Shown here: positions 1 through 64,000 of the stretch, piece after piece
How positions within the stretch are numbered: the stretch's first letter is position 1
Layout of the letters: each line of letters begins with the position of its first letter
DNA from: Chryseolinea lacunae
GTDB lineage: Bacteria > Bacteroidota > Bacteroidia > Cytophagales > Cyclobacteriaceae
Direction of reading: 5' to 3'
Assembly: GCF_016735595.1 (NCBI RefSeq)
Contig: NZ_JAERRB010000007.1
Span: 248,001 to 312,000, forward strand
DNA: 64,000 bases
Position numbers and translations under genes: made by a program
The notes under the pieces: model-generated
Databases searched by the model: none
What the model was told of the DNA's origin: nothing
The model's input: the letters and a program-made list of their open reading frames with translations, nothing else

Positions 1-1548
1 CTGGAAGTGGCTCAGGAAAACGCGAAAAGCAAATTTGACTACGGTGCCTTTCACCATGCAAAGCCATTGTTCGAAGAGACCACGGCTGCGCTGGGAATTG
101 ATTTTGTGCATAAGGAAAACAAGTTCGTGGAGTTTACGCGTGAAGCCCTGTTGCCACACATGCTGTCGGCCGAAGGACCGGCGGCGGCGGTGGGCGATGT
201 GAACAACGATGGCCTCGACGATATTTTTATTGGCGGTGCCAAATGGCAAACTTCGGAGCTTTACGTTCAAACCAAACAAGGCACGTTTCTCAACTCGGTG
301 CAAAAAGTGTTTGCGCAAGACAGTGTGCAGGAAGACGTGGACGCAGCCTTTGCCGATGTGGACGGCGATGGCGACCAGGACCTGATTGTGGTGACGGGCG
401 GCAATGAATTTACAGGCAACTCGGTTCATCGTCAACCCAAGCTTTATACGAACGATGGCAAGGGAATTTTTGCCGCTTCGAAAGGCCTTCCGGAAATGTA
501 CATCACCGGATCGTCGGTGAGCGTGAGCGACTTCGACAGCGACCACGACCTTGATCTGTTTATTGCCGTGCGAACCATTCCCTACAAATACGGCGAAGAG
601 CCCGACAACTATCTGCTTCAAAACGACGGCAAAGGAAACTTCACCGACGTGACCGCCGAGGCTGCCCCGGCACTGAAACATTTTGGTTTTATCAAACAGT
701 CGGTGTGGGCCGACATCGACAACGATAAGGACGAGGATTTAATACTGGCGGCCGAGTGGAAGCCGGTGACCATACTGATCAACACTGGCGGAAAACTTTC
801 TCCGCTATCACTGGCCGGTTCGGGTCTTGAGCAATCGAACGGATGGTGGAACCATGTGGCGCTGGCCGATTTCGACACAGACGGCGACCTCGACATCATT
901 GCCGGAAATCTCGGACTGAACTCCACTCTGAAGACGTCGCTGACAGAGCCCGTCAGAATGTACTATTCCGACTTCGATGCCAACGGAAGTTCCGAACAGA
1001 TTCTGACACACTACACGCACGGAAAAGAATATCCCTACTACACCCGCGATGAAATGGTGAAGCAGATGCCAGGACTGAAAAAGAAATACCTGTCATCAAA
1101 CAAATTCGCAGCGGCCACCTTCAAAGACATTTTCAACGAAGACACTTTGAAGAAGGCGAAGTTGTTTGAGGTGTTCACGTTCGAGAGCGCCTATGTGGAG
1201 AACAAAGGCAACGGAAAGTTTGTGGTGAAGCCACTTCCTTCGTCTGCACAATTTTCAACGGTCAACGCAACTGTCACGGAAGACTTTAATCATGATGGCA
1301 ACCTCGATGTTTTTGTGGCTGGTAATTTTTATCCCATCAACATCCAGATGGGCCGCTATGATGCTAGCTATGGAACGTTGCTATTGGGCAATGGCAAGGG
1401 AGCTTTCACCGCCGTGCCCAACAAAGATTCCGGCGCCTGCCTGAAAGGCGAGATACGGAAACTGAAACCTGTGAAAGCAGGGGAGAGGATTCAGTATGTC
1501 GGCTTCCGGAACAACGACACCCTGGTTTCGTTTTCTTTGAAAAAATAG
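1..1548 (+). CDS. FG-GAP/VCBS repeat protein, C-terminal part (CRTAC1-like)
   Basis: The reading frame is open from the first base and has no convincing start, so the gene begins before the window; 515 residues are present. At least six FG-GAP/VCBS-type repeats of the form DxDxDGxxD are visible (near residues 66, 118, 176, 237, 290 and 428), for example ADVDGDGDQDLIV and ADFDTDGDLDIIA. Such repeats fold into calcium-binding beta-propeller blades. In Bacteroidota, proteins of this type are usually exported and of about 1100 residues, often with an ASPIC/UnbV domain; that part is not visible here. Substrate and exact role are unknown. It ends about 190 bases before the next gene on the same strand, which appears to have its own promoter. 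Confidence 0.85.
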   Translation: MEVAQENAKSKFDYGAFHHAKPLFEETTAALGIDFVHKENKFVEFTREALLPHMLSAEGPAAAVGDVNNDGLDDIFIGGAKWQTSELYVQTKQGTFLNSVQKVFAQDSVQEDVDAAFADVDGDGDQDLIVVTGGNEFTGNSVHRQPKLYTNDGKGIFAASKGLPEMYITGSSVSVSDFDSDHDLDLFIAVRTIPYKYGEEPDNYLLQNDGKGNFTDVTAEAAPALKHFGFIKQSVWADIDNDKDEDLILAAEWKPVTILINTGGKLSPLSLAGSGLEQSNGWWNHVALADFDTDGDLDIIAGNLGLNSTLKTSLTEPVRMYYSDFDANGSSEQILTHYTHGKEYPYYTRDEMVKQMPGLKKKYLSSNKFAAATFKDIFNEDTLKKAKLFEVFTFESAYVENKGNGKFVVKPLPSSAQFSTVNATVTEDFNHDGNLDVFVAGNFYPINIQMGRYDASYGTLLLGNGKGAFTAVPNKDSGACLKGEIRKLKPVKAGERIQYVGFRNNDTLVSFSLKK

Positions 1549-1704
1549 CCCGTGAAACTCCGGGCACTAGGGCTTTGTACCGCGTGACGTTGGTTTGGGA
1601 TGTTCTGTAAAAGGGGAGTGGTGGTTACGCGGTTCCGCCAAAAGATTTCGGGTCTCCGCTTGATCCGCAACGGTTTGTTTCTTTTTTTTATAGCCGTCAA
1701 CTGA

Positions 1705-1712
1705 TACCTTTG
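1705..1712 (+). promoter_or_regulatory. candidate -7 promoter box (TACCTTTG)
   Basis: TACCTTTG matches the Bacteroidota -7 consensus TAnnTTTG at every fixed position. A TTTG lies upstream at 1674-1677, but the 27-base gap is longer than usual, so the -33 element is uncertain. A start of transcription near 1718 would leave about 20 bases before the ATG at 1739, which favours that ATG over the one at 1730. Confidence 0.4.
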
Positions 1713-1738
1713 GATAGTACACCCCATACATGCGCCCA

Positions 1739-3085
1739 ATGAAGAATTTTTTATGGAAAGGCCTTTGCTTGGGTCTTTTGTTCGTTTCGTGTTCGAAAGA
1801 CCATTCGGATTGGAAGACTGAAGCTCAGAACCCCGAGTTTTTGCACCGTTCGGTGAAGCAGGTCACCGACGTGATCGTTCACGATATCTTTTCGCCCCCC
1901 GTGGCATCGCGTATCTATACCTACATGAGTGTTGCGGGCTATGAAGCGGCGATTCACCAGGACAAAAAATTTGTGACCTTCGCCGGCCAGCTCACCGGGC
2001 TGCAACCACTTCCTCAACCTAATCCAAACGAAGAATATTGTTACCCGCTGGCGTCGGTGCAGGCCATGCTGAAAGTGGGCCGCACGCTGGTGTTTTCCGA
2101 AGATAAAATGGATGAATTCTACGCCAAGCTGATGCAGGAATACAAAGACACCGGCATGCCCGACGATGTGTTTGATCGATCGGTGGCGTTTGGCATTGCG
2201 GTTGCAGACCATGTTGTCGCGTGGTCATCGAAAGACAACTACAAGCAAAGCCGTTCGTTTCCCAAATATTCCATCCTCGACGATCCTGCCACCTGGAAGC
2301 CAACGCCTCCGGCCTATATGGATGCCGTTGAGCCTCATTGGAACAAGATCCGTCCTTTTGCTATCGACTCAGCATCGCAGTTCAAACCGAAGCCCCCCAC
2401 GGCATTCTCGGTGGACAAGACGAGCCAGTTCTTTAAAGAAGCCCAGGAAATTCGCGACCTCGGCGCGAATCTCTCGGAAGAGCAACGCGAAATTGCGTCG
2501 TTCTGGGATTGCAATCCGTTTGTGATGAATGTGAAAGGGCATGTGATGTTTGCCACGAAAAAGATTTCGCCGGGCGGCCACTGGATGAACATCACGCACG
2601 TGGCATGCTCCTCCAGCAAAGCCGACTTTGTGCACTCGGCCGAAGCCTACGCACGCGTGGCCATCTCGTTGGTGGATGGTTTCATCTCCTGCTGGGACGA
2701 AAAGTATCGCAGCAAATTGATTCGCCCCGAAACCTACATCAACCAATACATCGACGAGAACTGGGTGCCGCTGTTGCAGACCCCGCCCTTCCCCGAATAC
2801 TCCAGCGGACACAGTGTGATCTCCGGAGCATCGTCGGTCACGCTCACCAAATTGTTTGGCGACAACTTCGCGTTTGTCGATTCCACGGAACTGGAGTTTG
2901 GATTGACGCGACGCACGTTTCCCTCGTTTGCCAAAGCCTGCGAAGAGGCCGCACTCAGCCGCATGTATGGCGGCATCCACTACCGTCCGGCGTGTGAAAA
3001 CGGACTGGCTCAGGGCCGGGCCGTTGGTGCCTACATCGTGCAAAAGATCAAAACGCGCAAGGAAGATCTGGCCGAAGCCAATTGA
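1739..3085 (+). CDS. PAP2-family phosphatase / vanadium-dependent haloperoxidase-like lipoprotein
   Basis: The N-terminus (MKNFLWKG, hydrophobic stretch, then FVSC) is a lipoprotein signal with the lipidated cysteine near residue 18, so the protein should sit on the periplasmic side or outer membrane. Three PAP2 phosphate/vanadate-binding motifs occur in order: K-x6-RP (KYRSKLIRP), SSGH in place of PSGH, and SR-x5-H (SRMYGGIH, His414). The acidic residue that usually follows that histidine by four is alanine (A418). The length of 448 residues fits the vanadium-haloperoxidase-like branch of PAP2 better than short phospholipid phosphatases. The start at 1739 gives a clean signal peptide; ATG 1730 would add three residues. 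Substrate is unknown. Confidence 0.85.
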   Translation: MKNFLWKGLCLGLLFVSCSKDHSDWKTEAQNPEFLHRSVKQVTDVIVHDIFSPPVASRIYTYMSVAGYEAAIHQDKKFVTFAGQLTGLQPLPQPNPNEEYCYPLASVQAMLKVGRTLVFSEDKMDEFYAKLMQEYKDTGMPDDVFDRSVAFGIAVADHVVAWSSKDNYKQSRSFPKYSILDDPATWKPTPPAYMDAVEPHWNKIRPFAIDSASQFKPKPPTAFSVDKTSQFFKEAQEIRDLGANLSEEQREIASFWDCNPFVMNVKGHVMFATKKISPGGHWMNITHVACSSSKADFVHSAEAYARVAISLVDGFISCWDEKYRSKLIRPETYINQYIDENWVPLLQTPPFPEYSSGHSVISGASSVTLTKLFGDNFAFVDSTELEFGLTRRTFPSFAKACEEAALSRMYGGIHYRPACENGLAQGRAVGAYIVQKIKTRKEDLAEAN

Positions 3086-3205
3086 GACGGAGCGGACATC
3101 GTTGTTACGGCACGACGTGTAACCTTACGGCTATATTAATCTTTCGAACGGTTATGAAACAATCGATTTCGGTTCGCTATATTGACGCTAACCAAACCGA
3201 CTGTT

Positions 3206-3913
3206 ATGAGTCCTTACTACGCTGAATTTATCGGCACCCTCATCATCATTTTGCTGGGCGACGGCGCCGTGGCGGGCGCCTTGCTGAAAGGCACCAAATC
3301 GGAAAACGACGGCTGGCTCACCATTGTGATGGCCTGGGGCCTGGCGGTGACGCTGGCCATTTTTGCCGTGGGCCGCATCAGCGGAGCGCACCTCAATCCC
3401 GCCATCACCATCGCGCTTTATCTCACCGGAGATTTTCCCCAGGATAAAGTGGCGGGCTACATCATCGCGCAGTTTGCCGGAGCCTTTGTAGGCGCCATTC
3501 TCGTGTGGCTGCATTTTCTGCCGCACTGGGAACGCACCGACAGCGCATCAAAGAAGCTTGCTGTGTTTTGCACGGGTCCGGCGGTTCGGTCAACACCGGC
3601 AAACCTGGTGAGCGAAGTGATTGCCACGGGAGTGCTGGTGTTCGCCATTCTCTTCATTGGCGCCAATGAGTTTGCCGCCGGCATCAACCCGCTCATTGTG
3701 GGCGGTCTCATCATCTCCATCGGTCTCAGTCTTGGTGGCACCACGGGGTTTGCCATCAATCCCGCGCGCGACCTTGGGCCACGGCTGGCGCACTTCATTT
3801 TGCCCATCCCCGGCAAGGGTTCGTCCGACTGGTCCTATAGCTGGATACCCGTGGTAGGGCCGGTGCTGGGTGGCGTGTTGGGAGCCTGGATGTTTAAAGC
3901 ATTGTTTGTTTAA
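3206..3913 (+). CDS. glpF: MIP-family aquaporin / glycerol facilitator
   Basis: A 235-residue membrane channel with the two hallmark NPA motifs of the aquaporin family, NPA at residues 64-66 and NPARD at 185-189. The aspartate after the second NPAR is typical of glycerol-conducting members (GlpF type). Six hydrophobic helices are apparent. The ATG at 3206 (MSPYYAEFIG) is chosen; an upstream TTG at 3182 would add a polar tail before the first helix. Glycerol kinase starts 9 bases downstream and glycerol-3-phosphate dehydrogenase follows, so this is the uptake gene of a glycerol operon. Confidence 0.92.
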   Translation: MSPYYAEFIGTLIIILLGDGAVAGALLKGTKSENDGWLTIVMAWGLAVTLAIFAVGRISGAHLNPAITIALYLTGDFPQDKVAGYIIAQFAGAFVGAILVWLHFLPHWERTDSASKKLAVFCTGPAVRSTPANLVSEVIATGVLVFAILFIGANEFAAGINPLIVGGLIISIGLSLGGTTGFAINPARDLGPRLAHFILPIPGKGSSDWSYSWIPVVGPVLGGVLGAWMFKALFV

Positions 3914-3922
3914 TTCTAAAGC

Positions 3923-5401
3923 ATGAAATACATCATCGCCCTCGACCAGGGAACCACCAGCTCACGGGCCGTGCTCTTCGACGAGCATGCCGACATCAAG
4001 GGCATTGTGCAGCAGGAATTCCGGCAGATCTTTCCGCAGCCGGGCTGGGTAGAACACGATCCACACGAGATCCTGAGCACACAACGCATGGTGCTGGAAA
4101 AGTTGATACAGACGCACAACGTAGACGCATCGTCTATTGCGGCTATTGGTATCACCAACCAACGCGAGACCACGCTGCTGTGGGATAAAAAAACCGGAGA
4201 GCCTCTCTACAACGCCATTGTGTGGCAAGACAAACGCACCGCGCCGCTATGCGAGGCATTGAAGGCAGAAGGCCTTGAAAATCACGTGCGCGAACGCACG
4301 GGTCTGGTGATTGATTCATACTTCTCTGCCACCAAGATCAAGTGGATACTCGACGCTGTTCCCAACGCGCGCGAACGGGCAAAGCGGGGAGAGATCGCCT
4401 TTGGCACCGTAGACACCTGGCTCATCTGGAACCTCACCAACCGCAAGGTGCACGCCACCGACTATTCGAACGCGTCGCGCACCATGCTGTTCGACATTCA
4501 CACGCTCACGTGGGACAAGACTATGCTGGCCGCTCTCGACATTCCGGAATCTATTTTGCCCGAGGTGAAACCCTCGTCGCATCACTTTGGAAACTGGACA
4601 CACAACGGTGTTGACATTCCCCTGGCGGGCGTGGCCGGCGATCAGCAAGCAGCCTTGTTTGGTCAGGCCTGTTTTTCGCCGGGCATGGCCAAGAACACCT
4701 ATGGCACCGGCTGCTTCATGCTCATGAACACGGGCACCAAGATTCAACAGTCGCGCAACGGGCTCATCACCACCATTGCGTGGGGCCTTGACGGCAAAGT
4801 CGAGTATGCACTGGAAGGCAGCGTGTTTATTGCCGGCGCGGCAGTGCAATGGCTGCGCGACAGCCTTCATCTTATCGATCAATCAAAAGACTCGGAATAC
4901 TTTGCGGCAAAAGCACTCGGCTCAAACGACGTTTATGTGGTGCCCGCCTTTGCGGGATTGGGTGCGCCCTATTGGGACATGTATGCCCGCGGGGCGATCT
5001 TTGGATTGACACGCGACACAGGCAAGGATCACATCATCAAAGCCACCCTCGAGTCGCTGGCCTATCAGACCAAAGACATCCTCAACGCCATGCAGGAAGA
5101 CGCCGGGCTGACGCTGGCCAGTTTGAAAGTGGATGGCGGCGCCTGTGCCAACAACATCCTGATGCAATTCCAGTCCGACATTCTGGGCACCGAAGTCGAA
5201 CGACCAGAGATCATCGAGTCTACCGCGTTGGGTGCGGCCTACCTCGCCGGCATACAGGTGGGACTTTGGAAGAAAGAAAGCATCACGTCGAACCGTAAAA
5301 TTCAGAAACGCTTCACACCCCAGATGGACGAGGCCACCCGCGTCAGGCTCTACAAGGGCTGGACAAAAGCTGTGGAGCGCACAAAAGGATGGGTGGACTA
5401 G
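3923..5401 (+). CDS. glpK: glycerol kinase
   Basis: A 492-residue FGGY-family kinase that phosphorylates glycerol to sn-glycerol-3-phosphate with ATP. The N-terminal phosphate-binding loop [10 protein letters not shown] (residues 7-16), the ATSI-type start of the FGGY fold, [11 protein letters not shown] and the C-terminal DGGACANN motif are all present and the length matches the family (about 495-505). It lies 9 bases after glpF and 38 bases before glpD. The trapped glycerol-3-phosphate is the substrate of the next enzyme. Confidence 0.96.
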
Positions 5402-5439
5402 AGCGTTACTAAGATTATATCATCACTAAACAAAGCTTC

Positions 5440-7098
5440 GTGACTCCGTACTCATACCACGACCGCCCCATCCTGCTTCGCCAGTTGGCTACCGAAGAAT
5501 TCGACCTGGTCATCATTGGTGGTGGCATTACCGGCGCGGGCATTGCGCTCGATGCCGTTACGCGCGGCCTGAAGACTGCACTGGTAGAGAAGAAGGACTT
5601 TGCCTATGGCACCAGCAGTCGTTCCACAAAGCTCATCCATGGCGGTCTGCGCTATCTGAAGCAACTCGAGTTTGGATTGGTGAAGGAAGTGGGCAGCGAG
5701 CGCGCCGTGGTGCACGCCCTGGCGCCACACCTGGTGGTGCCCGAAAAAATGCTGCTACCCCTTTCCGAAAAGAAAGGTCTTGGCTATTGGCTCACGTCCA
5801 TTGGGTTGAAAGTATACGACCTGCTGGCCGGTGTGAAAGCCGAAGACCAGCGCAAAATGCTCACCAAGGCCCAGACGCTTCGCCATGAACCGCTGCTTAA
5901 AAAAGACGACATCAAAGGCGGCGCCATCTATGCCGAATACCGTACAGACGACGCACGCCTCACCACCGAAATCATAAAAACCGCCGTGAGCCACGGAGCC
6001 GTTATCCTGAACTACACCCGCGTGCTTGAATTCCAATACGCAGCCGAGAAAGTAGCCGGCGTGATGGTAGACGACGAACTGACGGGCGAACGCTACACCA
6101 TCAAGGCCAAAACCGTGGTGAGTGCTGCCGGCCCGTGGGTAGATGAACTGCGCGACATCAACAAATCGAAAAGCGGCAAGCGGCTGCACCTCACCAAGGG
6201 TGTGCACATTGTGGTGCCACACAGTCGCTTCCCCGTGAAGCAGGCCATCTATTTTGATGTGGAAGACGGCCGCATGATCTTCGCCATTCCCCGCGGGCGG
6301 ATCACCTACATTGGCACGACAGACACCAACTACAATGGCGACAAAGACGAGGTGTTTACTTCGCCGGAAGATGCACACTATCTTATTCAGGGCGTCAATG
6401 CCACATTTCCATCGGTAGGGCTATCGGTCGCCGACATCGAGTCGAGCTGGGCGGGGCTTCGGCCGCTTATTCACGAAGATGGCAAGTCGGCGTCGGAGCT
6501 TTCGCGGAAGGACGAGATCTTTGAATCTCCCACGGGCCTCATCTCCATTGCCGGGGGCAAGCTTACGGGCTACCGCAAAATGGCGGAGCGCGTGGTGAAC
6601 CTGGTCATCAAAAATCATTTTCAGCAGAAAACCCTGAAGCCAAGCCAGACACAAAAGCTGTGGCTGTCGGAAAAGCATTTTGCCAACACCCGGCAGGTGA
6701 AGGATTTTGCGCGTGAATTGCAACGACGACTGGCACCCCTTGCCTTGCCCGACCACACGGCGGCCTACCTGGTGGAGAACTATGGCTACCAGGCTGAAGC
6801 CATTGTGCGCCGTGCCGAGATCGGGGCCAGCGGAGAACCGTCGGCCGACCTGGCCTTGCTGAAGGCTGAGTGGTGGCATTGTGTGCACGGCGAGATGGTG
6901 TGCACCCTGCAAGATTTTTTTATTCGCCGCACCGGCCTCAGCTATTTCAACCGGCAGCGTGTGCTTCAATGGCAGGACGCGATGGCCGCCGAAGGCAAGA
7001 CGTATTTCAAGTGGGACGACGCGCGTGTGGCTCAGGAGCTGACGGATCTGAACACTTTCCTCGACTCGCTCACACGCTTTCGCACAGCGCCATTCTAA
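5440..7098 (+). CDS. glpD: FAD-dependent glycerol-3-phosphate dehydrogenase
   Basis: A 552-residue flavoprotein that oxidises glycerol-3-phosphate to dihydroxyacetone phosphate and passes electrons to quinone at the membrane. The N-terminal FAD-binding Rossmann motif GGGITGAG (residues 27-34) and the family segment GTSSRSTKLIHGGLRYL are present, and a DAO C-terminal domain with helical tail follows. The start is GTG at 5440, 38 bases after glpK; no ATG in frame precedes the FAD motif. It closes the glpFKD operon and feeds triose phosphate into glycolysis. Confidence 0.95.
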   Translation: MTPYSYHDRPILLRQLATEEFDLVIIGGGITGAGIALDAVTRGLKTALVEKKDFAYGTSSRSTKLIHGGLRYLKQLEFGLVKEVGSERAVVHALAPHLVVPEKMLLPLSEKKGLGYWLTSIGLKVYDLLAGVKAEDQRKMLTKAQTLRHEPLLKKDDIKGGAIYAEYRTDDARLTTEIIKTAVSHGAVILNYTRVLEFQYAAEKVAGVMVDDELTGERYTIKAKTVVSAAGPWVDELRDINKSKSGKRLHLTKGVHIVVPHSRFPVKQAIYFDVEDGRMIFAIPRGRITYIGTTDTNYNGDKDEVFTSPEDAHYLIQGVNATFPSVGLSVADIESSWAGLRPLIHEDGKSASELSRKDEIFESPTGLISIAGGKLTGYRKMAERVVNLVIKNHFQQKTLKPSQTQKLWLSEKHFANTRQVKDFARELQRRLAPLALPDHTAAYLVENYGYQAEAIVRRAEIGASGEPSADLALLKAEWWHCVHGEMVCTLQDFFIRRTGLSYFNRQRVLQWQDAMAAEGKTYFKWDDARVAQELTDLNTFLDSLTRFRTAPF

Positions 7099-7184
7099 AC
7101 ATCATTCCATCGCTTTTGTTTAACCGATCCGTGGGGCCGACAGGTTCGCTATGCGCTTCGCATTCGATTTTAAAATTAAGATTT

Positions 7185-7199
7185 AATCAACGATTGATT
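7185..7199. promoter_or_regulatory. short palindrome upstream of ROK kinase
   Basis: AATCAA-CGA-TTGATT is a perfect 6-3-6 inverted repeat in the AT-rich 151-base gap between glpD and the ROK gene. The octamer AACGATTG overlapping it recurs about 40 bases downstream. It could be an operator but there is no further support. Confidence 0.2.
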
Positions 7200-7249
7200 T
7201 TCAGATTAGACTCTTAAATTACGGTTGGAAAACGATTGTTCAACAGTTC

Positions 7250-8188
7250 ATGACGAGTAGCAAAAAAAGCATGGGAGATGAAAAGAGCCTCTGGGGTGTA
7301 GACCTTGGCGGCACGAAAATAGAAGGTGTTATTTTAAAATCGGCTGCGAATCCCGAAGTGCTTTTTCGCCATCGTCTTCCCACCGAGGCCGACCAGGGCT
7401 ACGCTCACATCCTGGACCAAGTCAAAAAACTAATCGACAAAATGCAAGCCGAGGCGGGCTATCTTCCCGCGCACATCGGCTTTGGCACGCCGGGAACTTT
7501 GGACCCGAAGCGGGGCGTAATGAAAAACTGCAACACCGTGGTCATGAATGGCCAGCCCATGAAAGTTGACCTCGAAAAAATGCTTGGCGTGAGAGTGGAG
7601 ATGGCCAACGATGCCGATTGTTTTGCCCTGGCCGAGGCGCGCTATGGCGTGGTGAAAGATCAGTTCCCGGACGCCCGCGTGGTGTTTGGCGTCATTCTCG
7701 GCACCGGCGTTGGCGGCGGCATTGTGGTGGATGGAAAAGCGATCATCGGCCTGCAGGGCATAGCAGGGGAGTGGGGTCATAATTTTCTCGACGAATCGGG
7801 CGGCCCGTGCTATTGTGGCAAGACCGGTTGCGTGGAAAAAGTGATTTCAGGACCCGCGCTCGAAAAATATTACTTCAACGAAACAGGAAACAAAAAGCCA
7901 TTGAAAGACATCGTGGCCCTGGCCGAATCGAAAGTGGACCCCACCGCGCAGAAAACCATGTTGCGTCTGGTTGAATTCTATGGCAAGGCACTGAGCGTGA
8001 TCGTGAACATACTCGACCCCGACGTGATTGTGATTGGCGGCGGCGTGGGCAACATCGACTTGCTCTACGACCGCGGTCTCGACGCTTTGCGCAAGTATAT
8101 CTTTAACACTTCCCTGGACACGCCCATAGTCAGGCCGTTGCTGGGCGACAGCGCCGGCGTGATTGGCGCAGCATTTCTGGTGAGCTAA
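7250..8188 (+). CDS. ROK-family sugar kinase
   Basis: A 312-residue ROK protein. The ATP-binding loop DLGGTKIEG (residues 18-26) is followed by GTPGTLDP, the ILGTGVGGG phosphate segment and the ROK zinc site with C187, C189 and C194 (CYCGKTGC), preceded by the conserved GHN. No N-terminal helix-turn-helix is present, so it is a kinase and not a ROK repressor. Likely substrates are glucose, fructose or mannose; sequence alone does not decide. It heads a co-directional group with a PfkB kinase, beta-phosphoglucomutase and a GH65 phosphorylase (gaps 27-54 bases). An alternative ATG at 7271 would remove seven residues. Confidence 0.9.
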   Translation: MTSSKKSMGDEKSLWGVDLGGTKIEGVILKSAANPEVLFRHRLPTEADQGYAHILDQVKKLIDKMQAEAGYLPAHIGFGTPGTLDPKRGVMKNCNTVVMNGQPMKVDLEKMLGVRVEMANDADCFALAEARYGVVKDQFPDARVVFGVILGTGVGGGIVVDGKAIIGLQGIAGEWGHNFLDESGGPCYCGKTGCVEKVISGPALEKYYFNETGNKKPLKDIVALAESKVDPTAQKTMLRLVEFYGKALSVIVNILDPDVIVIGGGVGNIDLLYDRGLDALRKYIFNTSLDTPIVRPLLGDSAGVIGAAFLVS

Positions 8189-8215
8189 CGACATTCCCCA
8201 AACTTTCAGAGCGAT

Positions 8216-9190
8216 ATGAAACGAATAGCAGTGCTTGGACCCATACCCCGCGATCACATTGTGACACACCAGGGTGATCTGATTCAAAAATGGGGATGCG
8301 TGACGCACCCCGTCATCGCTTTGTCAGTGCTGGCCGGCGATCGCATCGAAATCATTCCCGTTTGCCACATCCGCCAGGTGGACCTCGACAACGTGAAAGA
8401 AGTGTTTCGTGGCTACGAAGGTATCAACACCAAACAGCTCACCACCAAAAACGACCAGGGCGACATCATCAGTCTGAGGTTTCTCGATATGAACAATCGC
8501 GTAGAGCGGCAAACCGGTTTTATGGACCCCATTCTTCCCGCCGACGTGAAAAGCATTCTCAACTGCAAAGTGTTTGTGTTCATTCCTATCAGCGACTATG
8601 AAGTGTCGCTCGACACCCTGAAATATCTGAAAGAAAACAGCAAGGGCACCATCATCTTCGATGCGCATGGTCCCACCACCGCCTGCCTCTTCAACGGCGA
8701 GCGGCAACGCAAATTCTGGGTCGACCGCGACCAATGGCTCCCCTACATCGACGTGCTGAAAATGAACCTGGAAGAAGCACATGCCTCCTGGTTCAAAAAA
8801 GAATATGAAACCAGCGATTACTATACCGACAGTGACGAAGTGGACCGCGAGGAGCTGGCCCGGTTTGCCACGCATTGCCTCAACATGGGCGTGAAATGCG
8901 TCTATATCACTGTTGACTCACGGGGTTGCCTGACCTACTACAAAGAGAAAGGCAAAGTGAAGGAAGAGATGGTGCCCGCCGTGAAAGTAGACAACGTTGT
9001 GGACACCACGGGATGCGGCGATTCGTTTGCCGGTGGCGTGGGCTTTGGTCTTTTGCAGAAACCCACAGACTATATAGGCGCCGCGCGCTATGGAAATGCG
9101 TTGGGTGCATTGCGTACACAGGGAAAAACGTTTGCAGTATTTAAGTCGCTGGAAGAAACGAATAAACTGATCAAGGAAACGTACTTTTAA
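8216..9190 (+). CDS. PfkB-family carbohydrate kinase
   Basis: A 324-residue ribokinase-like protein. The C-terminal PfkB signature DTTGCGDSFAGGV is complete, with D269 the expected catalytic base and the GCGD anion hole at 266-269. The N-terminal half departs from the canonical ribokinase GG motif, so the sugar cannot be named. It starts 27 bases after the ROK kinase and ends 50 bases before beta-phosphoglucomutase. Its place suggests a role in hexose or nucleoside-sugar phosphorylation beside maltose breakdown, which is inference. Confidence 0.88.
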   Translation: MKRIAVLGPIPRDHIVTHQGDLIQKWGCVTHPVIALSVLAGDRIEIIPVCHIRQVDLDNVKEVFRGYEGINTKQLTTKNDQGDIISLRFLDMNNRVERQTGFMDPILPADVKSILNCKVFVFIPISDYEVSLDTLKYLKENSKGTIIFDAHGPTTACLFNGERQRKFWVDRDQWLPYIDVLKMNLEEAHASWFKKEYETSDYYTDSDEVDREELARFATHCLNMGVKCVYITVDSRGCLTYYKEKGKVKEEMVPAVKVDNVVDTTGCGDSFAGGVGFGLLQKPTDYIGAARYGNALGALRTQGKTFAVFKSLEETNKLIKETYF

Positions 9191-9240
9191 CAAACCCAGC
9201 GAACGTCACACTCACACTTCGGACCTAAACTAATCCCACA

Positions 9241-9897
9241 TTGACATTGATTAAGGCATGTATTTTTGACCTGGATGGCGTAATTGTAGACACGGCGCAC
9301 TATCACTTTCTGGCGTGGAAGCGACTGGCCGACGAACTCGGCATCGCGTTCACCCCGGAAGACAACGAACGTCTGAAAGGTGTGAGCCGCATGGCGTCTA
9401 TGGACATCCTGCTCGAGGTGGGTGGCGTAACACTTTCGGACCACGACAAGGAACGGCTGGCCAACAAAAAGAACACCTGGTTTGTTGACTATGTGGAGCG
9501 CATGGTTCCCGAAGAAATATTTCCCGGCGTGAAACAGCTCATTGAAAAACTGAAAGAGAAGGGCATCAAGATCGGCCTGGCCTCCAGCAGCAAGAACGCG
9601 AAAACGGTGCTGCAACGCCTCTATGTGGAGCCGCTGTTCGACGTGGTGGTGGACGGAACCATGGTGAAGAACTCGAAGCCCGATCCTGAAATATTTCTGC
9701 TGGCCGCATCGCGTCTGGGCATTGCGCCTGCCGACTGCGTTGTGTTTGAAGACGCCGAAGCGGGCGTGGAAGCCGCCCTGGCCGCGGGCATGAAGTGTGT
9801 GGGGATAGGCTCGCGCGATCAGCTGGGAAAGGCCGATCGGGTGATCCGCACCACCAGCGATTTTCAAGCCGCAGACCTCGCCACCCTGGCACACTAA
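9241..9897 (+). CDS. pgmB: beta-phosphoglucomutase (HAD superfamily)
   Basis: A 218-residue HAD phosphomutase converting beta-glucose-1-phosphate to glucose-6-phosphate. The nucleophile motif FDLDGVIVDT has D10 as phosphate acceptor and D12 as acid/base, and the cap segment begins with HYHFLAWKRLA. The later HAD motifs ASSSKN, KPDPEIFL and VFEDAEAGVEAA are intact. The start is TTG at 9241; no ATG is available before the catalytic motif. The next gene is a GH65 phosphorylase that releases beta-glucose-1-phosphate, the classical partner of this mutase. Confidence 0.93.
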   Translation: MTLIKACIFDLDGVIVDTAHYHFLAWKRLADELGIAFTPEDNERLKGVSRMASMDILLEVGGVTLSDHDKERLANKKNTWFVDYVERMVPEEIFPGVKQLIEKLKEKGIKIGLASSSKNAKTVLQRLYVEPLFDVVVDGTMVKNSKPDPEIFLLAASRLGIAPADCVVFEDAEAGVEAALAAGMKCVGIGSRDQLGKADRVIRTTSDFQAADLATLAH

Positions 9898-9951
9898 CAA
9901 CGAACCTGGCCCCAACCTCTATAAATCTTTAAAAGAATCTAACGCTGCGCT

Positions 9952-12240
9952 ATGAAGCAATACCTGAAGCATCACGAATGGCATATCATTGAAGAAGGCC
10001 TCGACCCGCACTACAACAAAATATCGGAAAGCGTTTTCAGCATCGGCAACGGCCGCATGGGACAACGCGCCAATTTTGAAGAAGAATATTCCGGCGAAAC
10101 CCTGCGCGGCAGCTATGTGGCCGGCGTATACTATCCCGACAAAACGAGAGTAGGGTGGTGGAAAAACGGCTATCCCGAATACTTTGCCAAAGTGCTGAAT
10201 GCCCCCAACTGGATCGGCATCCACATCACCATCGACAACCAGAAGCTTGACCTTGCCAAATGCAAGGTGGAAGACTTCCGCCGCGTGCTCGACATGAAGA
10301 CCGGCCTGCTGTCGCGAAGCTTCGCCGCCACGTTGCCCGACGGTAAAAAAGTGAAGGTTGAATCGAAACGTTTTTGCAGCATGGCAAACGGCGAGGTGGG
10401 CGCGATTCGTTATGCCATCACACCCCTCAACTTCACCGCCAAGACCACGCTGTCGCTGTATGTGGACGCCGATGTGGTGAACAAAGACTCCAACTACGAC
10501 GAGAAGTTCTGGGAAGAAGTGAACAAGGAAGCCACCGAAGGCAGAGCCATTGTGACGGCCCAGACTAAAAAGACATTCTTCCACGTCACCACCGGCATGC
10601 AATATGTGATCACCAACGACGGCAAGAAAGCAACGTTCGATCGCGTGAACATAGAGCTGCGCGAGAAGTATGCGGGCAACGTGATCCAGCTCGATTTGCA
10701 GGAAGGCAAAGAGCTGGTAGTCTACAAATACGCCGCCGTGCTCTCGTCCGAAAACCACGCGAAGGATGCGCTCGTTACAGCCTGCGCCAAGGTGCTGACC
10801 GAAGCCGTGGCAAAAGGTTTCGACGCGTTGTTCGAAGACCACGCGCGCGTTTGGGCGCACAAGTGGGACGGATGTGACATCACCATCGAAGGCGACATTG
10901 CCGCCCAGCAAGGCATCCGTTTCAACATCTTTCAACTCACGCAAACCTACACCGGCGAAGACGAACGCCTCAACATCGGACCCAAGGGATTTACGGGCGA
11001 GAAATATGGAGGAAGTACCTATTGGGACACCGAAGCCTATTGTTTACCCTTCTTCCTCGGCACAGCCGAAGAAAAGGTGGCTCGCAACCTGCTGGTGTAT
11101 CGCTACAAACACCTGGAGCGTGCCATCGAAAACGCCGGCAAGCTGGGCTTCAAAGACGGCGCAGCACTCTATCCCATGGTGACCATGAACGGTGAAGAAT
11201 GTCACAACGAATGGGAAATCACCTTCGAAGAAATTCACCGGAACGGTGCCATCGCGTTTGCCATCTTTGACTACATACGTTACACAGGCGACGATGCCTA
11301 CCTCGCCGAGTTCGGATTGGAAGTGCTGCTGGGCATATCACGATTCTGGTCGCAGCGCATCACATGGTCGTCTGACAGAAACCGGTTTGTGATGCTGGGG
11401 GTGACCGGTCCCAATGAGTATGAGAACAACGTGAACAACAACTGGTACACCAACACCATTGCCACGTGGACCTTGCAATACACACTCGACGCGTTAAACC
11501 TTGTGGGCAAAAGCAACCCGTCGCGTCTCGCGGAGATCATTGCAAAAACAAACTTCAAAGAGACAACAGAAACCCATCGCTGGAGAGAGATCATCGCGAA
11601 AATGCACTACCCGCACGACGAAAAACGCGGCGTGTATTTGCAGCAGGACGGCTTCCTCGACAAAGAACTGTTGCGCGTGAGCGACCTCGGAAAAGACGAT
11701 CGCCCCATCAACCAGAAATGGTCTTGGGATCGCATTCTGCGTTCGTGCTTCATCAAACAAGCCGACGTGCTGCAAGGCATATTCCTTTTCGAAGAACGCT
11801 ACGACATTGAAACTATACGTCGCAACTTCGACTTCTATGAACCGATGACGGTGCACGAATCGTCGCTGTCGCCATGCGTGCACGTGATTCTGGCGTCGAA
11901 GCTGGGCTATAAAGAACGCGCCTACGAATTTTATCTGCGCACCTCACGCCTCGACCTCGACGACTACAACAACGACACGGAAGACGGTTGCCACATCACT
12001 TCGATGGCCGGCACGTGGATGAGCATAGTGAAAGGCTTTGGCGGCATGACCGTGAAAGACGGCACACTGCACTTCAATCCATTCACACCAGATCAATGGA
12101 AATCGTATTCGTTCCGCCTGGAGTTCCGTGGTCGCGTGATCAAGGTAAAAATTTCTACCGACGCTGTGGAAACGGAATTGGAAACGGGCGAGCCGCTGGA
12201 GATATTCCTGCATGGCAAGCCGGTGTTGTTGAAGAAATAA
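9952..12240 (+). CDS. GH65 family glycosyl hydrolase, probable maltose phosphorylase
   Basis: A 762-residue GH65 enzyme with the usual order of N-terminal beta-sandwich, linker, (alpha/alpha)6 barrel and C-terminal beta domain. The catalytic acid is E489 in GPNEYENN, and the phosphate-binding segment INQKWSWDRILRS and IKQADV are conserved. The length matches maltose, trehalose and kojibiose phosphorylases. Adjacent beta-phosphoglucomutase fits a phosphorylase yielding beta-glucose-1-phosphate. Maltose is the likeliest substrate by overall likeness; trehalose, nigerose or kojibiose are alternatives. A terminator follows. Confidence 0.9.
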   Translation: MKQYLKHHEWHIIEEGLDPHYNKISESVFSIGNGRMGQRANFEEEYSGETLRGSYVAGVYYPDKTRVGWWKNGYPEYFAKVLNAPNWIGIHITIDNQKLDLAKCKVEDFRRVLDMKTGLLSRSFAATLPDGKKVKVESKRFCSMANGEVGAIRYAITPLNFTAKTTLSLYVDADVVNKDSNYDEKFWEEVNKEATEGRAIVTAQTKKTFFHVTTGMQYVITNDGKKATFDRVNIELREKYAGNVIQLDLQEGKELVVYKYAAVLSSENHAKDALVTACAKVLTEAVAKGFDALFEDHARVWAHKWDGCDITIEGDIAAQQGIRFNIFQLTQTYTGEDERLNIGPKGFTGEKYGGSTYWDTEAYCLPFFLGTAEEKVARNLLVYRYKHLERAIENAGKLGFKDGAALYPMVTMNGEECHNEWEITFEEIHRNGAIAFAIFDYIRYTGDDAYLAEFGLEVLLGISRFWSQRITWSSDRNRFVMLGVTGPNEYENNVNNNWYTNTIATWTLQYTLDALNLVGKSNPSRLAEIIAKTNFKETTETHRWREIIAKMHYPHDEKRGVYLQQDGFLDKELLRVSDLGKDDRPINQKWSWDRILRSCFIKQADVLQGIFLFEERYDIETIRRNFDFYEPMTVHESSLSPCVHVILASKLGYKERAYEFYLRTSRLDLDDYNNDTEDGCHITSMAGTWMSIVKGFGGMTVKDGTLHFNPFTPDQWKSYSFRLEFRGRVIKVKISTDAVETELETGEPLEIFLHGKPVLLKK

Positions 12241-12283
12241 TGTAGAAAGTCATGTACATGCACGAAGCATGCTTCACAATAGG

Positions 12284-12319
12284 AGAGGCTTGTTCCGAAA
12301 CGGACAGCCTCTTTTTTTG
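12284..12319 (+). terminator. rho-independent terminator after GH65 gene
   Basis: An imperfect hairpin (GAGGCT pairing with AGCCTC, continued by a GT/AC and CCG/CGG stem with small bulges, AAA loop) is followed by seven T residues, ending the 7250-12240 transcription unit. Confidence 0.7.
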
Positions 12320-12376
12320 TAAACAGGAAAATCAATATTTCTTTATCTTAGCAGACGCTCATCTAAAGTTTCTGTT

Positions 12377-13663
12377 ATGGCAATCGAAATCCCTACCACA
12401 TGGACACCCGTGCGCAAACTGGTGTTCCGATTCGCCTTCCTTTATTTCTTGCTCTATACATTTCCCGCTCCGGTCGGCATGTTTGTGCCATGGCTGAATT
12501 TTCTAACCACCGGCTTTTGGGACGCTGTTGTCGTATGGACGGGACATTCTGTATTTCACGTTGACATCACCGTGCGGCCAGCCGGAAGCGGCGACACCAC
12601 CTGGAATTATGTTCAGCTATTTTGCATCATCATCTTTTCGTTGCTGGGCACCGTGGTGTGGTCGATGGCCGACCGCAGGCGGGCAGACTATAGTCGGCTC
12701 TTTACGGCTCTCACCATTTGGCTGCGCTACTACCTGGCCATGCATTTAGTATTTTATGGAACGGCAAAAGTATTCAAGACCCAGTTTCCCTTTCCCATAC
12801 ACGAACAACTGATGACCCCCATGGCCATGATGTCGCCGATGGGACTGCTCTGGAGGTTTATGGGCTACTCCACATTGTACAACATCTTCACGGGCGGCTG
12901 CGAAGTGCTGGGTGGACTCTTGCTTTTCTTTCGAAGAACCACAACGCTTGGGGCACTGGTGAGCGTGGGCGTGATGATCCACGTATGGATTCTGAATCTG
13001 AGCTACGATGTGCCGGTGAAACTCTTCTCGGGCCACCTGACACTGATCGCCATCTTCCTGCTGATGCCTCAACTGCGCCGTCTCACAAACTTCTTCGTTC
13101 TCAATAAACCGGTAGCCCCGGAAGTGATCGTGCCGTTGTTTGAAGGACGGAAGGCGCGCTGGTTCATGCTTGCCGGGAAACTTATCATGATCGGATTTAT
13201 TGCCGGCTTTGGCGTGGTTGGCAGTATAAACAACAGGGCGGAGATAGACGCCTTCCATGCGAAAGCAAAAGCCAGGTCCGAAAGTGCCGTGGGCACATAT
13301 GAAGTGATCGAGCAGCGCACCAACGGTGTGGCCATACCCACCGAAAATGCTACCGCACGCTGGAAACAAATTTCAGTGGCCACCACCGACCGTGCCACCG
13401 TGCACTACATGGACGGCGCCGAAATCCAATGGCGTTTCGCTGCCGATTCGGTGCGCGCAAAAATGAGTCTTGTCAGCTTCGACTACTCCACCATCTACCA
13501 ATTCAAATACAAAACCCAGGCAGGAAACCTCTATGTATTAAAAGGAACTATGAACGGCGATTCCATTCACATACAGATGCGCAAGAATCCCGGAGGAAAG
13601 GAACAGATGCCATTGACAAGCCGTGGATTTCATTGGATAAATGAGTTTCCGTTCAATCAATAA
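12377..13663 (+). CDS. DoxX-like integral membrane protein
   Basis: A 428-residue protein whose first 290 residues hold several hydrophobic helices (around 17-37, 80-97, 115-135, 165-185, 190-212, 218-235 and 268-288). The pattern and charged segments such as RYYLAMHLVFYGTAKVF and LSGHLTL-like stretches resemble DoxX/HTTM-type membrane proteins. The last 140 residues form a soluble domain rich in beta-prone sequence with no motif that I recognise. The function is unknown. It stands alone between a terminator and the M48 gene. A near-match to the -7 box (TATCTTAG, 12344-12351) lies 26 bases before the start. Confidence 0.7.
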   Translation: MAIEIPTTWTPVRKLVFRFAFLYFLLYTFPAPVGMFVPWLNFLTTGFWDAVVVWTGHSVFHVDITVRPAGSGDTTWNYVQLFCIIIFSLLGTVVWSMADRRRADYSRLFTALTIWLRYYLAMHLVFYGTAKVFKTQFPFPIHEQLMTPMAMMSPMGLLWRFMGYSTLYNIFTGGCEVLGGLLLFFRRTTTLGALVSVGVMIHVWILNLSYDVPVKLFSGHLTLIAIFLLMPQLRRLTNFFVLNKPVAPEVIVPLFEGRKARWFMLAGKLIMIGFIAGFGVVGSINNRAEIDAFHAKAKARSESAVGTYEVIEQRTNGVAIPTENATARWKQISVATTDRATVHYMDGAEIQWRFAADSVRAKMSLVSFDYSTIYQFKYKTQAGNLYVLKGTMNGDSIHIQMRKNPGGKEQMPLTSRGFHWINEFPFNQ

Positions 13664-13737
13664 AACATTCCCCACTGGCTACAAGGTCATGTTATGATGA
13701 AATGTTATCTTGCGCTAATCTTCAAGCTTTGTGAGTT

Positions 13738-14712
13738 ATGTTTCGTGCCTTTTGGTTTCTCAGCACAGTGTCGGTTTTGATCACCTGTGTATTTCAATGT
13801 TCTTTTGCCCAATTGTCCCAAAACTACAAATCACTGGCCGTGTCGGGTGGGAGAGATCTAAAGCTCATTGGAGCCCTGCGCGATCAACTTGGCGATGAAT
13901 TGAAGCGCATTGAAAAAAAGGAACGAACGCCCTACGTCATCACCCGCTACAACCACAACACGCAAAGCCTTGTCAAGTTGGTAAAGGCACGGCGCGTTGT
14001 TAAAAACGACACCCTTCAGCGCGTTGTCGACCAGACATTCGACAGCTTGCTGCACAACACGCACCTAAGAAGTAAACCCCGGCGGGTGCTCATTGTGAAG
14101 TTGCCCTATGGGAATGCGATGTGTATGGGAGAAGGAACGTTCCTGATCACCACGGGGTTGCTGGGCCGTATCACAAACGAAGCCCAGCTGGCCTTCACGT
14201 TGGCGCACGAAATAGCCCACTACGAGCTAAACCATGTGCGCGACCGGGTATTGAAAGCGGCGAAAATGGAATATGAGAAAAAGGCCAGACAGGCGATGGT
14301 GAAGATATTTCGCCCCACCAACGTGGTGGGCCTGAATGAACTTGACTCGCTTCGAAAATTGGTCTATACCATGAGCCGCTTCAGTCGCGAGAACGAACGC
14401 GAAGCCGACTCGGTGGGTCTTGTTCTGATGCGCAACGCAGGCTACCAACCCCAGGAAAGCATTAGCCTGCTTTCGGTGCTGGATTCGATTGACTACACCA
14501 AGGAAAGACTGGGATACAAATTGTTTGTTGAATTCGACTTCGCCAAATATCCTTTTCAAGACTACTGGCTTCGCGACAGGCCCAGTGTTTACTCAAAAAT
14601 GAGCGCTGATTATTTTCTCTTTTCACGCGACTCCATTCAGTCTCACCCCGAAATTGTGCAACGCCAAAATTTGGTTGATAGCACAATTGACCGAGCAGGA
14701 GCCTGTCACTGA
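13738..14712 (+). CDS. M48 family metallopeptidase (frame breaks near its end)
   Basis: A 324-residue exported protein; the N-terminus has a hydrophobic signal ending near CSFA. The zinc-binding motif HEIAH is at residues 157-161 (LAHEIAHYELNH), and the downstream ENEREADSVG supplies the third ligand, so the M48 catalytic core is complete. After SHPEIVQRQNLVDSTI the frame runs into an early stop, while the +2 frame continues with plausible protein to 15202. The natural product was probably about 487 residues with a helical C-terminal part. Either a real frameshift mutation or a sequencing indel between 14654 and 14712 explains this. The peptidase could still fold without the tail. Confidence 0.82.
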   Translation: MFRAFWFLSTVSVLITCVFQCSFAQLSQNYKSLAVSGGRDLKLIGALRDQLGDELKRIEKKERTPYVITRYNHNTQSLVKLVKARRVVKNDTLQRVVDQTFDSLLHNTHLRSKPRRVLIVKLPYGNAMCMGEGTFLITTGLLGRITNEAQLAFTLAHEIAHYELNHVRDRVLKAAKMEYEKKARQAMVKIFRPTNVVGLNELDSLRKLVYTMSRFSRENEREADSVGLVLMRNAGYQPQESISLLSVLDSIDYTKERLGYKLFVEFDFAKYPFQDYWLRDRPSVYSKMSADYFLFSRDSIQSHPEIVQRQNLVDSTIDRAGACH

Positions 14713-15202
14713 AGCCGAAGCCAACCCGGCGCTACTGGACAGTGCCATTCAGTTGGCCGAGTTTGTTGATTTGGAGACAGCAACCGAAGCCCGACGCTAC
14801 GACTATGCCATGCTGTTGGCGTTAGAGCTAAAAAACAGATACAGCCGAAACCGATACCTGGCAACGACCATCAGCAAAATACTGGTCGACCTCTACGATG
14901 CGAAAAACGAAAACCGCATGCGAGAGTACGTTCCATTCTATGTGTCTGGCCACGGCGATGAGCTCCGCATGATGAACACCTTTCTTCACAACATCTCCAA
15001 GGAAGAAACCGGCGAAATCGCCTTCAACTTTCTCAACAACCAAACCAACTTCAACCCCGACGATCCGGAACACTACCTGATGCTCTGGAAAATCTGCGAC
15101 GTCACAAAACGCGAGACGGTGAAGGCCAGAGTGAAAGAGCGGTTCAAAACCCGGTTCGGAAAAACAAAGTACTATTTTCAGTACTTCGATAAAATGATCT
15201 AG
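14654..15202 (+). pseudogene. C-terminal remainder of the M48 peptidase gene in another frame
   Basis: This frame overlaps the end of the M48 reading frame by 59 bases and encodes a tail beginning around LTEQEPVTEAEANP. It has no good start codon of its own (TTG at 14654; first ATG about 150 bases in). Codon use is like the upstream gene. The residues form charged helices (LALELKNRYSRNRY, KARVKERFKTRF) as in the C-terminal extension of large M48 proteins. It is most simply the displaced end of the upstream gene; a separate small gene is less likely. Confidence 0.65.
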
Positions 15203-15273
15203 TGCAACAAATCGATTGTCGTTGTTTGGCGTGACCTTGAGTCATCAGATCTTGACATCCGTGAATACTTATA

Positions 15274-16191
15274 TCAAGCTTTCACCGGCAGAAAAACTTC
15301 CGCCATCATACACCGTGCGCTGCCACCACCGTTGCGCTCAATGGTGTCGAGGTTTGAATGTATAATGGGGTTGAACGTCTCAATGGCCGACACCTGTTCT
15401 GCCGACAACGCCCGAAAGGCTTGTGATGACATAATCAAAAACTTCTTACCCGCCTCATTGTTCACCTGGAGCATGTTGCCCGCGAAGTGATTCATCTGGT
15501 CAAGCGTGATGTCGATGATTGTTTTCCCGGTCTTTGAAATAGCCTCGACGGTTGCTTTCCGCTCGGTGGCATCGGGAATGGAATCAAGACAGATCACCAC
15601 ATACTGATCGGCCACGCACATCATCACGTTGGTGTGATAGATGGGATATCCGTTGGCGTCTGTTGCTGTGAAGGCCTGGGATGTATAGCCAAGCTTTGCG
15701 CAAAACTCTTTCAACACGTTTGCGTCTGTGCGTTGTGAAAGACAGGCGTATGCAATCTTGTTCTCGCGGTCCAGCACCATGCTGCCGGTACCTTCCAGGA
15801 AAATGTCTTTGTTCTCGTAGGGGGAGAGGTCGACGCGGTGATGTATCACGAATTGTTTTTGCAGTTGCTCCAACACATGCGGCTTGCGTTCCTGGCGACG
15901 GTTCACGGCATACATGGGGTAGAGCACCACGCTGCCGTCGTCGTGAAAAGAGATCCAGTTGTTGGGGAAAATTGAATCGGGAGTATGCGGTTCGGGTGTG
16001 TCGTTCACCACGGTCACGTCAATTCCGTTTTGGCGGAGCAGGGTCACAAAGTTGTCGAACTCGGTCAATGCCAGCTCCTGGGCGTTGGTATCTTGCGTTG
16101 ATTGAAAGGCATTGTTCACGGCCGTCTGCGTGTTGAACGCAAACTGCACGGGCCTAATCATCAGCAGGTGCGAAGTGGTTTGTGCGGACAT
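15274..16191 (-). CDS. ctlX: CtlX-type citrulline/amidine hydrolase (arginine deiminase-related)
   Basis: A 305-residue amidinotransferase-superfamily protein. The N-terminal MIRPVQF, the segment DSIFPNNWISFH and the C-terminal GGGSARC with the nucleophile C294 fit the CtlX/DDAH-like branch that hydrolyses guanidino or ureido compounds. The start at 16191 (MSAQTTSHLL) is chosen because the preceding 21 codons look like non-coding leader and overlap the upstream gene's end. It lies 23 bases after the arginine deiminase family gene and is probably co-transcribed with it. Named CtlX members act on citrulline; the substrate here is not proven. Confidence 0.85.
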   Translation of the reverse strand: MSAQTTSHLLMIRPVQFAFNTQTAVNNAFQSTQDTNAQELALTEFDNFVTLLRQNGIDVTVVNDTPEPHTPDSIFPNNWISFHDDGSVVLYPMYAVNRRQERKPHVLEQLQKQFVIHHRVDLSPYENKDIFLEGTGSMVLDRENKIAYACLSQRTDANVLKEFCAKLGYTSQAFTATDANGYPIYHTNVMMCVADQYVVICLDSIPDATERKATVEAISKTGKTIIDITLDQMNHFAGNMLQVNNEAGKKFLIMSSQAFRALSAEQVSAIETFNPIIHSNLDTIERNGGGSARCMMAEVFLPVKA

Positions 16192-16214
16192 GGTTACAAA
16201 TGGTTTCGAATGTC

Positions 16215-17657
16215 TTACTTGATTTCGTCGCGTAACAAAGGCAAGCTCATGCAATGAAAACCGCCGCGTGCCCGCGACAGCTCGGCCGACGGCATGAGAA
16301 TGACGGTGTCTTTCAGATCTTCAACACGCACTTTGCCCGACTCCAGGTCAGCCAGCAGCTCGTGCACGTGAACCACCTGAAACCCTTGCGCCATGAAAGC
16401 CTCGGTTGTTTTGTCGTTGCGATCATAGCCCAACACCACACCTTCTTTCAGGGCGAGAACGTTGCACGAATCGGTCCACTGTTCGCGCACGTCGTATGGA
16501 AACTCGCTGTTGCCCGAATAAATGAAAACCGTTTTCTCGGAACTCTTCAAGTCCACTTCGCTGATGTTGATCAGCAGATCTTCGAGTGTTTCAAAGTATA
16601 CAGGCCGCTCAATGTCGTGGCGATTAAATTGAACGATTTTGATGGGGTCGTCTTTTTTCTTGCTTTCCAGAATGCGTTCCACAGGATCGGCATCTTCTTT
16701 CTTAATGCTCTTGCGCGAGAAGTTACCCAGCATCACCCACACGTTGCGTTTCACCTGTGTGAACACGGTGTCGATGTGCATGTAGTCGCGTTTTTTTGGA
16801 ATGCGCACCACCGTTACCTTGTCGACAATGCCCCGTGCGAACAACAGGTTCACCACCTGGTGCGCGGCTTCCACCGTGGTGCGTTCGCTCACGCCCACCA
16901 GCAGGTGATTGTGGTTCACCATCATCACGTCCCCACCTTCCAGCGTCACTTTTTTGTCGTCGCTTTCTTTGGGCATCAGGAAGTGATGCGAGGTGTCTTC
17001 TATCTCGATGATCTTGTTTTCGAAACCGGCAAACAAGGCGTGATTAAAAAAGATATACTTGGTGAGCAACGCTTCACGCGTGCGTGCTTTTTTAGCAGGA
17101 CGGTTCAGCAGGATGTGATCGTTCACCACCACACCAATGTCGCGCGTGAAGATGAAGTTAGGGATGGGCGCGAACAGCATGCTGCCATCTTTCAACGTGC
17201 CGCTGATGAGCACTTTCGACAGTTCCACATTGTTGAGCTCAAACAATTTCTTTTGCGTCTCATACGAGCAAAACTCGATGGCACAAACCGACGCCACCAG
17301 TTTCAACTTGATGGTATTGTCTTTCAGAATGTCGGCCAGGAGCCATTGCAGTTCAATAACATTTTCCGAACGGTGAAAACCTTCGTCGTCGGGTTTGTAG
17401 AACGTGCGATTGCTTTCGGGCGAATCAATAGTATTAAGTCTTCCTTTTATTTTTTCCGGATCAAGAAAGTAGAGCAGGATGCGTGTATAAAAGTCGTATT
17501 CTTTTTTGCGGATGGTGTCGAGGTGCACGATGTCTTCAAACAACCAGTCTTGTGCTTTGGAGGGAACAACTTTTCCGAGGCTGCTATCGGGACTGTGAAC
17601 AAGCAGGCGTCGCAGGGTTCCAATCTCTGAATTGACGTGTAATGCTTTCTGGGACAT
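16215..17657 (-). CDS. arginine deiminase family protein
   Basis: A 480-residue protein that starts with VNSEIGTLRRLLVHSP, the typical opening of arginine deiminases, and ends with the catalytic cysteine C469 in GGFHCMSLPL. The GGDVMMVN and HIDTVFTQ segments carry the conserved guanidinium-binding and catalytic residues. It probably converts arginine, or a related guanidino compound, to citrulline and ammonia. It is longer than the canonical 410 residues. CtlX follows at 23 bases, so the pair may hydrolyse arginine and then its product. No carbamate kinase or ornithine carbamoyltransferase gene is in the window. Confidence 0.85.
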   Translation of the reverse strand: MSQKALHVNSEIGTLRRLLVHSPDSSLGKVVPSKAQDWLFEDIVHLDTIRKKEYDFYTRILLYFLDPEKIKGRLNTIDSPESNRTFYKPDDEGFHRSENVIELQWLLADILKDNTIKLKLVASVCAIEFCSYETQKKLFELNNVELSKVLISGTLKDGSMLFAPIPNFIFTRDIGVVVNDHILLNRPAKKARTREALLTKYIFFNHALFAGFENKIIEIEDTSHHFLMPKESDDKKVTLEGGDVMMVNHNHLLVGVSERTTVEAAHQVVNLLFARGIVDKVTVVRIPKKRDYMHIDTVFTQVKRNVWVMLGNFSRKSIKKEDADPVERILESKKKDDPIKIVQFNRHDIERPVYFETLEDLLINISEVDLKSSEKTVFIYSGNSEFPYDVREQWTDSCNVLALKEGVVLGYDRNDKTTEAFMAQGFQVVHVHELLADLESGKVRVEDLKDTVILMPSAELSRARGGFHCMSLPLLRDEIK

Positions 17658-17747
17658 AATGAGAAAATAAAGGCCCCAAGGAACAAACGGCTTTTTTAAT
17701 TTACAAACGGCGTGTAAAAATTTCTTAGCAAAGTGAGTTTAAACGAT

Positions 17748-18719
17748 TTAAAGCCTGATTATTTTTCCCTGCATCAACAGACCTTCCGAACCTTTCAAGC
17801 GATAATGATAAAGTCCCGCCCGCAACGCGTGAGTATTCAGTTCAATTTTTCCCGCCAGTGAAGCGAGTGCTTCTTCTTGCCACACAACGCTTCCTTGTTC
17901 ATCCACCAACTCCAGCGAATAGCTCCGTTGTGTTTCGGGCAAGTTTTCAATCACGAGCGACTTGTCGAACGGGTTGGGATAGATACGAACACCATAACGT
18001 TCGTCTTTGATGCCGGTCACCGTGCCATCGCCTCCGTTGTCGCCTTCGTCGGTGCTGGGCTCGAGCGTTACCTCCTGAAGAATAAGCTTCACCCACGCGG
18101 CATACATCTTGCCCGACGGATGCAGTCCATCGTTGGCCACAAGGTCGGGTTCATCCAAACCCCGTCGCGAAATGTCGGTGATGTTATAGTACTTCACACC
18201 CAGCTTAGCCGCGATGGTTTTGTTGGTCGCATTATAGACATCAATGCCCTGGCTGATCACAGCCTGCTGGCCTTTCCCAAACGGTGTGTAACCATAGTCA
18301 GGAATGGAGACCACAAAAACATGTTTTTTGTTTCCACCAGCAAGTGCAATGGCGGTGTTCAGAAGCTCTTCAAATTCGGGTGCGTAACTCTCTACCGACT
18401 TGCCCTGGTAATAGTTATTCACACCAATGAGCAGCGACACAAGATTATAGTCCGGCGAAAGCTTTGCGGCGGTGATCGCGTTTTTCAAATTGTCGGTACG
18501 CCAGCCCGTGGTGGCAATGATTTTCGGGTCGAAGCACTCCAGGCCTTTCAACTGAAGGGCATCGATCAGTTGCTCGGGCCAGCGCTCTCTCACCGGCACG
18601 CTTTCGCCAATGGTATACGAATCGCCTAACGCCAGAAATTTAACTTTCTCTGTAATGATGAGTTGCTGTGCCATGCCCGGAGAAGATAACAGCAGCAATA
18701 TCACGATAAGTTTTTTCAT
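17748..18719 (-). CDS. secreted SGNH/GDSL hydrolase with T9SS type A sorting domain
   Basis: A 323-residue esterase-like protein. A signal peptide (MKKLIVILLLLSSPGMAQ) precedes the block I motif GDSY with catalytic S34. The oxyanion residues lie in TTGW and GVNN, and block V NDGLHPSG supplies Asp and His. After residue 235 a Gly/Asp-rich linker leads to a type IX secretion C-terminal domain beginning RIYPNPF and ending LMQGKIIRL, so the enzyme is sent across the outer membrane and possibly anchored. The target is probably an acetyl or acyl ester of a polysaccharide (inference). ATG 18719 is preferred over TTG 18725. Confidence 0.9.
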   Translation of the reverse strand: MKKLIVILLLLSSPGMAQQLIITEKVKFLALGDSYTIGESVPVRERWPEQLIDALQLKGLECFDPKIIATTGWRTDNLKNAITAAKLSPDYNLVSLLIGVNNYYQGKSVESYAPEFEELLNTAIALAGGNKKHVFVVSIPDYGYTPFGKGQQAVISQGIDVYNATNKTIAAKLGVKYYNITDISRRGLDEPDLVANDGLHPSGKMYAAWVKLILQEVTLEPSTDEGDNGGDGTVTGIKDERYGVRIYPNPFDKSLVIENLPETQRSYSLELVDEQGSVVWQEEALASLAGKIELNTHALRAGLYHYRLKGSEGLLMQGKIIRL

Positions 18720-18761
18720 ACTCAATCAAACCCGTGGGGCGGTTGTTTGTTCGATATACGC

Positions 18762-18798
18762 AAAAAACAAAGAGGATGGTTTTTGGCCATCCTCTTTT
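18762..18798 (-). terminator. rho-independent terminator after the MFS gene
   Basis: On the minus strand AAAGAGGATGG and CCATCCTCTTT form a perfect 11-bp stem with a 7-base loop, followed by GTTTTTT. It sits 24 bases after the stop codon of the MFS transporter and separates it from the GDSL gene. Confidence 0.85.
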
Positions 18799-18821
18799 AG
18801 TTTCGTAATGATGATTATGTC

Positions 18822-20096
18822 TTATGCCGCTACGGCTGCTTTCTTGCGTCCGCGCATATAAACAACCAGCCCGATAAAGGCCACCACCAGCATGATGGGG
18901 ATGATGAGGGTGGCTTTGATTACTTCCGGACCAGCAACCATTTGCGCGTTCACAAACGCGGTGGCCTCGGTGCTTCCTGCTGCGGCCGCCTGATAGGCTT
19001 TCACATCGGCTCCTGCGGGAAGGTTTTTGGCAATGATGTTATCATAGAAGCCCCCCATAAATGTGGTGTAGATCGAAACGGCAAACATGCCGGCACCGCC
19101 CATGAGGTTCATGCCCACAGCGCCCGACTTGGGCACGTTCTCCGACACAAAGCCGAGCATGGTAGGCCAGAAGTAGCACACACCAATACCAAACAACAGT
19201 GCGGCCACGAGAAGCATGTTGCCCGAGGCTGTACTCATCAGGTAGAGGCCAAGCGCCGCCAGTATAGCCGATGCCAGCAGTACGCCCGCCGGTGAGAAGC
19301 GGTGCACAATCGGCTCAGCAAATCCACGCCCGATCACCATGATGCCGGTGGTAATGGTCAACAGAAGCAACGAGTTGCTTGTGGCGTTGGACAGCAACAG
19401 GCCGACCCACTGGTTGGTGAACAATTCGGTGATGGCCGTTCCGAACATACAGATGAACATGAAGATGAATAGGGGAGTGAACACGGCTTTATACATGTCG
19501 CCTGTCGATACGCCGGAGGCAACGCGTTCGGTCACCGGAAAGTCAAGCTTCAGGAACATGTAGCCATAGGCCAGGGTGGGTATAAACATTGTGGCCACCT
19601 GCACTTGCCAGCCCAGGCCGATGTTGTCGAACAACATCACGATCAGCGTGCCGATCACAATACCGCCCGGAAACCAGAGGTGGAAGTGGTTGAGTTTTGT
19701 CGTCTTGTTGTCGGAATAGATAGTGGCCACCAGGGGATTACACGCGGCTTCCACCGTTCCGTTGGCGATGCCAATCAACAGCGTCGACAGGAAGAGTGAC
19801 CAGTAGCCGTTGGCAAACACAGTGAGGCCGATGCCCAGAAGGTGAAACAGGAAGGCAATGATAAGAAGGCGTTTCATGCCGATGATGTCAACCACAAAAC
19901 CACCGATCACAACCGCGAGCGGGAATCCCCAGAACGCGGTGGCGGCTATCGTGCCGAGTTGTTGTGCATTGAGACTGAATTCAACGCCAAGTCTGTTTAG
20001 AATACCGGCCCGTATCCCGAAGGAAAGCGATGTCACCAGGAGCGACATACAACTTGCCCAAAAAAGGCTGGAGCGGTTTATACTCTTCTGTTCCAT
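18822..20096 (-). CDS. MFS sugar transporter
   Basis: A 424-residue transporter with 12 predicted membrane helices. The MFS loop motif between helices 2 and 3 appears as GGFVVDIIGMKR, and the central cytoplasmic loop falls near residues 195-210. The overall look is that of the fucose/hexose:proton symporter group common in Bacteroidota. It is divergent in layout from xylBA but on the same strand as the NrtR-type regulator, and two candidate operators lie in its 242-base upstream gap. Xylose or a xyloside is the likely substrate by context only. It has its own terminator. Confidence 0.88.
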   Translation of the reverse strand: MEQKSINRSSLFWASCMSLLVTSLSFGIRAGILNRLGVEFSLNAQQLGTIAATAFWGFPLAVVIGGFVVDIIGMKRLLIIAFLFHLLGIGLTVFANGYWSLFLSTLLIGIANGTVEAACNPLVATIYSDNKTTKLNHFHLWFPGGIVIGTLIVMLFDNIGLGWQVQVATMFIPTLAYGYMFLKLDFPVTERVASGVSTGDMYKAVFTPLFIFMFICMFGTAITELFTNQWVGLLLSNATSNSLLLLTITTGIMVIGRGFAEPIVHRFSPAGVLLASAILAALGLYLMSTASGNMLLVAALLFGIGVCYFWPTMLGFVSENVPKSGAVGMNLMGGAGMFAVSIYTTFMGGFYDNIIAKNLPAGADVKAYQAAAAGSTEATAFVNAQMVAGPEVIKATLIIPIMLVVAFIGLVVYMRGRKKAAVAA

Positions 20097-20219
20097 GATA
20101 AAAAAGGTTTAAGGTTATAGGATTATAGGGTGTTTCAATGTGACGCGTTAAGATGCAGTTAAAAATTATCCCTTGCAATAGAGGCCGCGCGCAAATATGC
20201 CCTTGCAAAGGATTGCAAT

Positions 20220-20245
20220 CTACAAGAATTGATGAATTCTTATAG
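20220..20245. promoter_or_regulatory. candidate operator A: 26-bp palindrome upstream of MFS gene
   Basis: CTACAAGAATT-GATG-AATTCTTATAG: 11-base arms with a single mismatch around a 4-base centre, 124-149 bases before the MFS start codon. Its outer half-sites (CTACAAG, CTTATAG) are the same 7-mers that form the palindrome between the regulator and xylB. Confidence 0.5.
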
Positions 20246-20284
20246 TCCCGATGACTATCAACGGCGAATTTTCAGGATGACGGC

Positions 20285-20308
20285 TGTAGTTGATCTGAAT
20301 ACTACAAG
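20285..20308. promoter_or_regulatory. candidate operator B: inverted TGTAGT/ACTACA
   Basis: TGTAGT, a 10-base spacer, then ACTACAAG. The right half ACTACAAG is the exact reverse complement of the left arm of the xylB-proximal palindrome. It lies 31 bases beyond the regulator's stop codon and about 190 bases upstream of the MFS start. Confidence 0.4.
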
Positions 20309-20338
20309 ATAGCGTCGGAGTTTGTTGTACCATCACTT

Positions 20339-21034
20339 TCACAACTCAAACATAAATCCATTCTCTTTCAAGTTGTTATAGGTCTTCTTATCGAACCGGT
20401 ACAGGCTGGCGGCGCGATGCGAAACGTCGGTCTGTTTTTCCTTGCAGGGCTCCAGCAGGTTCATGCGCATCAGCTTGCGGCGGAAGTTGGGCTTGTCCAG
20501 TTTCTTGTCGAGGATGGCCTCATACAATTCCTGTAGTTGCAACAGGGTGAATTTCTTGGGAAGCAGGTTGAACCCGATGGGCTCGTGGCGCACCTTGTGT
20601 TTCAGGTATTGCAGACCTTCGTTCAGGATTTGCGCGTGGTCATAGGGCAGTTCGGGCACTTCGCTGATTTTGAACCAGCGTGCATCGGCTGCCGTGAACC
20701 CGGGGTGCAGCGTATAGTTCTCCGGCTTCACCAAGGCATAATAGGCAATGGTAATTACGCGCTTGGTAGGGTAGCGGTTCGCGTTGCCAAAAGCCTTCAA
20801 TTGCTCGAGATAGATGTTTGAAACACCGGTGAGGTCGTTCAGGATACGTGTCGCGGAATCGTCGGTGCTTTCGTTGTATTTGATCCAGCCGCCGGGGAGC
20901 GCCCACTTGCCTTTGCTGATGCCCTCGCCGTGCTGCACCAGCAGGATGTCGAGCTCGCTTTTCTTAAAACCAAAAATGAGACAGTCGATGGAAAGTGCAT
21001 CGATGATGGAGTCGGATGAAGGGTCGTTTATCAT
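20339..21034 (-). CDS. NrtR-type Nudix-domain transcriptional regulator, probable xylose regulator
   Basis: A 231-residue protein with an N-terminal Nudix fold (residues about 8-145) and a C-terminal winged helix (about 155-225, with PNFRRKLMRMNLLEP as a plausible recognition region). The Nudix box starts as expected (GGWIKYNES) but its catalytic core reads RILNDL where REUxEE is required, so hydrolysis is unlikely and the domain probably binds a sugar effector, as in the arabinose regulator of Bacteroides. It is divergent from xylB-xylA. ATG 21034 (MINDPSSDS) is chosen; upstream residues up to 21082 run into the promoter region. Confidence 0.85.
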   Translation of the reverse strand: MINDPSSDSIIDALSIDCLIFGFKKSELDILLVQHGEGISKGKWALPGGWIKYNESTDDSATRILNDLTGVSNIYLEQLKAFGNANRYPTKRVITIAYYALVKPENYTLHPGFTAADARWFKISEVPELPYDHAQILNEGLQYLKHKVRHEPIGFNLLPKKFTLLQLQELYEAILDKKLDKPNFRRKLMRMNLLEPCKEKQTDVSHRAASLYRFDKKTYNNLKENGFMFEL

Positions 21035-21071
21035 AAAGCCACGGGAAAGGTATAAAAATAATTTCATCCGA

Positions 21072-21094
21072 CTTGTAGTCAAATGTACTATAAG
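21072..21094. promoter_or_regulatory. candidate operator C: palindrome between regulator and xylB
   Basis: CTTGTAGT, a 7-base spacer, ACTATAAG: 8-base arms with one mismatch, in the 114-base divergent promoter region. The position suits control of both the regulator and xylBA. The half-site CTTRTAG is shared with the two palindromes upstream of the MFS transporter. Confidence 0.5.
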
Positions 21095-21148
21095 TTATAT
21101 ATTTACCCGCACTTTCAAACGATTGTATTTTTCTATATTGATATACTT

Positions 21149-22645
21149 ATGAAGCAATACCTGCTGGGATACGACCTGGGAAGCTCCTCTATTAAAGCCT
21201 CATTGATCGATGCGGCCACCGGCCAGTCGGTGGCCTCGGCGCAATCGCCGGCCGAAGAAATGCCGATGCTGGCGGTTAACCCCGGTTGGGCCGAACAGGA
21301 TCCTGACATGTGGTGGGAACACGCCGTGAAAGCATTGCAGGCTACATTAAAGAAGTCGGGAGCAAAGGCCGACGAGATTGTGGCGATCGGCATTTCCTAT
21401 CAGATGCACGGCCTGGTGTGTGTGGACAAGGATCAGAAGGTCTTGCGTCCGTCCATCATCTGGTGCGATAGCCGTGCCGTGGACATTGGCCGGAACGCCT
21501 TTCAATCGCTCGGCGCCGACTATTCACTGAAGCACCTCCTGAACTCGCCCGGAAATTTCACCGCCTCCAAACTCAAGTGGGTGAAAGAGAACGAGCCCAA
21601 GGTTTTTGAACGCATTCACAAGGTGATGCTGCCCGGCGATTTCCTGGCCATGAGACTCACCGGCGACATTGTGACAACGGCTTCCGGATTGTCGGAAGGT
21701 ATGTTTTGGGACTATGAAACCGGCGCACCCTCGCAGCAGCTGCTGTCGCTCTACGGCATTCCGGCCGACATGCTGGCCACCGTGGTGCCCACATTTTCCA
21801 TACACGGTCGTGTGAACAAAGCCATGGCCACCCAACTGGGCCTGAAAGAAGGAACTCCCGTGAGCTATCGCGCCGGCGACCAACCCAACAACGCTTTCTC
21901 CCTGAACGTATTGAATGCCGGCGAAACCGCTGCCACGGCGGGTACCTCGGGCGTTATCTATAGTGTGACGGACAAGAACGCCTACGACCCCAAGTCGCGC
22001 GTGAACACTTTCATCCACGTGAACGATCAGAAACCCGTGAAGAGCAACGGTGTGTTGCTCTGCATCAACGGCACCGGCATCCTCAATAGCTGGCTACGCA
22101 AACAGGCGCAGTCGGGTGGAGCGCCCTATGAATATGACAAAATCAACGCCATCGCGTCCGAAGCTCCCATTGGTGCCGACGGCCTCAGCATCCTTCCGTT
22201 TGGCAATGGTGCCGAGCGCGTGCTGGAAGACAAAAACGTGGACGCTTCTTTTCACGGTCTCAACTTCAATCGTCACGGTCAGGCCCACGTGTTTCGTGCG
22301 GCGCAGGAAGGCATTGTGTTTGCGTTGAAGTATGGCTTCGACGTGCTGCAAGGCATGGGGCTGAAAACAAACGTGATTCGCGCTGGCCAGGCCAACATGT
22401 TTCTGAGTCCGCTGTTCCGCGAAGCTTTTGTGAACACGATAGGCGCCCCGTTAGAATTGCTCGACACCGACGGTGCCAAAGGTGCGGCGTTGGGAGCGGG
22501 CGTGGGGGCGGGGGTTTATGCTTCGTTCGAAGAAGCGTTTAAAGGCCTCAGGATCATTCGCACACAAGAGCCGGACACAAAACTCACCGAACCTTATAAG
22601 GCATCGTATGCGCAATGGATGAGCCATCTGCAAAAGGCCATCTGA
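21149..22645 (+). CDS. xylB: xylulokinase
   Basis: A 498-residue FGGY kinase phosphorylating D-xylulose to xylulose-5-phosphate. The phosphate loop YDLGSSSIKASLID (residues 7-20), the xylulokinase signature QMHGLVCVD and WCDSRAVD, and a C-terminal GAALGAGVGAG segment are present; length fits the family. ATG 21149 (MKQYLLGYD) is preferred to the ATG at 21083, which lies inside the candidate operator and would add a nonsense-like aromatic leader. Xylose isomerase follows after 69 bases. Confidence 0.94.
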   Translation: MKQYLLGYDLGSSSIKASLIDAATGQSVASAQSPAEEMPMLAVNPGWAEQDPDMWWEHAVKALQATLKKSGAKADEIVAIGISYQMHGLVCVDKDQKVLRPSIIWCDSRAVDIGRNAFQSLGADYSLKHLLNSPGNFTASKLKWVKENEPKVFERIHKVMLPGDFLAMRLTGDIVTTASGLSEGMFWDYETGAPSQQLLSLYGIPADMLATVVPTFSIHGRVNKAMATQLGLKEGTPVSYRAGDQPNNAFSLNVLNAGETAATAGTSGVIYSVTDKNAYDPKSRVNTFIHVNDQKPVKSNGVLLCINGTGILNSWLRKQAQSGGAPYEYDKINAIASEAPIGADGLSILPFGNGAERVLEDKNVDASFHGLNFNRHGQAHVFRAAQEGIVFALKYGFDVLQGMGLKTNVIRAGQANMFLSPLFREAFVNTIGAPLELLDTDGAKGAALGAGVGAGVYASFEEAFKGLRIIRTQEPDTKLTEPYKASYAQWMSHLQKAI

Positions 22646-22714
22646 TTTTTAGCAGGATCACCAAATCAAGAATAACAACACGTAATTGAACCCAACAGTA
22701 AAAAACTCAAATTC

Positions 22715-24043
22715 ATGAAACTTACACTCGGAGACAAAGAATACTTTAAGGGCATTGGCCCGATAAAGTATGAAGGCAAAGAATCGGACAACCCGCTGGC
22801 GTATAAATTTTATGATGCCAAAAAGAAAGTGGGTAAAAAAACGATGGAGGAACACTTTCGTTTCGCCATTGCCTATTGGCACACCTTCTGCGGCACCGGT
22901 GGCGATCCGTTTGGACCCGGCACCAAAAATTTTGCCTGGAACAAAAGCGGCGATGCCGTGCAACGCGCTTACGACAAGATGGATGCCGCCTTCGAATTCA
23001 TCACCAAGATAGGAGCACCCTTCTATTGTTTCCACGACTACGACCTGGTGGACGAAGCCCCGACCCTGAAAGAATCGGAAGAGCGCATTGCCAAGATTGT
23101 GGAGTATGCCAAGAAAAAACAAAAAGCTTCGGGCGTGAAGTTGTTGTGGGGAACAGCCAACCTGTTCTCGAACCCACGCTACATGAACGGCGCCGCTACC
23201 AATCCCGACTTCAATGTGGTGTGTCACGCAGGTTCACAAGTAAAAACTGCACTTGACGCCACCATCGAATTGGGTGGATCGAACTATGTGTTCTGGGGCG
23301 GTCGCGAAGGCTACATGTCATTGCTCAACACCGACGTGAAGCGCGAGCTCGAACACATGGCCAGCTTCCTGCATGCCGCCAAAGACTATGCGCGCGCACA
23401 AGGTTTCAAAGGCACGTTCCTCATCGAGCCCAAGCCCATGGAACCTTCGAAGCACCAATATGATTTTGACTCCGCGACGTGTATTGCCTTCCTGCGCGAG
23501 TTCGATCTGATGGAAGATTTTAAATTAAACATCGAAGTGAACCACGCCACCCTGGCACAACACACCTTCGATCACGAACTGCAGGTAGCCGCCAACGCCG
23601 ACGTACTGGGAAGCATCGACGCCAACCGCGGCGACAACCAGAACGGCTGGGACACCGACCAGTTTCCGAACAACATCTATGAGTTGACGGAGGCCATGCT
23701 GGTGATCTTGCAATCGGGAGGTTTCAAAAACGGCGGCGTGAACTTCGACGCAAAAACCCGTCGCAATTCCACCGACAACGCCGACGTGTTCTATGCCCAC
23801 ATCGGTGGCATGGATGCGTTTGCCCGCGGCCTCATTGCCGCCCAGGCCATCCTGGACAACGGCGAGTACACCAAGCTGCGCAAAGCACGCTACGCATCGT
23901 TCGACTCCGGCAAAGGCAAGAGCTTCGAACAAGGCAAAGTGGGTCTTGAAGAGCTGCGTAAACTCGCGCACAAAAACGGCGAGCCCGAGCAAATCAGCGG
24001 CAAGCAGGAATACTATGAGAACCTGTTGAACAAGTTTATCTAG
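22715..24043 (+). CDS. xylA: xylose isomerase
   Basis: A 442-residue enzyme converting D-xylose to D-xylulose in the cytoplasm; the length marks the class II type with an N-terminal extension. Metal- and substrate-binding segments are visible: FHDYDLVDE with the catalytic histidine, [29 protein letters not shown] and [12 protein letters not shown] followed by GSIDANRGD. With xylB it completes entry of xylose into the pentose phosphate pathway. A strong terminator follows 25 bases after the stop. Confidence 0.96.
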
Positions 24044-24068
24044 TAGTTCATCACAGATAAAATAAGCT

Positions 24069-24114
24069 AAAGGTCATTCAACCGCCCGTCGTGTTGAATG
24101 ACCTTTGTTTTTTT
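24069..24114 (+). terminator. rho-independent terminator after xylA
   Basis: AAAGGTCATTCAAC and GTTGAATGACCTTT form a perfect 14-bp stem with a 10-base loop, followed by a G and a run of seven T residues. Confidence 0.9.
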
Positions 24115-24146
24115 GGGCCACACCCTCGCGATACCATTTTGTTCTG

Positions 24147-24154
24147 TACATTTG
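24147..24154 (+). promoter_or_regulatory. candidate -7 promoter box (TACATTTG)
   Basis: TACATTTG fits TAnnTTTG exactly and lies 21 bases before the ATG at 24175, just after the xylA terminator. No -33 TTTG at the usual distance is seen. Confidence 0.35.
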
Positions 24155-24174
24155 AGCGCAAACCTGAATCCCTC

Positions 24175-24729
24175 ATGAAAACAATCGCGTCGCTTCTGCT
24201 CCTCGCCATTTCCTTCGCAGCAGTCTGCCAGGGAAACACGTCGTATGGAAACTTTAAACTGGCCGACCAGGAAATCCTCTATCAAAAAGTATTCGCCCAG
24301 GATTCCATCACCGCTGAAAAGCTAAGCGAATTCTACAAAGCCCAGACCTATGTGGCCAACCTCCAGACCTCGGGCGACGAAGTGACCTTCGACATGAACG
24401 ACATCGTGGTAGACTATAAAAAATTCCAATTCACCCAGGTCGCCACACCACCCATCATCCAAACCGGAAAGTACTATGGCAAAGTAACTGTAGGGGTGAA
24501 GGACGGAAAGTATCGGGTCACCGTGCGGTCCATCCAAATGACCGGGGACATTGGCTACAAGAAGATTCCCGCCAAAGACAACCTCACCAACTACGCCGCC
24601 AAAAACAACGGCACCATCATGAACCCCGAATGGTGCAAACCCAATACACTCGGGTTGCTCGACAAATCGTTCACAGACAAACTTCAGTTTGTTGATAAGG
24701 CAAAGAAAAAGGATAGTGATGATTGGTAG
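24175..24729 (+). CDS. secreted hypothetical protein, DUF4468-like
   Basis: A 184-residue protein with a signal peptide (MKTIASLLLLAISFAAVCQG). The mature part (NFKLADQEILYQKVF, then alternating beta-prone segments VTFDMNDIVVDY, YYGKVTVGVKDGKYRVTVR) resembles the small periplasmic DUF4468 proteins of Bacteroidota, but this match is by eye and weak. The ATG at 24175 gives the signal peptide; upstream codons to 24091 overlap the xylA terminator. It is followed by an inverted-repeat segment and has no obvious functional partner. Confidence 0.7.
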   Translation: MKTIASLLLLAISFAAVCQGNTSYGNFKLADQEILYQKVFAQDSITAEKLSEFYKAQTYVANLQTSGDEVTFDMNDIVVDYKKFQFTQVATPPIIQTGKYYGKVTVGVKDGKYRVTVRSIQMTGDIGYKKIPAKDNLTNYAAKNNGTIMNPEWCKPNTLGLLDKSFTDKLQFVDKAKKKDSDDW

Positions 24730-24743
24730 TTCGGAGTGAGTCC

Positions 24744-24935
24744 TTAGTCTTGAGTATTTAGTATTGAGACTTTTTTTGAGGATGCGCATTCAGAATAGCA
24801 TCAACCAACCCCTAAGCTTTTTAAATTACTCCATCCAGACTTCAGACTAACCCAGCATAGTCCTCGAAGCGAGACTATGCTCCGACATGGCTTTGAATTT
24901 TTACTCAATACTAACTACTCAATACTCAAGACTAA
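24744..24935. repeat. MITE-like segment with 15-bp terminal inverted repeats
   Basis: TTAGTCTTGAGTATT at 24744-24758 is matched by its exact reverse complement at 24921-24935. The arms continue imperfectly inward (TAGTATTGAG against CTCAATACTA). On the right the words ACTCAATACT and ACTCAAGACT recur to 24950. No gene lies inside the 192 bases. It may be a small non-autonomous mobile element or an intergenic repeat of REP type. Confidence 0.5.
24854..24881. repeat. strong hairpin inside the inverted-repeat segment
   Basis: AGCATAGTC pairs with GACTATGCT, and after one bulged C the stem goes on with TCG/CGA closing an AAG loop, about 12 bp in all. No T-run follows, so it is not a typical terminator. 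Confidence 0.45.
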
Positions 24936-24950
24936 ATTACTCAAGACTAA

Positions 24951-25991
24951 TCAAGTTATCCAATGCAACGTCTTGGGCTCCACCGGATTCACAAACGGCG
25001 TCTTGTTCTGCTGCGACAAATCCCACTGGCGTTTCAGTTCGTGATACCACCGCGCTTGTGCGTCGGGTTCGCCAAGCAACATCAGCGTGGGTTTTGACTG
25101 CAGGCCTTCGCCCAGCTTTCGGAAAATTCCCAGGTCCTGGTGAATGAATTGTTTGCCCAGTTGGCGCAGGGGCCACCAGATGAATTTCACAAAACCCAGT
25201 GTGGTATAGAAAATGTGATTCAGCTCCGTTTCGTGATCGTTGATGGGCGTGAGGCACGTGATGGACACGATCTCGTTTTCCCCGACTTGTATATGCTCCG
25301 TTCGGATGCCCGGAAGCTGGAAATTGATTTCTGTAGACGTTCCGCCTTTCAAAATAGAATAGCCTTTCGAGTTCGACGACGGCGTGTGGCGCGACATCTT
25401 GAAGCCGAGGTCAACCGGCTCGAACTTCTTTTCCTTTAGCCTCAGATTTTTTGACGACCGCCAATACCACGATTGGTGCACAAAGGTGACGTGTGCCGGA
25501 TCGATGAGGCCAATCACGCTGTGGTCGATGTCGGCAGGCATGGTCACTTTTTCTACGAAGAGGAATTTTTTCTCGGGCGATAACAGCAGGTTGGGCACCC
25601 ACTGATCGGCGCCACTGAGGTCGGCCTTGTTCTGCGGCACATAGATCCAGATGGTGCCGTTCACTTCCCGGCAAGGATATTTGAAGACTTTGATCTTTCG
25701 CGTGTCGAATTTGTCGTCGGCCAGCGCGGGGATGCTGGTGCATGCGCCGGTGTTGTCGAACTTCCAGCCGTGATAGCAACATTGAATGCACTTGCCGTCG
25801 TACCAGCCTTTGGAGAGGGGCACGCCACGGTGTGGGCAGTTGTCGCGCAGGGCGAAGGGCACATCGTTTTCATCTCTTCCGAAAACCACTTTTTCTCCCA
25901 GAATTTCCTTTGCTACGAGTTTCCCCTGCTTGAGAAATGAGCCATGCATTGCGAAATACCAGAGGTTTTTCAGGAATAGGGATTCGGTCAT
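24951..25991 (-). CDS. Rieske 2Fe-2S oxygenase, alpha-subunit type
   Basis: A 346-residue protein with an N-terminal Rieske centre: C52-x-H54 (NCPHRG) and C71-x2-H74 (CCYHGWKF). The mononuclear iron site follows in the segment IDHSVIGLIDPAHVTFVHQ, with the D..H..H arrangement of ring-hydroxylating oxygenases. It resembles vanillate demethylase and sterol/carnitine-type monooxygenase subunits; no reductase or ferredoxin gene is adjacent. The substrate is unknown. It is transcribed divergently from the Gfo/Idh/MocA locus across a 182-base AT-rich gap. Confidence 0.88.
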   Translation of the reverse strand: MTESLFLKNLWYFAMHGSFLKQGKLVAKEILGEKVVFGRDENDVPFALRDNCPHRGVPLSKGWYDGKCIQCCYHGWKFDNTGACTSIPALADDKFDTRKIKVFKYPCREVNGTIWIYVPQNKADLSGADQWVPNLLLSPEKKFLFVEKVTMPADIDHSVIGLIDPAHVTFVHQSWYWRSSKNLRLKEKKFEPVDLGFKMSRHTPSSNSKGYSILKGGTSTEINFQLPGIRTEHIQVGENEIVSITCLTPINDHETELNHIFYTTLGFVKFIWWPLRQLGKQFIHQDLGIFRKLGEGLQSKPTLMLLGEPDAQARWYHELKRQWDLSQQNKTPFVNPVEPKTLHWIT

Positions 25992-26173
25992 GAAAAAAAC
26001 TTAAAGCCGTGTCGTCAAAGAAAGGATTAAAGCACTAGTTTGCCAAACCATAAGGATGAATAAATCATCAAAAAATTTAATGCCGTCAACCCAATCCGCA
26101 ATCGATTTCGATAATATTAATTCTTTATTTTTAACATTTTAATCCCTTACTTGAACCAAACAATTCTAACCTA

Positions 26174-27328
26174 ATGAAAAGAAAATTACGCATGGGCATG
26201 GTAGGTGGCGGACTTACCTCTTTTATTGGCCCCGTTCATCGTAAAGCCGCCGGTATCGATGGAGAAATCGAATTGGTATGCGGCGCTTTCAGTGTGGTTC
26301 CCGGCGAGTCAAAACAAACCGGAGAAGCACTCTACCTGAATCCAAATCGGGTATATGAAACCTACCAGGAAATGTTTGAGATCGAGAAGACACTTCCTCC
26401 CGATCAGCGCATAGACTTCGTATCCGTAGTAACGCCCAACCACGTGCACTTTGGTCCTTCCAAACTGGCCCTCGAAAGCGGCTTCCACGTGTTGGTTGAA
26501 AAGCCCATCGCATTCTCGCTCGACGAAGCGAAGACCTTGCAAAAAGTAGTTTCAAAAACAGGTCTTATCCTGGGTCTTACCCATACCTACACCGGCTATC
26601 CGTTAGTAAAAGAAGCCCGTAACATGGTGAAGACAGGCAAATTGGGTAAGATCAGAAAAGTATACGTTGAATATCCTCAAGGCTGGCTCTCCACACTGCT
26701 GGAAGGCACCGGCAACATGCAGGCATCGTGGAGAACCGACCCCAAGCAGTCGGGCATGGGCGGCGCCATTGGCGACATCGGCACGCACGCTGCGAACCTG
26801 GCCGAATACATCACCGGCTCCAACATCACCGAAATCTGCGCCATGCTGAACGCCGTGGTGAAGGGCCGCAAACTCGACGACGACGCTTCCATGCTTATTA
26901 AGTTCGACAACGGTGCAACCGGCGTACTCATTGCTACACAGGTTGCTGCTGGCGACGAAAACAACCTCAACATCCGCGTCTATGGCGAAAAGGGTGGTCT
27001 GGAATGGAAACAGGAAGACCCCAACACCATGATCGTGAAATGGCTAGACCGTCCGAAAGAAATTGTTCGTGCAGGTCAGAAATACCTGTCCGACGATGCG
27101 AAAGCATTTACACGCACGCCCGCCGGTCACCCCGAAGGATACCTCGAAGCGTTTGCCAACATTTATCGCGCGTTTGGAAAAGCCGTGCGCGACTACAAGC
27201 CTGGCAAGAAGATCAATGCAGCGAAATACGACTTCCCCGATGTGGAAGACGGTGTGCGCGGCATGAACTTCGTGCAAACGGCCGTGAAGTCGGCACAGTC
27301 AACACGCAAATGGACAAAGCTGAAATAA
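26174..27328 (+). CDS. Gfo/Idh/MocA family oxidoreductase
   Basis: A 384-residue NAD(P)-dependent dehydrogenase with no signal peptide. The N-terminal dinucleotide motif MGMVGGGLTSFIG is followed by the family segment VLVEKPIAFSLDEA (catalytic Lys in EKP) and GAIGDIGTHAANLAEY with the expected Asp and His. In 3-keto-glycoside and ThuB-like systems such enzymes oxidise or reduce C3 of a glycoside. Here it heads six genes that include a DUF1080 hydrolase, TIM-barrel epimerase-like proteins and a ThuA fusion, so a role in 3-keto-sugar chemistry is likely but not proven. Confidence 0.9.
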   Translation: MKRKLRMGMVGGGLTSFIGPVHRKAAGIDGEIELVCGAFSVVPGESKQTGEALYLNPNRVYETYQEMFEIEKTLPPDQRIDFVSVVTPNHVHFGPSKLALESGFHVLVEKPIAFSLDEAKTLQKVVSKTGLILGLTHTYTGYPLVKEARNMVKTGKLGKIRKVYVEYPQGWLSTLLEGTGNMQASWRTDPKQSGMGGAIGDIGTHAANLAEYITGSNITEICAMLNAVVKGRKLDDDASMLIKFDNGATGVLIATQVAAGDENNLNIRVYGEKGGLEWKQEDPNTMIVKWLDRPKEIVRAGQKYLSDDAKAFTRTPAGHPEGYLEAFANIYRAFGKAVRDYKPGKKINAAKYDFPDVEDGVRGMNFVQTAVKSAQSTRKWTKLK

Positions 27329-27377
27329 GCTTGTCCTTTCCTGAAATGATGTCAAACCAACAGTCTTCAGCTTCTTC

Positions 27378-28430
27378 ATGAAAACGATAAAAGGGCCTGC
27401 GATCTTCCTGGCGCAATTCATGGGCGATCAGCCGCCATTCGATAACCTGAAAACCATTTGCAAATGGGCCGCTTCGCTAGGCTATTCAGGCGTGCAGATC
27501 CCCACGTGGGACAGCCGCTGCATCAACCTGCAAAAGGCAGCCGAAAGCAAAGACTACTGCGATGAACTGAAAGGCATTGTGGAGTCGGCCGGGCTTCAGA
27601 TCACCGAACTGTCCACCCACCTTCAGGGCCAATTGGTGGCCGTGCATCCTGCCTACAACGAAATGTTCGACGGCTTTGCGCCCAAGTCGGTTCGTGGCAA
27701 ACCTGCGGAACGCACAGCCTGGGCGGTAGATCAATTGAAATATGCGGCCAAAGCCAGCAAGAACCTCGGGCTGGCAGCACACGCCACCTTCTCGGGTGCA
27801 CTCATGTGGCACACGGTCTATCCCTGGCCACAACGCCCCGCGGGACTGGTAGAAGATGGTTTCAAGGAACTGGCGAAGCGCTGGTTGCCGATCCTGAACG
27901 CGTTCGACAAATCGGGCATCGATCTTTGCTACGAAATTCACCCCGGCGAAGATCTTCACGACGGCATCACGTTCGAACGTTTCTGGGAAGCCACGGGCAA
28001 GCACACGCGGTGCAACATCCTGTATGACCCCAGTCACTTCGTGCTGCAGCAACTGGACTATCTTCAGTATATCGACTTCTATCACACCTTCATCAAGATG
28101 TTTCATGTGAAGGATGCCGAATTTAATCCCACAGGCAAAAGCGGCGTGTATGGCGGCTACCAGGACTGGGTGAACCGTCCGGGACGTTTCCGTTCATTGG
28201 GCGATGGCCAGGTGGATTTCAAATCGGTGTTCTCCAAACTAACGCAATACGGCTACGACGGCTGGGCGGTGCTGGAGTGGGAGTGTGCCATCAAGCATCC
28301 TGAACAGGGAGCGGCCGAAGGTGCACCCTTCATCAAAGACCACATTATCCGCGTAACGGAAAAGGCCTTCGACGATTTTGCTGCGACCGGCAAAGACGCG
28401 AAGTTCAACAAGAAAGTGTTGGGCATTTAA
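27378..28430 (+). CDS. cytoplasmic sugar phosphate isomerase/epimerase-like TIM barrel
   Basis: A 350-residue AP-endonuclease-2-fold (xylose isomerase-like) protein without a signal peptide. Metal-binding residues are suggested by CYEIHPGEDLHDG, YDPSHFVLQ, FHVKDAEF and VLEWECAIKHPEQG, which supply the Glu, His, Asp and Glu of this fold. It begins 49 bases after the Gfo/Idh/MocA gene. Members next to such dehydrogenases act on keto-sugars or inositols. The long W-containing segment QDWVNRPGRFRSLGDG is typical of this Bacteroidota subgroup. Substrate unknown. Confidence 0.88.
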   Translation: MKTIKGPAIFLAQFMGDQPPFDNLKTICKWAASLGYSGVQIPTWDSRCINLQKAAESKDYCDELKGIVESAGLQITELSTHLQGQLVAVHPAYNEMFDGFAPKSVRGKPAERTAWAVDQLKYAAKASKNLGLAAHATFSGALMWHTVYPWPQRPAGLVEDGFKELAKRWLPILNAFDKSGIDLCYEIHPGEDLHDGITFERFWEATGKHTRCNILYDPSHFVLQQLDYLQYIDFYHTFIKMFHVKDAEFNPTGKSGVYGGYQDWVNRPGRFRSLGDGQVDFKSVFSKLTQYGYDGWAVLEWECAIKHPEQGAAEGAPFIKDHIIRVTEKAFDDFAATGKDAKFNKKVLGI

Positions 28431-28484
28431 ACCCATAGTTTAGTAACAACAGATCAATACGTATTTATTAATTCGAAACCATCC

Positions 28485-28916
28485 ATGAAAAAAGTATTTG
28501 TAGTAATCGCGCTGGTGAGCATAGCCAGTTGGACCCTGACATCGTGCGGCGGATCAAAGAAGGAAACAGAAACAGAAGAAACAAAAGATGAAGCAGAAGC
28601 GCCCGAGCTTGCCGAGCCCAAGACTGATTCTGCCGACGATTTGATCAAACAAGGTCAGGCCCTGGTGGATGCCAGCGATTGCAAAACCTGCCATCACCCC
28701 ACCAACAAAATCGTAGGCCCTTCGCACACCGACGTGGCGAAGAAATACGAATTCACAAAAGCCAACGTGAGCATGCTGGCCGACAAGATCATCAACGGCG
28801 GCAGTGGCAACTGGGGTGAAATCCCGATGTCGCCACACGCCGACCTGAGCAAAGGCGACGCCGAGAAAATGGCGATGTACGTGCTTTCGCTCAGCGGCAA
28901 CAAACCGAAAGACTAA
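28485..28916 (+). CDS. lipoprotein c-type cytochrome
   Basis: A 143-residue protein with a lipoprotein signal ending LTSC (C21), an acidic linker rich in Glu and Lys (residues 25-50), and a small cytochrome c domain. The haem motif is C66-K-T-C69-H70 and the distal methionine is probably in IPMSPH. It closely resembles the cytochrome domain inside the ThuA-PQQ fusion three genes on. It is likely an electron acceptor for a periplasmic sugar dehydrogenase. A perfect terminator follows, so the DUF1080 gene may have its own promoter. Confidence 0.92.
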   Translation: MKKVFVVIALVSIASWTLTSCGGSKKETETEETKDEAEAPELAEPKTDSADDLIKQGQALVDASDCKTCHHPTNKIVGPSHTDVAKKYEFTKANVSMLADKIINGGSGNWGEIPMSPHADLSKGDAEKMAMYVLSLSGNKPKD

Positions 28917-28924
28917 CACTTCAC

Positions 28925-28963
28925 AACCGTCAGCTTCTGCCCAGAAGCTGACGGTTTCTTTTT
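28925..28963 (+). terminator. rho-independent terminator after cytochrome c gene
   Basis: AACCGTCAGCTTCT and AGAAGCTGACGGTT form a perfect 14-bp stem around GCCC, followed by TCTTTTT. Confidence 0.9.
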
Positions 28964-29003
28964 ACAATCGATTTCGCAACCAAAGACCTCTCACCAACAA
29001 CCC

Positions 29004-29717
29004 ATGAAGAAAACTTACCGGGCCTACGCCCTGCTGCTCGTCCTCGCATGCTTCGCAGGAAACGTGGCTGCCCAAAACACCCTGACTGCTCAGGAAAAGA
29101 AAGACGGATGGAAACTGCTGTTCGACGGCAAGACCACCAAAGGCTGGCACAACTATAACAAGAAAACCATTGGCCAGGGCTGGAAGGTAGCCGACGGCGA
29201 GCTCTATCTCGACAACTCCACCAAAGAAGGCCGCGGCGACATCGTGACCGACGGCGAATATCAGAACTACGAGTTCAGCTATCAATGGAAGATCGACTCG
29301 TGCGGCAACAGCGGCGTGATGTTTAACGTGGTGGAAGACCCCGCCCAAAACGCACCTTACCACAGCGGTCCCGAAATGCAAGTGCTGGACAACGACTGTC
29401 ACAAAGATGGCAAGATCGTGAAGCACCGCACCGGCGATCTGTACGACCTCATCTCGTCGTCGAAAGAAACCGTGCGCCCTGTAGGCGAATGGAACGAAGC
29501 ACGCATCGTTTCGAAAAATGCTAAAATGGAATTCTGGCTCAACGGCACCAAAGTGGTGGAGTTCACCATGCACACGCCCGAGTGGGATCAATTGGTGGCC
29601 AACAGCAAATTCAAAACATGGCCTGTGTTTGGCAAATCGCTGAAAGGCCACCTGGCCTTGCAAGACCACGGTGACAAAGTGTGGTTCCGCAACCTGAAAA
29701 TCAAAGAACTGAAATAA
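29004..29717 (+). CDS. exported DUF1080 protein (3-keto-disaccharide hydrolase family)
   Basis: A 237-residue protein with a signal peptide ending near NVAAQ and one DUF1080 (3-keto-disaccharide hydrolase) domain filling the rest. Family features include GWKLLFDGKTTKGWHNY, GDIVTDGEYQNYEFSYQWKI split across two strands, the SGNSG-like turn (CGNSGVMFNV) and a C-terminal VWFRNLKIKEL. Known members cleave glycosidic bonds of sugars oxidised at C3. Its periplasmic location suits a pathway where oxidation also occurs outside the cytoplasm. It lies between the cytochrome gene and the ThuA fusion. Confidence 0.92.
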   Translation: MKKTYRAYALLLVLACFAGNVAAQNTLTAQEKKDGWKLLFDGKTTKGWHNYNKKTIGQGWKVADGELYLDNSTKEGRGDIVTDGEYQNYEFSYQWKIDSCGNSGVMFNVVEDPAQNAPYHSGPEMQVLDNDCHKDGKIVKHRTGDLYDLISSSKETVRPVGEWNEARIVSKNAKMEFWLNGTKVVEFTMHTPEWDQLVANSKFKTWPVFGKSLKGHLALQDHGDKVWFRNLKIKELK

Positions 29718-29783
29718 GAAAAATCCGGCCATGGGCACACGGAGAGACCACGCCGTGCCTATGCACCGACAACTGCTTCGACA

Positions 29784-32700
29784 ATGCATAAACTAAACTC
29801 ATACCTGTCTATCGCGGTGCTTTTTTGCCTGCTGCTCTCCTGTGGCGAAAAGCAACCTCCGCGTGTTCTGGTTTTCTCGAAAACCACAGGCTATCGACAT
29901 GAATCTATCGGCACGGGCAAAATCGCGTTGATGGAGCTTGGAAAGAAGAATGGCTTTGAAGTTGATACAACCGAAAACTCGGCCCTTTTTAATGAAGAAA
30001 ATCTCAAACGTTACCGGGCCGTAATTTTCCTCAGCACCACGCAGGATGTGCTCGACCCGGTGCAGCAAGTGGACTTCAAACGCTTCATTGAAGCGGGTGG
30101 GGGATACGTTGGCATTCACGCCGCGGCCGACACCGAATATGAATGGCCTTGGTATGGAAAACTGGTGGGCGCTTATTTCAAAAGCCACCCCAAACAGCAG
30201 GAAGCGATGTTCCGCAAGGTCGAAGACTTCGGACCACACCCCAACACGCTTCCCAAAGAGTGGAAACGATTCGACGAGCTCTACAACTACAAACACATCT
30301 CGCCCGACATCAAGGTGATCTATAACCTCGACGAAAGCACCTACACCGGTGGCGAGAATGGCGAGAACCATCCCATTGCATGGTATCACGAATTTGAAGG
30401 CGGCCGCTCGTTCTACACCGGCATGGGCCACACCAACGAATCGTATTCCGATTCGCTTTTCCTGGACCACCTGCTCACGGGCATTAACTACGCCATTGGC
30501 GACAAGGCTCCCGACTACAGCAAAGCAAAGTCGGTGCGCGCCGTGGAAGAAAACCGGTTCACCAAAACCGTGCTCGACTTCAACCTCGACGAACCCACCG
30601 AAATGGCGGTGTTGCCCGATGGCAAAGTGTTGTTTCTGGAACGCAAAGGCGAAGTGGTACTCTACACACCGGCCGACGGCAAGCTGACCACCGTGAACAA
30701 ATTTAACGTGTGGACAAAATCGGAAGACGGCATGATTGGCCTGGCCGCCGATCCGAACTTTGCCGAAAATCACTGGCTCTACATTTTCTATTCGCATCCC
30801 GATAAATCGGTGAACGTGTTGTCGCGCTTCGAATTCAAAGACGACAAAGTGGACATGACCACCGAGAAACAATTGCTGGAAGTGGCCACGCAACGCGAAA
30901 CCTGTTGCCACACCGGTGGCTCGTTGCTGTTTGATGCAAACGGAAACCTGTTCATCTCCACCGGCGACAACACCAGTCCATTTGCTTCCGATGGCTTCAG
31001 CCCTTCGGACGAAACACCGGGACGTGCGCCGTTTGATGCACAGAAGTCATCCGGAAACACCAACGACCTTCGCGGTAAAATTCTGCGCATCCATCCCGAG
31101 AAGGATGGCACCTACACCATTCCGGAAGGAAACCTCTTTGCAAAAGGCGAAGAGAAAACCCGTCCTGAAATTTATGTGATGGGCTGTCGCAATCCCTACC
31201 GCATTTCCCTTGACGCCAAGACCGGCTATCTGTACTGGGGCGAAGTGGGACCCGATGCCGGCAAAGACGATTCGCTTCGCGGACCACGCGGCTACGACGA
31301 GTTGAACCAGGCGAAGAAGCCCGGCTACTTTGGATGGCCCTATTTTGTGGGAAACAATTTCCCGTATGCGAAGTATGATTTTGTGAACAAGAAAGTGCTG
31401 GCCAAGTGGGATCCCGCAGCGCCGATAAACGAATCGCCCAACAACACGGGCAAGCGCGAGCTTCCTCCGGTGAGCCCCGCGTTAATCTGGTATCCCTATG
31501 CAAAGTCCGACGATTTCCCGATGGTGAAGGAAGGCGGACGCAATGCCATGGCGGGCCCGGTATACTACAGCGAGAACTACAAAGGCGTGGCCACAGCGTT
31601 CCCGACTTACTTTGACGGCAAGCTGCTCATCTACGACTGGATCAGGAACTGGATGTTTTTGGTGACGATGGACGCCTCGGGTGCCATCCTCGACATGGAG
31701 CCTTTCATGCCCCACACCAAATTCAACAACATCATCGACATGGCCTATGGGCCTGATGGCAAGCTCTACATGATTGAATATGGAACGGCGTGGTTCAAAC
31801 AAAACCTTGACGCACGCCTGGTGCGCATCGACTACAACGGTGGCAACCGTCCACCGGTGGCAGTGTTGGCGACCGACAAAATCGCGACGTCGGTTCCGGC
31901 CACCATCCAATTCACCACCGAAGGCACAAACGATCCTGACGGCGACGCCATCACCTATCAACTTGAAGCCGAAGGCAAGACGCTGACCTCAACCGATGGC
32001 AAGTTCTCGGTCGACTTCAAGAACCCCGGCGCTCAAACGGTGAAGCTCACGGTGAAAGACGACAAGGGCGGCACGGCCGATGCGCAGCTGAAGCTGACAT
32101 TGGGTAACGAAATGCCCGTGGTGAAAGCCGAGATTCTCTCCGGCAACAAAGACTTCTATTTCCCCGGAACACCCGTGAAATATGCTGTGACCGTAACCGA
32201 CAAGGAAGACGGCTCAACAACCGATGGCAAGATCAAAGGCGAAGCCGTGACTGTGACGTTCGACTATCTGAAAGGTTTCGACATCACCGAAATTGCACAA
32301 GGCCACCAGGTGCCTACGGCCGAATTGCCGGGCAAAGCGCTCATCGAAAAAAGCGATTGCAAGTCGTGTCACATCATCAATCAGAAATCAGCCGGACCGA
32401 GCTATAAAGACGTAGCCGAGAAATACAAAGGCGACGAAAAGGCTCTGGGCATGCTGGCATCCAAAGTGATCAAAGGTGGCGCAGGCGTGTGGGGCACCAT
32501 CGAAATGGCAGCCCACCCGCAGGTGAGTGTTGACGACGCCAAGAAAATGGTGGAATACATTCTCTCGCTTGCCGAAGAGAAGAACGTGGTGAAACTTCCA
32601 CTGACTGGAACGGCCACCCCGGGCAAAGAACAAGACGGTGCCTACATGCTGACGGCAACCTACTTCGACAAAGGCGCCAGCGGAGTGCCCTCGCTTTCGG

Positions 32701-33107
32701 GCAGCACCGCGGTTGTGCTGCGCAGCCCGATGTTGACGGTCGACCAAATGGAAGACGTTAGCATCGCCGGCAAACTGAAAGCCGACAAGGGCCAGTGGGT
32801 GCTTCAGAATGTGTTGAACAATGCCCACGGTGCTTTCAAAAACATCGATCTCACCGGCGTGAAAAAAGCAACGCTCATCGCCTACATTCTGGCCGAACAA
32901 ACCGTGGGCGGCGAGATTGAACTTCACCTTGACAAGCCCGATGGAAAGTTGTTGGGCAAAGTAAACATCACGGCGCCGCTGATGTCGAAGGTGTCGGTGA
33001 AGTTTGCACCCGAAAACGGTCGTCACGATTTGTATGTAGTGTTTAAGAATGCCACGAGCAACAAGCCCATGTTCTACTTCAGCGGTGTTCAACTCGACAA
33101 CAAATAA
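29784..33107 (+). CDS. ThuA / PQQ-type sugar dehydrogenase / PKD / cytochrome c / CBM fusion lipoprotein
   Basis: A 1107-residue lipoprotein (lipobox LLSC, C20). Domains in order: ThuA-like glutamine amidotransferase fold (about 24-245, with VFSKTTGYRHESI and GYVGIHAAADTEYEWPWYG); PQQ-dependent glucose/sorbosone dehydrogenase propeller (about 265-690, with CCHTGGSLLFDANGNLFIS); PKD domains (about 692-835, NDPDGDAITYQLE); cytochrome c with C859-K-S-C862-H863; and a CBM6-like beta-sandwich (about 955-1107). It should oxidise a sugar in the periplasm and pass electrons to its own haem. ThuA proteins belong to 3-keto-trehalose metabolism in rhizobia. The fusion places oxidation and downstream chemistry on one anchored protein. 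Confidence 0.92.
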   Translation: MHKLNSYLSIAVLFCLLLSCGEKQPPRVLVFSKTTGYRHESIGTGKIALMELGKKNGFEVDTTENSALFNEENLKRYRAVIFLSTTQDVLDPVQQVDFKRFIEAGGGYVGIHAAADTEYEWPWYGKLVGAYFKSHPKQQEAMFRKVEDFGPHPNTLPKEWKRFDELYNYKHISPDIKVIYNLDESTYTGGENGENHPIAWYHEFEGGRSFYTGMGHTNESYSDSLFLDHLLTGINYAIGDKAPDYSKAKSVRAVEENRFTKTVLDFNLDEPTEMAVLPDGKVLFLERKGEVVLYTPADGKLTTVNKFNVWTKSEDGMIGLAADPNFAENHWLYIFYSHPDKSVNVLSRFEFKDDKVDMTTEKQLLEVATQRETCCHTGGSLLFDANGNLFISTGDNTSPFASDGFSPSDETPGRAPFDAQKSSGNTNDLRGKILRIHPEKDGTYTIPEGNLFAKGEEKTRPEIYVMGCRNPYRISLDAKTGYLYWGEVGPDAGKDDSLRGPRGYDELNQAKKPGYFGWPYFVGNNFPYAKYDFVNKKVLAKWDPAAPINESPNNTGKRELPPVSPALIWYPYAKSDDFPMVKEGGRNAMAGPVYYSENYKGVATAFPTYFDGKLLIYDWIRNWMFLVTMDASGAILDMEPFMPHTKFNNIIDMAYGPDGKLYMIEYGTAWFKQNLDARLVRIDYNGGNRPPVAVLATDKIATSVPATIQFTTEGTNDPDGDAITYQLEAEGKTLTSTDGKFSVDFKNPGAQTVKLTVKDDKGGTADAQLKLTLGNEMPVVKAEILSGNKDFYFPGTPVKYAVTVTDKEDGSTTDGKIKGEAVTVTFDYLKGFDITEIAQGHQVPTAELPGKALIEKSDCKSCHIINQKSAGPSYKDVAEKYKGDEKALGMLASKVIKGGAGVWGTIEMAAHPQVSVDDAKKMVEYILSLAEEKNVVKLPLTGTATPGKEQDGAYMLTATYFDKGASGVPSLSGSTAVVLRSPMLTVDQMEDVSIAGKLKADKGQWVLQNVLNNAHGAFKNIDLTGVKKATLIAYILAEQTVGGEIELHLDKPDGKLLGKVNITAPLMSKVSVKFAPENGRHDLYVVFKNATSNKPMFYFSGVQLDNK

Positions 33108-33149
33108 AAGCTCAAACCCAAACTATAACCTAACCTAATCTTAAGTGCC

Positions 33150-34001
33150 ATGAAAAGAAGAGAATTTGTACAAACAGCATCGTTCGCAGCGGTCGGTTTG
33201 TTATCACTGCCCTCGTTTTTGGCGGCGGGAAAAGCAACCAAAACCCTGGGGCTGCAACTCTATACGTTGCGCGACACCATCGGAAAAGATCCTAAGGGCG
33301 TGCTGCAGAAAGTAGCCAGCTTTGGCTACAAAGAACTGGAAGCCTACAGCTACAAGGATGGCCAGATCTTTGGAATGGCCTATGGCGAATTCAACAAGTT
33401 CGTGAAAGGCCTGGGCATGAAAGTGACCAGCGGTCACTACGGCCTCGACATGATTAAAGGCGACACCTGGCAGAAAGCCGTGGAAGATGCCAAGAAAAAC
33501 GGCCAGGAATATATGGTAGTTCCCTACATCCAGGAACCCGATCGCAAAACGATCGATGCCTACAAACAAATCTGCGCCGACCTGAACAAGGCAGGCGAAG
33601 TATGTAACAAAAGCGGCATCCGCTTTGGCTATCACAACCACGCTTTCGAATTCCAAACCGTGGACGGTCAAATTCCTTACGACGTGATGCTGGCCGAACT
33701 CGATCCGAAAAAAGTAGGTCTTGAAATGGACCTCTTCTGGGTGATCAACGCCGGACAAGATCCGCTGCAATACTTCGCAAAATATCCGGGCCGTTTCGAA
33801 CAATGGCACGTGAAAGACATGGACAAGAACGACCGCGGCCGCAACGCCGATGTGGGCACAGGCTCCATCGACTTCAAGCCCATCTTTGCGCAGGCAAAAT
33901 TGTCGGGCATGAAGAAGTGGTATGTAGAGCAGGAGACCTACCCCGGAGCGCCCATCGACAGCGCAGCGGCTTCTGCAAAATTCCTAAAAACCATTCTTTG
34001 A
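33150..34001 (+). CDS. exported sugar phosphate isomerase/epimerase-like TIM barrel
   Basis: A 283-residue TIM-barrel protein of the AP-endonuclease-2 fold. The N-terminus MKRREFVQTASFAAVGLL is an export signal with a twin-arginine look. Metal-site segments are FGYHNHAFEF, GLEMDLFWVINAG, WHVKDMDKN and KWYVEQE. It is paralogous to the cytoplasmic protein at 27378 but shorter and exported, so the locus has one such enzyme on each side of the inner membrane. Related exported proteins act on 3-keto-glycosides as eliminases or epimerases; here this is inference from context. Confidence 0.88.
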   Translation: MKRREFVQTASFAAVGLLSLPSFLAAGKATKTLGLQLYTLRDTIGKDPKGVLQKVASFGYKELEAYSYKDGQIFGMAYGEFNKFVKGLGMKVTSGHYGLDMIKGDTWQKAVEDAKKNGQEYMVVPYIQEPDRKTIDAYKQICADLNKAGEVCNKSGIRFGYHNHAFEFQTVDGQIPYDVMLAELDPKKVGLEMDLFWVINAGQDPLQYFAKYPGRFEQWHVKDMDKNDRGRNADVGTGSIDFKPIFAQAKLSGMKKWYVEQETYPGAPIDSAAASAKFLKTIL

Positions 34002-34050
34002 TTTTGTTTCTCGTTTTTTTGTTTTTTTGTTTTGTTTACAGGTTAATGCA

Positions 34051-34087
34051 AAGGTGTCGGGTCCAATAGCCCGACACCTTGCTTTTT
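34051..34087 (+). terminator. rho-independent terminator ending the 3-keto-glycoside-type locus
   Basis: AAGGTGTCGGG and CCCGACACCTT form a perfect 11-bp stem with an 8-base loop, followed by GCTTTTT. Confidence 0.85.
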
Positions 34088-34112
34088 CCGGATAGTCCTT
34101 AAACACTTTTCT

Positions 34113-34484
34113 ATGCGTATTGTAAATTTCATCCTGGCGATCATGTTCCTGGCATTTGCATTCCTGCAACTGAACGATCCCGACCCGGTGATCTGGATTC
34201 TGATCTATGGTGCCATGGCCGTGGTTTCGATCATGGCGATTTTTGAATTTTATCCCCTCAAGTTCATCATCGGCCTCACCGTGGTGTATGTGGGCTATTC
34301 CCTGCTCTACATTCCCGGTGTGGTGGAATGGCTGCAGCAGGACGATCGCTCCGCCCTTTTCAGCGACGTGGCCAAGATGGAACATCTCTACATCGAAGAG
34401 TCGCGTGAGTTTCTGGGGTTGATGATTTGCGTGGCGGTGCTGATTTTTTATTGGATGCGTGCCACCAAATTTTCGAAACGATAG
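34113..34484 (+). CDS. TMEM220-family membrane protein
   Basis: A 123-residue protein with four hydrophobic helices (about 4-20, 26-44, 48-64 and 97-113). The opening FAFLQLNDPDPVIWI, with the NDPDP motif in the first loop, is characteristic of the transmembrane 220 family. No biochemical role is known. It is enclosed by two terminators, so it is a single-gene unit. Confidence 0.85.
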   Translation: MRIVNFILAIMFLAFAFLQLNDPDPVIWILIYGAMAVVSIMAIFEFYPLKFIIGLTVVYVGYSLLYIPGVVEWLQQDDRSALFSDVAKMEHLYIEESREFLGLMICVAVLIFYWMRATKFSKR

Positions 34485-34513
34485 GAACACACCAACGCAA
34501 ACGATTTCTGTTG

Positions 34514-34544
34514 AGACAGCATACAAAGCTGTCTTTTCTTTTTT
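34514..34544 (+). terminator. rho-independent terminator after TMEM220 gene
   Basis: AGACAGC, a 7-base loop and GCTGTCT, followed by a T-rich tract (TTTCTTTTTT). It ends just before the GH13 gene at 34557. Confidence 0.7.
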
Positions 34545-34556
34545 ATATTCAAACCT

Positions 34557-36356
34557 ATGAGACGACCACTTTTTTGCCTGCTCACATTGTCTATTTTTAT
34601 CGGCTGTTCAACGCCTCCAAAAGAAAAAATCCCACCGCTTGCCACCATGGAAAAATCGTCTGGTAAAATCGTCATCTACCAATTGATGACCCGCTTGTTT
34701 GGAAACAAAAAGACCGTGAACAAACCCTACGGCACACGCGACGAAAACGGCGTGGGCAAGTTCAACGACATCGACGACGCGGCATTGAAATCGATCAAAG
34801 ACATGGGCATCACCCACGTGTGGTACACCGGCGTGCTGGAACATGCCGTGCTTACCGACTACACACCCTTCAGCATTCCCCTCGACGACGCCGATGTGGT
34901 GAAGGGCCGCGCGGGTTCGCCCTATGCCATCAAAGACTATTACGACGTGAATCCCGACCTCGCCATGAGCGTTCCCAACCGCCGCGAAGAGTTTGATCGC
35001 CTGCTGGAACGCACCCACCAGGCCGGCCTGAAAGCCATCATCGACTTTGTGCCCAACCACGTGGCGCGACACTATCACTCCGATGCCAAACCCACCGGCG
35101 TGAAAGACCTGGGCGAAGGCGACGACAAGGCCGTGGCCTTCCGCGCAGCCAACAATTTCTATTACCTGCCGGGACAATCCTTCCAGGTTCCCAAAGACTA
35201 TGTGGCGCTTGGCGCCAACAATACCTTTCCCACCAAAGACGGCAAGTTTGACGAAACACCCGCCAAGGCCACCGGCAACAACGTGTTCTCGGCCGCGCCG
35301 GGCCTGCACGACTGGTTCGAAACGGTGAAGCTCAACTATGGTGTGGATCAACAAAATCAAAAACACTTCGACCCCATACCCGACACGTGGGTGAAGATGA
35401 AAGACATCCTGCTGTACTGGACAAGCAAAAAAGTGGACGGCTTCCGGTGCGACATGGCCGAGATGGTGCCCGTTGAATTCTGGGGCTGGGTCATTCCGCA
35501 GGTACGCGCCGCGAATCCCGACATCATCTTTATCGCCGAAGTATATAACCCGAACGAGTATCACAACTACATCGAGAACGGCAAGTTCAACTACCTCTAC
35601 GACAAGGTGCAACTCTACGACACGCTGCGCCTTCTGGTGCAGGGCAAGGCAACAACACCCTCGATCCATGCCATTCAGCAACACCTGTCGGGCATCAACG
35701 ACAACATGTTGCACTTCCTGGAGAACCACGACGAGCAACGCGTGGCATCACCGTTCTTTGCGGGCGACATGTGGAAGGCCGCGCCCGCCATGGTGATCAG
35801 TGCCACCATCGATCGCGGGCCCGTCATGATTTACTTCGGACAGGAAGTGGGAGAGCCGGGTGCGGGCGCCGCAGGTTTTCAGGCCAACGACGGCCGCACC
35901 ACCATCTTCGACTACTGGGGCGTGCCCGAACACCAGAAGTGGATGAACGGTGGCAAGTTTAACGGCGACTCGCTGAGCGCCGAACAAAAACAACTTCGCC
36001 AATTCTATGCCGATGTTTTATCGCTGGCCGGCAGAAACATCGCGCTCACGCAAGGCGAATACCTCGACATCACGGCGCACAACATCAACGCCGGAAACTT
36101 CACGGGCAACACCAGTGCGTTTCTGCGCTACTCGGGCACGGAACGCCTGCTGGTGTTGAACACCTTCAACGCCACCACGCAGGAAATCAAAGTGCAGCTG
36201 CCCGCATCTGCCGTGACGGCGCTGGGGCTCGACACGGAGGGAAGCTACATTGCACGCGACCTGTTGTGGCGCGAAGCCGAGGTGGGCTTCAGCAAAGACT
36301 TCACCTTCACACTCACGTGCAAACCCTACAGCTCCTACATTCTGAAGATTAAATAA
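34557..36356 (+). CDS. GH13 alpha-amylase family lipoprotein
   Basis: A 599-residue lipoprotein (lipobox FIGC, C17) with a GH13 barrel. The nucleophile is D299 (DGFRCDMAEMV), the acid/base E328 (FIAEVYN) and the third aspartate D392 (ENHDEQR); region I reads DFVPNH. A large insertion with DYYDVNPDLAMSVP precedes the barrel core, and a C-terminal beta domain ends the protein. It probably hydrolyses alpha-1,4-glucans or cyclic dextrins in the periplasm or at the outer membrane. A second lipoprotein GH13 starts 8 bases after it. Released maltose or maltodextrin could feed the maltokinase encoded downstream. Confidence 0.9.
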   Translation: MRRPLFCLLTLSIFIGCSTPPKEKIPPLATMEKSSGKIVIYQLMTRLFGNKKTVNKPYGTRDENGVGKFNDIDDAALKSIKDMGITHVWYTGVLEHAVLTDYTPFSIPLDDADVVKGRAGSPYAIKDYYDVNPDLAMSVPNRREEFDRLLERTHQAGLKAIIDFVPNHVARHYHSDAKPTGVKDLGEGDDKAVAFRAANNFYYLPGQSFQVPKDYVALGANNTFPTKDGKFDETPAKATGNNVFSAAPGLHDWFETVKLNYGVDQQNQKHFDPIPDTWVKMKDILLYWTSKKVDGFRCDMAEMVPVEFWGWVIPQVRAANPDIIFIAEVYNPNEYHNYIENGKFNYLYDKVQLYDTLRLLVQGKATTPSIHAIQQHLSGINDNMLHFLENHDEQRVASPFFAGDMWKAAPAMVISATIDRGPVMIYFGQEVGEPGAGAAGFQANDGRTTIFDYWGVPEHQKWMNGGKFNGDSLSAEQKQLRQFYADVLSLAGRNIALTQGEYLDITAHNINAGNFTGNTSAFLRYSGTERLLVLNTFNATTQEIKVQLPASAVTALGLDTEGSYIARDLLWREAEVGFSKDFTFTLTCKPYSSYILKIK

Positions 36357-36364
36357 ACGCCACC

Positions 36365-37939
36365 ATGTTCGCTCGTTTCACCTGTGTTGCTTTGTTCTGT
36401 TCATGGGCGCTCTGGTCGTGCAAGCCGCCGGAAGTGAACGTGGCCACGTGGCCGCAAGGGGTAAAGTATGAAGTGTTTGTGCTCTCGTTTGCCGACGGCA
36501 ACGGCGATGGCAAAGGAGACCTGAAAGGACTAACGGCCAAGCTTGACTATCTGCAAGACCTCGGTGTGAACGGCATTTGGCTGATGCCCATCATGAACGC
36601 GCCGTCGTATCACAAGTATGATGTGATGGACTACAAAAGCATTCATGCAGACTATGGCACACCCGAAGATTTCAGAGCGTTTATCGCCGAAGCACACCGC
36701 CACGGCATCAAGGTGATCATCGACCTCATTCTGAACCACACCGGCACAGAGCATCCGTGGTTCAAAGGGGCCACGCAGGGAAAAAACAATCCCTACCGCC
36801 ACTACTACGTGTGGGCAAAGAAAGATTCGATACGCACACAGATGGCCAAGAAAACAACGTCGTTCGATTCGGACAACATCACCCAATGGCACCCCGTGAA
36901 CGGCGACACGCAGGCAGAACATTACTACGGCTATTTCTGGGCCGGCATGCCCGACCTCAACTTCGACAACCCCCGCGTGAAGCAGGAATTTATGGAGATT
37001 GGAAAATTCTGGTTGTCAGACATGCAAGTGGATGGCTTTCGCCTGGATGCAGCACGTCACATCTTTCCGACAGACAGAGCAGCCGACAACCACGCCTTCT
37101 GGCAGGAGTTCCGGCAGGCCATGCAATACCTCAAACCCGATGTCTACCTGGTGGGCGAGGTGTGGGCCGATGCAAAAGAGGTTGCTCCCTACCTGAAAGG
37201 ATTGCCGTCGCTCTTCAACTTCGACATGGGCTATGCCATCACCGACGTGGTGAATGCCGGGCGAGACACCATGAAGTTGATTGAACGCTACAAACGCATC
37301 AGCGACTATTACCGCGCGTCGACACCCGAATATACCGACGCGATCTTTTTGAAAAATCACGACCAGAATCGAATCCTGAGCGAGTTGGGTGGCGACCCCG
37401 GAAAAATGCGGGTAGCCGCAGGGATATTAATGACGTTGCCCGGCACACCCTATGTGTATTACGGCGAAGAGATTGGCATGCTGGGCAAGAAGCCCGACGA
37501 ATACATACGCGAACCTTTTGTGTGGGCTACAGACGACAAAGCGAAGGAAAATCTGCAAACATCGTGGGAACAACCCAGGTATTCGACGGCGCAAACCGTT
37601 ACACCGGCGAGCCTGCAACAAAACGATCCGGCATCGCTCTACAACGCCTACAGAAATCTTATTCACTTCAGAAATTCAAGTAAAGCCCTTACCTTCGGAA
37701 CCATCGACCCATCGGGTGTGAACGTGGCCGAAGTGGTGAGCTTCAAACGGACACACGAAGGCGAAACGGTGCTGGTGCTGCACAACGTTTCGGATGTGGA
37801 AGTAACGGTGACGCTGGAGAACAGCAACGCCGCATTCAATACGATTGTGTTCGACAGCAACGGAACAACAAAACTAAACAACGGCGAGCTGACCTTGCCG
37901 GCATATGCAACGGTAATTTTGAAACCTAAACAGGCATGA
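36365..37939 (+). CDS. GH13 alpha-amylase family lipoprotein
   Basis: A 524-residue lipoprotein (lipobox LWSC, C19). GH13 regions are complete: DLILNH, nucleophile D228 (DGFRLDAARHI), acid/base E265 (LVGEVWA), D333 (KNHDQNR). The barrel resembles oligo-1,6-glucosidase/neopullulanase and alpha-amylase members of Bacteroidota. Its stop overlaps the glgE start in an ATGA at 37936, so the two are probably translationally coupled. It and the preceding gene supply external glucan breakdown, while the next genes are cytoplasmic. Confidence 0.9.
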   Translation: MFARFTCVALFCSWALWSCKPPEVNVATWPQGVKYEVFVLSFADGNGDGKGDLKGLTAKLDYLQDLGVNGIWLMPIMNAPSYHKYDVMDYKSIHADYGTPEDFRAFIAEAHRHGIKVIIDLILNHTGTEHPWFKGATQGKNNPYRHYYVWAKKDSIRTQMAKKTTSFDSDNITQWHPVNGDTQAEHYYGYFWAGMPDLNFDNPRVKQEFMEIGKFWLSDMQVDGFRLDAARHIFPTDRAADNHAFWQEFRQAMQYLKPDVYLVGEVWADAKEVAPYLKGLPSLFNFDMGYAITDVVNAGRDTMKLIERYKRISDYYRASTPEYTDAIFLKNHDQNRILSELGGDPGKMRVAAGILMTLPGTPYVYYGEEIGMLGKKPDEYIREPFVWATDDKAKENLQTSWEQPRYSTAQTVTPASLQQNDPASLYNAYRNLIHFRNSSKALTFGTIDPSGVNVAEVVSFKRTHEGETVLVLHNVSDVEVTVTLENSNAAFNTIVFDSNGTTKLNNGELTLPAYATVILKPKQA

Positions 37940-39882
37940 TCATAACAAAAGGAAAATCGCGCGTCGTCATCGAAAATGTTCAACCCCAGGTGGATGGTGG
38001 ATTGTATCCCGCCAAGCGCACCATCGGCGAACGCGTGACGGTGACCGCCGATATATTTGGTGATGGCCACGACCACATCCGTGCCCACATGCTCTACAGA
38101 AAAGAAGGAGCAAAACAATGGAATCACCAGGAGATGACCCCGTCGTATAACGACACATGGTTTGCCTCGTTCACGGTAACCGAAAAAGGCGCCTACGAAT
38201 TCACCGTCATGGCCTGGGTCGATCACTTCGACACGTGGTATGACGGCTTCAAGAAAAAAGCGACGGCCAAGGTCGATGTGCACGTAGAACTTCAGGAAGG
38301 CGTGAACCACCTGAAGGCACTGGGTGGCGACAAGAACGATACACTTAAAGCCGCCATCGGCCAACTGCAAGGCGACTACACCGCGGCCATCCATTTCGTG
38401 CAGGGTGAAGCCTTTGGAAGGCTGGTGCACGAGCATCCCCTCATTCAACACGAAACCACCTATGACAAAACGCTTCGCGTGGTGGTGGAGCACGTCAAGG
38501 CAAACTTCAGCGCCTGGTATGAACTCTTTCCGCGGTCGGCATCGCTCGACGGCAAGCATGGCACCTTCAAGGATGTGATCAAGCTGTTGCCGCGCGTTTC
38601 GGCCATGGGCTTCGACGTGCTCTACCTGCCGCCCATTCATCCCATTGGAAAAGTGAACCGCAAGGGCAAGAACAACAACGTGCGCGCCGAACTTGGCGAA
38701 CCCGGTTCGCCCTGGGCCATCGGCAACGACGAAGGCGGACACAAAGCCGTTCACGCCGAGTTGGGAACCTTGGTCGACTATAAGAAGTTGATCGAAGAAG
38801 CAAAGAAGCTCAACATCGACATCGCACTCGATCTGGCCTTTCAATGCGCACCCGATCATCCCTATGTGAAAGAACATCCCGAATGGTTCAAGCAACGGCC
38901 GGATGGTTCGATTCAATACGCTGAAAATCCTCCCAAAAAATATCAGGACATCTATCCATTCAATTTTGAAACCGACCAGTGGATGGAATTGTGGGTGGAG
39001 CTGAAGTCGGTGATCACCTTCTGGATTGAACAGGGCGTGAAAATTTTTCGCGTTGACAATCCTCACACCAAACCCATTCCGTTCTGGGAGTGGGCCATTG
39101 CCGAAGTGAACAAGGAATATGAAGACATCATCTTTCTTGCCGAAGCATTTACCAAACCAAAAGTGATGGCGTCGCTGGGAAAGATCGGCTATACACAGAG
39201 CTACACCTATTTCACCTGGCGCGTCTACAAGTCGGAAATTATTGAATACATGAACGAGCTGGTGCACGGCCCTTCACGAAACTATTTCCGCCCGAACTTC
39301 TGGCCCAACACACCCGACATTCTGCCCTTTCACCTGCAACAACAAGGCGAAAACATTTTTATACTCCGCCTGGCTCTTGCCGCTACACTATCGTCGAACT
39401 ATGGTGTGTATGGGCCCGTGTATGAATTTTATGAGAACGTGCCGGTGCAGGGGAGGGAAGAATATCACGACTCCGAAAAATATGAAGTGAAGCACCACGA
39501 CTGGAAGAAAACCAGTCGCGCCACCGACATCATGTATATGATCAACAAAGCGCGCAAAGAAAACGCCGCATTGCAGTCTACATGGAATCTGAATTTCTGC
39601 ACCATCGAAAACGTGAACCTGCTGGCCTACATCAAAGCCACCGACGATCTGTCGAGCATCATCCTCACGGTGGTGAACCTTGATCCCAACGGGCGGCATT
39701 CGGGCTATGTGCAATTGCCCAAGAGCCTGTTGAAACTGGGCGATCGCATCAATGTGAAAGTGCACGACCTCATCACCGACGAACACTATACCTGGACGCA
39801 GGAATGGAACTATGTGGAGCTGGATCCCTACAAGTTGCCCTTCCATTTATTCAAAGTTGAAGTTCACGAATCCTATCTCTAA
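37936..39882 (+). CDS. glgE: alpha-1,4-glucan:maltose-1-phosphate maltosyltransferase
   Basis: A 648-residue GH13_3 enzyme that transfers maltosyl units from maltose-1-phosphate to an alpha-1,4-glucan. The N-terminal beta domain (RVVIENVQPQVDGG, PAKRTIGE) and helical insert are followed by the barrel with nucleophile D374 (FRVDNPHTKP), acid/base E403 (FLAEAFT) and D461 (NTPDIL). The D-E-D spacing of 29 and 58 fits characterised GlgE proteins. No signal peptide. The start codon overlaps the preceding GH13 stop by four bases and TreS-maltokinase follows after 6 bases. Confidence 0.94.
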   Translation: MIITKGKSRVVIENVQPQVDGGLYPAKRTIGERVTVTADIFGDGHDHIRAHMLYRKEGAKQWNHQEMTPSYNDTWFASFTVTEKGAYEFTVMAWVDHFDTWYDGFKKKATAKVDVHVELQEGVNHLKALGGDKNDTLKAAIGQLQGDYTAAIHFVQGEAFGRLVHEHPLIQHETTYDKTLRVVVEHVKANFSAWYELFPRSASLDGKHGTFKDVIKLLPRVSAMGFDVLYLPPIHPIGKVNRKGKNNNVRAELGEPGSPWAIGNDEGGHKAVHAELGTLVDYKKLIEEAKKLNIDIALDLAFQCAPDHPYVKEHPEWFKQRPDGSIQYAENPPKKYQDIYPFNFETDQWMELWVELKSVITFWIEQGVKIFRVDNPHTKPIPFWEWAIAEVNKEYEDIIFLAEAFTKPKVMASLGKIGYTQSYTYFTWRVYKSEIIEYMNELVHGPSRNYFRPNFWPNTPDILPFHLQQQGENIFILRLALAATLSSNYGVYGPVYEFYENVPVQGREEYHDSEKYEVKHHDWKKTSRATDIMYMINKARKENAALQSTWNLNFCTIENVNLLAYIKATDDLSSIILTVVNLDPNGRHSGYVQLPKSLLKLGDRINVKVHDLITDEHYTWTQEWNYVELDPYKLPFHLFKVEVHESYL

Positions 39883-39888
39883 AATCGC

Positions 39889-42800
39889 ATGAGCAATCCT
39901 CTCAAGAACAACGATGCGCTTTGGTTTAAAGATGCCATCATCTACGAAATCTCTGTTCGTGCCTTTTTCGACAGCAATGCCGATGGCATCGGCGACTTCC
40001 AGGGCATCATTCAAAAGCTCGACTACCTCGAAGACCTCGGCATCAACACGCTGTGGCTGCTGCCATTCTATCCATCGCCGCTGAAAGACGACGGGTTCGA
40101 CGTGATTGATCACTGCGACGTGCACCCCGACTATGGCACGCTGGCCGACTTCAAACAATTTTTGAAGGAAGCACACCGTCGCGGCATCCGGGTGATTACA
40201 GAGTTGATCCTGAACCACACATCCGACCAGCATCCCTGGTTTAAGCGCTCACGCAAGGCCAAGGCAAACTCGCGCTACCGCGACCTCTACGTGTGGAACG
40301 ACACGGCAGAAAAATACAAAGAAGCCCGTGTCATGTTCACCACCGAAGAGTCGACCAACTGGACGTGGGACTCCGAGGCCAAAGCCTACTACTGGCATCG
40401 TTTCTATCGCCACCAACCGGAGCTGAACTTCGAGAACCCCGAGGTGCAGTTGGAGATGATCAAGATTGTGGACTTCTGGATGAAGATCGGCGTGGATGGT
40501 TTCCGCCTTCCGTCTGTGCCCTTTCTCTTCGAAGAAGACGGCACCAGCTGCGAGAATCTTCCCCAGACCCACGTGTTTCTGAAACGCCTTCGGGCGCACA
40601 TCGACAAACACTATAAAAACCGCATACTCATTGCCGAAGCCAACCTCTGGCCCGAAGACGCCGCCACTTATTTTGGCGACAACGACGAGTGCCACATGAA
40701 CTTCCACTATCCGCTGATGCCACGCATGTTTCTGGCGCTGCGCACAGAAGATAGCTATCCTATCATCGACATCATTGAACAAACACCGGCAACCCCTGTG
40801 AGCAGTCAATGGGCGGTGTTTCTCCGGAACCACGACGAGCTTGGTTTGGAAATGGTGACGGAGGAAGAGAAGGATTATCTCTTCAAAGCCTACGCCAATG
40901 ACGCAAACACAAAATTCAACGTAGGCATTCGCCGCAGGCTAGCGCCACTGCTGAACAACGACCGGCGCAAGTCGGAGCTGTTGCACTCGATACTCTTCTC
41001 GCTGCCGGGTACACCGGTGCTCTACTACGGCGACGAGATTGGAATGGGCGACAACGTGTATCTGGGCGACCGCTTTGGCGTGCGCACACCCATGCAGTGG
41101 AACATGAACCTGAATGCAGGCTTCTCCACAGCAAACCCGCAGCGTCTTTATCTCCCCATCATCACCGACCCGTCATACCGCCACGAATCGGTTAACGTGG
41201 CTACGCAGGAAGAAAATCCATCGTCGTTTTTGTGGTGGATGAAAAACATCATGGCCATGCGCAAGCGCCTGAACATTTTTGGCCGCGGCGAAATGAAATT
41301 TATCGAGAGCACCAACGCCAAAGTGCTTTCGTTTGTGCGCACCTTCGAAAAAAACAGGATCATCGTGGTGGCCAACCTCTCGCAGTTCTCGCAGGCCACA
41401 ACGCTCAACCTGGGCGAATACAAAGGCTGCGACATCACCGAGGTGTTCAGTCAGAACCGTTTCATGAGTGTTGACGAAGGCGACTATTCCATCACCATCG
41501 GCCCCTATGGCTACTTCTGGTTTCAGGTGGACACTGCCGAGAAGAAAGAAAAATCGGAAGCCAGCGGTGAACTGCCATTGGTGAAAACCGAAGTGTCGTG
41601 GGAAAAACTTTTCGACAACTACAACGAAGTGCGGGTGCTGGAGCGCAAGATTCTGCCGCCGTTCATGAAGAAATGTCGCTGGTTTGGAGGCAAGGCCAAA
41701 GTGGTGAGCAAAGTGAGCATCAACAAAACCATTGCCCTGAAAGTGGAAGGCGACACACACTTCCTCACCGTGCTGGAAGTGCACTATGTGCAACGCCTGC
41801 CCGAGTTCTACTTCCTGCCGTTGACCTTCCTGCCATCCGACAGTATCCTGGAACGTGTGGAGTACACCGTGCAAAGTGTAGTGTGTCGTGCCGAAATTCA
41901 AGGCAAGGCCGGCTTCATCATGGACAGCAGCTACGACAAGGTGTTCCGCGACTTCCTGTTTGTGAGCATGGAGAAAGAAACCAAAGTGCGCGACGACGAA
42001 GGCGGAACGTTGGAATTCAATTCGAGCGTGTTTGCAAAAATCGATGTCAGCAAAGACGTTGACTCGAAGATCCTGAAGTCTGACCAGAGCAACACAGCCA
42101 TCATTTATAACGACCAGTACTTCTTCAAATTCTATCGCAAGCTGGAGAAGGAAATGAATCCCGAGCTGGAAATTGTGCGCTTCCTTTCCGAGCACACCAC
42201 CTTCCAGAATTCGCCGCGCTATGCGGGAAGCATTGAATATCACGACAGCGACAACAACGTGACGGTGTTTGGCCTGTTGCAGGAGAAAGTAGAAAACCAG
42301 GGTGAAGCGTGGACCATGTCCGTCGATTCGGTAGGACGTTTCTATGAACGTGTGATGGCCAAAGCCAAGTCGGTGAAATTGCCGAAGCTGGAAAATCGCT
42401 CGTCCATCAAGTTTGAAGAAGCACCGGAAGTGATACAGGAATTTATCGGCCGCGGATTCTACGAGCGCATCGTCCGTCTGGGACAACGCACGGCGGAGAT
42501 GCACATTGCGCTGGCATCCGATCAATCGAACCCCGCCTTTGCACCCGAAACGTTCACACCCAACTATCAGCGTTCTATGTATTCGTCGCTGCGCAAGCTG
42601 GTGCGCGATCGTTTCAACCTGTTGGAAACAACACTGTCGAAACTGCCTCCCGAAGTGCAGGACATTGCTAAAAAGGTATTGGCGCTGGAAGACAAGATAC
42701 TCGAGTGCTTCAGCGAAGTGTATCAGATAAAAATCAAAGCCATCAAAACCCGTATCCACGGCGACTTCCACATGGGGCAGGTGTTGTTCACCGGCAAAGA

Positions 42801-43227
42801 TTTTGTGATCATCGACTTTGAAGGAGAGCCCGGATTTTCGTTTAGCGAACGTCGTCTCAAGAAGAACCCGTTGAAGGATGTGGCGGGCATGATGCGTTCC
42901 ATACACTATGCCGCTTTTGGAAAAATATTGCTCAACGAAAACTACCGCGACCGCGACCTGGAGTTCCTCGAATCGTGGGCCGAGCAATGGCAGCACTATG
43001 TGGGCCGCTTCTACCTGGGCGCCTACATGGAGCGCATGGGCATGGGCACCACGCTGTCGCAGGAAGATGACGTGCTTATTCGTACCTTCCTGCTAGAGAA
43101 GGCGGTCTATGAACTGGGCTATGAGTTGAACGGCCGTCCCGACTGGACCATCATACCGCTGCGCGGAATTTATTATCACATGAAACGCTACCAGGAAGAG
43201 AAAGAAGAACGGAAGAAGAAAGGATAA
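39889..43227 (+). CDS. treS: TreS-maltokinase fusion with the TreS nucleophile replaced by proline
   Basis: A 1112-residue fusion. Residues 1-550 are a trehalose synthase (GH13_16) barrel: WFKDAIIYEISVRAF, acid/base E250 (LIAEANLW) and D316 (RNHDELGLEM) are present. The nucleophile position, normally Asp in GFRLDAVP, reads GFRLPSVP with P208; the P208-E250 spacing of 42 equals that of mycobacterial TreS. The canonical mutase reaction should therefore fail. Residues about 575-1105 are a maltokinase with CRWFGGKAK, the catalytic loop RIHGDFHMGQ and IIDFEGEP, all intact, so ATP-dependent maltose-1-phosphate formation is expected. It lies between glgE and glgB. The dead barrel may serve as a scaffold. 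Confidence 0.9.
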   Translation: MSNPLKNNDALWFKDAIIYEISVRAFFDSNADGIGDFQGIIQKLDYLEDLGINTLWLLPFYPSPLKDDGFDVIDHCDVHPDYGTLADFKQFLKEAHRRGIRVITELILNHTSDQHPWFKRSRKAKANSRYRDLYVWNDTAEKYKEARVMFTTEESTNWTWDSEAKAYYWHRFYRHQPELNFENPEVQLEMIKIVDFWMKIGVDGFRLPSVPFLFEEDGTSCENLPQTHVFLKRLRAHIDKHYKNRILIAEANLWPEDAATYFGDNDECHMNFHYPLMPRMFLALRTEDSYPIIDIIEQTPATPVSSQWAVFLRNHDELGLEMVTEEEKDYLFKAYANDANTKFNVGIRRRLAPLLNNDRRKSELLHSILFSLPGTPVLYYGDEIGMGDNVYLGDRFGVRTPMQWNMNLNAGFSTANPQRLYLPIITDPSYRHESVNVATQEENPSSFLWWMKNIMAMRKRLNIFGRGEMKFIESTNAKVLSFVRTFEKNRIIVVANLSQFSQATTLNLGEYKGCDITEVFSQNRFMSVDEGDYSITIGPYGYFWFQVDTAEKKEKSEASGELPLVKTEVSWEKLFDNYNEVRVLERKILPPFMKKCRWFGGKAKVVSKVSINKTIALKVEGDTHFLTVLEVHYVQRLPEFYFLPLTFLPSDSILERVEYTVQSVVCRAEIQGKAGFIMDSSYDKVFRDFLFVSMEKETKVRDDEGGTLEFNSSVFAKIDVSKDVDSKILKSDQSNTAIIYNDQYFFKFYRKLEKEMNPELEIVRFLSEHTTFQNSPRYAGSIEYHDSDNNVTVFGLLQEKVENQGEAWTMSVDSVGRFYERVMAKAKSVKLPKLENRSSIKFEEAPEVIQEFIGRGFYERIVRLGQRTAEMHIALASDQSNPAFAPETFTPNYQRSMYSSLRKLVRDRFNLLETTLSKLPPEVQDIAKKVLALEDKILECFSEVYQIKIKAIKTRIHGDFHMGQVLFTGKDFVIIDFEGEPGFSFSERRLKKNPLKDVAGMMRSIHYAAFGKILLNENYRDRDLEFLESWAEQWQHYVGRFYLGAYMERMGMGTTLSQEDDVLIRTFLLEKAVYELGYELNGRPDWTIIPLRGIYYHMKRYQEEKEERKKKG

Positions 43228-43260
43228 AACAACCACCACGACGTCTGAACCCAACCCATC

Positions 43261-45231
43261 ATGTCAAAAAAAACAAAGACCCCTGACCCTATACCCGCAA
43301 GCTTTTCACTGCTCACCGAGTTCGATGTGCACCTGTTTAAAACCGGCAAGCACTACAAGCTCTACGACAAGCTGGGCGCACATCGCGTCAGCCACGAAGG
43401 GCAGGAGGGAACCTACTTTGCCGTGTGGGCACCAAACGCCGTAGCCATCTCGGTCATCGGCAACTTCAACGCCTGGAAAGACGGACAACACAAATTGTTT
43501 GCACGTTGGGATGAGTCAGGCATTTGGGAAGGATTCTTCAGCGACATCAGTCACGGCGAGGCCTACAAGTATGCCATTCATTCCAACAGTGGCGAGTATC
43601 TGGAAAAGGCCGATCCCTTCGCCACGTTTGCCGAGATGCCACCCATGACGGCCAGCATTGTGTGGGCACCCAAGTTTGAGTGGAAAGACGAAACCTGGCT
43701 GAACGAACGCAAAGCCAGCGCAGGAAAACCAAAGCCTTATTCGGTCTATGAAGTTCACTATGGATCGTGGCGCCGAAAAATTGAAGAAGGCGACCGTTCG
43801 CTCACATACCCCGAGATGGCCATAGAACTGGTGAACTATGTGAAGGACATGCAATTCACACACGTTGAATTTCTGCCGTTGATGGAGCACCCGTTCTATG
43901 GCTCGTGGGGCTACCAACTGACGGGCTACTTCGCGCCAACGAGCCGCTATGGAAGCCCCGAAGATTTTATGTACCTCATTGACAGTTTTCACCGAGCCGA
44001 CATCGGCGTGTTGCTCGACTGGGTACCCTCGCATTTTCCGGGCGACGCACACGGCCTTTTCAACTTCGACGGCACACACCTCTACGAACATGCCGATCCG
44101 CGCAAAGGCTTTCACCCCGATTGGAAGAGCTATATTTTTAACTATGGCCGCAGCGAAGTGCGTTCGTTTCTCATCAGCAACGCCGTGTACTGGCTCGACA
44201 AATTTCACATCGACGGTCTGCGTGTAGACGCCGTGGCGTCGATGCTTTACCTGGACTATTCGCGCAAAGCCGGCGAGTGGATCCCCAACGATCATGGTGG
44301 CAACGAAAACATTGAAGCCATCACGTTCCTGAAAGAAATGAACGAAGTGGTGTATGCCGCTTTCCCCGACGCTGTGACCATCGCCGAAGAATCGACCTCC
44401 TGGACCGGCGTGTCGCGTCCCACCTACATTGGCGGATTGGGCTTTGGCCAGAAGTGGATGATGGGCTGGATGCACGACACGTTGCAGTATTTCAAACACG
44501 AACCCATTCACCGGAAATATCACCAGAACGAGATCACGTTCAGCATCATGTATGCGTTCACCGAAAACTTTATGCTGCCCCTGTCGCACGACGAGGTGGT
44601 GCACGGCAAGGGATCGCTCATTGGCCGCATGCCCGGCGACGAATGGCAACGGTTTGCCAACCTGCGTCTGATGTTCACCTACATGTTTGCCCACCCGGGA
44701 ACAAAGCTATTGTTCATGGGCGGCGAGTTCGCGCAATCGTCGGAATGGAATCACGAGAAAAGCCTCGACTGGCATTTACTGGCCTATGACGTGCACAAAG
44801 GAATCCAGCAATTGGTGCGCGATCTGAACCAGTTCTACCGAAACGAGCCGGCGCTCTACCAGCATCAATTCGAGCAAAAGGGATTTTCGTGGGTCGACTA
44901 CGACGATCGCGAAAACAGCGTGATGGTGTTTCAACGGCAGGGCGAAGGCAAAGAAAACGTTCTCATTATCGTTTGCAATTTCACACCCGAGACACGCCGA
45001 CACTATCGCGTAGGTGTTCCGTATCGCGGCAACTGGAAAGAAGTGTTTAATTCCGATCAGAAAAAGTATGCCGGTAGCGGAGTGCTCAACGAAGGTACAT
45101 TGCTGACTTCTCCCGTAAAATATCATGGTAGGGATTATTCGATTTCATTAACTTTACCTCCGCTGGGAATTTCTATATTGCGATTGGAGAAAGAAATTTC
45201 AGAATTTGATCTGAACGATCTGGGAACCTAG
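43261..45231 (+). CDS. glgB: 1,4-alpha-glucan branching enzyme
   Basis: A 656-residue GH13_9 enzyme that makes alpha-1,6 branches in the glucan polymer. The N-terminal CBM48 domain (VWAPNAVAISVIGNFNAW) is followed by the barrel with D323 (GLRVDAVASM), E376 (TIAEEST) and LSHDEVVHGKGS. Branching-enzyme hallmarks MLYLDYSRK and GGEFAQSSEWNH are present. It lies 33 bases after the TreS-maltokinase gene. With GlgE it completes an ADP-glucose-independent glycogen route; no glgA or glgC is in the window. Confidence 0.95.
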   Translation: MSKKTKTPDPIPASFSLLTEFDVHLFKTGKHYKLYDKLGAHRVSHEGQEGTYFAVWAPNAVAISVIGNFNAWKDGQHKLFARWDESGIWEGFFSDISHGEAYKYAIHSNSGEYLEKADPFATFAEMPPMTASIVWAPKFEWKDETWLNERKASAGKPKPYSVYEVHYGSWRRKIEEGDRSLTYPEMAIELVNYVKDMQFTHVEFLPLMEHPFYGSWGYQLTGYFAPTSRYGSPEDFMYLIDSFHRADIGVLLDWVPSHFPGDAHGLFNFDGTHLYEHADPRKGFHPDWKSYIFNYGRSEVRSFLISNAVYWLDKFHIDGLRVDAVASMLYLDYSRKAGEWIPNDHGGNENIEAITFLKEMNEVVYAAFPDAVTIAEESTSWTGVSRPTYIGGLGFGQKWMMGWMHDTLQYFKHEPIHRKYHQNEITFSIMYAFTENFMLPLSHDEVVHGKGSLIGRMPGDEWQRFANLRLMFTYMFAHPGTKLLFMGGEFAQSSEWNHEKSLDWHLLAYDVHKGIQQLVRDLNQFYRNEPALYQHQFEQKGFSWVDYDDRENSVMVFQRQGEGKENVLIIVCNFTPETRRHYRVGVPYRGNWKEVFNSDQKKYAGSGVLNEGTLLTSPVKYHGRDYSISLTLPPLGISILRLEKEISEFDLNDLGT

Positions 45232-45263
45232 CAGTCGTCCGTCTATACCAAATTTGAACCTGT

Positions 45264-47657
45264 TTGGAAAAGTATATATGCATCCATGGGCATTTCTATC
45301 AGCCGCCGCGCGAGAATGCCTGGCTTGAAGTAATTGAAGTTCAAGACTCGGCCCATCCGTATCACGATTGGAACGAGCGCATCACGGCCGAGTGTTATGC
45401 CCCCAACACGGCATCGCGCATTCTCAACGAGAAGGCCGTCATCAAGAACATCATCAACAACTACTCGCGGCTCAGTTTCAACTATGGCCCCACGCTGCTC
45501 TCGTGGATGCAAACCAGCGATCCGGAAACGTATGCGGCCATCATTGACGCCGACAAGGAGAGTGTAAAACATTTCAGTGGACACGGATCTGCCATCGCGC
45601 AAGTCTACAACCACATGATCCTGCCGCTCGCCAACACCCGCGACAAGGAAACACAAATCATCTGGGGCATCCGCGATTTTGAATATCGTTTTCACCGGAA
45701 ACCCGAAGGCATGTGGCTGGCCGAAACAGCAGTCGACATCGAGTCGCTGGAACTGCTGGCCAAGCACGACATCAAATTCACCATCCTGGCCCCACGACAG
45801 GCAAAGGCCATCCGCAAAATAAAAGACGTTGAGTGGACTTCGGTCGACAACTCAACACTGGACACACGCCGTCCCTACAAATGCAATTTGCCCTCGGGAA
45901 AAAGCATCGCGCTGTTTTTCTACGACGGCGACATCGCCCAGGGCGTGGCCTTCAACGGCCTGCTGAACGACGGCAAAAAATTCGCACACCGCCTTCTCGA
46001 CGGCTTCGATCAGGCCCCAGAAGAACCTCAGCTGGTGCACGTGGCCACCGACGGAGAAACCTATGGTCACCACCACAAGCATGGTGAAATGGCCCTGGCG
46101 TTTTGCCTCGACTACATTGAGCGCCACAAACATTCGCACCTCACTAACTATGCTGAATTCCTTGCGAAATTTCCGCCGACCTATGAGGCCGAGATTCACG
46201 AGAACAGTTCGTGGAGCTGTGTGCACGGCATCGAGCGCTGGCGCAACAACTGCGGTTGCAGCGGCGGCACACCCGATTGGCACCAGCAGTGGCGCAAGCC
46301 CCTTCGCGAAACACTCGACTGGCTTCGCGACGAGTTGGCCAAAGTATATGAAGCCGAAGCGTCCAAAATTCTGAAAGATCCCTGGAAGGCGCGGGAAGAC
46401 TACATCGGCGTGATTCTCCGCCGCACCGACGACACGATTCTGAAATTTCTGAAAGACCATTGCATCCAGGATGTGGAGCACAATCGTGTGTTCCGCATGA
46501 TGGAAGTGCAACGCAACGCCATGCTGATGTATACCAGCTGTGGTTGGTTCTTCGACGAGATATCGGGCATTGAAACGACGCAGATCATGCAGTACGCCTG
46601 TCGTGCCATGCAGCTGGTGAGCCAGATTGTGGAAGTGAATCTGGAAAAAGAATTTTTGCAACGCATGCAAGCTGCGCCCAGCAACCTGCCTGCGCTGGAG
46701 AATGGAGCGGAGGTCTATCGAAAGTTTGTGTTGCCCTCCAAAACCAACCTGCAACGCGTGGGCATGCACTATGCCGTGGCATCTATTTTTGAAGAAGATC
46801 CAGAGTCGTTTCCGGTATTTAACTACACCACGCACAACGACGTGTTTATCCGCAAGGAAGCGGGCGAGCAGAAACTTGTGCTGGGCATCACCAAAGTGCG
46901 CTCGAATGTGACGCGCTCGGAAAAGAAATTTGCCTTCGCCGTAATCTACATGGGCCAGCACAACATCATTGGCAACATCTCCATCGACATGGAAGAAGAC
47001 AAGTTTGCCAGCATGCAGGTGCGCATGATCGATGCTTTTGAAGAAGCCCGCCTGGGCGACATCATTGGCTTGATGCAAACCTACTTTGGTCCCGACAAAT
47101 ACACCATCTGGCAACTCTTCCAGGACGAAAAACGCAAGGTGTTCAACCTCATCACGTATCAAAGCATGCGTGATCTTGAGAACTCCCTGCGACGCATCTA
47201 CAACCGCGACTATCCGCTGGTGATGGCGCTGGCCAACAACGACGCGCCTATACCCAATGCCTATCGCACCACGTTTGAATACATCCTCAACGCCGACCTC
47301 ACACGCAGCTTCGAATCCGAACGCATCAACGTGCGCCAGGTAGAGCGCATCATGAACGAGCTGGTGCAATGGAAACTTCACATCGAAGACACCGGAAAGG
47401 TGGAGCGTCTGGCGGGCGAGAGCGTGTTCAAGGAAGTGAAACGCATCAGCGCCGAGGGCGACAACTACAAACGCATCGAGAAGCTAAACCGGTTGTTCCC
47501 GCTCTTGCGGAAATTCGACCTCAAGCCCAACCTGTATAAGAGCCAGAACCTTTACTTCGAGATCTCCGTCCGCAATCGTGAACACGACGGGCATTCGGCA
47601 GAGTGGATCAAACAATTCAATTTGCTGGGCGAAAACCTCAGCGTGAAGCTGGAATAA
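45264..47657 (+). CDS. GH57 family glycoside hydrolase with DUF3536 domain
   Basis: A 797-residue protein. The start is TTG at 45264, because the first conserved GH57 region (CIHGHFYQPPREN) begins at residue 6 and no ATG precedes it. The likely nucleophile lies in GMWLAETAVD and the second acid in ATDGETYGHHHKHGE. A DUF3536 domain fills the C-terminal half. GH57 members are amylases, branching enzymes or 4-alpha-glucanotransferases; the DUF3536 group is uncharacterised as far as I know. The place directly after glgB suggests action on the same glucan. No signal peptide is present. Confidence 0.9.
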   Translation: MEKYICIHGHFYQPPRENAWLEVIEVQDSAHPYHDWNERITAECYAPNTASRILNEKAVIKNIINNYSRLSFNYGPTLLSWMQTSDPETYAAIIDADKESVKHFSGHGSAIAQVYNHMILPLANTRDKETQIIWGIRDFEYRFHRKPEGMWLAETAVDIESLELLAKHDIKFTILAPRQAKAIRKIKDVEWTSVDNSTLDTRRPYKCNLPSGKSIALFFYDGDIAQGVAFNGLLNDGKKFAHRLLDGFDQAPEEPQLVHVATDGETYGHHHKHGEMALAFCLDYIERHKHSHLTNYAEFLAKFPPTYEAEIHENSSWSCVHGIERWRNNCGCSGGTPDWHQQWRKPLRETLDWLRDELAKVYEAEASKILKDPWKAREDYIGVILRRTDDTILKFLKDHCIQDVEHNRVFRMMEVQRNAMLMYTSCGWFFDEISGIETTQIMQYACRAMQLVSQIVEVNLEKEFLQRMQAAPSNLPALENGAEVYRKFVLPSKTNLQRVGMHYAVASIFEEDPESFPVFNYTTHNDVFIRKEAGEQKLVLGITKVRSNVTRSEKKFAFAVIYMGQHNIIGNISIDMEEDKFASMQVRMIDAFEEARLGDIIGLMQTYFGPDKYTIWQLFQDEKRKVFNLITYQSMRDLENSLRRIYNRDYPLVMALANNDAPIPNAYRTTFEYILNADLTRSFESERINVRQVERIMNELVQWKLHIEDTGKVERLAGESVFKEVKRISAEGDNYKRIEKLNRLFPLLRKFDLKPNLYKSQNLYFEISVRNREHDGHSAEWIKQFNLLGENLSVKLE

Positions 47658-47701
47658 GAAACCGCCGTCAAATCGGGGTGTCGGCGTAAACACAATCCAA
47701 C

Positions 47702-48277
47702 ATGGGAAACCCGCCGGAAAAAAGTGCACAACAAAAACGAAGCCTGGGCTTGGTTGTGCTGTTGCTGCTGGGCGTTCATGTGTTGCTTTCGGCTATCGCA
47801 TTTTGGGGGCCACCATCGCTGGTCTATTCCAATCCTATCACATCACGCTATCGCCAATTGGTGGTGATCGGTCCGTTCTTCCGCACATCGGCTATCCAAA
47901 CCTCGGCCCACCTGGCCGTGCGTTTCAAGACGGCAGGTACATGGTCGGCCTTCAAAGACTATTCAGGCGAAGCCCTCCTGGAATACAACCGTCATCCATG
48001 GCGCTACGACAAGCTGAAGCTCATGGACTATGAACACTATCTGCTCCGCAGCATCGGCAAAATCAACAACAGACAACTGACACCGGCGGCGGCCGCGTCC
48101 CGAGTATTTCAGGAGCTGAACCAGCTGGTGTTACAGGAATACATTCAACAGCCCATCGACTCGATTGAACTGGTGAACACCCAGGCCACATATCAACCCG
48201 AAACCAACACACACCTACGCGACACCATTTTTATGCACCGCTATAACCCCAACGCCGTTGCACGCCCTAAGAACTAA
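47702..48277 (+). CDS. small single-pass membrane protein
   Basis: A 191-residue protein with a basic N-terminus, one membrane helix (about 16-36, LGLVVLLLLGVHVLLSAIAF) and an extracytoplasmic domain with RTSAIQTSAHLAVRFK and a helical C-terminal half. I do not recognise the family. Its last 20 bases overlap the next gene, a polytopic HTTM-like protein, so the two are probably translated together and may form a complex. Confidence 0.7.
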   Translation: MGNPPEKSAQQKRSLGLVVLLLLGVHVLLSAIAFWGPPSLVYSNPITSRYRQLVVIGPFFRTSAIQTSAHLAVRFKTAGTWSAFKDYSGEALLEYNRHPWRYDKLKLMDYEHYLLRSIGKINNRQLTPAAAASRVFQELNQLVLQEYIQQPIDSIELVNTQATYQPETNTHLRDTIFMHRYNPNAVARPKN

Positions 48278-49115
48278 AATAGCGATCTGGGGCGAAGCGC
48301 TGACGGGAAGCATACGCGAGCCGAAAGCCACGATGTGGTTTGTGAAGTCACTGGTGGGCTATGCGCTTCTCAAACTCATTTTTCTCTGGCCCGCGGCAGC
48401 GGTCATGCTCCGCTATCACACGCTCACATTGCCACGGTCATGGGCGGGAAAGCTAATACTCGCTCCGGCGGTGGTGGCCAACCTAAACGTGCACGTGTTC
48501 TTTGCGTCGGTAATCGCCTTTCTGGCTGTGATGCTTTTTGTGCGGGTAAACTTCCGGCTCAACCTGGTGTTCTTCTGGCTCATGGTGAACCTCTATGTGG
48601 TGAACCTGCCCAGCGGCAACGGCTCCGACCTGGTGCTACTCATGCTGAGCTTCTGGTGCATCCTCATCGACGACCTGCGGCAGGGTAGAGGCGACGACGC
48701 GTTGGCCACTACCGCGCACAACGTCGGGCGTTTGCTTTGCCAGTTGCAAATCGTGATGCTCTACGCTGTTTCGGGGTGGGACAAACTGATGAGCGAAAGC
48801 TGGCGAACCGGCGAGGCCTGGGCCTACATCCGAAACCTGGATGTATTGGCCAACACATACCTGCACGGACTGCTGCAAGGGCCTACACTGAACGTTCTGT
48901 TTGCGTGGAGCACCATTGCCTTCGAATGCCTGTTCGTGGTGCTGGTGTGGTTTAAACGCACGCGCTTGCCCATGCTGTTTGTGGGCACGGTTATTCACCT
49001 CGGGATATGGATTCTCCTGAGCCTGCCCGACTTCGGGCTGGTGATGATTGTGAGTTACGTTGTCTTCTTAAAAGACGAAGATGTTGCCCGCTTGCGCGGA
49101 TGGATCAGGCGATAG
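48258..49115 (+). CDS. HTTM-like polytopic membrane protein
   Basis: A 285-residue protein with about seven hydrophobic helices. Segments such as LLMLSFWCILIDD, LCQLQIVMLYAVSGWDKLMS and SWRTGEAWAYI match the membrane part of HTTM (vitamin K-dependent gamma-carboxylase-like) proteins; the catalytic carboxylase domain is absent. The TTG at 48258 overlaps the upstream gene; an ATG at 48333 would drop 25 residues ahead of the first helix. Its 3' end overlaps the convergent ROK gene by 11 bases. The function is unknown. Confidence 0.72.
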   Translation: MHALRTKIAIWGEALTGSIREPKATMWFVKSLVGYALLKLIFLWPAAAVMLRYHTLTLPRSWAGKLILAPAVVANLNVHVFFASVIAFLAVMLFVRVNFRLNLVFFWLMVNLYVVNLPSGNGSDLVLLMLSFWCILIDDLRQGRGDDALATTAHNVGRLLCQLQIVMLYAVSGWDKLMSESWRTGEAWAYIRNLDVLANTYLHGLLQGPTLNVLFAWSTIAFECLFVVLVWFKRTRLPMLFVGTVIHLGIWILLSLPDFGLVMIVSYVVFLKDEDVARLRGWIRR

Positions 49116-50103
49116 CTTCTTCGGTCAGCTGCGTGTTGTTGTGCGCGTTGTCGAGGTAGTTCCACACCAGGCTGCTGGCCCCAATGATGGGGGCGGCCTG
49201 ATTCTGAAGTCCCGACGGGAGCACTTTCACTTTGCCTCTGAACAAGGGCATCAGGTTCGCCTCCATGTGTTTGATGGTAGGCTTAAAGATGAGGTCGCCG
49301 GCCAGTGACAAACCGCCAAACAGGAAGATGGCTTCCGGGTCGGTGTGCACTACGGTTTCGGCAAGTTTCATTCCGAGTATTCTTCCGGTGTATTCAAAAG
49401 CAGCCAGGGCAACAACGTCGCCACGAACAGCCGCTTCCGTAATCATTTTAGTAGTGAGGTTGTCGAAGCTGATGCCGCGCAGTTCGCTGGGCTCAAGGTG
49501 ATCGGCCAACAGTTTATAGACGGTGCGCTTAATGCCGGTAGCCGACACGTAGGTTTCGAGACAGCCGCGTTTGCCACAGTTGCAGAAACGTCCGGCAGGG
49601 TTCACCGAGGTGTGACCCACTTCGCCGGCAATGCCGTGCTTGCCATTGAGCAATTGTCCATTGGCAACAAAGCCGCTGCCCAAACCGGTGCCCAGGGTGA
49701 TCACCACAAAATCTTTCATGCCTTTGGCGGCGCCGTATACCATTTCGCCCACAGCCGCAGCGTTGGCGTCGTTGGTCACAATGGCGGGAAGATCAAATTC
49801 TTCACGGAACATATCGGCCAACGGAATGATGCCCTTCCACGGAAGGTTGGTGGCGCGTTCGATCGTGCCTTTATAGTAGTTGCCGTTCGCAGCGCCGACA
49901 CCCACACCCAGCACTTTGTGTTCGCCGGGTATGGCCGCGATTTCTTTCCGCAGCGCTTCTGCAAGCCCGAGAAAATAGTCTTTGAATTCTTTATACTGTG
50001 TGGTGGAAATGCTTCCCTGGGAAATCACGTTTCCGGTTCTGTCCACGATACCGTATTTGGTGTTGGTTCCCCCGATATCGATGCCGATAGTAAGCTCTCT
50101 CAT
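49105..50103 (-). CDS. ROK-family glucokinase-like protein
   Basis: A 332-residue ROK kinase. The ATP loop IGIDIGGTNTKYGIVD begins at residue 7, the phosphate segment ITLGTGLGSG follows, and the zinc site FCNCGKRGCLE is intact. There is no helix-turn-helix domain. It lies 27 bases after pfkA, which follows pgi at 59 bases, so the operon supplies the first three steps of glycolysis and glucose is the likely substrate. It differs from the ROK protein at 7250, which sits in the maltose phosphorolysis group. Its 3' end overlaps the convergent HTTM gene. Confidence 0.9.
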   Translation of the reverse strand: MRELTIGIDIGGTNTKYGIVDRTGNVISQGSISTTQYKEFKDYFLGLAEALRKEIAAIPGEHKVLGVGVGAANGNYYKGTIERATNLPWKGIIPLADMFREEFDLPAIVTNDANAAAVGEMVYGAAKGMKDFVVITLGTGLGSGFVANGQLLNGKHGIAGEVGHTSVNPAGRFCNCGKRGCLETYVSATGIKRTVYKLLADHLEPSELRGISFDNLTTKMITEAAVRGDVVALAAFEYTGRILGMKLAETVVHTDPEAIFLFGGLSLAGDLIFKPTIKHMEANLMPLFRGKVKVLPSGLQNQAAPIIGASSLVWNYLDNAHNNTQLTEEAIA

Positions 50104-50130
50104 AAATAACTGTTTTAGAAGATAAAGAAA

Positions 50131-51114
50131 CTATATGGAAAGAATTTTAGCGATGCGAAGCGACTCACTGTCGATTTCATGAATCTTCGACATGATGTCG
50201 TCAAACTTATTGTAGACGATCTTCCGGTCGCGTGTGCCCACCATCACATCGTTTTTGCCATTCAGCAATCCTTCAACAGCACCCACACCCATGTGTGAGG
50301 CGAGTACACGATCAAAGTAGGTTGGCGCTCCACCACGTTGCAGGTGGCCCAGCACAGTCACTTTGATGTCGAAGTAAGATGAACGCTCTTTCACGAGTTT
50401 TGCAAGCGTGTGCGCGTCGCCAATTTTCGATCCTTCTGCTACAACAACAAGATTTGATTTTTTATTCGTTTTGCCGCCTTCTTCGAGAAGCGCATAGAGC
50501 TCGTCGAAAGACGTTTCTTCTTCGGGGATGATAACCGCAGCAGCGCCGCCGGCAATGCCACTGTTGATGGCGATGTAGCCGGAATGTCGGCCCATCACTT
50601 CGATGAAGAAAAGACGGTTATGAGAGAGGGCTGTGTCGCGAATTCTGTCGATGGCTTCCACGGCGGTGTTGGTGGCCGTGTCGTAGCCAATCGTGTAGTC
50701 TGTGCCGGCCAAATCGTTGTCGATCGTGCCGGGGATGCAGATGGAAGGAACGCCAAACTCTTCAAAGAACTTGTGAAGACCGGTGAACGTACCATCTCCT
50801 CCAATGGCAATGAGCGCGTCAATGCCTTGTTTCTTTATCTGGTCGTAGGCCTTCTTTCTGCCTTCGGGAGTTCTGAATTCCTTGCTGCGTGCCGATTTGA
50901 GAATGGTGCCGCCGCGCTGAAGAATGTTTCCTACGGAGCGAGCGTCGAGTTTAATAAAATCTCCCTCAATCATCCCCTCATACCCGCGCATAACGCCCAG
51001 GCAACTCTTATTGTAATACGTACACGTTCTCACGACGGCACGGATGGCTGCATTCATACCTGGAGCATCGCCACCCGATGTAAACACTCCAATTTTCGAA
51101 ATTTTATTCTCCAT
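50131..51114 (-). CDS. pfkA: ATP-dependent 6-phosphofructokinase
   Basis: A 327-residue enzyme phosphorylating fructose-6-phosphate. Motifs in order: FTSGGDAPGMNAAIRA, GGDGTFTGLHKF (glycine after GGD, as in ATP-dependent rather than pyrophosphate-dependent forms), PGTIDNDLAGTD with the catalytic TIDND, and EVMGRHSGYIA. Length and motif order match bacterial PfkA. It lies between pgi and a glucokinase-like gene on the same strand. Confidence 0.96.
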   Translation of the reverse strand: MENKISKIGVFTSGGDAPGMNAAIRAVVRTCTYYNKSCLGVMRGYEGMIEGDFIKLDARSVGNILQRGGTILKSARSKEFRTPEGRKKAYDQIKKQGIDALIAIGGDGTFTGLHKFFEEFGVPSICIPGTIDNDLAGTDYTIGYDTATNTAVEAIDRIRDTALSHNRLFFIEVMGRHSGYIAINSGIAGGAAAVIIPEEETSFDELYALLEEGGKTNKKSNLVVVAEGSKIGDAHTLAKLVKERSSYFDIKVTVLGHLQRGGAPTYFDRVLASHMGVGAVEGLLNGKNDVMVGTRDRKIVYNKFDDIMSKIHEIDSESLRIAKILSI

Positions 51115-51173
51115 TCAAGTTTAAAATCCAACAAAAATAATGGACAGACTGTACTTTACAATCAACAATTTAA

Positions 51174-52826
51174 TCAAATGGACTTCAACCGTTTGAAATA
51201 GTTAATTAGGCCGTTTGTGGATGAATCGTGCGACGTAATTTCTTCTTTCGCGGTGAGTTCCGGCAAAATTTTCTTGGCGAGTACTTTGCCAAGCTCCACA
51301 CCCCACTGATCGAAACTGAAAATGTTCCAGATCACACCTTGTGTGAAGATCTTATGCTCATACATGGCAATGAGGCTTCCCAGGGTCCGTGGCGTGAGTT
51401 GTTTGAAGAGGATGGAATTGGTTGGACGGTTGCCATCAAACACCCTGAAGGGTGTGTGGAAGGCTATGGCGTCCTTGCTCTGGCCTGCTGCCGTGAGTTC
51501 TTTCACCACCTCTTCTTCCGTCTTTCCTTTCATGAGCGCTTCGGTCTGCGCAAAGAAGTTAGACAACAGCTTGTCGTGATGATCGCCCAGCGGATTGTGG
51601 CTGATGGCCGGCGCAATAAAGTCGCAAGGCACAATTTTAGTGCCCTGGTGAATGAGTTGATAGAACGCGTGCTGTCCGTTTGTGCCGGGCTCACCCCAGA
51701 TGAGGGGACCGGTTTGATACGTCACCGGATCGCCATCGCGGTCAATCGACTTTCCGTTGCTCTCCATATTGCCTTGCTGGAAATAGGCCGCAAAGCGATG
51801 CAGGTATTGATCGTAGGGGAGAATTGCTTCGGAGGCAGCACCAAAGAAGTTGTTGTGCCACACGCCGATCAGGGCCAGCAACACCGGGATATTTTTTTCG
51901 AACGGTTCGTTCTTGAAGTGATTGTCCATGGCATGCGCGCCATCCAGCAATTGCTCAAAATTTTCGAAGCCTATGGTGCAGATGATCGACAGGCCGATGG
52001 AAGACCACAGCGAGTAACGTCCGCCAACCCAATCCCAGAACACAAACATGTTTTCGGGAGCAATACCGAATTTGGTTACTTCGGTTGTGTTGGTCGACAC
52101 GGCCACAAAGTGTTTGGCCACTTCGCCCTTGCCACCTGTTTTGTCGAGGAACCATGCACGCGCCGACTCGGCGTTGGTCATGGTTTCTTGTGTGGTGAAT
52201 GTTTTAGAAGCAATGATGAACAACGTCGTTTCCGGATTCAGATGCTTCACGGTTTCCGCGATGTGTGTACCGTCTACGTTGGATACGAAGTGTGGTGTGA
52301 TGGATTTCCAATAGGGGCGGAGTGCTTCCGTTACCATATAAGGACCAAGGTCGGAACCGCCGATGCCGATGTTCACGATGTCAGTGATGACCTTGCCCGA
52401 AAAACCTTTCCATTGGCCGCTCAGCAATTTGTCTGAGAAGCCTTTCATTTGCTGCAGCACGCGGTTCACTTCCGGCATCACATCTTCGCCGTCTACTAAC
52501 ACTGGCTTATTCGAGCGGTTACGCAACGCCACGTGAAGCACCGAACGGTCTTCGGTCTGATTGATCTTGTCGCCCCGGAACATCGCGTCGATAGCGTCGC
52601 GCAGTTCCACTTCGTTGGCCAGTTCGATGAGATCTTTGATGGTCTCACCAATCACAAGATTTTTGGAATAGTCCACCAGGATGTCTTCAAACTTCGCGTG
52701 AAGCGTTTCGAATCGTTGGGGATCTTCGGCAAACAGTTCGCGCAGGTGAGAGGCCTGCAGGGTCATGAATTGCATTTCCAGTTTTTGCCAGGCGGATGTT
52801 TGTGTCGGGTTGTGTTTGGGTAGCAT
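51174..52826 (-). CDS. pgi: glucose-6-phosphate isomerase
   Basis: A 550-residue enzyme interconverting glucose-6-phosphate and fructose-6-phosphate. The two PGI signatures are present ([17 protein letters not shown] and the C-terminal [10 protein letters not shown]), together with the catalytic Glu in the [10 protein letters not shown] region. The length fits the classical enzyme of bacteria and eukaryotes. It starts the pgi-pfkA-glucokinase operon, downstream of the tex terminator. Confidence 0.96.
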
Positions 52827-52856
52827 AAGCCAATGTGTTCGTAAGTACTGCGAAGA

Positions 52857-52888
52857 TAAAAATAATTGGTCCCCTTGCGGGGACCTTT
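52857..52888 (-). terminator. rho-independent terminator after tex
   Basis: On the minus strand GGTCCCC, loop GCAA, GGGGACC, followed by AATTATTTTTA. It lies 6 bases after the tex stop and ahead of pgi. Confidence 0.75.
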
Positions 52889-52893
52889 GTGTT

Positions 52894-55206
52894 TTACTTT
52901 TTGAATTTGCTCACCAGCATGGCCAGCTTTTCTTCCATGCTCAACTCAGGCTCCTTGTCTTTTGGTTTTGCCTGTGGCCGGTCGTTGCCGGGACTGTTCC
53001 GTTTTCCTTTCGGCGCCGAAGACGATCCCGACGCTTTGGGCGCAGGTTCAGGTTGGCCAAACGGATCGCTCTTCATCGACAAGCCGATGCGCTTGCGCGG
53101 AACATCCACTTCCACCACGGTCACCATCACTTTTTGCTGAACGGTCACCACTTCCTTCGGGTCCTTCACAAACTTGTCGGCCAGGTGGCTGATGTGCACA
53201 AGACCATCCTGGTGAACGCCCACGTCCACAAATGCGCCAAAGGCTGTCACGTTGGTGACGATGCCCGGCAGGCGCATGCCCAGTTTCAGATCGCCGATGG
53301 AATTTACGCCGTCGGTGAAGCTGAACACTTCAAACTCTTTGCGCGGATCGCGTCCGGGTTTCTCAAGTTCTTTAATGATGTCGGTGAGGGTAGGGAGGCC
53401 CACTTTGTCCGTCACATATTTCTGTAGATCAAGTTGCTTGCGCAGGGCAGCACTTGTCATGAGGTCTTTCACACCACAGCCCAGGTCGGTGGCCATTTGT
53501 TGCACGATGGCATAACTCTCCGGGTGAACCGCGCTGGCATCGAGTGGGTTCTCGGCTTGTTGAATGCGCAAGAAGCCCGCCGCTTGTTCATATACTTTTT
53601 CGCCCAGTCGCGACACCTTCAGCAACGACTCGCGATCTTTGAACGGGCCATTCTGGTTTCGGAACTCTACAATATTTTTGGCCAGCGAAGAACTCAATCC
53701 GGAAACATACGACAGCAGCTCTTTGCTGGCCGTGTTCACTTCCACACCCACGGAGTTCACGCAGCTCATCACGGTGTCGTCAAGTCCGTTCTTCAATTTA
53801 GTCTGATCTACGTCGTGCTGGTATTGGCCAACGCCGATCGACTTGGCGTCGATCTTCACCAGCTCGGCCAACGGGTCCATTAGGCGCCGCCCGATAGAAA
53901 CCGCGCCACGCACGGTCACATCCTTGTCGGGAAATTCTTCCCGCGCCACATCGGAAGCCGAATACACCGAGGCACCGCTTTCGTTCACCATCACAATGAG
54001 AATCTTGTTGTTGAGCCCGATGCCTTTCACAAATGCTTCGGTCTCTCTTCCGGCCGTGCCGTTGCCAATGGAGATGGCTTCAATATCAAACTTTTCGCAC
54101 AGCGACTTGATGAGCGCCGCCGACTTCGCGCTTTCGCGTTGGGGTTCGTGCGGGTAGATCACATCGTTGTGCAACAATTTTCCCTGACGATCGAGGCACA
54201 CCACTTTACATCCCGTTCTGAAACCGGGGTCGAGTGCGAGCACATTTTTTTGTCCGAGCGGGGCAGCCAGCAAAAGTTCTTTCAGGTTGTCGGCAAACAC
54301 ACGGATCGCTTCTTCGTCGGCCTTCATCTTTGATTCCATCCGGATTTCGGTTTCCAGCGAGGGGCGAAGCAGTCGCTTGTAGCTGTCTTTAACGGCAAGC
54401 TTCATCTGTTCGCCGGCAGCATTCTCGCTCTTCACAAACTGACGTTCGATGGAGGCGATTGCCATTTCTTCTTCGGGGAAAATATCAAGCGCCAGAATGC
54501 CTTCCTTCTCGCCGCGGCGCATAGCCAGCAGGCGGTGGGAGGGAGTTTTGGCAATGGGCTCTTTCCATTCGAAATAGTCTTTGTATTTCTGTCCTTCGTT
54601 TTCCTTGCCTTTCAGCAGGCGCGACTCCACAACGCCTTCGCTCCAGAACAATTCGCGAACACGTTTCCGTGTATCAGGGTTTTCACTGACCCATTCTGCA
54701 ATGATGTCGCGCGCGCCATCCAGGGCTTCCTGAAAATCGGCCACACCTTTCTCGCTGTCCACAAACGTCTTGGCAAACTCGCTGACGTCGAACTTGTCTT
54801 GCTCCAGAATTTTCTGGGCCAACGGTTCGAGTCCTTTTTCCTTCGCCACACTGGCGCGTGTTTTTCGTTTTGGTTTGAACGGCAGGTAAATATCTTCCAG
54901 CTCCGCCAGGGTTTCTGCCGCCACAATGGACTGCATCAACTCAATGGTGAGTTTGCCTTGTTTCTCAATAGAGCTGATGATGGCTTCGCGTCGCTTGTCA
55001 AGTTCCTGCAACTGCTCCATCCGGTCGCGCACGTTGGCGATCATCACTTCATCCATACTACCGGTCATTTCCTTACGGTAGCGGGAGATGAATGGGATGG
55101 TCGCGCCCTCTTGCAAAAGCGTGGCCAACGCTTTCACGTATTTAAATTCCAGGGAAAATTCCTTGGCAATTTGTTCAACCCATCGGGTTATATTTTCTTG
55201 CTCCAT
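52894..55206 (-). CDS. tex: Tex family transcription accessory RNA-binding protein
   Basis: A 770-residue protein of the Tex family. The N-terminal helical part ([17 protein letters not shown]) leads to a YqgF-like nuclease fold ([18 protein letters not shown]), tandem helix-hairpin-helix motifs and a C-terminal S1 RNA-binding domain (about 640-715, [20 protein letters not shown]). The last 50 residues are a basic, low-complexity tail. It is thought to bind nucleic acids and affect transcription. mgsA is divergent, 79 bases away. Confidence 0.95.
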
Positions 55207-55285
55207 AATTTTAAAGACAGGGTGGCAAAAATAGGATAAGGTTTAGAACCTGCAATAGTGTATTTTTAGAAAGCGACGAAATCAC

Positions 55286-55717
55286 ATGAGTATAAAAAGT
55301 ATCGCGCTGATCGCGCACGACAACCGGAAGAAAGAGCTGGTTGAATGGGTTAAACAATATAAAGAAAGTATGTTGAAGTGCGAGGTATTTGCCACAGGCA
55401 CTACCGGCAAACTTCTGGCAGCTGAAGCGAATCTTGAAGTGAAAGCCCTCCAAAGCGGTCCACTCGGAGGCGATCAGCAGATCGGCGCGTTGATCGCCGA
55501 AAACCGGATCGACATGTTAATCTTTTTTTGGGATCCACTGGAGCCATTGCCTCACGATCAGGACATTAAAGCCTTGCTCAGACTTGCCGTGGTCTGGAAC
55601 ATTCCCGTGGCTTGCAACCGCGCCACAGCCGACTTCCTCTTCACCTCACCGCTGCTCTTCAGCACCTATGAACGCACCCACCCCGACTTCACCGACTATC
55701 GAAACCGAAAGATCTAG
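55286..55717 (+). CDS. mgsA: methylglyoxal synthase
   Basis: A 143-residue enzyme that converts dihydroxyacetone phosphate to methylglyoxal and phosphate, a relief route when triose phosphate accumulates. All family segments are visible: IALIAHDNRKKELVEW, ATGTTGKLL, GPLGGDQQIGALI and FFWDPLEPLPHDQD, with the catalytic Asp in the GGD motif. It is divergent from tex. The glycerol and xylose genes elsewhere in the window feed the same triose pool. Confidence 0.95.
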   Translation: MSIKSIALIAHDNRKKELVEWVKQYKESMLKCEVFATGTTGKLLAAEANLEVKALQSGPLGGDQQIGALIAENRIDMLIFFWDPLEPLPHDQDIKALLRLAVVWNIPVACNRATADFLFTSPLLFSTYERTHPDFTDYRNRKI

Positions 55718-55736
55718 AGAATAGATTTCGGAACTG

Positions 55737-55768
55737 CTTGTGAAAATTGAATACAACTTGTAAGTTTG
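55737..55768 (+). promoter_or_regulatory. candidate promoter for the tRNA-Met region
   Basis: CTTG at 55737-55740 and TAAGTTTG at 55761-55768 fit the Bacteroidota -33 (TTTG) and -7 (TAnnTTTG) elements with a 20-base spacer. Transcription from near 55775 would read through the half-tRNA at 55824 and the real tRNA at 55944. Confidence 0.45.
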
Positions 55769-55823
55769 CGCTCCCAAATTTTAGAGAAGGCGCCCAAAAC
55801 GCTGACTTTAAGAGCGGGACAAT

Positions 55824-55884
55824 GGCGCGGTAGCTCAGGTGGTTAGAGCGTTGGATTCATATCCGCCAGCGGGCGGACGGGGGG
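55824..55884 (+). pseudogene. tRNA-Met 5' half joined to a GC-rich hairpin
   Basis: The first 37 bases are identical to the 5' part of the intact tRNA-Met at 55944, up to the anticodon CAT. They continue into TCCGCC-AGCG-GGCGGA and a G-run in place of the anticodon 3' strand. No T-arm or acceptor 3' strand follows; unique sequence starts near 55885. Confidence 0.75.
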
Positions 55885-55910
55885 CAGGGAAAACTAAAGT
55901 ACGTTGACGA

Positions 55911-55936
55911 AAAGAAATAAGAAAAAGAAATAAGAA
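55911..55936 (+). repeat. perfect 13-bp tandem duplication
   Basis: AAAGAAATAAGAA occurs twice in direct succession in the A-rich spacer just upstream of the intact tRNA gene. Confidence 0.7.
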
Positions 55937-55943
55937 AATAGAT

Positions 55944-56017
55944 GGCGCGGTAGCTCAGGTGGTTAGAGCGTTGGATTCATAACCCAAAGGTCGGGGGTTC
56001 AACTCCCCCCCGCGCTA
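55944..56017 (+). tRNA. tRNA-Met (anticodon CAT)
   Basis: A 74-base cloverleaf. The acceptor GGCGCGG pairs with CCGCGCT (one G-T at the end), the D-stem GCTC pairs with GAGC, the anticodon loop is TTCATAA, and the T-arm is GGGGG-TTCAACT-CCCCC. The anticodon stem has one A-C mismatch next to the loop (TTGGA against CCCAA). The CCA end is not encoded. An elongator-type methionine tRNA is most likely; tRNA-Ile2 with a modified CAT anticodon cannot be excluded by sequence. A terminator follows at 56026. Confidence 0.9.
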
Positions 56018-56025
56018 CGACATAG

Positions 56026-56057
56026 AATGGTGAACTTAACGGTTCACCATTTTTTTT
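56026..56057 (+). terminator. terminator of tRNA-Met
   Basis: AATGGTGAAC and GTTCACCATT form a perfect 10-bp stem with a 6-base loop, followed by an unbroken T-run. The same hairpin recurs after each downstream decayed copy. Confidence 0.9.
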
Positions 56058-56067
56058 GTCTTGACCT

Positions 56068-56145
56068 GACCAGTAGTTCTGGTGGTTAGGTGTTGAAGTC
56101 ATATCCGCCAGTGGGCGGACGGGGGTTCAACTCCCCCCCGCGCTA
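56068..56145 (+). pseudogene. decayed tRNA-Met copy 1
   Basis: The 3' half from the T-arm to the discriminator base is identical to the intact gene. The 5' half is eroded: the acceptor strand reads GACCAGT and no longer pairs, and the D-stem is broken. After the CAT the anticodon 3' side is replaced by the hairpin TCCGCC-AGTG-GGCGGA (56104-56119). Confidence 0.8.
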
Positions 56146-56153
56146 CGAGATAG

Positions 56154-56185
56154 AATGGTGAACTTAACGGTTCACCATTTTTTTT
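56154..56185 (+). terminator. terminator after decayed copy 1
   Basis: Identical 10-bp stem and T-run to the terminator of the intact tRNA-Met, 128 bases downstream of it. Confidence 0.8.
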
Positions 56186-56195
56186 GTCTTGACCT

Positions 56196-56272
56196 GACCA
56201 GTAGTTCTGGTGGTTAGGTGTTGGAGTCATATCCGCCAGTGGGCGGACGGGGGTTCAACTCCCCCCGCGCTA
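56196..56272 (+). pseudogene. decayed tRNA-Met copy 2
   Basis: Same structure as copy 1, with TTGGAGTCAT before the hairpin and one C fewer in the T-stem/acceptor junction. The leader GTCTTGACCTGA upstream is also shared with copies 1 and 3. Confidence 0.8.
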
Positions 56273-56280
56273 CGAGATAG

Positions 56281-56311
56281 AATGGTGAACTTAACGGTTC
56301 ACCATTTTTTT
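56281..56311 (+). terminator. terminator after decayed copy 2
   Basis: The same AATGGTGAAC/GTTCACCATT stem, with a T-run one base shorter. Confidence 0.8.
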
Positions 56312-56321
56312 GTCTTGACCT

Positions 56322-56399
56322 GAACGGTAGTTCTGGTGGTTAGGGTGTTGGAGTCATATCCGCCAGTGGGCGGACGGGGTTCAACTCCCCCCCGCGCTA
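56322..56399 (+). pseudogene. decayed tRNA-Met copy 3
   Basis: Here the 5' strand reads GAACGGTAG, slightly nearer to the intact tRNA. The T-stem has lost one G (GGGG against a run of C). The hairpin TCCGCC-AGTG-GGCGGA is kept. Confidence 0.8.
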
Positions 56400-56407
56400 C
56401 GAGATAG

Positions 56408-56439
56408 AATGGTGAACTTAACGGTTCACCATTTTTTTT
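56408..56439 (+). terminator. terminator after decayed copy 3
   Basis: The same 10-bp stem followed by eight T residues; period of 127 bases from the previous one. Confidence 0.8.
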
Positions 56440-56452
56440 GCCCAAAACTCTG

Positions 56453-56490
56453 CTGTGCTAAAGTTGGTTAAGAGCGTTGAAATTCATATT
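56453..56490 (+). pseudogene. remnant of a tRNA-Met 5' half
   Basis: The stretch containing GTTGGTTAAGAGCGTTGAAA and then TTCATA aligns with the D-arm and anticodon part of tRNA-Met (GGTGGTTAGAGCGTTGGATTCATA) with several changes. No hairpin, T-arm or terminator follows. From here to 56637 I see nothing else. Confidence 0.4.
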
Positions 56491-56637
56491 CGACCCAGCA
56501 TAAACTCCCTGTGCATCTCATCGGAATTCCTTTCTTTCAGCAAAACAAACGTCCCCAGACGCCCCATTCTGCCTTCTGATTTAATATTTGTCATAATCCC
56601 CAAAATGGTATAAATTCAATCGCACGAACGATTTATC

Positions 56638-57054
56638 ATGGCAACCCTCAGCATGTCCAATAAAAAGTTATTCACGGCCGACTATGAGATACACGCCTCA
56701 ATTAAGATGCTGTATCCCTACATTCAAACCGCCAGTGGATTATCGGAGTGGTTTGCCGATGATGTGACCATCAACAACGAAGACAAATCGTTCACCTTCT
56801 TCTGGGACAACGAAGCACACAAAGCAAAGCTCGCCGCTTTTCGCACCAACCACTTTGCACGCTTCGAGTTTCTACCCGAGAACAAAGACGATGAAAAAGA
56901 TCCTTCCTATTTCGAGCTCCGCCTCGAGTTCAATGAACTGACCCAATCCGTTTACATTAAGATAATTGACTACTCCGACTTCGATGACCAGAAGGAACTT
57001 AACGACCTCTGGCATGGCCTGGTGGAAGCGCTGCGCAAAACCGTTGGCGGATAA
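56638..57054 (+). CDS. START-like domain protein
   Basis: A 138-residue single-domain protein of the START/AHSA1-like fold found widely in Bacteroidota. Features are the opening KKLFTADYEIHAS, SGLSEWFADDVTI, the beta strands FTFFWDNEAHKAKL and FARFEFL, and the C-terminal helix LNDLWHGLVEALRKTV. It may bind a lipid or other hydrophobic ligand; the role is unknown. ATG 56653 is an alternative start. It precedes the LptF/LptG permease by 97 bases. Confidence 0.85.
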   Translation: MATLSMSNKKLFTADYEIHASIKMLYPYIQTASGLSEWFADDVTINNEDKSFTFFWDNEAHKAKLAAFRTNHFARFEFLPENKDDEKDPSYFELRLEFNELTQSVYIKIIDYSDFDDQKELNDLWHGLVEALRKTVGG

Positions 57055-57110
57055 GCGAACACCCCCGTAATTATTTTCAAATTCGTGCATGCCCTTCAAC
57101 GGGTTGGCCT

Positions 57111-57118
57111 TATTTTTG
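57111..57118 (+). promoter_or_regulatory. candidate -7 promoter box (TATTTTTG)
   Basis: TATTTTTG fits TAnnTTTG and lies 33 bases before the chosen ATG of the permease gene. No clear -33 element is seen. Confidence 0.35.
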
Positions 57119-57151
57119 ACCCTGCATGAAGCGAAAACCGCGAGGCACGAC

Positions 57152-58879
57152 ATGAAAAAAATAGACAAACTCGTATTAGACGCATTCCTCGGTCCCTTTG
57201 TCATCACCTTCCTCGTCGTGGTCTTCATCCTGCTGAACATCAACATGCTGAAGTACTTCGACGACATCATCGGAAAGGGGCTCGACGGCCTTGTGCTGGG
57301 GCAGTTGTTCTTCTATTTCGCCGTCTTCACCGTGCCCACCGCCATGCCGTTGGCGGTGCTACTGTCGTCGCTCATCGCGTTCGGCAACCTGGGCGAACAC
57401 TTCGAGCTCACGGCCATCAAGAGCGCCGGCATCTCGCTGGTGCGCGCCTTGCTGCCCATCTTTGCGTTTGTTATCCTGCTCACCGTCATCGCGTTCTACA
57501 TCAACAACAACCTCGTTCCCAAAGCCGCCCTCGAAGCCTACAGTCTCCTCTACGACATCAAACAAAAGAAGCCCGCCCTCGAACTGCGCGAAGGTGTGTT
57601 CTATCACGGCATCGACAACATCAGCATCAAGGTGAACAAGAAATTTCCGAAAGACGATCAGGCCCTGAAAGAAGTGATTGTCTACGATCACCGGAAGAAC
57701 GACGGCAACAAGGAAGTGATGATCGCCGACTCAGGCCGGATGTATACGATCCTGAACGAACGCTACCTGAAGTTCGAACTGTTCAACGGCTATCGCTACA
57801 CCGAAGGCACCAGCAACGAACGCGAAATGACAGGGCAGCGCACCACCAATCCCGAAGCACTCACGCGAAGCAAATTCGCGAAGTCACAAGTGGTGTTCGA
57901 CCTGTCGTCGTTTCAGCTTCAGAACACCGACAAAAAATGGTTTCAGGGAAACCGGATCATGCGCAATCTCACCGAGTTGGGTTCCGACATGGACTCCATC
58001 AACATCGAGATCCTGAACCAGCAACTCAACTACTACCAGAACAAGGTGTCCTTCTTTTCATACTATATGAAACGCGACTCCCTCATTCTGCCCGACGACA
58101 TCTACGACTATAAAGTATATCGCGACTCCATCAACCGCATTCCCTACCTGAGCAAGGGCAGCCCCGCCAGCCTGCCGCTCGACACCGTGAAGAAAAAGAT
58201 GCATCGCGACTCCACCAACTCGGAGACCGAAAAGCTGGAGCGCATCAAAGCCCGGAACGAAAAACGCCGCGCCCTGCTGGCCGCCAGCAAGAAGCGAAAA
58301 GACGACAGCAATCCGCCACCCACCATGGCCTCGTCCAGACTGCCGGCCATGAAGTTCGACTCTGCCGGCCTGGCCAAAATCGACAGCGTCTTCAACAAGG
58401 AAACCACCCGCGACGTCATTCAGGGCGCTACCAACATGGCCCGCCAGGTGAAAAGCCAGGTGCAGAACGCCAACTCCAGCATCGAGAACTACAAGAAAGA
58501 ACTGAAGGAATTCGATATCCAGTGGCATAAGATCTTCTCCAGTTCGTTTGCCTGCATTGCCATGTTCCTGATCGGGGCACCGCTGGGCGCCATCATCAAA
58601 AGGGGAGGGCTGGGGGTGCCGTTTCTGGTGTCGATTCTGTTCTTCATTGTCTACTACGTGCTGAGCATGCAGGGCGAGAAATTGGCCAAGCAGGGAGCCA
58701 TAGACGTGTGGGTAGGGGTGTGGATGGCCGATTTGGCCCTATTGGTGATTGGGGTGCTGTTTTTGCGGCAAGCACGGGCGGATGCACGCTTGTTTGAAGC
58801 TGATTTCTATTCAGTTGCTATCGACAAGGTGAAGCGATGGTTCGCCCAGCGCAGGCAACTTAAGATGGAAAAGGCCTGA
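57152..58879 (+). CDS. LptF/LptG family lipopolysaccharide export permease
   Basis: A 575-residue inner-membrane protein with three N-terminal helices (about 12-38, 50-80 and 98-122), a long periplasmic beta-jellyroll region with a low-complexity charged insert (about 345-400), and three C-terminal helices from about residue 485. IKSAGISLVRALLP after helix 2 is the conserved LptF/G coupling segment. It works with LptB/LptC in moving lipopolysaccharide to the outer membrane. The ATG at 57152 (MKKIDKLVLD) is chosen over the frame's earlier codons, which span the promoter box. Confidence 0.92.
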   Translation: MKKIDKLVLDAFLGPFVITFLVVVFILLNINMLKYFDDIIGKGLDGLVLGQLFFYFAVFTVPTAMPLAVLLSSLIAFGNLGEHFELTAIKSAGISLVRALLPIFAFVILLTVIAFYINNNLVPKAALEAYSLLYDIKQKKPALELREGVFYHGIDNISIKVNKKFPKDDQALKEVIVYDHRKNDGNKEVMIADSGRMYTILNERYLKFELFNGYRYTEGTSNEREMTGQRTTNPEALTRSKFAKSQVVFDLSSFQLQNTDKKWFQGNRIMRNLTELGSDMDSINIEILNQQLNYYQNKVSFFSYYMKRDSLILPDDIYDYKVYRDSINRIPYLSKGSPASLPLDTVKKKMHRDSTNSETEKLERIKARNEKRRALLAASKKRKDDSNPPPTMASSRLPAMKFDSAGLAKIDSVFNKETTRDVIQGATNMARQVKSQVQNANSSIENYKKELKEFDIQWHKIFSSSFACIAMFLIGAPLGAIIKRGGLGVPFLVSILFFIVYYVLSMQGEKLAKQGAIDVWVGVWMADLALLVIGVLFLRQARADARLFEADFYSVAIDKVKRWFAQRRQLKMEKA

Positions 58880-58906
58880 CATCTGTTTGGAATATTTTAC
58901 CTAAAT

Positions 58907-58939
58907 GTTGCAAAATTGAGCTGATTTGGCTTACCTTTG
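58907..58939 (+). promoter_or_regulatory. candidate promoter of rpsO
   Basis: GTTG at 58907-58910 and TACCTTTG at 58932-58939 match the -33 and -7 elements of Bacteroidota with a spacer of 21 bases. Transcription would start about 30 bases before the rpsO ATG. Confidence 0.55.
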
Positions 58940-58974
58940 CCCCCTGAAATAAAGGAAAAAAAACATTTTTTGAA

Positions 58975-59250
58975 ATGTATCTGACTACAGCAATTAAACA
59001 AGACCTGTTCGCGAAACACGGCTTCTCTAAGAAAAAGGAAGAAACTGGTTCTCCGGAATCACAGATTGCTCTCTTCACGCATAGAATCAACCACCTCACC
59101 GCGCACCTCAAGGAAAACAAGAAAGACTTTTCCACGCAGCAAGGCCTGATGAAACTGGTAGGTAAGCGCAAAAAGCTTCTGAACTACCTTCAAAGCACCA
59201 ACATCGATAGATACCGCGCAATTCTGGCAGACTTAGATCTGAGAAAGTAA
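58975..59250 (+). CDS. rpsO: 30S ribosomal protein S15
   Basis: A 91-residue protein that binds the central domain of 16S rRNA and bridges the subunits. The signature segment TGSPESQIALFTHRINHLT and the C-terminal RKKLLNYLQSTNIDRYR are intact and the length is standard. Its own terminator follows 17 bases after the stop, and pnp comes next, the classical rpsO-pnp order. Confidence 0.97.
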   Translation: MYLTTAIKQDLFAKHGFSKKKEETGSPESQIALFTHRINHLTAHLKENKKDFSTQQGLMKLVGKRKKLLNYLQSTNIDRYRAILADLDLRK

Positions 59251-59266
59251 TTGAACGACATTCCCC

Positions 59267-59296
59267 AAAGGGAACCCAACCAAAGGTTCCCTTTTT
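59267..59296 (+). terminator. rho-independent terminator after rpsO
   Basis: AAAGGGAACC, an 8-base loop and GGTTCCCTTT, ending in TTTTT, separates rpsO from pnp. Confidence 0.85.
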
Positions 59297-59425
59297 GCAT
59301 TTTATATTGATGATAAGTCCGCTCCGGGCTTGAAAGACTCATCGCGAAGAGCCACGTAAATCTTACCGATAACCGGTTGATTACCTGGCTTTTCACGTGT
59401 GTCTCCAGACGTAAATAAACAACAC

Positions 59426-61570
59426 ATGAAACCTACTGCAATCACAAAAACCTGTAAGCTGCCCGATGGCCGCGAAATAACTGTTGAAACCGGAAAACTG
59501 GCCCGCCAGGCCGACGGATCGGTAGTGCTCAAAATGGGCAACACCATGATCCTGGCCTCTGTGGTGTCGTCGCAGACTGCCAAAGAAGGCACCGACTTCC
59601 TTCCTCTTTCGGTTGACTACCAGGAAAAATTCGCATCCACAGGTAAAGTGCCCGGTGGATTCTTGAAACGCGAAAGCAAACTCTCCGACTACGAAGTCCT
59701 CATCAGCCGCCTGGTTGACCGCGCCATCCGCCCGCTCTTCCCCAGCGACTATCACGCCGATACCCAGGTGATGCTCTACCTCATTTCGGGCGACGAGAAC
59801 GCATTGCCCGATGCCCTGGCAGCGTTTGCCGCATCGGCAGCATTGTCGGTATCCGACATCCCTTTCCAAGGCCCCATTTCCGAAGTGCGAGTGGCCCGCG
59901 TGGAAGGTAAATTTGTGATTAACCCCACCATGGCGCAAAAGAAACTCGCCGACATCGACCTGATGGTGGGTGCCTCTATCGAAAATATTTTGATGGTGGA
60001 GGGTGAGATGAAAGAAGTGAGCGAAGACGATATGCTCGAAGCGCTGAAACTCGCCCACGAAGCCATCAAAGATCAGTGCCGCCTCCAGATTGAATTGACG
60101 CAAGCCGTTAACAAAACCGAGAAGCGTACCTATAGCCACGAAGACAAAGACGAAGCCCTCCGCGAAGAACTGTGGAAACTCATGTACGACAAAGCCTACG
60201 CTGCAGCGCGCAAGCTTATCGCCAACAAGAGCGAACGTTCCGAGGCCTTCTCGAGCATACTCGACGAATACCTGGAAGCGCTCCCCGAAGACTCTACCGT
60301 CAACAAGCTGTTGGTGAAGCAGTACTACAAAGAAATTCAGAAGAAAGCCGCCCGCGACCTCGTACTTAATGAAGGAGTTCGCCTGGATGGTCGTAAGACA
60401 CGGGAAATCAGAGAGATATGGAGCGAGGTTGACTACCTTCCTTCTCCCCACGGATCGGCCGTGTTCACCCGTGGTGAAACACAGTCGCTTACCACCGTAA
60501 CGCTTGGAACAAAGCTGGACGAGCAGATGATAGATGGCGCCATGATTGAAGGTTCCAGCAAGTTCATTCTGCACTACAACTTCCCCGGCTTCTCGACTGG
60601 CGAAGTGAAACCTAACCGTGGCCCTGGCCGCCGCGAAGTAGGACACGGCAACCTGGCGTTCCGCGCCCTGAAGCAAGTGCTTCCTCCCGATGAAAAAAAT
60701 CCTTATACCATTCGCATCGTGTCCGACATTCTGGAATCCAATGGATCGTCTTCGATGGCGACCGTGTGCGCAGGCTCGCTTGCGCTGATGGATGCCGGCG
60801 TGCCCGTGAAGAGTTCTGTATCCGGCATTGCCATGGGTATGATCTCCGATCCCGTGACTGGTAAATATGCAATTCTCTCCGACATCCTGGGCGATGAAGA
60901 TCACCTGGGTGACATGGACTTCAAAGTGACCGGAACCGAAAACGGAATCACGGCTTGCCAGATGGACTTGAAAGTGGATGGCCTGACCTACGACGTATTG
61001 CGCGAAGCGTTGCTTCAGGCAAAAGAAGGAAGACTTCACATCCTCAACGAGATGAAGAAAACCATCAGCCAGCCCAGACCAGATCTGAAGCCACAAACAC
61101 CGAGAGCCGAAACCGTCATCATCGAAAAAGACATGATCGGCGCGGTAATCGGCCCAGGCGGAAAAGTAGTGCAAGACATTCAGAACACCACGGGTGCCAC
61201 TGTCGTTATCGAAGAGGTTGGCAACAAAGGTGTGGTGAATGTGTTCGCCAGCAACAAGGATGTGATGGAAGCCGCCCTGCGCCGCATCAAGGGCATCGTA
61301 GCGATCCCCGAAGTGGGAGAGGTATACGACGGCAAAGTGAAATCGATCATGCCGTTTGGCGCGTTCGTAGAGTTCATGCCGGGCAAAGACGGTCTCTTGC
61401 ACATCTCTGAAATCAAGTGGGAACGCCTCGAGAACATGGAAGGCGTGCTTGAAGTAGGCGAAGAAGTGAAAGTGAAACTGATCGAAGTAGACAAAAAGAC
61501 GGGCAAATACCGTCTCTCCAGGAAAGTGCTTTTGCCGAGACCTCCACGTCCGGAAACCACACCCGCTTAA
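59426..61570 (+). CDS. pnp: polyribonucleotide nucleotidyltransferase
   Basis: A 714-residue 3'-to-5' phosphorolytic exoribonuclease. Two RNase PH domains are visible (first from [17 protein letters not shown], second from [14 protein letters not shown] with the catalytic GSSSMATVC and [15 protein letters not shown]), then a KH domain ([16 protein letters not shown]) and an S1 domain ([15 protein letters not shown]). The ATG at 59426 is preferred to the GTG at 59399 because the protein family opens at this point. It acts in mRNA turnover. Confidence 0.97.
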
Positions 61571-61645
61571 TTATCGTTAAGAACTGGATTGACAGGAACT
61601 ATAATTTGACCGTATATTGTTAAACAAACGAATTGGAATTAGCGC

Positions 61646-62509
61646 ATGAGACAGCTTAAGATCAGTAAACAAATTACCAACCGCGAAAGCCAATCCCTGG
61701 ATAAGTACCTCCAGGAAATTGGCAAGGTTGACCTGCTTACGCCCGACGAAGAAGTGGAGTTGGCTAAGCGTATCAAAGAAGGTGATCAAATAGCATTAGA
61801 AAAACTGACTAAAGCAAACCTCCGTTTCGTAGTGTCGGTAGCCAAGCAATATCAAAACCAGGGTCTTTCTCTGGGTGACCTTATCAACGAAGGAAACTTA
61901 GGCCTGATCAAAGCCGCACAACGTTTTGATGAAACCCGTGGTTTCAAATTCATTTCGTATGCCGTATGGTGGATCCGTCAATCGATTCTCCAGGCGTTGG
62001 CCGAGCAGTCGCGCATTGTGCGCTTGCCGCTGAACCGCGTAGGCTCGCTGAACAAAATCTCCAAAACATTTTCTGAACTGGAACAAAAGTATGAACGCGA
62101 GCCTTCTCCCGAAGAACTTGCCGAAGTGCTTGATGTGACCACGGCAGAAGTGGTGGACACGATGAAGATCTCTGGTCGTCACGTGTCAATGGATGCCCCC
62201 TTCGTGCAAGGTGAGGAGAACAGCCTGCTGGACGTGTTGGAAAACGATAGCGAAGAAACGCCTGACTCGGGACTGATGAACGACTCGTTGCGCCGCGAAG
62301 TGCAACGTGCCTTGTCTACCCTGACCCAGCGCGAAGCCGACGTGATCACGCTCTATTTCGGACTGAACGGCGAACACTCCATGACACTGGAAGAAATTGG
62401 CGAGAAGTTCAACCTGACCCGGGAACGCGTTCGCCAGATTAAAGAAAAGGCTATCAGACGGTTAAGACATACCTCCAGAAGCAAGGCTTTAAAGCCTTAC
62501 CTCGGTTAA
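61646..62509 (+). CDS. rpoD: primary RNA polymerase sigma factor, short Bacteroidota type
   Basis: A 287-residue sigma-70 protein. Region 1.2 ([16 protein letters not shown]), regions 2.1-2.4 ([34 protein letters not shown]), region 3 and region 4 with its helix-turn-helix ([20 protein letters not shown]) are complete, while the long N-terminal region 1.1 of proteobacterial RpoD is missing. This short form is the housekeeping sigma of Bacteroidota, which reads TAnnTTTG promoters. It lies 75 bases after pnp and has a terminator. Confidence 0.96.
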
Positions 62510-62531
62510 AAAAGGTTAATTTAAGATATTC

Positions 62532-62562
62532 AAAGGGTCTCGCATGCCGAGACCTTTTGTTT
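62532..62562 (+). terminator. rho-independent terminator after rpoD
   Basis: GGTCTCG and CGAGACC, extended by AAAG/TTTT pairing, with a 5-base loop and a T-rich end. Confidence 0.75.
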
Positions 62563-62601
62563 TCGTATACTTTATCATAAGACGTTAAGACGCTCATACA
62601 C

Positions 62602-63552
62602 ATGGCAAAAGAAGAAGTTAAAGTCCTCATCATCGGTTCAGGCCCCGCCGGATATACCGCCGCTATTTACGCCGCCCGTGCCGGCCTGAAGCCCGTTCTC
62701 TACACCGGTGGCCAGCCGGGAGGACAGCTGACCATTACTAACGACGTGGAGAATTTTCCAGGCTACCCCGACGGCGTGAACGGCCCCCAGATGATGATCG
62801 ACCTGCAGAAGCAAGCCGAACGCTTCGGAACAAAAGTTCACTATGGCCTGGTGACCTCCGTTGACTTTTCCGGCTATCCTCACAAAGTGGTGGTGGACGA
62901 GAAAGACGAGATCATTGCACACAGCATCATCATTGCCACCGGAGCCTCGGCAAAATACCTTGGACTTCCGTCGGAGGCGAAATACAATAACAACGGGGTG
63001 TCTGCCTGCGCCGTGTGCGACGGATACTTCTACCGTGGCAAAGAAGTGGCCGTGGTGGGCGCCGGCGACTCGGCAGCGGAAGAAGCAACCTATCTCGCCA
63101 ACCTTTGCACAAAGGTGCACCTCATTGTGCGCCGCGACGAAATGCGCGCCTCGAAGATCATGCAACAACGCGTGAAGAACACCGCCAACATCGAGATCCA
63201 CTGGAACGCAGAGACCGAAGAAATTCTGGGTAACGAAACCGGTGTGACCGGCGTGCGACTGCTCGACAACAAGACTGGCGCCAAGAAGATATTAGACGTG
63301 CAGGGATTCTTTTTGGCCATTGGCCACAAACCCAACACCGACATCTTTAAAGGCTGGCTCGACATGGACGATACCGGCTACATTCAGGTACTGCCCGGCA
63401 CAACCAAGACCAACATCGAAGGGGTGTTTGCCGTGGGCGACGCTGCCGACAGAATCTACCGCCAGGCCATCACGGCTGCAGGCACCGGATGTATGGGTGC
63501 ACTGGATGCCGAGAAATTTCTGGTCGCCAAAGAGATGGAAGCCGTGCATTGA
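62602..63552 (+). CDS. trxB: thioredoxin-disulfide reductase
   Basis: A 316-residue flavoenzyme that reduces thioredoxin with NADPH. The FAD motif GSGPAGYTAAIYAARAGL begins at residue 12, the redox pair C136-A-V-C139-D140 follows, then the NADPH motif GAGDSAAEEATYL and the C-terminal FAVGDAADRIYRQ. The length matches low-molecular-weight TrxB. bshB1 follows 43 bases on, so both thiol systems may be co-expressed. Confidence 0.96.
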   Translation: MAKEEVKVLIIGSGPAGYTAAIYAARAGLKPVLYTGGQPGGQLTITNDVENFPGYPDGVNGPQMMIDLQKQAERFGTKVHYGLVTSVDFSGYPHKVVVDEKDEIIAHSIIIATGASAKYLGLPSEAKYNNNGVSACAVCDGYFYRGKEVAVVGAGDSAAEEATYLANLCTKVHLIVRRDEMRASKIMQQRVKNTANIEIHWNAETEEILGNETGVTGVRLLDNKTGAKKILDVQGFFLAIGHKPNTDIFKGWLDMDDTGYIQVLPGTTKTNIEGVFAVGDAADRIYRQAITAAGTGCMGALDAEKFLVAKEMEAVH

Positions 63553-63595
63553 GCGGCTTCCGTAACCACTATCCACCACAATCACTATTCAAAAG

Positions 63596-64000
63596 TTGAA
63601 GCTCGATATACTTGTTCTTTCCGCGCATCCTGACGACGCCGAAATCAGCTCCGGGGGAACCATCGCCAAACACATTTCGCTAGGCTATAAGGTTGGCATT
63701 GTTGACTTTACACGGGGCGAACTGGGCACGCGCGGCACCCCCGAAACCCGCGCGCAGGAGGCTGCCGACGCGGCGGCCATCCAACGCGTTTCGGTGCGCG
63801 AAAACCTGGGGTTGAAAGACGGCTTTTTCCAAAACGACCCGGAGCATCAACTTAAGGTGGTGCGTGCCATCCGTAAATTCCGGCCCGACATCATCCTGGC
63901 AAATGCCACCTATGACCGTCACATCGACCACGGCAAGGGCGCATCGCTGGCCTATGACGCTTCCTTTCTGTCGGGCCTGGTCAAGATCCAGACCCACGAC
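63596..64000 (+). CDS. bshB1: bacillithiol biosynthesis deacetylase BshB1, N-terminal part
   Basis: 135 residues of an LmbE/PIG-L family zinc deacetylase; the gene runs off the window (family length about 240). The zinc motif AHPDDAE is at residues 10-16, and DFTRGELGTRGTPETR and YDRHIDHGKG are typical of BshB1, which removes acetate from GlcNAc-malate in bacillithiol synthesis. The start is TTG at 63596, as no ATG lies upstream before the trxB stop in this frame. Confidence 0.93.
   Translation, partial: MKLDILVLSAHPDDAEISSGGTIAKHISLGYKVGIVDFTRGELGTRGTPETRAQEAADAAAIQRVSVRENLGLKDGFFQNDPEHQLKVVRAIRKFRPDIILANATYDRHIDHGKGASLAYDASFLSGLVKIQTHD

Follow-up and report, generated by a model that had tools for sequence, protein, structure and literature searches.

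What is a trehalose synthase (TreS) barrel kept for, in fusion with a maltokinase (Mak), when its catalytic nucleophile is missing? The question is raised by a gene of Chryseolinea lacunae that lies in the window, as the whole analysed stretch of 64,000 nucleotides (contig NZ_JAERRB010000007.1, positions 248,001 to 312,000) is called here. TreS-Mak fusions are described as bifunctional (Chem Rev 2024), and for the GlgE pathway the starting point is given as trehalose or, by way of GlgM, ADP-glucose (PMC11046441). No description of a TreS-Mak fusion with a nucleophile-less TreS was found among the matches listed from one open-access library, subscription papers being outside the scope of the search.

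The fusion protein and its active-site residues

The open reading frame at 39889-43227 (+) reads VDGFRLPSVPFLFEED; its features and the neighbouring genes are listed in Table 1.

Table 1. Positions in the window of the fusion gene, its domains and key residues, and the genes around it.
Feature	Position	Strand	Basis
amylA, lipoprotein-like amylase of family GH13, constant partner of the clade	34557..36356	+	
amylB, second GH13 amylase, SusG-like C-terminal domain, at 9/22 loci	36365..37939	+	
glgE, GH13 maltosyltransferase	37936..39882	+	PF11896, 182.9 bits
treS-mak fusion gene (1112 aa; no nucleophile in the TreS half)	39889..43227	+	TIGR02456 and TIGR02457 both above cut-off
Residues 12-547, predicted non-catalytic TreS barrel (GH13) with C-terminal domain	39922..41529	+	profile and fold match
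CCG, Pro208, nucleophile position	40510..40512	+	alignments
Glu250, acid/base position, retained	40636..40638	+	
Asp316, third acidic position, retained	40834..40836	+	
Maltokinase half, residues 569-1094	41593..43170	+	profile; match to maltokinase 4o7o, E 5.3e-35
Asp959 of HGD, putative kinase catalytic base, retained	42763..42765	+	
Asp976 of DFE, kinase magnesium ligand, retained	42814..42816	+	
glgB, branching enzyme	43261..45231	+	
GH57-DUF3536 protein	45264..47657	+	same domain make-up as Pontibacter PoGH57

A first-pass annotation of this DNA had proposed that Pro replaces the nucleophilic Asp of the TreS half, and this was borne out: region II of the barrel reads GFRLPSVP, and Pro208 aligned on the region II Asp of the solved TreS structures 5x7u, 5h2t and 3zo9 without gaps near the site. 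The retention of E250 and D316 that it had noted was confirmed in sequence and structure alignments, and H110, R206 and H315 were also present. The distance of 42 residues from P208 to E250, to which it had pointed, equals that from D225 to E267 in the TreS of PMC10992939, from which the set of site residues used here (acid/base Glu, third Asp and histidines) was taken. As a change from GAY to CCG involves three base changes and relatives also lack the Asp, its argument against a single read error held as well.

The protein passed the TIGR02456 profile (TreS, EC 5.4.99.16, GH13_16) with 827 bits vs. a cut-off of 678.35. Of the features expected of a working TreS, the catalytic Asp of region II was missing, and those of the acid/base Glu, the third Asp and the site histidines were met by E250, D316, H110 and H315. 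The TIGR02457 profile (Mak/Pep2, EC 2.7.1.175) was also passed, with 434.5 vs. 375.05 bits, and the kinase half retained the motifs RIHGDFHMGQ and IIDFEGEP, as annotated before. The residues expected of a maltokinase (P-loop Ser, Lys, HGD base, and Gln and Asp magnesium ligands) were found as S734, K747, D959, Q964 and D976. Their motifs and spacing pair them with Ser136, Lys149, Asp305, Gln310 and Asp322 of the M. vanbaalenii maltokinase, residues whose roles are taken from PMC4306142; the kinase half was also aligned to the M. tuberculosis maltokinase. Judged by its sequence, the window protein is by descent a TreS-Mak fusion that has the features of a maltokinase and lacks the catalytic one of TreS.

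An AlphaFold2 model gave the TreS fold (mean pLDDT 83.2, pTM 0.58; TM of 0.91 on the target against 5x7u), with low confidence in the loops 314-320, 338-351 and 382-401 of the old active site, a weak point for the explanation preferred below. The genome, of 7.9 Mb, holds a second TreS-Mak with an intact GFRLDAVP motif (G000:C28:288831-292100).

Spread, ancestry and constraint of the altered barrel

Orthologues at 68% identity or more were detected in 18 of 148 genomes of the window's family, and four further ones among 390 genomes of the order. In all 22 of these whole-genome orthologues the site was non-acidic (Pro in nine, Ser in seven, Ala in four and Gly in two), and the 45 other fusion rows of that alignment, some of them duplicates, all had Asp. 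A scan of named genomes returned at least 495 relatives; the best 80 of these, which were used, contained more members of this group (clade A, Cytophagales) and a second group from the Saprospirales (clade C; Saprospiraceae, Phaeodactylibacter) carrying Thr or Asn at the site. With further stretches added, the set held 139 full-length rows, of which 128 were distinct: 50 of clade A, 10 of clade C and 68 with a live TreS; two of 140 loci, L139 and L174, were dropped for want of a full-length fusion. The rows were chosen as matches to the window protein and so form an uneven sample, and the coverage of a class-level search, with 11/395 genomes at E 1e-250, did not suffice for mapping the Saprospirales.

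Neither Asp nor Glu occurred at position 208 in any of the 60 clade members (Pro, Ser, Ala, Gly, Thr or Asn instead), and Asp was present in 68/68 of the others. The count across relatives proposed at the outset therefore came to 60 non-acidic sites in 128 distinct fusions, and close homologues with Asp, which were to count against the claim, did not appear: the nearest named relative among the matches listed, Chryseolinea serpens DSM 24574 (94% identity; Cytophagales, Fulvivirgaceae in the NCBI taxonomy), has Pro too. A sequencing error or a single decaying gene can in practice be set aside, given 60 distinct members without Asp, long open frames and purifying selection; a read error or pseudogene is refuted by the same 60/60.

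In a 67-row tree, from which the columns of the catalytic motifs had been excluded, clades A and C (25 rows) were united with an SH-aLRT of 100, and a single change sufficed to explain the state of TreS. The joint clade, which spans two orders, is further marked by Ser or Asn at position 209 in 59/60 members and Phe at 212 in 55/60. From these sequence comparisons, the nucleophile-less TreS-Mak defines an old clade of the Bacteroidota, in whose ancestor the nucleophile was lost by one change on the tree. Two separate origins were rejected on this topology, with the reservation that it is a quick tree supported by SH-aLRT only.

The kinase half was preserved across the clade, with S734, K747, H957, D959, Q964 and D976 intact in 58/60 members. 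The exceptions were L128 (Q964R, together with E250D) and L158 (D959N), the only two of the 50 clade-A rows without glgE between its operon neighbours; GlgE was not found in their genomes, both of which are metagenome-assembled genomes (MAGs) of unknown completeness. The counter-case is the Saprospirales MAG G882, in which the dead-TreS copy has an intact kinase and yet GlgE was not found. That L128 and L158 still hold a full-length fusion gene, like the intact kinase of G882, does not sit well with the explanation preferred below.

As for the barrel itself, NG86 omega values were 0.007-0.029 in the dead barrel (9 of 14 clade-A pairs with finite values) and 0.010-0.051 in live barrels (4 of 11 pairs), which are only rough values because several dS exceeded 1. 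The dN of the dead barrel was below that of its own kinase half in 11/14 clade-A pairs, and the median barrel/kinase dN ratio was about 0.66 in the dead clade (14 pairs) vs. 0.34 in live fusions (11 pairs). On these estimates the dead barrel is strongly kept by purifying selection, yet relatively less than the live one, and this latter aspect is a further point against the preferred explanation. Live proteins share 206 invariant barrel positions, and those retained in at least 90% of members numbered 162 for clade A and 164 for clade C; for the kinase half, 40 and 39 of 41 were retained, respectively. Around the old site, H110, R206, N252, H315, D316, R395 and R399 were unchanged in 50/50 clade-A rows and E250 in 49/50, and Y75, T319 and D396 had changed in the clade.

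A scan for newly conserved acids in the barrel was passed by 15 columns, four of which (141, 358, 473 and 548) were acidic in at least 88% of the rows in both sub-clades, all outside the catalytic motifs; columns 77 and 81 were mostly acidic in clade A only. A replacement nucleophile was rejected, as no newly conserved acid of both sub-clades lay inside the catalytic motifs.

Operon and genome context

The fusion is the fourth gene of a close-packed, same-strand run (amylA, amylB, glgE, treS-mak, glgB, GH57) with gaps between frames of 8, -4, 6, 33 and 32 bases, glgE overlapping amylB by 4 bases and ending 6 bases before treS-mak. The arrangement amylA-(amylB)-glgE-treS/mak-glgB-GH57 was found at 22/22 whole-genome clade-A loci, with amylB at nine of them and amylA of one (L062) detected only by tblastn. 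Over the larger set, glgE lay within 6 kb of the gene in 48/50 clade-A rows, and amylA was present in 41 of the 42 locus rows having at least 5 kb upstream, L062 being the exception. Live-TreS operons of Pontibacter, Salinimicrobium and of other genera of the window's family share the order glgE-treS/mak-glgB; unlike the window clade, they keep the Asp, and amylA stood beside none of 32 distinct live glgE-adjacent fusions. In clade C, glgE adjoined the fusion in 2/10 rows, and 5 of the 6 genomes searched for GlgE were positive.

The first-pass annotation had suggested that maltose comes from the neighbouring amylases. This received support in that amylA was present at every one of the 22 loci and that the GH13 motifs were intact in 50/50 amylA and 27/27 amylB rows (duplicates included), and was left incomplete as to how the sugar reaches the kinase. 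A lipobox-like N-terminal signal, called with a crude pattern, was detected in 47/50 amylA rows and 20/27 amylB rows, not including the amylB of the window, so the amylases would act outside the cytoplasm and an uptake step would be needed. No maltose importer was seen beside the operon when the unlabelled neighbours of 115-520 aa at ten clade-A loci were inspected by eye; the neighbour proteins of 429-436 aa looked like nucleoside transporters. The exported look of the amylases and the lack of an importer beside the operon count against the explanation preferred below.

Of two features by which a GlgE pathway was recognised, the joint presence of glgE, maltokinase and glgB was met within one operon at 22/22 loci, and the common route described, in which an active TreS encoded in the operon derives the maltose from trehalose, was absent as far as sequence alone can tell. 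All 22 clade-A carriers had GlgE, and none had GlgA above the curated cut-off, although partial matches exist. A second, intact TreS-Mak was present in eight carriers, and no other TreS exceeded the cut-off in the remaining 14, which belong to genera g17, g24, g33, g44 and g65. Above their cut-offs, TreY was found in 8/8 carriers with the second TreS and 0/14 without, OtsA in 8/8 and 2/14, and MalQ in 7/8 and 0/14, leaving 12 of the 22 carriers without another TreS, TreY, OtsA or MalQ. Thus, 12 of the 14 single-copy carriers, having neither TreY nor OtsA, appear to lack both of these routes of trehalose synthesis, an inference that does not extend to TreT, TreP or uptake; the 22 carriers represent eight genera and are not independent. 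Both TreY and OtsA were present in 15/15 genomes of the window's family whose glgE-linked fusion is live.

The opposite alteration was also met with. At least one of the six kinase positions was altered in 22 of the 68 live fusions, counting any change (in L101 and L178, whose kinase may be functional, S734 is the sole difference). Three of these, from Leeuwenhoekiella, carried an Asp-to-Asn change, and the same change (D339N) abolished the activity of the M. tuberculosis maltokinase (PMC4306142). In the stretches seen, glgE was within 6 kb of none of the 22, the two with the shortest flanks (L196 and L197) coming from genomes without GlgE. By this 6-kb definition of adjacency, all six positions were intact in 82/82 distinct glgE-adjacent fusions, and 35 rows with enough flank had no glgE nearby, 21 altered and 14 intact; for 11 of the 128 rows the flank was too short for assignment to either group, and L099 was wrongly counted as non-adjacent, its glgE being visible by tblastn. 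The 14 intact rows indicate that distance from glgE does not always bring kinase loss. The kinase state changed at least eight times on the tree, and the 4-5 independent informative pairs all pointed in the expected direction without reaching significance (median p 0.0625).

Among the 22 genomes carrying an altered fusion, 13 had GlgE. Twelve of these also held a free-standing maltokinase with intact residues, ten of them within about 3 kb of glgE, and in the thirteenth (G086) another fusion, truncated where the contig ends, lay next to glgE; in the other nine genomes, neither GlgE nor a second maltokinase match was found. The free-standing maltokinases with an intact site, 494-568 aa long and known here from 12 Bacteroidota genomes, indicate that a TreS barrel is in principle not essential for such a kinase, which again does not favour the explanation that follows.

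The role of the barrel

The explanation that we prefer, with a probability of roughly 0.78, is that of a maltokinase carried on a catalytically dead TreS barrel within a trehalose-independent GlgE pathway, the activities being inferred without any assay. Breakdown of starch or maltodextrin by the exported amylases, and possibly by the GH57 enzyme inside the cell, would yield maltose, which the Mak half would phosphorylate to maltose 1-phosphate for conversion to glycogen by GlgE and GlgB. With maltose as the feed of the operon, trehalose would be bypassed, and the carriers may build glycogen from maltose without it; in the 8/22 genomes that also have an intact TreS-Mak, trehalose could still feed GlgE, which counts against this explanation. 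The GH57 enzyme might replace MalQ, which is absent above cut-off from the single-copy carriers, and a 4-alpha-glucanotransferase activity has been suggested for the Pontibacter PoGH57 (PMC11206854). With the P. aeruginosa enzymes, maltose made by MalQ feeds the Mak half and bypasses TreS (PMC8084333). The least certain step concerns the barrel, which would be a docking and oligomer platform for the kinase, as in mycobacteria, where the TreS tetramer is the platform for Pep2 and docking occurs via the C-terminal beta-sandwich (PMC6509496, PMC11046441); sugar is perhaps still bound in its old pocket. The original suggestion of a non-catalytic scaffold or sensor therefore stands as to the non-catalytic barrel, which the conserved loss, the selection and the glgE operon support; no activity was measured, and whether the barrel is a platform or a sugar sensor is undetermined.

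That the kinase is tuned by maltose, trehalose or a maltooligosaccharide still bound in the former -1 site of the barrel is a possibility we take seriously without expecting it to prevail. The pocket residues listed above stayed fixed in clade A while the nucleophile position drifted, and 4ha1 and 3wy3 are, by their titles, crystal structures with sugars of related GH13 enzymes in which an Asp is mutated, the residues concerned (D200 and D202) being the nucleophiles. However, about 79% of live-invariant barrel positions (162/206) were kept anyway, which makes the conserved pocket only slightly exceptional, and the changes at Y75, T319 and D396 and the lack of ligand data speak against binding. 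Drift at the site through six residues, changes in several pocket residues, the weaker relative constraint than in live fusions and the persistence of the barrel in two members without glgE would all be expected of tolerated baggage or a folding aid with no function of its own; we consider this unlikely, since omega is about 0.02, as low as in live barrels, across a clade of two orders, and the barrel changes less than the kinase half in most clade-A pairs.

Catalysis of another reaction is improbable too. The retained E250 and D316 could allow chemistry by the remaining acid/base without a covalent intermediate, and Ser or Asn replaces Ala at 209 in 49/50 clade-A and 10/10 clade-C rows, but the sub-clades differ at the site itself (Pro, Ser, Ala or Gly vs. 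Thr or Asn), and we know of no GH13 precedent for such a mechanism. Still harder to maintain is the view that the barrel remains a trehalose synthase in which a different residue acts as nucleophile. Its profile score is far above the cut-off, and a changed triad is tolerated in BmaN1, a GH13 enzyme which is still active with the third Asp replaced by His, though with its nucleophile kept (PMC5347038); this precedent also weighs against the preferred explanation. Evidence against such a synthase is that the scan yielded no acid newly conserved in both sub-clades within the catalytic motifs, and that 12 of the 14 carriers without a second TreS have neither TreY nor OtsA above the cut-offs.

Compared with known systems, the fusions of Estrella lausannensis and Pseudomonas aeruginosa PAO1 are alike in two-domain architecture and in having glgE and glgB as partners (PMC7935935, PMC8084333); both activities were shown for them, whereas the window protein lacks the TreS nucleophile, and the window operon additionally has amylase and GH57 genes. 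The mycobacterial TreS:Pep2 complex (5jy7; PMC6509496) is alike in that the C-terminal beta-sandwich of TreS docks the maltokinase; there the proteins are separate and TreS keeps its Asp (3zo9 alignment), whereas here they are fused and the Asp is absent. TreS activates Pep2 in the M. tuberculosis pair and not in the M. smegmatis pair (PMC6509496). How a TreS barrel benefits a maltokinase apart from catalysis was left open by the mycobacterial work, and the dead-barrel clade amounts to a natural experiment on that question. Further afield, a non-catalytic role such as that proposed for the window barrel has a parallel in animal transporter subunits, which are not fused to a sugar kinase. These are rBAT (SLC3A1) and 4F2hc, both non-enzymatic GH13 barrels, and rBAT was among the structure matches of the window barrel.

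Several genera appear to feed the GlgE pathway with maltose, the trehalose step having been lost from the genome and its domain conserved. The TIGR02456 cut-off was exceeded in 22/22 clade-A genomes tested. In all of these the model assigns the name maltose alpha-D-glucosyltransferase to a domain that is probably not catalytic, so trehalose metabolism inferred on that basis in reconstructions of these bacteria may be incorrect.

Taken with the altered kinases, a broader proposal can be made, tentatively and at somewhat less than even odds: that the Bacteroidota split TreS-Mak functionally without breaking the protein. An old lineage would have given up the TreS activity alone and become a trehalose-independent maltokinase, which in the window's family lies within amylase-glgE operons; several others would have given up the kinase site alone and become a TreS away from glgE, and the dead half would be kept to regulate or assemble the live one, possibly, where TreS is dead, as a maltose-sensing allosteric domain. 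Some genomes would have one of each, as in Phaeodactylibacter luteus, where a TreS-dead, kinase-intact copy (L134) occurs with a TreS-intact, kinase-altered one (L232); the MAG G882 shows the same kind of pair (L136 and L233).

Fusions with an altered kinase

Maltokinase residues were altered and the TreS domain was intact in the TreS-Mak fusions L161, L163 and L164 (Leeuwenhoekiella), L165 and L169 (Gramella/Christiangramia) and also L171, L178, L184-L186, L190-L193, L195-L197, L199-L201, L100 and L101, and no glgE was seen adjoining any fusion of this set. Judged from their residues, these proteins are the mirror image of a nucleophile-less TreS on an intact kinase. Both kinds occur together in Phaeodactylibacter luteus (L134 and L232) and in genome G882 (L136 and L233), each carrying a complementary pair in which one copy is TreS-dead and kinase-intact and the other TreS-intact and kinase-altered.

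Nucleophile-less fusions without glgE and their annotation

In two dead-clade members, L128 and L158, glgE has been lost from the operon and the kinase residues are changed too; the fusion gene still has about 1100 codons and adjoins glgB and GH57. The role of these doubly altered proteins remains unexplained.

In all 22 genomes tested, the TreS domain without its nucleophile passed the curated NCBIfam model TIGR02456 (maltose alpha-D-glucosyltransferase), and therefore automatic annotation relying on this model will label the domain an active enzyme.

Other genes of maltose and trehalose metabolism

TreY and MalQ matches adjoin in the window's own genome (G000) and are arranged likewise in G074 and G136; as their open-frame length is the same (about 1440-1460 codons), the three genomes seem to carry a TreY-MalQ fusion. 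Near by in the window, a gene that we take to resemble a GH65 disaccharide phosphorylase is possibly an additional maltose or trehalose enzyme.

Coordinates of the genes discussed
Locus	Position	Feature
L128	9962-13309	fusion gene, dead clade, operon without glgE
L158	2404-5712	fusion gene, dead clade, operon without glgE
G000:C1	1283079-1287245	TreY and MalQ matches
G074:C6	1749431-1753633	TreY and MalQ matches
G136:C1	5079484-5083626	TreY and MalQ matches
Window	9952-12237	presumed GH65-like gene
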